This document shows, piece after piece, positions 1 through 33,352 of a stretch of 33,352 nt of DNA. Below the pieces are notes generated by a model, which worked only from the letters and a program-made list of their open reading frames with translations, was not told the origin of the DNA and ran no database searches. Made by a program: the position numbers and the translations under genes. This DNA is from Verrucomicrobiales bacterium (GTDB lineage Bacteria > Verrucomicrobiota > Verrucomicrobiia > Limisphaerales > UBA1100). Positions within the stretch are counted from its first letter, which is position 1. Each line of letters starts with the position of its first letter. The stretch lies in assembly GCA_005809105.1 (NCBI GenBank), contig SYLI01000084.1:1-33352 (forward strand), in the 5' to 3' direction.

Positions 1-435
1 GGCGCGGCGATATATGGGGGGAGCTCCGTTTTCGCCGCCTTCGATCCCGCTGCTGAGACTGAGCAACTGCCGGATGGTCACTTGCGACTTGCGCGGATCG
101 GTCTTCCATTCGGTCACGGTGTCGCTGACTTTCTCATCGAGTTTGAGCAGACCGTCCTGCGCCGCGCACACCGCCATGACGCCGGAAAAGCTCTTGGTGC
201 CACTCGCCAATTCATGAGGCTTTTCCTGCCAGCCCGGCGCGTAATCCTCAAAGACAATTTCGCCGCGCCGCATCACCAGCACCGAGACGCCGTGCGCCGA
301 CCGGGAATACTCCGCCGCCTCGCGGTACTGCCGGGCTTCCGCCTCGGAAAGCTTCTGCGGGCGCTTGTCCTCGCTTTGCAGCACGGCCAAAGGTGCGAGA
401 AGGAGGCAGGTGAGCAGGCAAAGCGAATGTTTCAT
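1..435 (-). CDS. Serine hydrolase, class C beta-lactamase family (3' end outside window)
   Basis: The first 145 codons of an exported serine hydrolase run off the left edge. A signal peptide (MKHSLCLLTCLLLAPLAVLQ) precedes the mature part. The segment VSVLVMRRGEIVFEDYAPGW and then ASGTKSFSG (the SxxK nucleophile motif, S-G-T-K) followed by a helix ending in LLKLDEKVSDTVTEWK and the segment TIRQLLSLSSGIEGG are characteristic of the beta-lactamase/penicillin-binding-protein-like esterase family (PF00144). Enzymes of this family hydrolyse esters, amides or peptides in the periplasm; the substrate cannot be told. The YxN and HxG motifs would lie beyond the edge. It lies last in the minus-strand run with the NagB-like, Gfo/Idh/MocA and SUMF1 genes. 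The start is the ATG at 433-435. Confidence 0.85.
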   Translation of the reverse strand, partial: MKHSLCLLTCLLLAPLAVLQSEDKRPQKLSEAEARQYREAAEYSRSAHGVSVLVMRRGEIVFEDYAPGWQEKPHELASGTKSFSGVMAVCAAQDGLLKLDEKVSDTVTEWKTDPRKSQVTIRQLLSLSSGIEGGENGAPPIYRRA

Positions 436-463
436 GATATGAGTAAGGGGTGGTTCACGGATT

Positions 464-610
464 TCAAACTGATATATCCTCTTCCAGCGTGAGCAGCGAG
501 ACCGGATTGAACTGGTGCGGTACCTCCATGACGCTTACCACGCTGCTGGCCTCGCGTTTAAAAACTGATAAGAATTTGCTTTTGACGCTCCGCGATTCAA
601 TTTTTTTCAC
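464..610 (-). CDS. Possible small protein (48 aa), coupled to the SUMF1 gene
   Basis: A GTG at 608-610 overlaps the TGA stop of the SUMF1 gene (607-609) in a GTGA arrangement and opens a 48-codon frame ending at 464. The predicted peptide begins VKKIESRSVKSKFLSVFKRE and is basic in its first half and acidic at the end (TLEEDISV). The stretch is noticeably AT-richer than its neighbours. No family is recognised. The only support is the overlap and the plausible composition; it may equally be untranslated sequence between two genes. Confidence 0.25.
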   Translation of the reverse strand: MKKIESRSVKSKFLSVFKREASSVVSVMEVPHQFNPVSLLTLEEDISV

Positions 611-1881
611 GTTGGCCCACCTTCGTCGTTTTTCTGCTTTGCTGGCAAGGAGCAATCGACCTCAATGCCCTTCATCTTCTGTTCCCAGCTCCCACGCGCC
701 AAGTCCTCGGCTAATTGCCGTGGCGTTTTGGGCGGCGGCTTGATCTTCGGCGGCTCCAGCGCAACGCGGCGGCCGAGGCAGATGCGGAAGCCGTCGCGGG
801 AGTCAGAGTAGGTCACGTTGGCGATTCCCAGTCGAACAGCACAGCGTGCATTGCCTGGAACATCAAAGTAATTTCCTCCCCGGCACACGGGGCGTGACAC
901 GGTGCGCCGCTCGGCGTCTTCAAAAAAGACCTCTTCATGCCCTCCCTTTGGATCAAAGTGATCCAAGACAAATTCCCATACCCCACCGCACATATCAGCC
1001 ATGCCAAAACCATTCCGCCCCTTCTCCCCGTAGTGATCCACCGGTGAGATGAACGCGTATCCGTCGCTCCACGGCACCTTAGCTAGCGGCCAAGCCCTCT
1101 TCCGGCCCGGCAGGAAATCCATGGAGGAGATGTTGAGCCGACCTTCGCCATCCTCGATCTCGTTGCCCCACCAGAAATAGAGGCTCTCCTTGCTGCCGCC
1201 GCGGCAGGCATACTCCCACTCGGCTTCGGTAGGCAGGCGGTATTCCAAACCCTCAGGAAGCCGGGCTGCCTTGTGTTCCTTTTCTGTCAGCCATTTGCAA
1301 AAAGCCTTCATGTCCTGGTAGCTCACGCACACGACCGGATAGACGTCCCGGTTTGGGAACCCCCAATTCGGATCGCGCCAACTCTTGCCATTTACTGATT
1401 TCCACGGATGCACCACTTGCGTCGTCAAGCGATAGCCTTTCCAATCTGGATCAAACACTTGAGTCTTGCCGTCGGCCTTTTCTGCGTCGCTGACGTAGCC
1501 GCTCTCCCCAACGAACCTCTGGAACTGCCCGACGCTAACTTCCGTGCGCCCCATCCAGAATCCGCTCCTCACACGCGTCAATCGCGGCAGTTCTCCTTCG
1601 AATGACTCGCGCGCCGTCCCCGGCTGCGCTCCGCCTTCGATTCCCGTGGCCCACGCTTTCTCAGCCGCTGTGCTGCCCATCATGAATTCGCCTGGTGGAA
1701 TGAAGACGACCTCAAGCGTTACTCCGCTGCCCAGATCGAGCCGCTTCGTGTCGCCCTTCGCCGGTTCGGCTCCATGCAGTGCGGCCGATATCAGGCTGAA
1801 CGCAACATAGCCTGTCACGCATAGCAAATTGGATGGGGTGAATCTGCCGTGAGTCTGAGGCGGTGTGTGTGTTTGCATCAT
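607..1881 (-). CDS. Exported SUMF1 (formylglycine-generating-enzyme-like) domain protein
   Basis: A 424-aa protein with an N-terminal signal/hydrophobic segment (LLCVTGYVAFSLISAALHGA) followed by a SUMF1/FGE-sulfatase domain (PF03781): VFIPPGEFMMGS, FWMGRTEVSVGQFQRFV, YRLPTEAEWEYACRGG, GMADMCGGVWEFVLD, VCRGGNYFD and DGFRICLGR. True formylglycine-generating enzymes have two catalytic cysteines in the segment after the RGG motif. Here that segment is RGGNYFDVPGNARCAVR and does not show the pair, so sulfatase activation is unlikely and a binding or structural role is more plausible. The C-terminal ~55 residues are proline- and lysine-rich. ATGATG at the start directly follows the TGA of the upstream Gfo/Idh/MocA gene, so the two are probably cotranscribed. 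Confidence 0.85.
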   Translation of the reverse strand: MMQTHTPPQTHGRFTPSNLLCVTGYVAFSLISAALHGAEPAKGDTKRLDLGSGVTLEVVFIPPGEFMMGSTAAEKAWATGIEGGAQPGTARESFEGELPRLTRVRSGFWMGRTEVSVGQFQRFVGESGYVSDAEKADGKTQVFDPDWKGYRLTTQVVHPWKSVNGKSWRDPNWGFPNRDVYPVVCVSYQDMKAFCKWLTEKEHKAARLPEGLEYRLPTEAEWEYACRGGSKESLYFWWGNEIEDGEGRLNISSMDFLPGRKRAWPLAKVPWSDGYAFISPVDHYGEKGRNGFGMADMCGGVWEFVLDHFDPKGGHEEVFFEDAERRTVSRPVCRGGNYFDVPGNARCAVRLGIANVTYSDSRDGFRICLGRRVALEPPKIKPPPKTPRQLAEDLARGSWEQKMKGIEVDCSLPAKQKNDEGGPT

Positions 1882-3165
1882 TCAAATTGCCTTGTCGTAA
1901 ATCCGCTGAAACACCTTCTCCGCCCCTTCCCCCGCGCGGTTGGGGTCGCAGAGGGTGATGCCATCCTTGCCAAAGCGGGCAGTGACGGGGGCACCCTTGC
2001 CTTCGCTCATGTATTTGAAGTTCAGGTCGCGCACCTTCGCGGCGGCGTCCACGATCGCGCAGGTGATGCGGGCTTCCTCGGCGGTCGGATACAGGCTGGC
2101 CGCGGCGTCGCGGGTTTCGCCGGCGAACTTCACGCGGCACACCGCAACCAAGCCCGCCGTGAGACTATCCACGCCGTAGCCGACGTAGGCGCGCGTGCCG
2201 TCGGCGCGGAGGACGTCGCGGGTGAAGTGGTTGTTGCTCGTGCGCGAGCCGCCACCCTTGTTCCAAAAACGAAAGCCGCGGTATTGCTGGTCGCTCTCCA
2301 CCTTGCCGTCCTCGCCGACGATTTCGTGGCCCTGATTGACCGGCCCCTCGAAGTCGGGCGGTGTGATCCAGTTGTTGTGGAAGTTGATGCTCATGCCGTT
2401 GTCGAAATCCACGCGCACTTGAACGGCGTCGTAGGCGTTGATGCCGTCGCGCACGAGGCGTTTCTTCTGGCCGACGGCCGTGAGCGAGACGGGTTTGCTT
2501 TTGTAGTAGTGATAAATCAAATCCACCCAGTGCGGCCCGACGTAGCTGAAGGGGTCGCTCGATTCGACCCACTTGAAGGTGCTGGTTGAAACTTCCAGCG
2601 GCTCTTCGAGAAACGCGGTGCCGTAAAGCGGTGCGCCGATGCGTTTCTGGATGTCGTCGCGGATGCGCAGGTGGTCGGGGTCGTAACGCTTGTGCATGTC
2701 CACGGCCACGATGCGGTTCTGCGCGCGCGCGGCCTCGATGATCTGGTCGGCCTCGTGCGTGGTGAGGCACATGGGCTTCTCGGTGAGGACGTGGACGCCC
2801 TTCGCCAGCGCGGCCAATATGGGCTGCGTGTGCAGATGATCGGGCGTGGCGACGGCGAGCACGTCGAGGTCGGGGAAATCGCGGAGGATGTCGTGCCACG
2901 GCTCCTCGCCGAAGTAGCACTTGGGCGAATGGCCAGTCCACTCCTTGAACGCGGCGGCGGACCGCTGCGCGGAGCGTTCCGAGCGCGTGGCGACGGCCAC
3001 CAACTCGAACTTCACGGGCGCCAGTTCGCGGTTAAACTTATCAAAGCCCACGCGTGCCAACTGGCCGGCGATGCCAAAGCGTTGAAGATCGGCGTAGGCG
3101 CGCAAGTGGACATCGCCACCAAACATACCGGCGCCAACGAGGGCGATTTTGATGGTGGGTTCCAT
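1882..3165 (-). CDS. Gfo/Idh/MocA family oxidoreductase (cytoplasmic)
   Basis: A 427-aa NAD(P)-dependent sugar oxidoreductase. The N-terminal Rossmann motif is VGAGMFGG (residues ~9-16), and the family signature EKP appears in HVLTEKPMCLTTHEAD. VDMHKRYDPDHLRIRDDI follows where the catalytic lysine/arginine segment normally sits, and the C-terminal half has the beta-sheet dimerisation domain (NGMSINFHNNWITPP). No signal peptide is seen. The ATG at 3163-3165 is preferred because the frame further upstream only overlaps the NagB-like gene. The stop of that gene lies 5 bases upstream, so the two are almost certainly cotranscribed. Pairing with a NagB-like deaminase suggests amino-sugar or related sugar breakdown, but the substrate is not shown by the sequence. 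Confidence 0.9.
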   Translation of the reverse strand: MEPTIKIALVGAGMFGGDVHLRAYADLQRFGIAGQLARVGFDKFNRELAPVKFELVAVATRSERSAQRSAAAFKEWTGHSPKCYFGEEPWHDILRDFPDLDVLAVATPDHLHTQPILAALAKGVHVLTEKPMCLTTHEADQIIEAARAQNRIVAVDMHKRYDPDHLRIRDDIQKRIGAPLYGTAFLEEPLEVSTSTFKWVESSDPFSYVGPHWVDLIYHYYKSKPVSLTAVGQKKRLVRDGINAYDAVQVRVDFDNGMSINFHNNWITPPDFEGPVNQGHEIVGEDGKVESDQQYRGFRFWNKGGGSRTSNNHFTRDVLRADGTRAYVGYGVDSLTAGLVAVCRVKFAGETRDAAASLYPTAEEARITCAIVDAAAKVRDLNFKYMSEGKGAPVTARFGKDGITLCDPNRAGEGAEKVFQRIYDKAI

Positions 3166-3169
3166 CGTC

Positions 3170-3952
3170 TCAAAGCTGGGCGGCCGAATCCACATCGAGC
3201 AGGAGCAATGCGTGTGGCTGGCGGCGCAGCAGCGTCGCGGGGCATTGGGTGGAGATGGGGCCGCGCAACATCCGTTTCACAATGGCGGCCTTGCGCGATT
3301 CGGGGCAAAGGCACACCAGTTTGCTGGCCGAGCAGAGCCGCGGCAGTGTGAGTGTGATGGCAAACCGGGGCATGGCCTCGGCGCTGGGGAAGTGGCCTTC
3401 GCCGACTTGTTGGAGGCGGCACGCCATGTCCATCTCCACCACCTTCACGTCGTGTGGGTCGTTGAAATCCGCCACGGGCGGATCGTTGAATGCCAGATGC
3501 CCGTTCTCGCCCACACCCAGACAGCACAGGTCGATGGGCTGCCCGGCCAACAATGCGGCGTAGCGCGCGCATTCTGCCTCGGTATCGGGCGCGTCGCCGT
3601 GGATGTAATGGAACGCACCGGGCTTGAGCACGCTTTCCACACGCTCGCGCATGTAGCGGCGGAAACACGCGGGATGGTCTTCGCTTAGCCCCACGTACTC
3701 ATCCATGTGAAAGAGCGTCACGCGAGACCAGTCCACGCCGCCCAGCACCGCCAGCCGCGAGAGAAACGCGATCTGCGAATTGCCCGTGGCAAGAATGGCG
3801 CGCGCCTGCGACTGGCGCGCCAGCACGGCCGACAGGTGGGCGCGCACCTCGTGCGCGGCGTCGTCGGCAAGCGCCTCGCGCGAACGGTGAACCCGCACGG
3901 GCAGGGCGTCGGCCATGAACTTGTGCGAGGAGGCGTGCTGCGGGGGCGTCAT
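3170..3952 (-). CDS. nagB: Glucosamine-6-phosphate deaminase-like protein (NagB/6-phosphogluconolactonase fold)
   Basis: A 260-aa protein with the NagB hallmarks: ILATGNSQIAFLS (phosphate-binding loop), VTLFHMDEYVGL with the general-base aspartate (~D84), and GVGENGHLAFNDPP with the catalytic histidine (~H152). Family members convert glucosamine 6-phosphate to fructose 6-phosphate and ammonia. In E. coli NagB the last motif reads GNDGHIAFNEP; here it reads GENGHLAFNDP, so one acidic residue is Asn and the Glu is Asp. Some NagB-like enzymes also carry Asn there, so activity remains possible. The start is ATG 3950-3952; an internal ATG at 3916 is an alternative. The frame runs further upstream, but that part lies opposite hisD and is not a real N-terminus. 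Confidence 0.82.
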   Translation of the reverse strand: MTPPQHASSHKFMADALPVRVHRSREALADDAAHEVRAHLSAVLARQSQARAILATGNSQIAFLSRLAVLGGVDWSRVTLFHMDEYVGLSEDHPACFRRYMRERVESVLKPGAFHYIHGDAPDTEAECARYAALLAGQPIDLCCLGVGENGHLAFNDPPVADFNDPHDVKVVEMDMACRLQQVGEGHFPSAEAMPRFAITLTLPRLCSASKLVCLCPESRKAAIVKRMLRGPISTQCPATLLRRQPHALLLLDVDSAAQL

Positions 3953-3978
3953 TATATTGGAGGGGAAAATGTCCGCGC

Positions 3979-4007
3979 ACCCTACGGCTTCGCCGCCGCA
4001 CTGACAA
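3979..4007 (-). promoter_or_regulatory. Predicted promoter of the NagB-like operon
   Basis: On the minus strand TTGTCA (4002-4007) and TAGGGT (3979-3984) are separated by 17 bases. Transcription would start near 3972, about 20 bases before the ATG. It lies in the divergent gap shared with hisD. Motif match only. Confidence 0.4.
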
Positions 4008-4023
4008 GCGCTCTCGGGGTTTT

Positions 4024-4052
4024 TTGACTTTCCCATCCCCATCTGTTTCACT
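4024..4052 (+). promoter_or_regulatory. Predicted promoter of hisD-hisC
   Basis: TTGACT (4024-4029), a 17-base spacer and TTCACT (4047-4052), followed by only 9 bases before the hisD ATG. The -35 is good and the -10 is weak. The position predicts a leaderless or nearly leaderless transcript and leaves no room for a histidine-leader attenuator. Confidence 0.35.
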
Positions 4053-4061
4053 CCTGCCCCC

Positions 4062-5360
4062 ATGAATGTCTTGCGCCAAAGCGCGCCAGATTTTGACACC
4101 AGGCTGGCGGCGTTGGCCGCGTCGGGAAGCCTGTTTGATCCGGAGGTGGAGCAGCGCGCGAGGGCCATCGTGGACGCTGTGCGCGCTCGCGGCGACGAGG
4201 CGCTCGTTGAGTTCACCGCACGCTTTGATGGTGCCAAGCTGTCGGCGGGTGAGTTCGCGGTGTCGGCCGCCGAATTGTTCCAGGCGTCGCTGGGCACGCA
4301 GACAGGCTTGCGGGACGCATTGAAGCAGGCGCACCACAACATCGCACTTTTCGCGCGACGGTCGCTGCGCAGAAACTGGTCGTGTCGCAACTCGCACGGG
4401 GCGACCGTGGCGGAGAAGTTCGACCCCTTCACACGCGTGGGCATCTACATCCCCGGCGGGACGGCGCCCTTGGTGTCCACCGCACTCATGACGGTGACGT
4501 TGGCAAAAGTCGCCGGCTGTAAAGAGATCGTGGTGTGTACGCCCTGCGGCAAGGACGCATGCGTGAATCCGGCACTGTTGCTGGCGGCGCGAATAGCGGG
4601 CGCCACGGAAATCTATCGCGTCGGCGGGGCGCAGGCCATCGCTGCGATGGCGCTGGGCACGCAGACCATCGGGCGTGTGCAGAAGGTGTTTGGGCCGGGC
4701 AATGCCTACGTGGTGGCGGCCAAGCGCCTGCTCTTTGGCCATGTTTCAGTGGACTTACTTCCCGGGCCTAGCGAGCTGGCGGTGCTCGCCGATGACTCTG
4801 CCAACGCCCGCCACATCGCCGCCGACCTTCTGGCGCAGGCCGAGCACGGCTCGGGCCACGAGCGCGTGTGGTTGGTGACATCTTCGGGCCGGCTGCTGCG
4901 CGCGGTGGAGCGCGAGGTGGCCCGGCAGATGCCCTTGCTGGCCCGACGAGCGTTCATCGCGCGCGCGCTCGACGCTAATGGCTGGCTCATCCAGGTCAGC
5001 TCGATTGAGGAGGGTGTGGCTCTGGTGAACCGTCTGGCGCCCGAACATTGCCAGATTATGGCACGCCACGCGCGCGCGCTGTCGGCTCGCATCCTTACTG
5101 CTGGCGCGATTTTTCTTGGAAGCTGGTCGCCCACCGTGCTGGGCGACTATGTGGCAGGCCCCAGTCACACGCTGCCCACCGGCGGTGCTGGCGCCAGTTT
5201 TGCGGGCCTGACGGTGGATCAGTTTCAACGGCGCACAAGCGTGGTGGAGTACACCAAGGCGTCGCTGCGAAAGGCGTTGGGCACCGTTCAGGAGTTCGCG
5301 CGGGTGGAGGGATTGGATGCGCACGGCCGCTCCGCCGCCATCCGATTGGAGGAGCGATGA
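4062..5360 (+). CDS. hisD: Histidinol dehydrogenase
   Basis: A 432-aa enzyme of the last two steps of histidine biosynthesis, oxidising L-histidinol to L-histidine with two NAD+. Family motifs include GIYIPGGTAPLVSTALM, VFGPGNAYVVAAKRLLFG and DLLPGPSELAVLAD. The expected zinc ligands Q259, H262 (AQAEHGSG), D362 (LGDYVAGPSH) and H421 (LDAHGRSA) are all present, as is the catalytic Glu-His pair E328-H329 (APEHCQI). The length matches the family. It overlaps hisC by four bases (ATGA), so the two are translationally coupled. Other his genes are not in the window, so the pathway genes are dispersed in this genome. Confidence 0.97.
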   Translation: MNVLRQSAPDFDTRLAALAASGSLFDPEVEQRARAIVDAVRARGDEALVEFTARFDGAKLSAGEFAVSAAELFQASLGTQTGLRDALKQAHHNIALFARRSLRRNWSCRNSHGATVAEKFDPFTRVGIYIPGGTAPLVSTALMTVTLAKVAGCKEIVVCTPCGKDACVNPALLLAARIAGATEIYRVGGAQAIAAMALGTQTIGRVQKVFGPGNAYVVAAKRLLFGHVSVDLLPGPSELAVLADDSANARHIAADLLAQAEHGSGHERVWLVTSSGRLLRAVEREVARQMPLLARRAFIARALDANGWLIQVSSIEEGVALVNRLAPEHCQIMARHARALSARILTAGAIFLGSWSPTVLGDYVAGPSHTLPTGGAGASFAGLTVDQFQRRTSVVEYTKASLRKALGTVQEFARVEGLDAHGRSAAIRLEER

Positions 5361-6421
5361 CGCTGGTGCGCCAGCTCGTGGAAAGGCTGCACGCGTACGT
5401 GCCGGGCGAGCAGCCGCGCATCGCGGGCCTCATCAAGCTTAACACGAATGAGAACCCGTACCCGCCCGCGCCTCAGGTGCTGCGCGCGGTGAAAGGTGCC
5501 GTGGACGGGCGCCTGCGGCTCTATCCGAACCCGACGGCGCAGGCGCTGCGCGTGAAACTGGCGCGGCTTCACCGGTGCGCGCCCGCAAATCTCATCGTGG
5601 GCAATGGTTCGGATGAACTGCTGGCACTGGCCACGCGCGCCTTTGTCGAGCCGGGGGAGTGCGTCCAGTATTTCGTGCCGAGTTATTCTCTCTATCCGGT
5701 GCTCTCCGACATCCATGGCGCGCGCCGAGGGCCCGTGCCGTTGTGCGCCGACTTTGGCATTCCAAGCCTCAAGGAGCTGCGCGTGGGCCGACGTTGGCAA
5801 GCACGCGCGCCACTCACCTTTGTCACCACGCCCAACGCACCCAGCGGACGCGGTTACGCTACGGATGAGCTGCGCGCACTCTGCCGCGCCCACCGCGGTG
5901 TGGTGGTGCTGGACGAGGCGTACGCCGATTTTGCCACCGAGAACGCGATGGCGCTGGCGGGCGAGTTTCCCCACGTGCTGGTCTCGCGCACGTTCAGCAA
6001 GGCCTATTCGCTTTGCTTTCAGCGCGTGGGCTACATGGTCGGGCACCCCGCGTTGATCGCCGCGCTGGACAAGGTTCGCGACAGTTACAACGTCAACGGG
6101 CTTGGCCAGATTGCCGCGCTCGCCACGCTTGCGGCGCTGCCTTTTTACAGGCGTAATTTCCGCCGCATCCGGGAAACGCGCGACCGTCTAGCGCGGCAGC
6201 TTTCACGTTTGGGGTTTGATGTTCTCCCTAGCGAAGCCAATTTCCTCCTAGTACGGCCTCCGCGCTTCGCCGCCAAAGTCTGGCTTCAGAGGCTGCGCGC
6301 AAAGAAGATTCTCGTGCGGTGGTTTGACCAGCCCGCGATCGCCGACCGGCTGCGCTTTACCGTCGGCACACCGCGCGAAGCGGACGCGCTGCTCCGTGTT
6401 GCGCGCGACATTCTGAGATAG
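5357..6421 (+). CDS. hisC: Histidinol-phosphate aminotransferase
   Basis: A 354-aa PLP enzyme of aminotransferase fold type I that transfers an amino group from glutamate to imidazole acetol phosphate. Visible features are LNTNENPYPPAP near the N-terminus, GNGSDELLALATRAFVEPG, NAPSGRGYATDEL, the cofactor aspartate and tyrosine in VVLDEAYADF (D186, Y189), and the Schiff-base lysine in SRTFSKAYSL (K215). The ATG at 5357 overlaps the hisD stop and is followed directly by the family-typical N-terminus, so the longer open frame upstream (overlapping hisD) is not used. It converges on the YacP-like gene with only six bases between the stops. Confidence 0.96.
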   Translation: MTLVRQLVERLHAYVPGEQPRIAGLIKLNTNENPYPPAPQVLRAVKGAVDGRLRLYPNPTAQALRVKLARLHRCAPANLIVGNGSDELLALATRAFVEPGECVQYFVPSYSLYPVLSDIHGARRGPVPLCADFGIPSLKELRVGRRWQARAPLTFVTTPNAPSGRGYATDELRALCRAHRGVVVLDEAYADFATENAMALAGEFPHVLVSRTFSKAYSLCFQRVGYMVGHPALIAALDKVRDSYNVNGLGQIAALATLAALPFYRRNFRRIRETRDRLARQLSRLGFDVLPSEANFLLVRPPRFAAKVWLQRLRAKKILVRWFDQPAIADRLRFTVGTPREADALLRVARDILR

Positions 6422-6427
6422 GACGCG

Positions 6428-6883
6428 TCAGCGGCCACGGCGCTCGCGGCGGTTGTGTTCTCGAAGGCGCTGGTCAAATTCGCCAAGGGCGCCCTCCACC
6501 TCGGCAATGAATTCCTCGCAGCCCTGCGCGAAGCCGCCGAACGCAATCACGGTGTCGCGCTGCGCATGATCGTCAGTGACGGCCAGCGCCTCGCCATGCG
6601 GGCGCATCAGGTGCGCGACGCGTTCGATGAGGCTGTCGGCGCTCTGGCCTTTGGTGGAGTAAATCACCTCGATGCCCGCCGGAGCAGTGTCCTCGCTTGG
6701 AGAGCGCCTTCCGTAGCCATCAAAAATGACGGTGATGGGGATCCCCTTGGCGTCGCCGTAGTGCGTCAGCTTGCGGATGAGCGCCTCCCGCGCGGCTTCC
6801 GAATGCCGCGGGTGGCCGCGCGCGAGTTGGCGCCACACATGCAGCAGGTTGTAGCCGTCCACCAAGACGCGCGCGATGGCCAT
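6428..6883 (-). CDS. NYN-domain ribonuclease-like protein (YacP/Rae1 family)
   Basis: A 151-aa PIN-like NYN protein. Acidic residues typical of this nuclease fold are seen in VLVDGYNLLH (residues ~6-15), VIFDGYG, STKGQSADSLIERV and LAVTDDHAQRDTVIAFGG. B. subtilis YacP (Rae1) cuts mRNA in the ribosomal A site; this is the nearest named family, but a matching function here is inference. The C-terminus is strongly basic (LREHNRRERRGR), fitting RNA or ribosome binding. The ATG at 6881-6883 is chosen because MAIARVLVDGYN gives the normal N-terminus. Confidence 0.85.
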   Translation of the reverse strand: MAIARVLVDGYNLLHVWRQLARGHPRHSEAAREALIRKLTHYGDAKGIPITVIFDGYGRRSPSEDTAPAGIEVIYSTKGQSADSLIERVAHLMRPHGEALAVTDDHAQRDTVIAFGGFAQGCEEFIAEVEGALGEFDQRLREHNRRERRGR

Positions 6884-6891
6884 GGGGTGGG

Positions 6892-6919
6892 AGGATAGGC
6901 CCGGCCATGCGGCACGCAA
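6892..6919 (-). promoter_or_regulatory. Predicted promoter of the YacP-like gene
   Basis: On the minus strand TTGCGT (6914-6919), 16 bases, then TATCCT (6892-6897). Only eight bases separate the -10 from the ATG at 6883, so the transcript is predicted to be leaderless. No Shine-Dalgarno sequence is present. Confidence 0.42.
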
Positions 6920-6943
6920 AGCGCAAAGGCGTTAGAAGCAGGC

Positions 6944-6972
6944 TTCACAATGCGTCCGGCTGCGTCTATTCT
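6944..6972 (+). promoter_or_regulatory. Predicted promoter of the FmdB-acylphosphatase-phosphoesterase unit
   Basis: TTCACA (6944-6949), 17 bases, TATTCT (6967-6972). These match the consensus at 5 of 6 and 4 of 6 positions in a GC-rich background. The ATG follows ten bases after the -10, predicting a 5' leader of about three bases. Confidence 0.45.
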
Positions 6973-6982
6973 TGCGCAAGCG

Positions 6983-7255
6983 ATGCCCATCTATGAGTAC
7001 GAACTTTGCGAGGGCGACTGCGCGACCTGCGGCGGCCTCTTCGAGCTTCGCCGCCCGCTCAATGCGGCGCCCCTTGCGGCCTGTCCGATGTGCCAGCGCG
7101 CCGTGCGCAAGGTCTTTGGCGGGAGCATTCACATGCCCAAGCACCTCAAAAAGCCCAATCTGCGCGAGGCCAAGGAGGCGGGCTTCACGGTCTTGAAGCG
7201 CACCAGCAAGGGCGAGTACGAAGTGCACCGCCCCAGCCGCAATGCGCCATGCTGA
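6983..7255 (+). CDS. FmdB-type zinc-ribbon protein
   Basis: A 90-aa protein of the FmdB/CxxC_CxxC_SSSS putative regulatory family (PF09723). It starts with the family-typical MPIYEYELCEGDCATCGGLF and has two CxxC knuckles, C13-x2-C16 and C34-x2-C37 (ACPMCQRAVRKVFGGS), which should bind one zinc ion. The second half is lysine- and arginine-rich. Its biological role is not established in the family; a regulatory or nucleic-acid-associated role is often assumed. It is the first gene of a plus-strand run. The open frame extends upstream, but the ATG at 6983 gives the conserved N-terminus and fits the promoter. Confidence 0.85.
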   Translation: MPIYEYELCEGDCATCGGLFELRRPLNAAPLAACPMCQRAVRKVFGGSIHMPKHLKKPNLREAKEAGFTVLKRTSKGEYEVHRPSRNAPC

Positions 7256-7319
7256 CGCCGGTGGACATTTCTGGCATGACAGAGAGGCCCGATTGCGGCA
7301 GCGTGGCCGCCCAGCGGTG

Positions 7320-7601
7320 ATGGAAGCCACGGCAAGAGCGCATGTGTTTTACACCGGGCGCGTTCAGGGCGTGGGGTTCCGCTGGGCCATCAAGCGGGTG
7401 GCGGCGGGTTTTGAGGTGACGGGCTGGGTGCGAAACCTGTCCGATGGCCGTGTGGAGATGATGGCCGAGGGCGACCGGCCCGAGCTGGAGTTGTTCCTCG
7501 CGGCCATCCCCGAATCCGGGTTGCGGGCGAATATCCGGCAGTGCCAGTCGGATTGGGCCGGCGGCACGGGCCAATTCCGGGGATTTGAGATAGCGGGCTA
7601 G
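7320..7601 (+). CDS. acyP: Acylphosphatase
   Basis: A 93-aa small alpha/beta enzyme that hydrolyses carboxyl-phosphate bonds, for example of acetyl phosphate or 1,3-bisphosphoglycerate. The signature loop GRVQGVGFRW carries the phosphate-binding arginine, and GWVRNLSDGRVEM carries the catalytic asparagine. The protein ends FRGFEIAG, matching the usual C-terminus. The ATG at 7320 sits 64 bases downstream of the FmdB gene and only three bases separate its stop from the next gene, so it probably belongs to the same transcript. No clear Shine-Dalgarno is present. Confidence 0.92.
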   Translation: MEATARAHVFYTGRVQGVGFRWAIKRVAAGFEVTGWVRNLSDGRVEMMAEGDRPELELFLAAIPESGLRANIRQCQSDWAGGTGQFRGFEIAG

Positions 7602-7604
7602 CAG

Positions 7605-8360
7605 ATGAAGTACGCGATACTGTCCGACGTTCACGGCAACCTCGAGGCCTTGGAGGTGGTGCTGGCCCATACCCGCGCGGAGGGTTGCGAGAAGTATGTC
7701 TGCGGCGGCGACGTGGTGGGCTACAACGCCAATCCGCGCGAGTGCATCCAGCGCATCCGCGAGACAAACATGCCCTGCGTCATGGGCAACCACGACGAAT
7801 ACATCGGGCTTGACTGCGACCTCTCCGCATTCAATCCCTACGCCGCCGAGGCGGTGATCTGGGCGCGCCAGCAGCTCAACGAGGAGGAGCGCCGCTGGCT
7901 TTCCACCCTGCGGCGCATCCGGCTGGTGGACAGCTTCTCGGTGGTGCACTGCACCTGGGACAGCCCGAAGAACTGGGGCTACGTCCAGACTGAGCATGAC
8001 GCGGTGAGCAGCTTTCTTTACCAGCCCACTCAAGTGTCCTTCCACGGCCACACGCATGTGCCGCTGTCCTTCGTGCTCACCCCGAAGAGCAACAAGCCCG
8101 AGGATCTGGGCGCCGGGCGGGTGACGGGCGGCTTCTACGACACCATCACCGTGGAGAAGGGCCACAAGTACTTCGTCAACGTCGGCAGTGTGGGCCAGCC
8201 GCGCGACGGCGACCCCCGCGCCGCGTACGTGACCTACGACACCGCCGGCGGTGTCATCAAACTCCATCGTCTGGACTACGACATCGCCAGCACACAGGCC
8301 AAGATTCGCAAGGCGGGCTTGCCCGAACGCCTGGCCGAGCGTCTGGAGATTGGCAAGTAG
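7605..8360 (+). CDS. Calcineurin-like metallophosphoesterase (YfcE/DevT-type)
   Basis: A 251-aa cytoplasmic phosphoesterase with the full metal-binding set: DVH (D8, H10), GGDVVGY (D36), GNHD (N62, H63) and, near the C-terminus, HGHTHVP. Proteins of this compact family hydrolyse phosphodi- or monoesters with a two-metal centre; the natural substrate is usually unknown. The N-terminal MKYAILSDVHGNLEALEVVL is close to the serine/threonine-phosphatase-like subset common in developmental bacteria. The start ATG lies three bases after the acylphosphatase stop. Confidence 0.9.
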   Translation: MKYAILSDVHGNLEALEVVLAHTRAEGCEKYVCGGDVVGYNANPRECIQRIRETNMPCVMGNHDEYIGLDCDLSAFNPYAAEAVIWARQQLNEEERRWLSTLRRIRLVDSFSVVHCTWDSPKNWGYVQTEHDAVSSFLYQPTQVSFHGHTHVPLSFVLTPKSNKPEDLGAGRVTGGFYDTITVEKGHKYFVNVGSVGQPRDGDPRAAYVTYDTAGGVIKLHRLDYDIASTQAKIRKAGLPERLAERLEIGK

Positions 8361-8371
8361 GGAGGGGTGCC

Positions 8372-9403
8372 GTGGCGCCCCTGAAGATTCTCATCCTCAA
8401 GCCCAGTTCGTTGGGCGATGTCGTGCACGCGCTGCCGGTGCTGCGCCTCATCAAAGGCAACCTGCCCGACAGCCAGATTCATTGGTGGATCGATGCGCGT
8501 CTGGCCTCGCTTTTGGAAGGCGACCCCGACCTCACGGCCGTGCATCACTTTGTCCGCAAGGGATGGCACGCGCCGGCGGGATGGTCCCACAATCTCCGTA
8601 CGGCACTGCGGCTACGCCGTGAGCGATTTGACTGGGTGCTCGACTTGCAGGGGTTGGCCCGCAGCGCGCTCTTCGCGTGGCTGGCCGATGGGGGCCTCGC
8701 GCTCGGGCCTGATTCCGGACGCGAAGCGACGGGGGTGTTTTACGATCGACTGATCGCACGTCCTTCCCCCGACGCACACGCGGTGGATTGGAACCTGGAC
8801 TTTGTCCGTGCCTTGGGTCTTGAGACCAAATTGCCCTTCGACTGGCTGCCGGTGCGGGCGGCCGTGGCGCTGGCCGTTCGTCATCAAGCGCGGCAATCCG
8901 GCGGCTTGGGGCGCTGGATTGTCTTCTGTCCCGGTGCCCGTTGGGAGAACAAGCGCTGGCCTCTGGAGCACTTTCGCGACCTCGCCGGGCAGCTGTGTGC
9001 CGCCGACCCCACGCTGCGCATCGCGGTGGTGGGCAGCGCCGAAGACCGGCCGCTGGGCGCCGCATTGGCCGGCAAGCAGGTGCTCGATCTGACCGGACAG
9101 ACCACCCTGCACGAACTCATCGAATGGCTCCGCATGGCCACCGTGGTGGTGAGCAACGACAGCGCGCCCTTGCATCTGGCGGCGGCGATGGGCCGGCCTG
9201 TGGTTGCCCTATTTGGCCCCACCAACGCGCGGCGCACGGGACCCTATGGTGCCCCGGGAAGCGCCCTGCAGCTGAGGCTGCCCTGTGTGCCCTGCCAGAG
9301 CCGCACCTGCTCGTGGGATATCCCCGTGGAATGCCTGAAGGCCCTCTCGCCCGGGCTGGTGGCCACGGCAGTGGGGGTTCACTTGCGCGCAGCCGGTGCA
9401 TAA
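8372..9403 (+). CDS. Glycosyltransferase family 9 (heptosyltransferase-like)
   Basis: A 343-aa GT-B enzyme of the ADP-heptose:LPS heptosyltransferase family (PF01075). It shows the N-terminal KILILKPSSLGDVVHALPVLRLIK, FDWVLDLQGLARSAL, the mid-protein FCPGARWENKRWPLEHF, VVGSAEDRPLGAALA and the donor-binding VVSNDSAPLHLAAAMGRPVVALFGPTNARRTGPYG. It should add a heptose-like sugar to the lipopolysaccharide core on the cytoplasmic face of the inner membrane, though acceptor and donor are inferred. The start is GTG 8372, preceded by the strong Shine-Dalgarno GGAGGGG at 8361-8367, one of few clear ones in the window. An RfaE-like kinase occurs at 26280-27299. Confidence 0.9.
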   Translation: MAPLKILILKPSSLGDVVHALPVLRLIKGNLPDSQIHWWIDARLASLLEGDPDLTAVHHFVRKGWHAPAGWSHNLRTALRLRRERFDWVLDLQGLARSALFAWLADGGLALGPDSGREATGVFYDRLIARPSPDAHAVDWNLDFVRALGLETKLPFDWLPVRAAVALAVRHQARQSGGLGRWIVFCPGARWENKRWPLEHFRDLAGQLCAADPTLRIAVVGSAEDRPLGAALAGKQVLDLTGQTTLHELIEWLRMATVVVSNDSAPLHLAAAMGRPVVALFGPTNARRTGPYGAPGSALQLRLPCVPCQSRTCSWDIPVECLKALSPGLVATAVGVHLRAAGA

Positions 9404-9431
9404 GATTGTCCGGCTCTGCTGGGAAAAGCCT

Positions 9432-9459
9432 TTGCCCGACACGGCGTGGCATCTAGATT
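9432..9459 (+). promoter_or_regulatory. Predicted promoter of the exported unknown gene
   Basis: TTGCCC (9432-9437), 16 bases, TAGATT (9454-9459), then seven bases to the ATG at 9467. Transcription should start at or next to the A of the ATG. No Shine-Dalgarno is present. Confidence 0.4.
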
Positions 9460-9466
9460 GACTGAC

Positions 9467-10333
9467 ATGAGGAGGTGGTGGAGAGGTTTCATGGCGGGCG
9501 GCTGCTTGTTGGCTGCATGGGCGCAGGCAGAGGGACTGCAAATGGAACTGCTGACCGAGCAGCTCGAGTATCTGCCCCACGAACCGCTGCAAGTGGGCTT
9601 GCGTATCCAAAACCGCTCGGGCCAGCCGGTGGTGTTGGGACAGGCCGACGACTGGGTGCGCTTTGCCGTGTTTGACAGCAACAAGCGGCTCGTGGACAAG
9701 CGCTCGGATCCGCCGCGTGGCGACATCTTCGTGCTGCCCAATGGTCAGGAGGTCGTGAAAACGTTTAATCTCATGCCCCATTTTGACCTCTCCACTCCCG
9801 GCACCTTCACCCTAACCGCGCAAGTCACCGTGAGACAGTGGCAAGAGACGCTGCCCGTTCAGCAGCGGCGTGTGGACATCGTCCGGGGGGTTCGTCTGGC
9901 CACCTTGCTGCAGGGCGTGTCCGACCCAGCGCAGCCCAACGCGCCGCCGCAGTTGCGCGCGTACACCCTGCAGCAGAAGCGCAACGCGGGCCGGCAGCAG
10001 CTGTATCTGCGCGTGGCGGCCGAGGAGGAGAACCTGGTGTTTAACGTACTGCCGCTGGGATCTCTCGTGCCCTTCGGCCGTCCTGAATTGCACATCGATC
10101 GAACCGGCACGGTGCATGTGCTCTTTCAAAACGGCGCGCGGGAGTATCTCTATTGCGCCTCCGACCCCAACGGCTCGATGCTGCGCCGGCATTCGTACCA
10201 AATCTACCGCGACCGGCCGAAGCTGCGGGTGGACGAGCGGGGAAATCTGGAGGTCGCTGGCGGTCGGCGCACGCCCTCGACGCTGGACTGGCCTATTTCA
10301 CAGCCCACGCGGCGCGGCGCCGCGCTGCCGTAA
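9467..10333 (+). CDS. Exported protein of unknown function, beta-sandwich-like N-terminal half
   Basis: A 288-aa protein with a signal peptide (MRRWWRGFMAGGCLLAAWAQAEG; cleavage near residue 21). Residues ~25-130 look like an Ig-like/BsuPI-type beta sandwich (YLPHEPLQVGLRIQNRSGQPVVL, FVLPNGQEVVKTFNLMPHFDLSTPGTFTLTAQV). Residues ~135-265 contain short beta repeats (LHIDRTGTVHVLFQNGAREYLYCASDP; LRVDERGNLEVAGG) that resemble propeller or repeat blades. No catalytic motif is recognised. It has its own predicted promoter and converges on the LamG/Cache-like gene with three bases between the stops. The ATG at 9467 is preferred over a GTG at 9446. Confidence 0.7.
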   Translation: MRRWWRGFMAGGCLLAAWAQAEGLQMELLTEQLEYLPHEPLQVGLRIQNRSGQPVVLGQADDWVRFAVFDSNKRLVDKRSDPPRGDIFVLPNGQEVVKTFNLMPHFDLSTPGTFTLTAQVTVRQWQETLPVQQRRVDIVRGVRLATLLQGVSDPAQPNAPPQLRAYTLQQKRNAGRQQLYLRVAAEEENLVFNVLPLGSLVPFGRPELHIDRTGTVHVLFQNGAREYLYCASDPNGSMLRRHSYQIYRDRPKLRVDERGNLEVAGGRRTPSTLDWPISQPTRRGAALP

Positions 10334-10336
10334 GCT

Positions 10337-11362
10337 TCACTCGTAGAGCTTGGCCGCGCTGGGCAGACGTTCGCCCAGCTTGTTGGCCAGCGAGACGCCA
10401 TGCGCGCGATATCGCGCTTGGTTTCCAAAGGTGGAAGTCTTGATCTGGACGAGCAGCGCGGCGATGACCTTGCCATTGACGTCGCGGATGGCGGCGGCGA
10501 CGTGGGCAATCTCGCCCTCAATCGTGGCGGTGCTCTCGCCCCCGGCAAGCAGTTTGGCGGCCGAGTCGCGTGCAGGTTTGCCCACTTCCTTGGGCGATGT
10601 GCTGGCGACAATCTCGGCGGTTTTCTTGCCGGCGGGAATGGCGGCCAGGCTCAATTCCACCACATCGGTGCTGGCCTGCATGGCGTCCTCCAGGGCTTGC
10701 TGCGCGAGCGTGGGAGGCTTGCCCACGGAAACATCGAGGATCTGGCAGGTGGTGTCCGCCTGGGTCCAGAAGCCGATTTTTCCGGGGCGCGACTCTCCCA
10801 AAGTCAATTCGCCATAGGCGATGCCATTCACGGTGAGGTACATCAACGGCCCCCGCACGATGAGGGCAAATTCCACCCAGCCGTCGGGGCGGGCGGCGGC
10901 CTTGGCGTCCATTCCGTTCTGGAGTTTTCCATTCTCAAAGTAGGCGATGCGAACCTGGGCTGGATCACGGCGGACTGCCGTGATGTAAAAATTCCGGTCG
11001 TCCTTGTGGGCGAAGAGCAGTCCGGCGGCGGGTGCGGTCTTGCCGCCCACGATGCGGATGCGGGCTTTGAAAAGCAGATCGCCAAATTCCCGGGTGTCGA
11101 GCACCAGCGCCGGGAAATGGGCGGCGTCGGTTTGGTTGCCCGAATGCACGAGCGCCTTGCGCCGGAGCGTCTTGTTGGGATTGAGCAAACTGGGAAGCTC
11201 AATCTCGGAAATTTTCCAGCCGCCGGCCGCCCCCGTTCCGGCAGAGAAGGCGCGGAAGCCCGGCGGGGTCTTGCCGGCCGGCAGTAAATCCCAAGCGAAG
11301 GGGTTTTCCTGCGCCGCAAGGGCCAGCGGCAGCACCGCAAGGATGGCCAGGGGCACGCGCAT
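10337..11362 (-). CDS. Exported LamG-like protein with a Cache-like C-terminal domain
   Basis: A 341-aa secreted protein with a signal peptide (MRVPLAILAVLPLALAAQ). Residues ~20-210 look like a concanavalin/LamG or DUF1080-type sandwich (AAGLLFAHKDDRNFYITAVRRDPAQVRIAYFENGK; WVEFALIVRGPLMYLTVNGIAYGEL; GKIGFWTQADTTCQILDVSV), which usually binds sugars. Residues ~215-341 resemble a Cache/PDC sensor fold by eye (EIVASTSPKEVGKPARD, HVAAAIRDVNGKVIAALLVQI). No transmembrane helix or kinase part follows, so it would be a free periplasmic protein. The ATG at 11362 begins four bases after the ilvB stop, so it is in the ilvB transcript. Confidence 0.7.
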   Translation of the reverse strand: MRVPLAILAVLPLALAAQENPFAWDLLPAGKTPPGFRAFSAGTGAAGGWKISEIELPSLLNPNKTLRRKALVHSGNQTDAAHFPALVLDTREFGDLLFKARIRIVGGKTAPAAGLLFAHKDDRNFYITAVRRDPAQVRIAYFENGKLQNGMDAKAAARPDGWVEFALIVRGPLMYLTVNGIAYGELTLGESRPGKIGFWTQADTTCQILDVSVGKPPTLAQQALEDAMQASTDVVELSLAAIPAGKKTAEIVASTSPKEVGKPARDSAAKLLAGGESTATIEGEIAHVAAAIRDVNGKVIAALLVQIKTSTFGNQARYRAHGVSLANKLGERLPSAAKLYE

Positions 11363-11365
11363 CAA

Positions 11366-13231
11366 TCAGTAGATCATGTCGGCGACAGTCCGGCCGGCGG
11401 GGATGAAGGGCAGGACGTGCTCGGTGTAGGGGGTGATGACGTCCAGCACGTAAGGCTCTTCGGAGTCGAGCATGCGCTGCACGGCGGCGCGCAAATCGCT
11501 CTTGGCGGCCACGCGCTCGCAGGGCACCTCGAAGCCCTTGCAGATGGCGACGTAGTCGGGGTAGATGGCGCGCATGTTCCTGGGGTCGCCCAGATACGTG
11601 TGGCCGCGGTTGCCGCCGTAAAAACGATCCTCCCACTGCACCACCATGCCCAGATGCTGGTTGTTGAGGATGATGGCCTTGGCGGCAATCTTCTCAATGC
11701 GCGCCGTCGCCAGCTCCTGCACGTTCATGAGGAAGGATCCGTCGCCGTCAATGTCCACCACCTGGCGGTCGGGCCGCGCCACCTTTGCGCCGAGCGCGGC
11801 AGGGTAGCCGTAGCCCATCGCGCCCAGCCCGGCACTGGTGAGGAACTGGCGCGGAAATTTGTAGCGGTACCACTGGCCGGCCCACATCTGATGCTGGCCC
11901 ACGCCCGTGGTGATGATGGCCTCGCCCGCCGTGAGCTCGTAGAGCACCTCGAGCACATGCTGCGGCATGATGGCCTCCTGTTCGCGGCCCGCCAGCAGAT
12001 CGCGCATATGCACCGAACTGAGCACGTCCTCTTTGGCCGTGTAGCGCAGCGGCCCCTTGGCCTTCCAGCGGGCGATTTGCTCGTGCCACGCGGTGTGGCG
12101 TTTTTGCAACGGCCGGCGCGAAAGCATCCCGTTGAGCTGGCGCAACGCATAGCGGATGTCGCTGTGGATCGGCAGGTGAACCAGCTTGTTCTTGTTGTGC
12201 TCTGAACTGTCGATGTCGATGTGGACGATGGTGCCGTGTTCGCAGAACTTCTCCACCTTGCCCGTCACCCGGTCGTCAAAGCGCACGCCAAAGGCCAGCA
12301 GCAGATCCGCGCCGGGAGCCACCAGCTCCATGGGGTCGCCGGGATTGGTTCGCGGCTTAAACTCGCCGCTCACCGCCCAGTTGGCGTAGGCGCAACCGTG
12401 CATTCCCAGCCAGCGAAGGGAGAGGGGATGATCCTCCGGAAACGCGCCAACCCCCATCAGGGTTGTGGTCACCGGGATTCCGGTTGCCTCGGCAAAGGCG
12501 CGCAGCTCCTTGCTGGCCTCACCGGTGATGATGCCCCCGCCCACGTAGAGCACGGGCCGCTCGCTCTTTTCAATGAGGCCGAGCACCTCGTTGAGCGCCA
12601 CCTCGTCGGCCTTCGGCGACGGCTCGTATCCAGGCAGGTCCACCTTCTCTGGCCATACCGGCTGCGCCCGCTGCTGCTGGATGTTTTTTGGGAAGTCAAC
12701 CACCACCGGCCCCGGCCGCCCCGTTTGCGCAATGTGGAAAGCCTCTTTCACGATACGGGGGATGTCCGCAATGTCCGTGACAAGATAGCTGTGCTTGACC
12801 ACCGGCAGCGTCATGCCGAAGAAGTCGGTCTCCTGAAACGCGCCCTTGCCAATCATCGCCTGCGGCACCTGACCGGTGAGCGCAATGAGCGGCACCGAAT
12901 CCATGTACGCATCGGCGATGCCGCTTAAAAGATTGGTGGCGCCGGGCCCGCTCGTGCCCATGCACACGCCGGCTTTGCCCGTGGCGCGCGCGTAACCTTC
13001 GGCGGCAAACGCGCCGCCTTGTTCGTGGCGGGGCAGGATGGTGCGGATTTGCGTGGAGCGCGTGAGCGCCTGATGCAACTCCATGCTCGCGCCGCCCGGA
13101 TAGGCGAAAATGGTGTCCACGCCTTCGCGCTCCAGTGCCGCAACGAGAATCTCACTGCCGAGCATGGCCTTGCCGGGCCCCCGGGTTCGTGGAGAGGCTG
13201 CTGATCGTTTTTTTGTCGTTGTCTTGCTCAT
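11366..13231 (-). CDS. ilvB: Acetolactate synthase large (catalytic) subunit
   Basis: A 621-aa ThDP enzyme catalysing the first common step of valine, leucine and isoleucine synthesis. Seen are the catalytic glutamate in [22 protein letters not shown] (E70), [26 protein letters not shown], the central FAD-type domain, and the ThDP motif beginning [19 protein letters not shown] and ending [17 protein letters not shown]. This last segment is typical of biosynthetic AHAS. The N-terminal ~22 residues are a basic extension. No small subunit (ilvN) or ilvC follows; the next gene is the LamG/Cache-like one. A leader region with an attenuator precedes it. Only a weak AGG lies upstream of the ATG at 13231. 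Confidence 0.95.
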
Positions 13232-13266
13232 GTCGCCTGTATTTGCGCGGGGGCTGTGCGGGGCTT

Positions 13267-13302
13267 AAAAAAAGACCCACGACCGCAAAGCCAGCCGTGG
13301 GT
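13267..13302 (-). terminator. Intrinsic terminator in the ilvB leader (attenuator)
   Basis: On the minus strand an 11-bp stem (arms ACCCACGGCTG and CGGTCGTGGGT, two G-U pairs) with a six-base loop is followed by C and seven Ts (13267-13273). It stands 35 bases before the ilvB ATG and inside the same transcript, so it can only act as an attenuator or as a leaky end of the upstream unit. Confidence 0.85.
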
Positions 13303-13347
13303 GGTTGTGAAAATCGCCTAGCGGCGACGAACACCCAAGGCGTCGCC
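13295..13347 (-). promoter_or_regulatory. Alternative leader hairpins competing with the ilvB terminator
   Basis: On the minus strand GGCGACG (13341-13347) can pair with CGTCGCC (13323-13329), a perfect 7-bp hairpin at the end of the leader-peptide codons. Its 11-base loop, CCTTGGGTGTT (13330-13340), is complementary to AACCACCCACGG (13295-13306) with one mismatch and one bulge. That second partner overlaps the 5' arm of the terminator, so the two pairings exclude each other, giving a pause hairpin, an antiterminator and a terminator in the classical order. Confidence 0.65.
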
Positions 13348-13389
13348 TTGTACGACGACCCCAATTCGTGTGCGCCGCAGGTCCTTCAT
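13318..13389 (-). CDS. Putative ilv leader peptide (23 aa)
   Basis: A 23-codon frame (ATG 13387-13389, TAG 13318-13320) precedes the ilvB attenuator. The middle reads RTRIGVVVQGDALGV: codons 9-13 are ATT GGG GTC GTC GTA (Ile-Gly-Val-Val-Val), followed by Leu and Val. A ribosome stalled for charged tRNA-Val would cover the first hairpin arm (codons 15-17), freeing the antiterminator. A ribosome that reaches the stop would cover the antiterminator and let the terminator form. The valine run and the geometry are the evidence; conservation has not been checked. Confidence 0.6.
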   Translation of the reverse strand: MKDLRRTRIGVVVQGDALGVRRR

Positions 13390-13397
13390 CAGCGAGC

Positions 13398-13427
13398 ACC
13401 CTAACCCTGTTGGGCAGGCGCGGTCAA
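13398..13427 (-). promoter_or_regulatory. Predicted promoter of the ilv leader-ilvB transcript
   Basis: On the minus strand TTGACC (13422-13427), 18 bases, TAGGGT (13398-13403), then eight bases to the leader ATG at 13389. The -35 box contains the stop codon of the upstream agmatine deiminase. Transcription would begin within a couple of bases of the leader ATG. Confidence 0.45.
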
Positions 13428-14485
13428 GCCGTCTCCCCGGCGGTGGCCGGTTCCTGCTGTGTGATGCAATGAAAGGAACCCAGCCCCCAGATGAGCTCGG
13501 TGGAGTCCACTCCCAGAACCCGGCGCGTGGGGAATTGGCGCTGCAGGATGTCCAGCGCGCGCGCGTCATTGGGGTCGCGATAGGTGGGCACGAGCACGAT
13601 GCCGTTGGCGATGTAAAAGTTGGCGTAGCTGGCGGGCAGGCGCTGGCCTTCGTGTTCCATGCGGCGCGGCATGGGTAGTTCCACCACGCGCAGTGAGTTG
13701 CCGCGCCCGTCCTTCATCGCACGCAGCCGATGCAGATTTTCACGCAGCGGCTGGTGGTTCTCATCGGCCGGATCCTCCTCCACCACCGTCACCACCGTGT
13801 CGGCACTGACAAACCGCGCGAGGTCGTCCACATGCCCGTCGGTGTCATCGCCGGCGATGCCATCGCCCAGCCAAAGCACATGGGTCACCCCAAGAAAGTC
13901 CTTAAGAAAACCTTCAATCTCAGGCTTTGCCAAATGCGGATTGCGGTTGGGATTAAGCAGGCAGCTCTCGGTGGTGAGCAAGGTGCCACAGCCGTTCACC
14001 TCCAGCGCGCCGCCCTCCATCACAATGCCCGGAGAGAAGAGCGGCAGCTCGCGCAGACGGGCGACGTGCTGCGGCACAGCGTCGTCGAGATCGAAGGGTG
14101 GATACTTGTTTCCCCAGGCGTTGTAGCCCCAGTCCACCACGGCGCGGTCGCGCCGGCCATTCCGGTCACGCACGAGAAAGATCGGCCCATGATCGCGGCA
14201 CCATGGCTCGTACGCGGGGAAGTGGTGGAAGCAGATCGCCTCCAGAGGCACGCCCTCCCGCGCCAGCCGCTCGCGTACCATCGCCTCCATCTCGGCGTCC
14301 CACACGTTGATGTGGACGGCCTCGACCTGCACGAGATGGCGGATGATCGATGCGTAGACCGGAGGCACGGTGTCGTACTTCCCCGGAAAACTAATGCCCT
14401 CGGGCCTGGGCCACGTGAACCAGGTGCCCTCGTGCGGTTCCCATTCGGCGGGCATGCGGTAGCCCAGCTGCGCGGGCGTGCTCAT
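13424..14485 (-). CDS. aguA: Agmatine deiminase (peptidyl-arginine-deiminase-type)
   Basis: A 353-aa guanidino-group-modifying enzyme (PF04371) that turns agmatine into N-carbamoylputrescine and ammonia in the putrescine route. Motifs visible: MPAEWEPHEGTWFTWP at the N-terminus, EPWCRDHGPIF, GIVMEGGALEVNGCGTLLTTESCLLNPNRNP, GDDTDGHVDDLARFV with the catalytic histidine, and the nucleophile in GLGSFHCITQQEP (C340). The usual partner, N-carbamoylputrescine amidohydrolase (aguB), is not in the window. The ATG at 14483-14485 overlaps the TGA of the aldo/keto reductase by one base (TGATG), so the two are coupled. Confidence 0.93.
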   Translation of the reverse strand: MSTPAQLGYRMPAEWEPHEGTWFTWPRPEGISFPGKYDTVPPVYASIIRHLVQVEAVHINVWDAEMEAMVRERLAREGVPLEAICFHHFPAYEPWCRDHGPIFLVRDRNGRRDRAVVDWGYNAWGNKYPPFDLDDAVPQHVARLRELPLFSPGIVMEGGALEVNGCGTLLTTESCLLNPNRNPHLAKPEIEGFLKDFLGVTHVLWLGDGIAGDDTDGHVDDLARFVSADTVVTVVEEDPADENHQPLRENLHRLRAMKDGRGNSLRVVELPMPRRMEHEGQRLPASYANFYIANGIVLVPTYRDPNDARALDILQRQFPTRRVLGVDSTELIWGLGSFHCITQQEPATAGETA

Positions 14486-15429
14486 CAGGGCAAGTCCTGG
14501 CGCCGCGCGCTGGTGATGAGCTGGTACCACTGCTCCCGGGTGAGCCTGATTTCGTCCACGGCCGCGTACTCGTGGATGCGGTCGGTGCGCGTAGTGCCGA
14601 TCACGGGCACGATGCCGGCCGGGTGTTTAAGCAGCCACGCCAGCGCCACCAGCCAGCGACTGCGGCCCAGCTCCCGCGCAATGCGGTCGAGCCAGCGTTT
14701 CACGCCTCCTACGGCGTACTTTTCCTGGGCGGGCAGCACCTTTCGCGCTCCTTCGCCCAAGTGGCCACCGGCCAGAGGGCTCCATGCCATCGGCGTGATG
14801 TGCCCGGCCATGCACTGATCAAGCGAGCCGTCCTCAAGCCGGTCGAGGTGCGCAAGGCTGATCTCAATTTGGTGCACCGCAAGGGGCGTGCGCACCGCAC
14901 CCTGGAGCAGCGCCACCTGCGAGGGGCGAAAGTTGCTCACTCCAAAGTGGCGCGCCTTGCCGGCGGCCTGAAGGGCGGAAAACGCCCCCGCCACCTCGTG
15001 CGGATCCATGAGGAAGTCGGGACGATGCAGCATGAGGAGGTCGATGCAGTCCACCCCCAGCCGCCGCAGCGAGTGCTCGCAAGCCTCGGTGATGTGTTGG
15101 GCGGAAAGGTCGTATCGGTAGGGGTCTCCCTTTTCCGGCCGGTTCGCCGCGCGGATGCCGCACTTGGTTGCCAGCACCACGCGTGCGCGCATCCCTTTCA
15201 CGCGGCGCAGGGTTTGGCCCATCACTTCCTCCGACACGCCCCCGGCGTAGATGTCCGCAAGGTCAAAGAGCGTGTAGCCCGATTCGTACGCCGCGACGAT
15301 TCTGCCGATGGCCCTTTCGCGATCCTTGGCCGATGCACCTTGCGTCTCGGGCGAGCCGGCGATGCGCCAGGTGCCGTACGCCAGCCGGGATGTCTTGAGG
15401 CCGCTTGGGCCCAGCGTGATCTCCTGCAT
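14485..15429 (-). CDS. Aldo/keto reductase (YdhF-like)
   Basis: A 314-aa NADPH-dependent (beta/alpha)8 oxidoreductase. The catalytic tetrad is seen as Asp and Tyr in YTLFDLADIYAGG, Lys in VVLATKCGI and His in IDLLMLHRPDFLMDP. NADPH-binding residues are seen in VPVIGTTRTDRIHEYAAVDEIRLTREQWYQL. Substrates of this class are various aldehydes and ketones and cannot be predicted. It is the first gene of the minus-strand unit ending in agmatine deiminase. MQEITLGPSGLKTSRLAYGTWR from the ATG at 15429 is the expected N-terminus; the frame upstream of it is not needed. Confidence 0.93.
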   Translation of the reverse strand: MQEITLGPSGLKTSRLAYGTWRIAGSPETQGASAKDRERAIGRIVAAYESGYTLFDLADIYAGGVSEEVMGQTLRRVKGMRARVVLATKCGIRAANRPEKGDPYRYDLSAQHITEACEHSLRRLGVDCIDLLMLHRPDFLMDPHEVAGAFSALQAAGKARHFGVSNFRPSQVALLQGAVRTPLAVHQIEISLAHLDRLEDGSLDQCMAGHITPMAWSPLAGGHLGEGARKVLPAQEKYAVGGVKRWLDRIARELGRSRWLVALAWLLKHPAGIVPVIGTTRTDRIHEYAAVDEIRLTREQWYQLITSARRQDLP

Positions 15430-15440
15430 GCGCGCGCACG

Positions 15441-15468
15441 AAGGTAGGGAGTGCGCTGCGGCCGGCAA
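15441..15468 (-). promoter_or_regulatory. Predicted promoter of the aldo/keto reductase-aguA unit
   Basis: On the minus strand TTGCCG (15463-15468), 16 bases, TACCTT (15441-15446), then 11 bases to the ATG. The predicted 5' leader is about four bases. Confidence 0.38.
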
Positions 15469-15524
15469 GGCAAAAGCCGCCAAGGTGGCTTGCCTTTCGG
15501 GATGCGTGCGGCAAGCTTCGCGCG

Positions 15525-17150
15525 TTGGACGCACGGCCCTTCATTCATACCGCCAAACCTTGGGCCGCCGCGGCGGCAGTCGGCCTCATCTGGACGTTGG
15601 CCTTTGCACCGTTCGACCAGGCATGGGCGGCGTGGCTGATTCCCGCGCTGCTGCTGGTTTGCTCGCGGGCAACGACAGCCCGACGCAGGTTCGCGTTGGC
15701 CTTCGTGTCCGGCGCGGCGCATTGCCTCACCTCGCTCTCGTGGGTGTTGAACATCCCGTACCCTCCGGGAGCTATCGTCGGATGGCTTGCGCTCTCGCTC
15801 TACTGCGCTATCTACCCCGCGATGTGGGCATGGTTCTGCTGGCGCCAATTCCCTGGGGATGCCGCCGGGGGCCTTGGGCTTGCATGGCCCGCTCTGCCAC
15901 GCGGAGCACGCGCCCTGTGGATGGCGACCTGCGCGCTCTCGTGGGTGGTGTTGGAATGGGTGCGCGGCTTCTTGATCACCGGGTTCCCGTGGAATTTTCT
16001 GGGGGCATCGCAATTGGACGTGCCGTGGCTTCCTCTTTTCGCCGCGTATGCTGGTGTGACGGGCGTGTCTTTGGTGGTGGCGTTTGTGTCGGTGGGTGTG
16101 CTTGCGGCAGTGCGCGCACCGGGCTTGCGGCCGGCGCTCTTGGAGATGGTCTTGCCGCTGTTAATACTAACGCTGGCTTTGGCCGCGGGCCGGACGCGCG
16201 GGCAGCAGGTGGCGCAGGTGCAGTCAGGACGCGGCACCCTGCGGGTGGCGACTCTGCGCGTGGCACTTGTGCAGCCAAGTATTCCACAGACGGTGATCTG
16301 GGATAGTGCGCGCGACGCCAACCGCACGATGGAACGGTGGGAAACCCTTCTGGCGTTGACGGAGCAAGCACTCGATTCCCAGCCTCACCTTCTGGTGTGG
16401 CCCGAGGCGTCGGTGCCCCCGATGCCGGATGATGAAGCGCTGCGGGAGCGATGGGGCGAGGTGGGGCGGCGCTGTGAGTCGCTTGGCGTGTGGCGCGTGC
16501 TGGGAACCGACGAGGCGGTGGAGGACGCCCAAGGTCGCAGGTTCTACAACAGCTGCGTTTTGATTTCGCCGGAAGGACGGATTGTCGAAACCTATCGCAA
16601 GCAGCACTTGGTCATGTTTGGCGAGTACGTGCCCTTCGGGAACGTGTTCCCTTTTCTGAAACGGCTGGCGCCGGTCGGGACATTCTCCCGTGGGGAAGGG
16701 CCGCAGGTGTTTGACATCGGGACGGCACGGCTGGCGCCGCTCATTTGTTTTGAGGACGTGGTATCACCCTTGGTGCGGCGTGCAGTCGGACCGTCGGTGG
16801 ATGCGCTGCTCAACCTCACCAACGACGGCTGGTTTGGCGAGAGCGGTCAGCAATGGCAGCACGCCCGCAGCGCCGCCTTTCGAGCCATTGAAACGGGCCG
16901 CCCGCTGATTCGCTGCACCAACAACGGCGTTTCGTGCTGGGTGGATGCGGCGGGGCGGGTGCATCGGCTGGACGGGCGCGCGCGAGTTCATGATCCGGGC
17001 GTGCGTTTGGCCGACATCCCGCTGGCAACGGCCGCGGCCGGTGCGCCGACGTGGCACTCCAAAGCCGGCGACTGGCTCGGGTGGCTGGCTATTGCGCTGT
17101 GCGCCGTGGCGGCATGGCGGCGGCGTGGAGTGCCTGCGCGCAAGAATTGA
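15525..17150 (+). CDS. lnt: Apolipoprotein N-acyltransferase
   Basis: A 541-aa inner-membrane enzyme that adds the third acyl chain to lipoproteins. About six to eight hydrophobic segments fill residues 12-222 (for example WAAAAAVGLIWTLAFAPF, GWLALSLYCAIYPAMWAWF, LEMVLPLLILTLALAAG), with a periplasmic nitrilase domain from ~245 to 500 and a last helix near 520. The catalytic triad is E294 (WPEASVPP), K359 (ETYRKQHLVMFGEYVPFG) and C408 (LICFEDVV). The N-terminal part is somewhat divergent. The assumed start is TTG 15525; no better in-frame ATG is available upstream. It is divergent from the aldo/keto reductase. A predicted ApbE lipoprotein at 25226 is a plausible client. Confidence 0.93.
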   Translation: MDARPFIHTAKPWAAAAAVGLIWTLAFAPFDQAWAAWLIPALLLVCSRATTARRRFALAFVSGAAHCLTSLSWVLNIPYPPGAIVGWLALSLYCAIYPAMWAWFCWRQFPGDAAGGLGLAWPALPRGARALWMATCALSWVVLEWVRGFLITGFPWNFLGASQLDVPWLPLFAAYAGVTGVSLVVAFVSVGVLAAVRAPGLRPALLEMVLPLLILTLALAAGRTRGQQVAQVQSGRGTLRVATLRVALVQPSIPQTVIWDSARDANRTMERWETLLALTEQALDSQPHLLVWPEASVPPMPDDEALRERWGEVGRRCESLGVWRVLGTDEAVEDAQGRRFYNSCVLISPEGRIVETYRKQHLVMFGEYVPFGNVFPFLKRLAPVGTFSRGEGPQVFDIGTARLAPLICFEDVVSPLVRRAVGPSVDALLNLTNDGWFGESGQQWQHARSAAFRAIETGRPLIRCTNNGVSCWVDAAGRVHRLDGRARVHDPGVRLADIPLATAAAGAPTWHSKAGDWLGWLAIALCAVAAWRRRGVPARKN

Positions 17151-17151
17151 C

Positions 17152-17180
17152 TCGGCACCCGCCCCAAGCTGGGACTTAAT
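17152..17180 (+). promoter_or_regulatory. Possible promoter of prfB-trpC-regulator
   Basis: TCGGCA (17152-17157), 17 bases, CTTAAT (17175-17180), then seven bases to the prfB ATG. The -35 is weak. Readthrough from lnt, which ends 37 bases upstream of the prfB ATG, is also possible. Confidence 0.28.
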
Positions 17181-17187
17181 CAGCGCC

Positions 17188-18325
17188 ATGTTCGACATCG
17201 CCAAGGCGCAATTGGCCGACATTGAGCTGCGACTCGGCAAGCTGCGGAGGTTTCTTTGACGTAGAGAAGCACCAGCACCGGCTGGGCGAACTCGAAGTGC
17301 GAATGACGGCGCCAACGTTTTGGGACAGCCGCGAACGCGCACAGGAGGTGCTGGACGAAGCCAGCGTCATCCGCCGACGGCTCGAGCCCCTGCTGGCTGC
17401 AGAACGGCAGCTGGGCGACCTGCAGGTCATGGTGGAATTGGGCGAGCACGAGTCGGCGCTTGCCCAGCCCGCCGCCGCAGTTGAAGTGGATGCGGCGCTG
17501 GCCCGGTTCAGTGATCAGGTGCTCAAGGCGGAAACGGCGGCATTTCTGGGAGGACGATTTGACAGGCTCAATTGCATCCTCTCCATCAACGCGGGCGCCG
17601 GTGGCACCGAATCGTGCGACTGGGCCAACATGCTGCTTCGCATGTACCAGCGCTGGGTGGAAGAGCGCGGCTGGACGGCGGAGTTGACCGACACACTCCC
17701 GGCAGAAGTGGCGGGCATCAAGAACGCCACCCTGCTGGTGCGCGGTGAGAGCGCCTATGGCTATTGCAAGGCCGAGCGAGGCGTCCACCGGCTGGTGCGC
17801 ATTTCCCCCTTCGATGCGAACAAACGGCGCCACACCAGCTTTGCCAGCGTGGATGTGATTGCGGAAATCGAGGATGAGGGGGAGTTGCAAATCAACCCCG
17901 CGGACCTACGCGTGGACACCTACCGCGCCGGCGGCAAGGGCGGGCAGAACGTCAACAAGGTGGAGACGGCCATTCGCATCACGCACGTGCCCACGGGCGT
18001 GGTGGTTGCCTGCCAGAGCGAACGCAGCCAGCACCAGAACCGGGCCAACGCCATGAAGGTGCTGCTCTCGCGCCTGCACGCCCGGCGCGAGGATGAGAAG
18101 CGCGCCGAGATGGAACGCTTCTACAGCGAGAAGGGTAGCGTGTCGTGGGGCAATCAAATTCGCAGCTATGTGCTGCAACCCTATCAAATGGTGAAAGACC
18201 TGCGCACTGGCGTGCAGACCAGCAATGTGCCCGGCGTGCTCGACGGCGCGCTCGACCCCTTCGTGAACGCGTGGCTGCAGGCCGGCTGCCCCGCCAAGCG
18301 CATGGCGGCAACGGACGACGAATGA
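17188..18325 (+). CDS. prfB: Peptide chain release factor 2, expressed by programmed +1 frameshift
   Basis: Two frames, 17188-17256 and 17258-18325, join at an in-frame TGA to give a 378-aa protein. The short first frame encodes [20 protein letters not shown] plus RFL; the second starts [25 protein letters not shown]2 recognises UGA and UAA stop codons and releases the peptide. The stop-recognition tripeptide SPF ([11 protein letters not shown], ~206-208) and the GGQ catalytic motif ([15 protein letters not shown], ~251-253) are both present. SPF marks RF2 rather than RF1. The frameshift site is intact, so this is not a pseudogene. The stop overlaps trpC by ATGA. Confidence 0.97.
17245..17260 (+). 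other. prfB programmed +1 frameshift site
   Basis: CGGAGGTTTCTTTGAC: a Shine-Dalgarno-like GGAGG sits three bases before the slippery CTT, which is followed by TGA and C (CTTTGAC). This matches the canonical autoregulatory RF2 site, where low RF2 lets the ribosome slip past UGA. It also shows that the ribosomes of this organism recognise GGAGG although most genes here lack one upstream of the start. Confidence 0.97.
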
Positions 18326-19110
18326 GCATCCTTGCGGAAATCCTCGAGCACAAGCGCTCCGAGATCGTAAGCTTGCCGGCCACCGACTTCGGTGCCCTGC
18401 GCGCGGCCATGAGTGCGCGGCAAGACCGCCGCAATTTCATCAAGGCATTGCGCTCCCCGCGCCTTGGCGACGTGGGACTGATTGCCGAGGTCAAGAAGGC
18501 GTCGCCCTCGGCGGGGATCATCCGCGCCGATTTTGACCCCGTGCTTATCGCGCGCGAATACGAAGCCGCGGGTGCCTCCGCTCTTTCGGTGCTGACCGAC
18601 GCGAAATATTTTCAAGGCTCGCGCTCCTTCCTCCGCGACATCCGCGCGGCCGTCGGCCTGCCTCTGCTGCGAAAGGACTTCATCGTGGACGAGCGGCAGT
18701 TGGCCGAGTCCATCGAGTGGGGTGCCGACGCGGTGCTGCTCATTGTCGCGGCGCTCACGGATGACGAGCTGGCCCGGCTGCACGTGCTGGCGGAAGGCGC
18801 GGGACTGGCCGTACTGGTGGAGGTGCACGACGAATGCGAGCTGGCGCGCGCGCAGGGAGTGGGCGCGACATTGATTGGTGTCAACAACCGCGATCTGGCG
18901 ACCTTCGTGGTGGATCTTTCAACCTGCGAGAGGTTGGGGCCGATGATGAATCTGGGGCGCACGCTTATGGTGGCCGAGAGCGGCATTCGCACGCGAGCCG
19001 ATGTGCTGCGGCTCAAGGCCGCCGGCGCGCGGGCAATCTTGGTGGGCGAATCGCTGATGCGCCAGCACGACATTGCAGGCCACGCAGCAGCACTGTTGGG
19101 GGCGCCATGA
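18322..19110 (+). CDS. trpC: Indole-3-glycerol-phosphate synthase
   Basis: A 262-aa (beta/alpha)8 enzyme closing the indole ring in tryptophan synthesis. Motifs: [13 protein letters not shown] at the N-terminus, [15 protein letters not shown] with the catalytic lysine, [29 protein letters not shown] with the second lysine, [42 protein letters not shown] and ILVGESLMR. It is a single-domain TrpC without a TrpF fusion; trpF lies 13 kb away. The ATG at 18322 overlaps the prfB stop, and its own stop overlaps the next gene, both by ATGA. Confidence 0.96.
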
Positions 19111-20261
19111 GCCAGTCGCTTCGCGTTTTAATTGTTGAAGACTCGGAGCTCGACGCGCGCGTGCTGGCTGCGCTGCTGCAGTCGGGCGGCTACACCGTGC
19201 AATCCGTGCGCGTGGAAACGGCCCAGGAGATGAGCCGCGCTCTCACTGAGGGAGTCTGGGATGTCATTCTCGCCGACTACAATCTGCCGGCGTTCAATGC
19301 GCCCGACGCGCTTGCGCTGCTGCGGCGCACGCAGATTGATGTGCCCTTCATCGTCATCTCCGGCGGCATCGGTGAGGACCTGGCCGTGCGCATCATGAAG
19401 TCCGGCGCGCAGGACTATCTCATGAAGGGTGCGCTGGCGCGGCTGGTGCCGGCGGTGGAGCGCGAAGTGCGCGAGGCCCGCGAGCGTGCGTCGCACCGTC
19501 AGGCGGAGGAGGCGTTGCACGCCGCCCGCGAGCAGGTGCGAATCGCGCGCGAAATCCAGCAACGGCTCTTTCCGGCTGCGCCGCCATCGTTGCCGGGGTT
19601 CGATTTGGCCGGACTCTCCCAGCCCGCCGACGAAACCGGAGGCGATTATTTTGATTTCATCCCCATGCCCGGCAACACCGTGGGGTTGGTGGTGGGCGAC
19701 GTGACCGGCCACGGCCTTGGACCCGCGCTGCTGATGGCCGAGACGCGCGCCTATCTACGCATTCTTGCGCAGCAGTCCAGTGACGTGGGGCAGATCCTCA
19801 CGCACGCCAATCGCGTGCTGGCACAGGACGTCGGGAGCGAGCGATATGTCACGCTGCTTCTGGCGCAGTTGGATCCGCTCACGCGCACGGTGTGCTACGC
19901 CAACGCGGGGCACGGCCCGGGGCTGTGTCTGGATCGAACCAACCGGGTGCGCTGCGAGTTGGGGCGCACGCAGCTGCCGCTGGGCGTACGCGCCGATACG
20001 CAATATGCGGCCGCCGTGCCAGTGGTGCTGGAGCCAGACGACGTGCTGGTACTGATGACCGATGGGGTGGAGGAGTCGCTCTCCGAGTCGCAGGAACTCT
20101 TCGGGCGCGAACGCGTGCTGGAGGTGCTTGGCGCACAAAGGGCGCAGCCCGCCTGCGTGATGGCCGACCTGCTGCACCGCGCCGCCCGCACGCACATCGG
20201 GTCGCTGGATCAGCCCGATGATTACACCACCATCATTCTCAAGGTTCTGGAAAAGGGTTGA
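19107..20261 (+). CDS. Response regulator with SpoIIE/RsbU-type PP2C phosphatase domain
   Basis: A 384-aa protein. Residues 5-120 are a receiver domain with the acidic pocket VLIVEDSELD (E11, D12), the phosphoacceptor D57 in DVILADYNLP and K107 in QDYLMKG. Residues ~118-150 form a charged coiled coil (REVREARERASHRQAEEALHAAREQ). Residues ~150-384 are a PPM/SpoIIE phosphatase with metal ligands in DETGGDYFDF (D180) and VVGDVTGHGLGPALLM (D198), and further motifs in MTDGVEESLSE and PDDYTTIILKV. Such proteins dephosphorylate an anti-sigma-factor antagonist when the receiver is phosphorylated. No antagonist, anti-sigma or histidine kinase gene is near. It overlaps trpC by ATGA. Confidence 0.92.
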   Translation: MSQSLRVLIVEDSELDARVLAALLQSGGYTVQSVRVETAQEMSRALTEGVWDVILADYNLPAFNAPDALALLRRTQIDVPFIVISGGIGEDLAVRIMKSGAQDYLMKGALARLVPAVEREVREARERASHRQAEEALHAAREQVRIAREIQQRLFPAAPPSLPGFDLAGLSQPADETGGDYFDFIPMPGNTVGLVVGDVTGHGLGPALLMAETRAYLRILAQQSSDVGQILTHANRVLAQDVGSERYVTLLLAQLDPLTRTVCYANAGHGPGLCLDRTNRVRCELGRTQLPLGVRADTQYAAAVPVVLEPDDVLVLMTDGVEESLSESQELFGRERVLEVLGAQRAQPACVMADLLHRAARTHIGSLDQPDDYTTIILKVLEKG

Positions 20262-20285
20262 ATCGATGGCCGGGCGATGTAGGCT
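20258..20285 (+). promoter_or_regulatory. Predicted tRNA-Pro promoter
   Basis: TTGAAT (20258-20263), 16 bases, TAGGCT (20280-20285). A start near 20292 would leave only a few bases before the mature tRNA at 20297. The -35 overlaps the stop codon of the preceding gene. Confidence 0.4.
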
Positions 20286-20296
20286 CTTGCCCTCGT

Positions 20297-20373
20297 CGGG
20301 CCGTAGCGCAGACTGGTAGCGCGTCTGAATGGGGTTCAGAAGGTCGCGGGTTCAAATCCCGCCGGCCCGACCA
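20297..20373 (+). tRNA. tRNA-Pro (anticodon GGG), CCA encoded
   Basis: A 77-base cloverleaf: acceptor stem CGGGCCG/CGGCCCG, D stem GCGC/GCGC, anticodon stem TCTGA/TCAGA enclosing the loop ATGGGGT with anticodon GGG, T stem GCGGG/CCCGC with loop TTCAAAT, discriminator A and encoded CCA. It reads CCC and CCT proline codons. Six Ts directly follow the CCA and may help termination. Confidence 0.96.
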
Positions 20374-20394
20374 TTTTTTCATTTCCCCTCCTCC

Positions 20395-20422
20395 TTGCCA
20401 ACGGGACTTTCCCATGTAGGTT
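20395..20422 (+). promoter_or_regulatory. Predicted promoter of the histidine decarboxylase-ACT pair
   Basis: TTGCCA (20395-20400), 16 bases, TAGGTT (20417-20422), then five bases to a GTG at 20428. The spacing favours that GTG as the start of a leaderless mRNA. Confidence 0.42.
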
Positions 20423-20427
20423 GCCCT

Positions 20428-21597
20428 GTGGCGCAAGAGACGCAGATGCTCCCGCCCCCCGTGGAAATGGCCAAGTGCCCCACGGGTCTGGGGGCCGCCG
20501 ACCGGGCGCGCTTGGACTTCCTTTACGAGCAGCTTCAGCGCCAGCTCCGTACGTTTGTGGGCTATCCCTGCACGGCGGGATTTGATTACTCGGACTTGTT
20601 CCGGTTCCTCGCGCTGCCGCTCAATAACGTGGGCGACCCTTTTACGCGATGCACCATCCAGATGCACACGCGCGCCATTGAGCGCGAGGTGCTCGAGTGG
20701 TTTGCCGCGCTCTATCACGCGCCGGCGGGGGAGTGGTGGGGCTATGTCACCAATGGCGGCACCGAGGGCAACATGTACGGCCTTTATCTGGCCCGGGAGC
20801 TCTATCCGCAGGGCATCGTGTACTACAGTCAGGACACGCACTACAGCGTCAGCAAGAACCTGCGCATGCTGCGTATGCAGCACATCATGCTCAAGAGCCA
20901 GCCGCACGGGGAGCTCGACTATGACGACCTGCGCGAGACGCTTCGTCTGCACCGCGACACGCCCCCCATCCTCTTCGCCAACATCGGCACCACCATGCGC
21001 GAGGCGCACGACGACGTGGGTCGCATCCATGCCATCCTGCGCGAGCTGGCCATCCCCGAGTTTTACATCCATGCCGACGCGGCGCTCTGCGGCATGACGC
21101 TGCCCTTTGTGGAGGGCGCGCCCCGGTTTGACTTTCGCGCGGGGGTGCACAGCCTTTCAGTGAGCGGGCACAAGTTCATCGGCGCGCCGATCCCCTGCGG
21201 CGTGGTGCTCGCACTCAAACGCCACGTGGACCGCGTGGCGCGCAGCGTCGAGTACGTCGGCACGCTCGACACCACCGTCACCGGCTCGCGCAACGGGTTT
21301 ACGCCGCTCATTCTGTGGCACGCGCTGCGCACTTACGGGCGCGAAGGCTTCGCGCGCGCCGTGGGAGCCTGTCTTGCGCGGGCGGAATACGCGGTGGCCG
21401 CCTTTCGAAGGCGCGGCATCGCTGCGTGGCGCAACCCGCACGCCATCACCGTGGTGCTGCCCAGGCCCGCGCCAGCGGTGCTGGCCAAGTGGCAGATCGC
21501 CGTCCACGAGTGCGTCGGGCACATCCTCATCATGCCGCACATCACGACGGCGCAGATCGACGAGTTGGTGGACGATTGTGCCGCACACCCCGCATGA
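20428..21597 (+). CDS. hdc: PLP-dependent histidine decarboxylase
   Basis: A fold-type-I group II decarboxylase (PF00282) of the short bacterial histidine decarboxylase type, 389 aa from GTG 20428 (383 aa from ATG 20446, 376 from ATG 20467). Features: YPCTAGFDYSDLFRFL, the substrate/PLP segment VTNGGTEGNMYGLYLARELYP, SQDTHYSVSKNLRML, the PLP-pairing aspartate in FYIHADAALCGM (D217) and the Schiff-base lysine in SLSVSGHKFIGAPIPCG (K249). Family members turn histidine into histamine and CO2. Substrate choice is inferred from overall resemblance; related serine or glutamate decarboxylases share these motifs. Its stop overlaps the ACT gene by ATGA. Confidence 0.85.
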   Translation: MAQETQMLPPPVEMAKCPTGLGAADRARLDFLYEQLQRQLRTFVGYPCTAGFDYSDLFRFLALPLNNVGDPFTRCTIQMHTRAIEREVLEWFAALYHAPAGEWWGYVTNGGTEGNMYGLYLARELYPQGIVYYSQDTHYSVSKNLRMLRMQHIMLKSQPHGELDYDDLRETLRLHRDTPPILFANIGTTMREAHDDVGRIHAILRELAIPEFYIHADAALCGMTLPFVEGAPRFDFRAGVHSLSVSGHKFIGAPIPCGVVLALKRHVDRVARSVEYVGTLDTTVTGSRNGFTPLILWHALRTYGREGFARAVGACLARAEYAVAAFRRRGIAAWRNPHAITVVLPRPAPAVLAKWQIAVHECVGHILIMPHITTAQIDELVDDCAAHPA

Positions 21598-21989
21598 AAC
21601 AGATTGTCATCGTCACCGAGAGCCGGCGCGGACTCACGGCCGACCTTGCGGTGCTGCTGGCGGGCCGTGGCATCAACATCGAGACGCTGGACGCCGAGGA
21701 GGTGGCGGGCACCGACGTGGTGACTCTCACGGTGGACCAGTACAACCGGGCGCTGACGGTGCTGCGCGACGCGGGCTATCCGGCCGTGACAGAGGACGCG
21801 CTGGTGATCCGGGTGCGCGACGAGCCCGGTGCGCTGGCGCGCATCGCGGTCGAGCTCAAGGAGGCCCGGGTTCATTTGCGCAGCCTTCGCATCATCCGCC
21901 GGGGCAACGGTTGGGGCGTGGTGGCCATCAGCACCGATGAGGTGGATGCGGCACGGGCGGCCTTGCATGGGCGCGCAACCCCTGACTGA
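21594..21989 (+). CDS. Tandem ACT-domain protein
   Basis: A 131-aa protein made of two ACT domains: residues ~1-65 (MKQIVIVTESRRGLTADLAV, GINIETLDAEEVAGTDVVTLTV) and ~68-131 (ALVIRVRDEPGALARIAVEL, RVHLRSLRIIRRGNGWGVVAIS). ACT domains bind amino acids and regulate attached or partner enzymes. No catalytic part is present, so it should act as a stand-alone sensor. Its ATG overlaps the decarboxylase stop, so a regulatory role toward histidine decarboxylation or histidine sensing is a reasonable inference. It is too short and too different to be a usual IlvN. Confidence 0.82.
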   Translation: MKQIVIVTESRRGLTADLAVLLAGRGINIETLDAEEVAGTDVVTLTVDQYNRALTVLRDAGYPAVTEDALVIRVRDEPGALARIAVELKEARVHLRSLRIIRRGNGWGVVAISTDEVDAARAALHGRATPD

Positions 21990-22029
21990 CGCATGGCGCT
22001 GCGGCGCGGCGTCGATGCCGCTCCCATGA

Positions 22030-22059
22030 TTGACATGCCATGCGCGCTTGGCTTTTAGT
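22030..22059 (+). promoter_or_regulatory. Predicted promoter of the cytochrome c/SUMF1 gene
   Basis: A perfect -35 TTGACA (22030-22035), 18 bases, TTTAGT (22054-22059), then nine bases to the ATG at 22069. The predicted 5' leader is about three bases. Confidence 0.45.
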
Positions 22060-22068
22060 AGGCCCACC

Positions 22069-23790
22069 ATGTTGAGGCGACTCATCACGATGCTGGCGAT
22101 GCCTGCGGCGGGCGCGTTCGGGGCGGTGGATTTTGCGAAAGACATCCAGCCGGTGCTGGAACTTCATTGCCTTAAATGCCACAGCGGCGCCAAGCCCAAG
22201 GGCGGACTGGATCTTTCCACGCGCGCGGCGGCGGTGAAGGGGGGCGAGAGTGGCAAGCCATCGCTCATCGCCGGCAAGCCCGGGCAGAGTCCCATCTACT
22301 CCACCACGTTGCTTCCCGCCAACGATGACGCGGTGATGCCACCGGCCAAGGAGACGCCGCTTGCCGCAGCCCAGAAGGCCGCGCTCCTGCGTTGGATCGA
22401 GGAGGGGGCGCCGTGGCCGGACAAGCTTGTGTTGGTGCCCGTCAAGCGTGTGGACTTCGTCAAGGATGTGCAGCCCATCCTTGAATTCAACTGCGTGGCC
22501 TGCCACCGCGAGGGCTACGACAAGGGCGGCCTGCGGCTGGATGATCGCGTGCTCGCGTTCAAAGGCGGCGAGAGCGGCAAGCCGGGAGTCACGCCGGGAA
22601 ATCCGGCCGCCAGCACGCTGTCCACCTCCACGGATGTCCCCGCCGACCACGAGCTCTTGATGCCGCCCAAGGCCAAGAACGGCCCTTTGCCCAAGGGAGA
22701 CATCGCGACGCTGCGCGATTGGGTCCAACAGGGGGCACACTGGCCGGAGGGGCTGGCGCTCAAGGCGCGCAAGAAGGAGGAAGCGGCGCCGGATGAGGAG
22801 AAGATTGTGGCCACCATTCACAAGCTCATCGAAGCGGCCCACCAGCCGGTTGCCGCCGGAGCCATGAAACCCTATGAGCAGAAGGTGCCGGGAACGCTTG
22901 TGTCCTTTGAGATGGTGCCCATCGTCGGCGGCAAGTTTCAGATGGGAAGCCCTGCGGGTGAGAAGGGGCGTGCGGAATCCGAAGGGCCGCAGCGCGCCGT
23001 GGAGATTTCGCCCTACTGGATGGGCAAGCACGAGGTGACGTGGGACGAGTACCACAAGTTCATGTACTCGGAGAAGCGGCAGGGTCTGGCCGCCGGCAGC
23101 ACGGAATTCTATCTGGACGCCGTCAGCACCCCCACCAAGCCGTATGTGAACATGGACTTTGGCATGGGCACGGGGCGGCACCCGGCGATTTCCATGACGC
23201 ATCACGCCGCCAACAAGTACTGCGAATGGCTCAGCTCCAAGACGGGCCAGTTTTACCGGCTGCCCACGGAAGCCGAGTGGGAATACGCCTGCCGCGCTGG
23301 CACCACCACGCCCTACTCATGGGGTGGGGACGCGTCGAAGATGGACGACTTCGCGTGGCACCGGAACAACAGCTTTGACAGCCTGACCTTCGAGGACCGC
23401 TACAGAAAGGTGGGCACCAAGAAACCCAACCCGTGGGGACTTCACGACATGCACGGCAACGTGGCGGAATGGTGCCTGGATCAGTTCGCGCCCTACCAGA
23501 CGGCCCGGGGCATACTGAAGGATCCGTGGGTCAAGTCCGCCAAACCCTATCCGCACGTCGCTCGCGGCGGCTCCTTTCACCGCGCCATCGCCATCGATCA
23601 CCTGCGCAGCGCCGCGCGGCTGGCCTCGCACCCCGACTGGAAGATGCAGGATCCGCAACTGCCCAAGAGCATCTGGTATCTGACCGACGCGCAATTCGTC
23701 GGGCTTCGCGTGGTGCGCCCGCTCGCGCTGCCCAGCGCGGCGGAAATGAAGGCCTGCTGGAACAGCGGCACGGAGAAGGACATTCCCTAG
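22069..23790 (+). CDS. Exported fusion of two planctomycete-type cytochrome c domains and a SUMF1 domain
   Basis: A 573-aa protein with a signal peptide (MLRRLITMLAMPAAGAFGAV). Two repeated haem domains follow. The first, ~20-118, has C34-x2-C37-H38 and an axial-ligand candidate M90 (AVMPPAKE). The second, ~128-230, has C142-x2-C145-H146 and M198 (LLMPPKAK). Both share the frame VDF-KD-QP-LE and KGGESGKP, so they arose by internal duplication. A linker of ~45 residues leads to a SUMF1 domain from ~282 (VPIVGGKFQMGSP, YWMGKHEVTWDEYHKF, YRLPTEAEWEYACRAG, GLHDMHGNVAEWCLD, ARGGSFHRA). The catalytic cysteines of true FGE are absent from RGGSFHRAIAIDHLRSAARL. It should act in the periplasm, possibly with the Tat oxidoreductase downstream. 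Confidence 0.88.
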   Translation: MLRRLITMLAMPAAGAFGAVDFAKDIQPVLELHCLKCHSGAKPKGGLDLSTRAAAVKGGESGKPSLIAGKPGQSPIYSTTLLPANDDAVMPPAKETPLAAAQKAALLRWIEEGAPWPDKLVLVPVKRVDFVKDVQPILEFNCVACHREGYDKGGLRLDDRVLAFKGGESGKPGVTPGNPAASTLSTSTDVPADHELLMPPKAKNGPLPKGDIATLRDWVQQGAHWPEGLALKARKKEEAAPDEEKIVATIHKLIEAAHQPVAAGAMKPYEQKVPGTLVSFEMVPIVGGKFQMGSPAGEKGRAESEGPQRAVEISPYWMGKHEVTWDEYHKFMYSEKRQGLAAGSTEFYLDAVSTPTKPYVNMDFGMGTGRHPAISMTHHAANKYCEWLSSKTGQFYRLPTEAEWEYACRAGTTTPYSWGGDASKMDDFAWHRNNSFDSLTFEDRYRKVGTKKPNPWGLHDMHGNVAEWCLDQFAPYQTARGILKDPWVKSAKPYPHVARGGSFHRAIAIDHLRSAARLASHPDWKMQDPQLPKSIWYLTDAQFVGLRVVRPLALPSAAEMKACWNSGTEKDIP

Positions 23791-23822
23791 CCCTTGGATT
23801 GTCCCCGCAACGCAAAGAGGAG

Positions 23823-23850
23823 TGGACAGCGGCCCTCGCCGGGCTACACT
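23823..23850 (+). promoter_or_regulatory. Possible promoter of the Tat Gfo/Idh/MocA gene
   Basis: TGGACA (23823-23828), 16 bases, TACACT (23845-23850). The start would be near 23857, 20 bases before the ATG. No Shine-Dalgarno is seen in that leader. Confidence 0.33.
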
Positions 23851-23876
23851 TTCCGCGCCTTCTCCCCAATAAAAAT

Positions 23877-25226
23877 ATGACAACGACTGCATCTGAAACT
23901 CTCACGCGCCGCAGCTTTCTGGAGTCTGCCGCAAAAACGGCTGCGGCGGGCGCGGCCTTGAGCCAGCTGCCCGTGGAACGCATGGTGCACGCCGCCGACA
24001 ATGACACCGTCACCATTGCGCTGGTGGGCTGCGGCGGGCGCGGCACCGGCGCGGCAAGCCAGGCGCTGAGCACCATGGGGCCGGTGCGGCTTGTGGCTGT
24101 GGCCGACGCCTTCAAGGATCGGCTCGAGGGCAGCCTCAACGGGCTCAAACGCCAGTTCGACAAGAAGGTGGAGGTGGGCGAGGAGCAGAAGTTTGTCGGC
24201 CTCAATGCGTACAAGGAGGCCATCAAACTGGCCGACGTTGTCATTCTCACCACGCCGCCGGGTTTCCGCCCCTATCACTTTGCCGAGGCCGTGCGGCAGG
24301 GCAAGCATGTGTTCATGGAGAAGCCCGTCGCGGTGGACGCGCATGGCGTGCGCATGGTGCTGGAGGCCGCGCAGGAGGCCAAGAAGAAGAACCTCAAGGT
24401 GGGCGTGGGCCTGCAGCGCCACCATCAGGCCGGTTATATTGAGACCGTCAAGCGCCTGCAGGATGGCGAGCTGGGCGAGATCACCTCGATGCGCAGCTAC
24501 TGGAACGGCGGCGGCGTGTGGGACCCGCGCAAGACGCGCGAGCAGGTGGGCAGTGAGCTCGAGTATCAGCTCCAAAACTGGTATTACTACGTCTGGCTCA
24601 GCGGCGACCACATCTGCGAGCAGCACATTCACAATCTCGACGTCATCAACTGGGTCAAGGGGTTCAAATACCCGGTGGCCGCGCAGGGCATGGGAGGGCG
24701 CCAGGTGCGCATCGACAAGAAATACGGCGAAATCTTCGATCACCATTTCGTCGAGTTCGAATACGCCGATGGATCGCGCAACTACAGCCAGTGCCGCCAT
24801 ATCCACGGCTGTTTTAGCAGCGTCTCCGAATACGTCACCGGCACCAAGGGCCATGCCAACGTCGGCGGCCATACGCTGGTGGACTTCAAGGGCAAGCTGC
24901 TCTGGCGCCATGAGGGGAAGGCCAAGGATCCCTATCAGGTGGAGCACGACCGACTTTTCGACGCCGTGCGAAACAACAAGCCGCACAACGAGGCCGAGCG
25001 CGGAGCCTTGAGCTCCCTCACCTCCATCCTTGGGCGGCTTGCCACCTTCACTGGCCAGCGCGTCACCTGGGATCAGGCGATGAACAGCAAGATCGTGACG
25101 ATGCCCGACGACATCGACTATGACGATGGCGTATGGAAGGGCACGCCACCCACCAAGCCCAATGCGCAGGGCGAGTATCCCATCGCGGTGCCCGGCAATC
25201 CGGAGTGGTTCAAGCGGCTCATTTGA
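23877..25226 (+). CDS. Tat-exported Gfo/Idh/MocA family oxidoreductase
   Basis: A 449-aa protein with a twin-arginine signal (LTRRSFLESAAKTAAAGAAL) and a predicted cleavage near MVHAADN. The Rossmann motif ALVGCGGRGTGAA, the family EKP motif (VFMEKPVAVDAHG), VGVGLQRHHQAGYIETVKRL and the catalytic segment GDHICEQHIHNLDVINWV follow, with a C-terminal alpha/beta domain to ~430. Such Tat-type members act on sugars in the periplasm with NAD(P) folded in before export; the substrate is unknown. The protein ends with VPGNPEWFKRLI, a typical tail of this subfamily. It follows the cytochrome/SUMF1 gene by 86 bases and overlaps the apbE start by one base (TGATG). Confidence 0.93.
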   Translation: MTTTASETLTRRSFLESAAKTAAAGAALSQLPVERMVHAADNDTVTIALVGCGGRGTGAASQALSTMGPVRLVAVADAFKDRLEGSLNGLKRQFDKKVEVGEEQKFVGLNAYKEAIKLADVVILTTPPGFRPYHFAEAVRQGKHVFMEKPVAVDAHGVRMVLEAAQEAKKKNLKVGVGLQRHHQAGYIETVKRLQDGELGEITSMRSYWNGGGVWDPRKTREQVGSELEYQLQNWYYYVWLSGDHICEQHIHNLDVINWVKGFKYPVAAQGMGGRQVRIDKKYGEIFDHHFVEFEYADGSRNYSQCRHIHGCFSSVSEYVTGTKGHANVGGHTLVDFKGKLLWRHEGKAKDPYQVEHDRLFDAVRNNKPHNEAERGALSSLTSILGRLATFTGQRVTWDQAMNSKIVTMPDDIDYDDGVWKGTPPTKPNAQGEYPIAVPGNPEWFKRLI

Positions 25227-26269
25227 TGTTCTTGGGAATGCCACCCGCCCGCGTCCGAAAGGGCGCGGGTTTTTTGTTGGCGATAATGGGAGCCTGCCTG
25301 GCGGCCTGCGTCGCGACCGATCCGCGGGCGTCTTGGAGGCGCTACCACTACACCGAGCCCGAGATGGGCACGGTGTTCGAGTTGACGTACTACGCGCCGG
25401 ATGACGCGACTGCCGAACGTGCCGGGCGCGCCGCCTTCGACCGCGTCGAGGCCCTCAATGCGCGCTTCTCAGACTACGAACCGGAGAGCGAGCTCATGCG
25501 GCTGTGCCTTCAACCCGCCGGCTCTCCCGTGCCGCTGAGCCGGGAGTTGTTTCAAATCCTCGATCAGTCCCAGGCGGTCGCCCGGGCCAGCGGTGGGGCG
25601 TTTGACATCACCGCCGGCCCGGTGGTGCACCTATGGCGCAAGAGCCGGCGCGAGCGCGCGCTGCCGCCGGCCAAGTCTCTGTTGGAGGCGCGCGAGCGAG
25701 TGGGGTTTGAGCGGCTGGAACTGGACGCTGCCGCACCCACGGCGCGGCTCAAAGTTTCAGGAATGCGGCTGGACTTGGGAGGCATCGCAAAGGGCTACGC
25801 CGCAGACGAGGCCCTGCGTGTCCTGCGCCACCACGGCATCCACAGCGCGCTGGTGGCGGCCAGCGGCGACCTCGCAGTGGGTGATCCACCGCCGGGTGCT
25901 TCTGGATGGATCGTGGGGCTTACCTCGGCTGCGGGAGACACGCCCGACCGGACGATCCTCGTCCGCAACTGCGGGGTTTCAACTTCTGGCGACACGCAGC
26001 AGTTTCTCGAATTGGGCGGCGTGAGGTACTCGCACATTGTCGATCCCCGCACGGGCTGGGCGCTGACCAATCGCATCAGCGCCACCGTCATCGCTCCCAG
26101 AGCCACCCTCAGCGACGCGCTTGCCACGGCCCTTTGTGTGCTGGGCCCTAGGCAGGGGATGGTGACGGCTGCAAAATTTCCCGGAGTGAAGGCGCGTATC
26201 GTGGTGATGGGAGCGGGCCGTCCGGAGGAAACGGTTTCGGAGGGATTCGCACCTGCCACGGCGAAATAA
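25226..26269 (+). CDS. apbE: FAD:protein FMN transferase, lipoprotein
   Basis: A 347-aa enzyme that attaches FMN to threonine residues of exported flavoproteins using FAD. The N-terminus shows basic residues (ARVRKG), a hydrophobic core (FLLAIMG) and a lipobox LAAC, so it is a predicted lipoprotein. Then come MGTVFELTYY, RFSDYEPESELMRL, GGAFDITAGPVVHLWR, LDLGGIAKGYAADEAL, SGDLAVGD, STSGDTQQF and SHIVDPRTGWAL with the metal/FAD site. The start is ATG 25226, overlapping the oxidoreductase TGA. ATG 25286 would avoid the terminator but leave too short a signal. Its flavoprotein target (Nqr/Rnf type or other) is not in the window. It converges on the PfkB gene with ten bases between the stops. Confidence 0.9.
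   Translation: MFLGMPPARVRKGAGFLLAIMGACLAACVATDPRASWRRYHYTEPEMGTVFELTYYAPDDATAERAGRAAFDRVEALNARFSDYEPESELMRLCLQPAGSPVPLSRELFQILDQSQAVARASGGAFDITAGPVVHLWRKSRRERALPPAKSLLEARERVGFERLELDAAAPTARLKVSGMRLDLGGIAKGYAADEALRVLRHHGIHSALVAASGDLAVGDPPPGASGWIVGLTSAAGDTPDRTILVRNCGVSTSGDTQQFLELGGVRYSHIVDPRTGWALTNRISATVIAPRATLSDALATALCVLGPRQGMVTAAKFPGVKARIVVMGAGRPEETVSEGFAPATAK
25248..25275 (+). terminator. Intrinsic terminator overlapping the apbE signal-peptide codons
   Basis: Arms CCCGCGTCC (25248-25256) and GGGCGCGGG (25261-25269) form a 9-bp stem (one G-U) capped by a GAAA tetraloop and followed by six Ts (25270-25275). It stands 22 bases after the oxidoreductase stop and would end that transcript, yet it lies in frame within the N-terminal region of the ApbE lipoprotein. 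Confidence 0.85.
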
Positions 26270-26279
26270 CAGGGGCCTT

Positions 26280-27299
26280 TTAGGAACACAACCGGGCGCG
26301 CATCTCCGCCACGGTGGCGGTGCCGGTCGTCCCGAGCTGATGAATCACGATGGACGCAGCGGCACCGGCCAGCTCCAGCGACTGGCGTAGTGTCGCTCCC
26401 GCCGCCTGGGCGCAGGCGAGGTTGGCCATCACGGCGTCACCAGCCCCAACGATGTCGATGGCGCCGCGCAAGGGAAGCGCCTCCACATGCTCACAGGCTC
26501 CGTCGGGGTCCGCCCCCACAAGCCCGCGTTCGGCCAATGTGACAAACACGCTTCTGCCATTGCCCCGCGCCAGCGCGCTGGCAGCCCGTTGTACTCCGGG
26601 GATGCCGTTTGCATTCGCCTCCGGGGAAAGGTGGAGCAGCTCGGTGAGGTTCATCTTGAGAATAACGGGCGGCCAGCCACGAAGGCCACGGCGGCTGTCG
26701 GCAAGAATGGGAAGTTGCGGGCATCGACCGGCCAGCACGTGAATCTGGGCGAGCACTCCGGGGGTCACGACCCCGGTGTCAGCGACATCCACCTGATCGA
26801 GCACAATCACTCCATCCACCCGATCCGACAGCGTCTGGATACTCGCCGCCAGCGCCTCCGATATCGCGGGTGGCGTGGCCGACCAATTTTTGGAATCGAG
26901 GCGGTTGAGTTCGCGGGGCGGCTTGCCGGCCTCAAGGATCAGAGGTTTGCAGTAGGTGAAGGTGCGGCGGTCGGGTGCGGTTTGAAAGTGATCGAGGCGC
27001 ACTCCGGGCAAGGTCGCCAGCGCGCGCCGCAGCTCGTAGCCTTCTCCGTCATCGCCGCAAAACCCCACCGGCCACAACTCGCCCACTCCCAGCGCGGCGA
27101 GGTTGTTGAGAATCGTGCCCGTGCCACCGGGCTGGGCACGCACGCCTACGACGTTGTGCACGGAGAGGCCCGTCTCGAGGGAGGTCTCGGCGCGCGCGGG
27201 GTCGATCTCCAGATAACGGTCCAGACAAAAATCGCCCACGAGTGCGAGTCGCAGCGCGCGGTACCGGCCTGTGAGGGCATCGAATCGACTGGAGTTCAC
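26280..27299 (-). CDS. PfkB-family sugar kinase, RfaE/HldE-kinase-like
   Basis: A 339-aa ribokinase-fold kinase. It has ALVGDFCLDRYLEID (as in the heptose-kinase N-terminus), GGTGTILNNLAALG (substrate-binding glycines), VDGVIVLDQVDVAD, ILADSRRGLRGWPPVILKMNLTELL, VFVTLAERGLVG and the anion hole with catalytic base GAGDAVMANLACA. The closest named group is the kinase domain of RfaE/HldE, which phosphorylates heptose 7-phosphate at C1; the true substrate is uncertain. No nucleotidyltransferase domain is fused. The GTG at 27299 overlaps the stop of the upstream 368-aa gene (GTGA). Confidence 0.85.
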   Translation of the reverse strand: MNSSRFDALTGRYRALRLALVGDFCLDRYLEIDPARAETSLETGLSVHNVVGVRAQPGGTGTILNNLAALGVGELWPVGFCGDDGEGYELRRALATLPGVRLDHFQTAPDRRTFTYCKPLILEAGKPPRELNRLDSKNWSATPPAISEALAASIQTLSDRVDGVIVLDQVDVADTGVVTPGVLAQIHVLAGRCPQLPILADSRRGLRGWPPVILKMNLTELLHLSPEANANGIPGVQRAASALARGNGRSVFVTLAERGLVGADPDGACEHVEALPLRGAIDIVGAGDAVMANLACAQAAGATLRQSLELAGAAASIVIHQLGTTGTATVAEMRARLCS

Positions 27300-28402
27300 T
27301 TGCTGGAAAGGGCGTGGAGCAGGCGGTGGAGGTACGTGACGTTGTCGCACTGGGCGTAATGCATCGCGCCGCCCATGCGCGCATAGCTCTTGCAGAAGCG
27401 CAGGTAGTAGGCCGGGTTGTCCCGGGGCGGCTCGCCGCGCGACCAGTCCCATTGTCCGCCATCCTGCAGATCGACCACATGGATGGAATGGCCCGCCACG
27501 ATGGGCCGGCCATCCTGCAGCCGCAGGTTATTGACGCAGCTGAGCGACTTTTCAAAAACCTGGGGCCCCATGATGGCCGAGCCCACGGAGAGCACCACGC
27601 CCTCATCGAGGCGTTCCACCGCGGCCCCAAAGAGTTGGAAATCCAAGGTGGCCGCGCGCCCCAGCACGGCTCCGTTAAACATGGGATGGTTGGAGATGAT
27701 GTCGTAGCCGATGCCCGGGTGGACGGTGTAGGGGATGTTGTACGCGAACGCCCGCGCCAGAACGCATGTGGCTTTCCACGGATGCGCCACAGGGAGTCGG
27801 CCCGGCTGCAGGCAATAGCGGCGCAGGGCCACGAGTAGCTCGGCGCGTGCGGGACTGAGCGGATGCGAAGGCTCGGCGCGCAGGGCGTCCTCCAGTTCGG
27901 CGGGCGTCGGAAGCGTGACTCCATCCTCGACCACAAAGCGACCAAGGCTTCCTCCAAATCCTTCCGGCAGCAGGGCGCCAGCGAGCAGCGCCAGATGAAT
28001 GCAGCGGCCGGTCTCGTCCCACGTGCCAAACGTGCCGGAGGCCACGTTGTCGCGCACGCTCTCGGTGGAGCGCCCGTGATGTGCCCACTCCCAATCGTGG
28101 ATGATGCCCGCGCCGTTCGTCGCCAGATGAGTGATCCATCCGCCCTCCATCATCCGATCCAAAATCCGGTGCGCGCCATTCTTGATGAGGTGCGCGCCGT
28201 AGATCAGCATCACGGTGGCGCCGCGCGCGCGGGCCGCCCGGATGTCGGCGGCCGCGCGGCCGATGAGCGCGACATTCGCATCCGAACATGGCATTGGGAT
28301 GCTGTCGGGATCGATGAGTGTTTCGGCAATTCCCGCCAGGCTGGCGCGTTGCGACAGGGGAAGGACGCGCAGACGGGTCAGATCCAACGGCTCGTGTTTC
28401 AT
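27296..28402 (-). CDS. Conserved-looking protein of unknown function, 368 aa
   Basis: I do not recognise this family with confidence. The protein has no signal peptide or membrane segment. A nucleotide-fold-like N-terminal half reads IRAARARGATVMLIYGAHLIKNGAHRILDRMMEGGWITHLATNGAGIIHDWEWAHHG when its segments are joined, with alternating strands and glycine turns. The second half has IPYTVHPGIGYDIISNHP, GVVLSVGSAIMGPQVFEKSLSC and an ending rich in His and Tyr (GGAMHYAQCDNVTYLHRLLH). By eye, TNGAGIIHDWE and VGSAIMGP recall the NAD-binding folds of deoxyhypusine-synthase-like proteins, but this is weak. It is wedged between a HAD phosphatase (TAATG overlap) and an RfaE-like kinase (GTGA overlap), so a shared sugar pathway is likely. 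Confidence 0.75.
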   Translation of the reverse strand: MKHEPLDLTRLRVLPLSQRASLAGIAETLIDPDSIPMPCSDANVALIGRAAADIRAARARGATVMLIYGAHLIKNGAHRILDRMMEGGWITHLATNGAGIIHDWEWAHHGRSTESVRDNVASGTFGTWDETGRCIHLALLAGALLPEGFGGSLGRFVVEDGVTLPTPAELEDALRAEPSHPLSPARAELLVALRRYCLQPGRLPVAHPWKATCVLARAFAYNIPYTVHPGIGYDIISNHPMFNGAVLGRAATLDFQLFGAAVERLDEGVVLSVGSAIMGPQVFEKSLSCVNNLRLQDGRPIVAGHSIHVVDLQDGGQWDWSRGEPPRDNPAYYLRFCKSYARMGGAMHYAQCDNVTYLHRLLHALSSK

Positions 28403-29226
28403 TAGCCCAGCAACGTTTCCAGAAGGGCTTCGGGTTGCCGGTAGTCGGCGATGATGAGATCGGCCCCCGCGTCCTTGAGCACCCGCGCCTTGCGAGGGTC
28501 GGGTGTGCCGCTGCCGTTGTGATGTTCATCGCTGGCGACGGCCACGGCCAGTCCACCCAGTGCCTTCGTCTCGCGGATTTCCACGGCGCCATCCCCAAAA
28601 GAAAGGAGCTGCGCGGCGCGCAGGCCGCGTTCGGAGAGCAATCGTTCGAGTGCTGCGCGCTTGGTGAACGTGCCCCCGGCATGGCTGCCCACCACCCGCC
28701 CGCCGAAAAATCGACTCAAGCCCAGCAGCGCCGCTTCCTCAATCACCCGGTGCTCAAGGGTGCCGCTGAGCACCGCAAGCTCGATGCCGCGTCCCGCAAT
28801 GAGTTGCAGCAGCGCCAGCGCATTGTGAACGATGAAGTCGGACGCGGGCGCCTTTCCATCACCAATCAAGCTCTTGCGGTGGGCGATGGCCGACTCGAGC
28901 TTTGCGTGATACGTGTCGAGCAGCGAGGAAGAATGGACCGGCTGCCGGGCCGTGCCAAAGCGTCGGGCGAATGCCTCCAGATAGTCCACCGTCGGCACGC
29001 CGTTGTGGGTGTAAATTTCATCGAACAGGCGTTCATGCCGGGCCGGCTCAGGCTCGCCCTCAATTGCCGGATAATGCGGCCGCAGCACCTCGTGCATCAT
29101 CTCCGGCCAGCCGTGGCGCAACCACGAGAGCGTGCCATCAAAGTCGAAGACGGCCAGCGCGATCTGCGGGCGCCTCGTGAGGGAACCAGCCACGAGTGGG
29201 GTGCGGGATGCGGCGGCGTTGCTCAC
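28402..29226 (-). CDS. HAD-superfamily phosphatase
   Basis: A ~274-aa HAD hydrolase. Motif I is VFDFDGTLSW with the nucleophile Asp, motif II is the Ser of LAVLSGTLEH, motif III the Lys of GGTFTKRAAL and motif IV GDGAVEIRE. The helical cap lies between residues ~35 and 110 (C1 type), as in phosphoglycolate phosphatase or beta-phosphoglucomutase relatives. It is first in the minus-strand trio with the unknown protein and the kinase, and the stop TAA overlaps the next ATG by one base. The start is uncertain: GTG 29226 is preferred, TTG 29235 is an alternative; both are preceded by TTGCAA and an AT-rich stretch but by no Shine-Dalgarno. Confidence 0.85.
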   Translation of the reverse strand: MSNAAASRTPLVAGSLTRRPQIALAVFDFDGTLSWLRHGWPEMMHEVLRPHYPAIEGEPEPARHERLFDEIYTHNGVPTVDYLEAFARRFGTARQPVHSSSLLDTYHAKLESAIAHRKSLIGDGKAPASDFIVHNALALLQLIAGRGIELAVLSGTLEHRVIEEAALLGLSRFFGGRVVGSHAGGTFTKRAALERLLSERGLRAAQLLSFGDGAVEIRETKALGGLAVAVASDEHHNGSGTPDPRKARVLKDAGADLIIADYRQPEALLETLLG

Positions 29227-29317
29227 AGAGCCCAAGAGCTAATTGCATTTGCCGGGGATTTGCAACGTGGCGCTTGCACGTTGACGCCCCCGACGCCCTG
29301 TGGAACGGTCGGCACCT

Positions 29318-30406
29318 ATGGTCGGACTCAATGGATCGCGCCGTCGATTTCTCGCTCAGATTGCCGGGGCGGGTGCGGCGGGGTTGGGGATGTTCTCCGC
29401 AAGAGGCGCGCAGCCCACGGCGCGACGCACCCGGCTGGGATTTGACAACTTTGCGGTGCGCGCGATGGGCTGGAAAGCGCCTGAGCTTATCGAGTATGCC
29501 GCGAAGCTGGGGACGGACTCGCTCTTCATTTCCGACCTCGACGCGTTTGAATCGCACGAAGAGGCGCCCGTGAAACGGGTGCGTGATCTGGCGGCCGGCC
29601 GCGGCGTGCAACTCCACATTGGCACGTGGAGCATTTGTCCGACGAGCAAGCGGTTTAACCCCAAGTGGGGCACGGCCGCAGAGCTGCTGGCGCTGGGGAT
29701 TCGCGTGGCCCGGGCAGCCGGTTCACCCGTGCTGCGCGTGGTGCTCGGGGGCGGCGACGATCGGCTGACCGAGGGGGGAATCAACGCGCGTATCAAGGAC
29801 ACCGTCGCAACCCTGAAGTCGCAGCGGAGCCTCGCGCGGGATGCCGGCGTCAAGATCGCGGTGGAGAATCACGCGGGCGATCTGCACTCGTTGGAACTGG
29901 TGAGGCTCATCGAGGAGGCGGGGCGGGACTTCGTGGGTGCCAATGTGGATTCGGGCAACGCGGTGTGGACCTTGGAAGATCCGCTGGTGAATCTGGAGAA
30001 CTTGGGCCCCTACGCGCTGACCACCAGCCTGCGCGATTCGGCTGCATGGGAGAGCGGCAACGGCGTGACGGTTCAATGGACCGCGATGGGTGAGGGGCAG
30101 GTGGATTGGAAGCGGTACTTCGCAAAAATGGCGCAGCTCTGCCCCGGCGTGCCCGTGCATATTGAGACCATCAGTGGATTTAACCGCGAACTCGCCGTAA
30201 GCAAGCCGGAGTTCTGGAACGCGTGGCCCGCGGGCAAGCCCAAGGGTTACGAGCAGTTTCTGGCCTTCGCCAAGGCGGGAAAACCCCGTGATCCGTGGAA
30301 GGCGCCCGTTGGCAAGGATGCCAAGATCGCCAGCCAAGAGTATCAAAGGGGCGACGTGGAGCGCAGCATCAAGTACTGCAAGTCGCTTGGTCTGGGGCCG
30401 CGCTGA
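29318..30406 (+). CDS. Tat-exported xylose-isomerase-like TIM-barrel protein (sugar phosphate isomerase/epimerase family)
   Basis: A 362-aa protein with a twin-arginine signal (SRRRFLAQIAGAGAAGLG) followed by an AP endonuclease 2/xylose-isomerase-like barrel (PF01261). Conserved pieces are LGFDNFAVRAMGWKAPELIE, FISDLDAFESHEE, GTWSICPTS, VKIAVENHAGDLHSLEL with a probable metal-binding glutamate, ANVDSGNAVWTLEDPL and VHIETISGF. The exact reaction (epimerase, isomerase or lyase on a sugar) is not determined by these motifs. The next gene is a close paralogue without the signal. ATG 29318 is chosen; an in-frame GTG at 29300 is an alternative. Confidence 0.85.
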   Translation: MVGLNGSRRRFLAQIAGAGAAGLGMFSARGAQPTARRTRLGFDNFAVRAMGWKAPELIEYAAKLGTDSLFISDLDAFESHEEAPVKRVRDLAAGRGVQLHIGTWSICPTSKRFNPKWGTAAELLALGIRVARAAGSPVLRVVLGGGDDRLTEGGINARIKDTVATLKSQRSLARDAGVKIAVENHAGDLHSLELVRLIEEAGRDFVGANVDSGNAVWTLEDPLVNLENLGPYALTTSLRDSAAWESGNGVTVQWTAMGEGQVDWKRYFAKMAQLCPGVPVHIETISGFNRELAVSKPEFWNAWPAGKPKGYEQFLAFAKAGKPRDPWKAPVGKDAKIASQEYQRGDVERSIKYCKSLGLGPR

Positions 30407-30421
30407 GCAGCGGAGGGGTGG

Positions 30422-31414
30422 ATGCCTGAGCGGTTGCAACTGGGTTTTGACAACTACGCGCTGCGCTCGATGGACTGGAAGGCGCCGCGGCTCGTGGACT
30501 ACGCGATCCAACAGCGGCTTGATGTGCTGCTGCTCTCCACCCCCGACGTGTTTGAATCGCACGATGCTGCGGCGCTGTCCGATCTGCGACGGCGAGCGGC
30601 GGACGGCGGTGTGGCGTTGCAGGCGGGTATGCTGAGCATCTGTCCCTCGTCGCAACTCTTTGATGCGCGGCGCGGCGCAGCACAGGAGCAGTTGAAGGCG
30701 GTCATCCGCATCGCGCAGGCGGTGGGCTCTCCTGTCGCCCGCTGTGTCTTGGGCATCGTGCATGACCGCAACCATTCCGGTGGCATCGGCCCGCTGATTG
30801 AGGAAACCGTCACCGTATTGCGGGAGGTGCGCACCTTCGCAGTGGATCATGGAGTGCGGATTGCGGTGGAGAACCACGCGGGCGACCTGCAGGCGCGCGA
30901 GCTGGTTCAACTCATCCAGGCGGCCGGCGAGGATTTTGTGGGTGCTTTGGTGGATGCAGGCAACGCCACGTGGGCGCTGGAGGATCCACTTGAGAACTTG
31001 AGGCAGCTCTGCCCGTACGCGATCACCACGGGCCTTCGCGATTCCCGATTGTGGGCAACGGACACGGGCGCAACGCTCGAATGGACCGCCATGGGCGCGG
31101 GCAATGTGGACTGGAGGGAATACTTTCGCGTGTTCAGAGAGCTGTGCCCGCGTGTCCCGGTGATTCTGGAAACGATCCCGGCACGGCGTTTTAAACTCCC
31201 CTTCCTTCGCCGCGAGTTTTGGGCACCCTATCCCGAGGCACGTGCGGGCGAGTTCGCCGCATTCCTCGCCATGGCCGCGCGTGGGTGTGCGCCGACATCC
31301 TTGATCGCGCAGGCGGAGATGGACCGGCAGGCAGACGATCCGGCCGTCCAGCTCGCTTGCTTGGAAGAGAGCCTGCGCTATTGTCGCGACGAACTGGGTC
31401 TGGGCTCGCACTAG
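30422..31414 (+). CDS. Cytoplasmic xylose-isomerase-like TIM-barrel protein, paralogue of the preceding gene
   Basis: A 330-aa protein aligning over its whole length with the preceding one: LGFDNYALRSMDWKAPRLVD, VFESHDAAALSDLRRRA, LSICPSSQLFD, VRIAVENHAGDLQARELVQLI, ALVDAGNATWALEDPLENL, TGLRDSRLW, EWTAMGAGNVDWREYF and VILETIP. It has no signal peptide, so it should act in the cytoplasm. The ATG at 30422 has a strong Shine-Dalgarno, GGAGG at 30412-30416. The spacing of 15 bases from the paralogue's stop indicates cotranscription. The substrate is unknown. Residues that differ from the paralogue cluster in the C-terminal ~70 aa. Confidence 0.85.
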   Translation: MPERLQLGFDNYALRSMDWKAPRLVDYAIQQRLDVLLLSTPDVFESHDAAALSDLRRRAADGGVALQAGMLSICPSSQLFDARRGAAQEQLKAVIRIAQAVGSPVARCVLGIVHDRNHSGGIGPLIEETVTVLREVRTFAVDHGVRIAVENHAGDLQARELVQLIQAAGEDFVGALVDAGNATWALEDPLENLRQLCPYAITTGLRDSRLWATDTGATLEWTAMGAGNVDWREYFRVFRELCPRVPVILETIPARRFKLPFLRREFWAPYPEARAGEFAAFLAMAARGCAPTSLIAQAEMDRQADDPAVQLACLEESLRYCRDELGLGSH

Positions 31415-31429
31415 CGCGGGCAGTGGGAG

Positions 31430-32299
31430 TCAGACATCGCAGATCCGGACGCCTTGTTGCAGCGAGGCGAGCTTGTCCGCGCGTTTGGGAATGAACTCCT
31501 GAGCAACGTATCCCTTAAATCCAGTCTCCACGATGGCCCGCATGACGGCGACGTAGTTGAGCTCCTGCGTGTCGTCAATTTCGTTGCGTCCAGGCACACC
31601 GCCAGTGTGGTAGTGGGCAATGTAGTCCTTGAAAAGCCGGATGCGCCGGATCACGTCGCCTTCCATGATCTGCATGGGGGAGATGTCGAAAAGGAGCTTC
31701 ATGCGAGGGGACGCGATCCGTTTGCAAACCTCCACACCCCATTCGGTGCGGTCGCACTGATAATCCATGTGGTCCACGCGGCTGTTTAAGAGCTCCATGA
31801 CGAGGGTGACCTTGTGCTTCTCGGCCGTGGCCATGACCCGCTTGAGGCCGGTGACACAGTGTTCAATGCCGCGCTCGTCGGACAATCCATCCCGGTTGCC
31901 CGAGAAGCAGATGAGATTGACGAATCCCGCGGCCGCAACCTCCTTGATGCGCTGCTCGTAGGCGGCCACCAGCCGGTCGTGGTGTTCCAGCCGGTTCCAT
32001 GCCTTGGCAATGCCGCCCAATCCCTCCACGACGGGATTACTGACCATCGCGCAGACAAGCCCGTGCTTCTTGAGCGTGGGAAAGTCCACCGGATTGAGCA
32101 GCTCCACCGACTCCAATCCCATCGCCTTGCCCGCATGGCAGAGTTCCTCCAGCGGGATGGTGCCGTAGCACCACCGGCAGACCGAATGGCGGATGCGCCC
32201 CTTGAGGCCCGGCGCGGTTTCGGCTGCATCAAGCCGCTGCGCGAGCGAGAGTGCGGCTGTGGCGGTGAGCAGTGCGCGGCGAGAGAGGGGTTGTCTCAT
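31430..32299 (-). CDS. Exported hydroxypyruvate-isomerase-like TIM-barrel protein
   Basis: A 289-aa protein with a Tat-like signal (PLSRRALLTATAALSLAQRL) and a xylose-isomerase-like barrel of the Hyi subgroup: HSVCRWCYGTIPLEELCHAG, LESVELLNPVDFPTLKKHG, LICFSGNRDGLSDERG, VTLVMELLNSRVDHMDY with a metal-ligand glutamate, MKLLFDISPMQIMEGDV, IAHYHTGGVPGRNEID and YVAQEFIPKR. Hydroxypyruvate isomerase converts hydroxypyruvate to tartronate semialdehyde; exported members probably use other substrates. It converges on the tandem barrels with 15 bases between the stops and is divergent from trpF. Confidence 0.85.
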   Translation of the reverse strand: MRQPLSRRALLTATAALSLAQRLDAAETAPGLKGRIRHSVCRWCYGTIPLEELCHAGKAMGLESVELLNPVDFPTLKKHGLVCAMVSNPVVEGLGGIAKAWNRLEHHDRLVAAYEQRIKEVAAAGFVNLICFSGNRDGLSDERGIEHCVTGLKRVMATAEKHKVTLVMELLNSRVDHMDYQCDRTEWGVEVCKRIASPRMKLLFDISPMQIMEGDVIRRIRLFKDYIAHYHTGGVPGRNEIDDTQELNYVAVMRAIVETGFKGYVAQEFIPKRADKLASLQQGVRICDV

Positions 32300-32398
32300 G
32301 GCAGATTCGGGTGGGCCTTCACTTCACCCCGCGGTGGTGCCGCCGTCAACCACCCAATTCGCGTTGCCCAGCGGCGCGGGAAGACCGAAGCTAAGGGC

Positions 32399-33016
32399 GT
32401 GGCGGCCATCGTCAAAATCTGCGGCATCACTTGCGTTGAAGACGCGCTCATCGCGGCCGACGCCGGCGCCGACGCCGTGGGGCTCATGTTTTATGACGGC
32501 AGCCCACGCCACGTGTCGGTGGGGCGCGCTGGCGAAATCCATCGGGCACTGCCGCCGCACATCTCGCGTGTCGGTGTCTTTGTGAATGCCGACGCCGCGG
32601 AAGTCACGCAAGCCATCGCCGCCTGCGGGCTCTCCATCCTGCAGTTTCATGGCGAGGAGACGCCCGAATTCTGTAGGCAATTCCCACTCATGACCGTGAA
32701 GGCGTTTCGCGTGAGCGATGCCCAGTCGCTCTCGCCGCTGCAAAAATACGCCACCGACGCGTGGCTTCTTGACGCGCATATCCCTGACGCACGCGGGGGG
32801 ACTGGCACGCGCTTCAACTGGGACCTTGCTGTGGAAGCTCAAAAGTTGGGCCGGCCCATTCTCCTTGCCGGCGGCCTCACTCCGGAAAATGTGGGCGAGG
32901 CCATAGCGCGCGTGCAGCCCTTTGGGGTGGATGTGTCCTCGGGCGTGGAGTTGGCGCCCGGTCGCAAATGCCCGGAGAAGGTGCGCGCCTTCGTCGCGGC
33001 GGCGCGGTCTGCCTGA
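32399..33016 (+). CDS. trpF: Phosphoribosylanthranilate isomerase
   Basis: A 205-aa (beta/alpha)8 enzyme converting phosphoribosylanthranilate to its ribulose form in tryptophan synthesis. The catalytic cysteine sits in VKICGITCVEDAL and the aspartate in LLDAHIPDARGGTGTRFNWDL. VGLMFYDGSPRHV, RVGVFVN, ILQFHGEETPEFC, ILLAGGLTPENVGEAI and GVDVSSGVELAPGRKCPEKV follow as expected. The start is GTG 32399, the only start codon giving a normal N-terminus; AAGGG lies immediately before it, too close to be an ordinary Shine-Dalgarno. trpB follows after 43 bases. Confidence 0.95.
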   Translation: MAAIVKICGITCVEDALIAADAGADAVGLMFYDGSPRHVSVGRAGEIHRALPPHISRVGVFVNADAAEVTQAIAACGLSILQFHGEETPEFCRQFPLMTVKAFRVSDAQSLSPLQKYATDAWLLDAHIPDARGGTGTRFNWDLAVEAQKLGRPILLAGGLTPENVGEAIARVQPFGVDVSSGVELAPGRKCPEKVRAFVAAARSA

Positions 33017-33059
33017 AAGGTTTTTGCGTCGCCAGGGGTTTTTGTGCTAAGCGGAGCGT

Positions 33060-33352
33060 GTGAGCGAGATTGAGAGCGAACCATTGCCCGACCGGCACGG
33101 GCGGTTCGGGTCTTTCGGCGGCAGATTCGTCCCCGAAACGCTGATGCACCCGCTGCTCGAGCTCGAGCGCGAGTACTTTCGCGCGCAGCACGACGTGGCG
33201 TTTCAAACCGAGCTGGCCTACTACCTTCGCGAGTTCTGCGGGCGCCCCACGCCCTTGTATCTGGCAGAGCGTCTGACACGCGAGCTGGGCGGCGCCAAGG
33301 TGTATCTCAAGCGCGAGGACTTGCTGCACACCGGCGCCCACAAGATCAACAA
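33060..33352 (+). CDS. trpB: Tryptophan synthase beta chain (5' part)
   Basis: The first 97 codons of trpB, cut by the right edge. The protein starts (from GTG 33060) with an acidic stretch and then [20 protein letters not shown], followed by [38 protein letters not shown] when its segments are read together. K95 in HTGAHKIN is the PLP-binding lysine. It joins indole and serine to tryptophan. GGAG at 33053-33056, three bases before the GTG, serves as a short Shine-Dalgarno. trpA would be expected beyond the window. Confidence 0.96.

Follow-up and report, generated by a model that had tools for sequence, protein, structure and literature searches.

Known and Probable Leader Peptide Attenuators Upstream of ilvB

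In the ilvGMEDA and ilvBN attenuators of Escherichia coli, Val, Leu and Ile codons in a leader are combined with mutually exclusive RNA pairings and a terminator. Their leader ORFs have a 5′ UTR and a Shine-Dalgarno sequence, unlike the leader reported here, and their sequence is unrelated to it. The closest described system is that of Corynebacterium glutamicum ilvBNC, where transcription begins just one nucleotide away from the leader start (MTIIRLVVVTARRLP); the response to valine is lost when Val is changed to Ala, and three hairpins are in competition (PMC11857589). The ilvB-II motif is reported only in Corynebacterium (PMC10272879). The same source presents the ilvB-OMG and Leptospira ilvB motifs, which place before ilvB a uORF with many branched-chain codons and are suspected attenuators. 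In the Leptospira motif three or more Val codons follow one another, and ilvB-OMG differs from our leader in having 41 representatives in several phyla and peptides that are also rich in Thr (PMC10272879). Mycobacterium tuberculosis ilvB1 is likewise attenuated and has a uORF, with LVVI control codons, and a terminator opposed by an antiterminator, although it belongs to the Actinobacteria and its sequence and peptide are different (PMC13236596). Finally, the trpL RNA of Sinorhizobium meliloti begins with the ATG of its leader ORF and so offers a leaderless attenuator ORF (PMC7298713), but this alphaproteobacterial leader responds to Trp rather than Val, and its RNA and peptide also act in trans.

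Leader-peptide attenuation has been described mainly in Proteobacteria, Actinobacteria and some Firmicutes, and gene regulation in Verrucomicrobiota is little studied. Our search of open-access papers on Verrucomicrobia found no account of attenuation or of a leader peptide, in agreement with the original prediction, which knew of no described case for this lineage. Here we analyzed a 33,352-nt stretch of DNA from a bacterium of the order Limisphaerales (contig SYLI01000084.1), hereafter the window, in which a short leader precedes ilvB on the minus strand. We estimate a probability of about 0.92 that this leader is a valine-specific, ribosome-mediated transcription attenuator of ilvB with some Ile and Leu input; it very probably switches the gene on when valine is short. 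Such a mechanism is classical, while its order-wide version in Verrucomicrobiota seems to be undescribed and would extend leader-peptide attenuation to an order of this phylum. The design is proven in C. glutamicum ilvBNC (PMC11857589), and the likeness of this system and of ilvB-II to our locus includes the position before ilvB, a near-leaderless ORF (predicted at our locus), three Val codons in the leader, and terminator, antiterminator and, putatively at our locus, anti-antiterminator hairpins. In contrast, C. glutamicum belongs to the Actinobacteria, its leader peptides have 15–17 residues and its operon is ilvBNC; at our locus ilvB is followed by a gene that is neither ilvN nor ilvC. The two leaders are likely convergent.

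Organization of the Leader

The gene presumed to be controlled, ilvB (11366–13231, minus strand), encodes an acetolactate synthase large subunit with Pfam TPP domains, and its product scores 672.9 bits against TIGR00118 (biosynthetic acetolactate synthase large subunit; cut-off 538.35). Directly 3′ of it lies a gene (10337–11365, minus strand) whose 342-aa product has no Pfam or NCBIfam match. On the other side, an agmatine deiminase family gene (13424–14530, same strand) ends directly before the promoter. The promoter itself comprises a -35 box, TTGACC (13422–13427), and, after an 18-nt spacer, a -10 box, TAGGGT (13398–13403); it was not flagged by a promoter scan alone. Eight nucleotides past the -10 box begins a leader ORF of 23 codons and a stop (13318–13389; ATG at 13389–13387, TAG at 13320–13318), which encodes MKDLRRTRIGVVVQGDALGVRRR and is predicted to be leaderless or nearly so. 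The putative control codons are Val11-Val12-Val13 (GTC GTC GTA, 13351–13359), a run kept in relatives, within an Ile9-Gly-Val-Val-Val stretch (13365–13351) that opens with the Ile9 codon at 13363–13365.

Downstream of these codons, a perfect 7-bp hairpin (GGCGACG/CGTCGCC, 13347–13323) covers codons 15–23. Its 5′ arm is designated arm 1b (13341–13347), and its loop and 3′ arm form region 2 (13321–13342), which overlaps the end of the leader ORF and, on sequence and covariation, would be the 5′ half of an antiterminator. The hairpin loop CCTTGGGTGTT is complementary to AACCACCCACGG (13306–13295), with one bulge and one mismatch. This complement lies in region 3 (13295–13310), assigned as the 3′ half of the antiterminator from sequence, covariation and co-adaptation, which also contains the 5′ arm of an intrinsic terminator (3:4, 13267–13302). 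Sequence, covariation and a terminator scan, in which it was the strongest terminator of the region, all identify this element, which has an 11-bp stem (13302–13275) and seven Ts (13273–13267); ilvB is the next gene and starts 35 nt past the T-run. A further arm, 1a (CCTGCGGCG, codons 3–6, 13373–13381), pairs in the minimum free energy (MFE) structure of the leader with CGCCGC of region 2 (13326–13321) and beyond. Whole-leader folding was unremarkable (z = -1.25), a measure that is uninformative for a switching RNA. The promoter, leader ORF, Val codons, 7-bp hairpin, loop complement and terminator had all been predicted earlier, and each is present where it had been placed.

Conservation in Limisphaerales

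We located ilvB in 52 of 58 relatives and examined 49 upstream regions, the window's included. The same layout, consisting of a promoter, a leader ORF, a run of Val codons, an antiterminator segment over the leader end and a terminator, was found in 47 of the 49 (44 automatically and three by hand). One upstream region (L041) contains Ns and retains a partial leader only, and the element was absent upstream of a divergent ilvB with 58% identity (L050). All 44 parsed relatives have TTGACC, TTGACG or TTGACT at the -35 position, with TAnnnT-like -10 boxes at 15–20 nt spacing. In the 44 automatic cases the leader begins with ATG (34) or GTG (10), 34–41 nt past the first -35 base and 5–12 nt past the -10 box, these starts having been picked to fit promoter spacing in related genomes that are not independent. 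A Shine-Dalgarno-like motif precedes the start in only two of 47 leaders. The strict promoter-plus-start pattern (TTGAC-TAnnnT-start) occurs in 29 of the 47 regions versus a mean of 0.06 in dinucleotide shuffles, so that the arrangement, kept across the order, is beyond chance. These features suggest that the leader ORF is leaderless or nearly so, and leaderless translation is thus predicted in this lineage. The original prediction had also called the ORF near leaderless, with its start 8 nt past the -10 box, where we find it; the trait itself is not new, being known in Corynebacterium.

Evidence for Translation of the Leader

Several observations indicate that the leader is coding. Val makes up 24.6% of in-frame residues in the 47 leaders, compared with 6.7% and 3.8% when the two other frames are read and 8.4% in composition shuffles, and 44 of the 47 leaders contain a Val/Ile/Leu run of at least three (15 and 1 for the alternative frames), although these percentages and counts are somewhat biased since ORFs were chosen partly by Val content. 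Less dependent on that choice are the codon phase, common to 99.3% of aligned leader bases, and the fixed frame in which region 2 is read (TGT-CGx). Third codon positions are the most variable (0.589 versus 0.427 and 0.472), indels in the alignment are whole codons, and all four Val codons occur.

These data bear on the idea that ilvB is controlled by a riboswitch that binds a ligand or by a leader that binds a protein, the ORF being untranslated. The leader RNA is conserved and folds, and one study places ilvB under ppGpp riboswitches in some Firmicutes (PMC10272879). The codon phase, the Val runs, which are in frame and vary in their codons, and the whole-codon indels nevertheless point to translation, and outside the pairing arms the alignment shows poor conservation, unlike that of an aptamer. 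No Rfam riboswitch matched either: Rfam 15 gave no family at the gathering score in the window or in five relatives, and E-value thresholds also gave none. We consider control of this kind highly improbable. The best Rfam leader match, His_leader in one relative (L026), was rejected at 21.3 bits against the 49 required.

A different possibility is that the main role of the leader is played in trans, the terminated RNA or its peptide acting on other genes in the manner of rnTrpL and peTrpL in S. meliloti (PMC7298713). The locus is indeed predicted to give a short leaderless mRNA, and the peptide to carry a conserved Cys-Arg tail, but reading region 2 (CTTGTCG) in a fixed frame accounts for that tail, the leader in the window is without the Cys, and no trans target is known. 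Such a main role is very unlikely, and a trans role would in any case be compatible with attenuation.

Predicted Terminator, Antiterminator and Protector Pairings

Covariation was assessed in an alignment of 46 sequences (A1). For the terminator, 96.6% of cells are paired and 14 cells are changed on both sides, compared with 3.8 in shuffles. The antiterminator 2:3 (GCCGnnGGG..CTTGTCG with CGACAAG..CCCACGGC) is paired in 75.9% of cells; ten of its pairs are changed on both sides, in 29 cells versus 12.6, a count that exceeds every slid version. The native 2:3 duplex has a mean energy of -20.1 kcal/mol, versus a mean of -18.6 when arms were swapped between genomes (best of 100 swaps, -19.5), and the window's own 2:3 helix is of below-average strength (-15.4). 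An RNAalifold consensus of the leaders contained the terminator only.

Three pairings had been proposed originally, and they fared differently. The terminator and the 2:3 helix are conserved, whereas the hairpin formed by the arm in codons 15–17 (1b:2) is particular to the window copy: strong there, it is unsupported across relatives (native -5.6 versus swapped -5.4). By contrast, 1a and region 2 are co-adapted in relatives (native -8.2 versus swapped -6.3), where arm 1a comprises about leader codons 4–8 and is often CGACAAG. The window keeps the 1a:2 helix in altered sequence, GCGGCG of 1a pairing with CGCCGC of region 2 in the leader MFE. Judging from these comparisons, the order-wide protector arm is probably 1a with region 2, and not 1b. 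The original prediction had read the locus as an attenuator and had made conservation of the small ORF and of the pairings in relatives its own test; Limisphaerales have kept the Val codons and their frame, the position of the start, and the terminator and antiterminator, with covariation, and the attenuator reading stands.

Proposed Switching Mechanism

From the sequence we infer the transcription start, translation of the leader, ribosome stalling, termination and the valine response. Transcription would begin at or next to the leader start codon, so that a ribosome would load directly on the 5′ end. With ample charged tRNA-Val, the ribosome would reach the stop codon and cover region 2; region 3 would then be free, the terminator would form and transcription would end before ilvB. 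When charged tRNA-Val is scarce, the ribosome would stall at the Val codons and block arms 1a and 1b, allowing region 2 to pair with nascent region 3 and RNA polymerase to enter ilvB. Without a loaded ribosome, the terminator may stay free because region 2 is taken up by 1a (or 1b).

When full-length transcripts were folded at equilibrium with a ribosome footprint, the terminator was favored in nearly every state and in nearly all sequences, and therefore the switch must be kinetic. Other attenuators also switch kinetically. The terminator does not include the outer 2:3 helix (CTTGTCG/CGACAAG), and the two can be present together. We therefore refolded transcripts cut just before the terminator 3′ arm, given the outcome at full length. 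In these, the mean probability that the terminator 5′ arm is held by the leader was 0.62 for a ribosome placed at the first Val codon, 0.46 for one at the last, 0.0 for one at the stop codon and 0.60 without a ribosome. With the simulated ribosome at the stop codon the arm was free in 47 of 47 leaders, and with the ribosome at the first Val codon it was held in 39; in the other eight, mostly family members with scattered Val codons (for example L028–L030), the stalled state was not predicted to hold the arm with the stall codon as chosen. In this model the contrast between the stop-codon and stalled states fits attenuation, while the state without a ribosome was not cleanly predicted to terminate by cut-transcript folding.

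Specificity and Phylogenetic Spread

The terminator pattern CCCACGGCTGGNNACGGTCGTGGGTTTTT was scanned over 84,980 species genomes. It occurred in 47 places, all of them directly before ilvB on the same strand, 28–178 nt from the estimated ilvB start. Most matches fall in records titled Limisphaera, Limisphaerales, Pedosphaera or Verrucomicrobia subdivision 3, and the few titled Akkermansia, Acidobacteria or Omnitrophota look like mislabelled bins. This distribution matters for the alternative that the hairpin serves only to end transcription of the agmatine deiminase family gene, ilvB being transcribed otherwise and the small ORF being incidental. That gene does end at 13424, on the same strand and directly before the promoter, and the terminator scan rates the hairpin as a good terminator. 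Yet the element tracks ilvB and not the neighbor gene, as the 47 pattern matches before ilvB illustrate; in nearly all relatives the hairpin is separated from the upstream gene by a promoter and a Val-rich frame; and there is covariation in the 2:3 pairing, which argues against a plain terminator of the upstream gene. We give this explanation very little credence.

Searches with a covariance model (R1) agree with an attenuator that belongs to ilvB in this order. Within the class sample, the model matched 47 of the order's 52 genomes with E < 2e-10, and outside the order only one of 234 genomes (G196) came near (2.9e-10), its match also lying before ilvB. The main ilvB genes inspected in other orders of the class were without the element. 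The phylum sample gave nothing strong outside the class, the best match (1.7e-5) being a plain terminator, and in the window's own genome there was no second credible copy (next match, E = 0.57). Above an E-value of about 1e-4, matches were relied on only where the locus had been inspected, and weak matches outside the order (L139–L142, L244) include plain terminators after other genes. One weak match in another class of the phylum (G381, L252) shows an Ile/Val/Leu-rich leader and a terminator before ilvB. The 47 leaders and the covariance model provide a ready RNA family for annotation.

Similar Leaders Upstream of Other Genes

Before leuA in the window's own genome (C22, about 10830–10958, minus strand), TTGACC-TAGGGT is followed by a GTG-started leader, MSGKLNLRLALGDALPLAGEAVGF, and then a terminator. 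Many relatives have leuA leaders (L199, L203, L206, L209, L211, L213–L217, L219, L221 and L222), for example MNCTLNLRLSLRDALLLSCAAVGF, and in several genomes of the window's family none was found. By its sequence, the leuA leader appears to be an analogous leaderless design with Leu in place of Val, and its reuse means that codon choice may set the amino acid sensed.

In four genomes from other orders of the class (L133, L134, L138 and L143), a Val-rich leader of the same layout and a terminator precede a class I SAM-dependent methyltransferase gene, identified by Pfam for L133, L134 and L138; metA adjoins it in L133 and a metF-like gene in L143. In another order, an ilvB paralogue with 45% identity (L198, G086:C1, about 141305–141419, minus strand) is preceded by a leaderless leader encoding MQRKHNPTSVHQVLVGLVVLVVSLAP; before the main ilvB of that genome (L171) the leader was not seen.

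It is conceivable, at somewhat less than even odds, that Verrucomicrobiota evolved a leaderless attenuator family of their own, in which region 2 is contested by 1a, a local 1b and region 3, and in which the control codons were changed (Val for ilvB, Leu for leuA and, in other orders, Val for the SAM-dependent methyltransferase). If this is true, leaderless initiation would set ribosome-polymerase coupling. In the window's own genome, the pattern TTGACCN{16,19}TANNNTN{6,11}ATG matched five times, each time at the start of an ORF, namely that of the ilvB leader or of one of four long genes; leaderless mRNAs may thus be common in this lineage.
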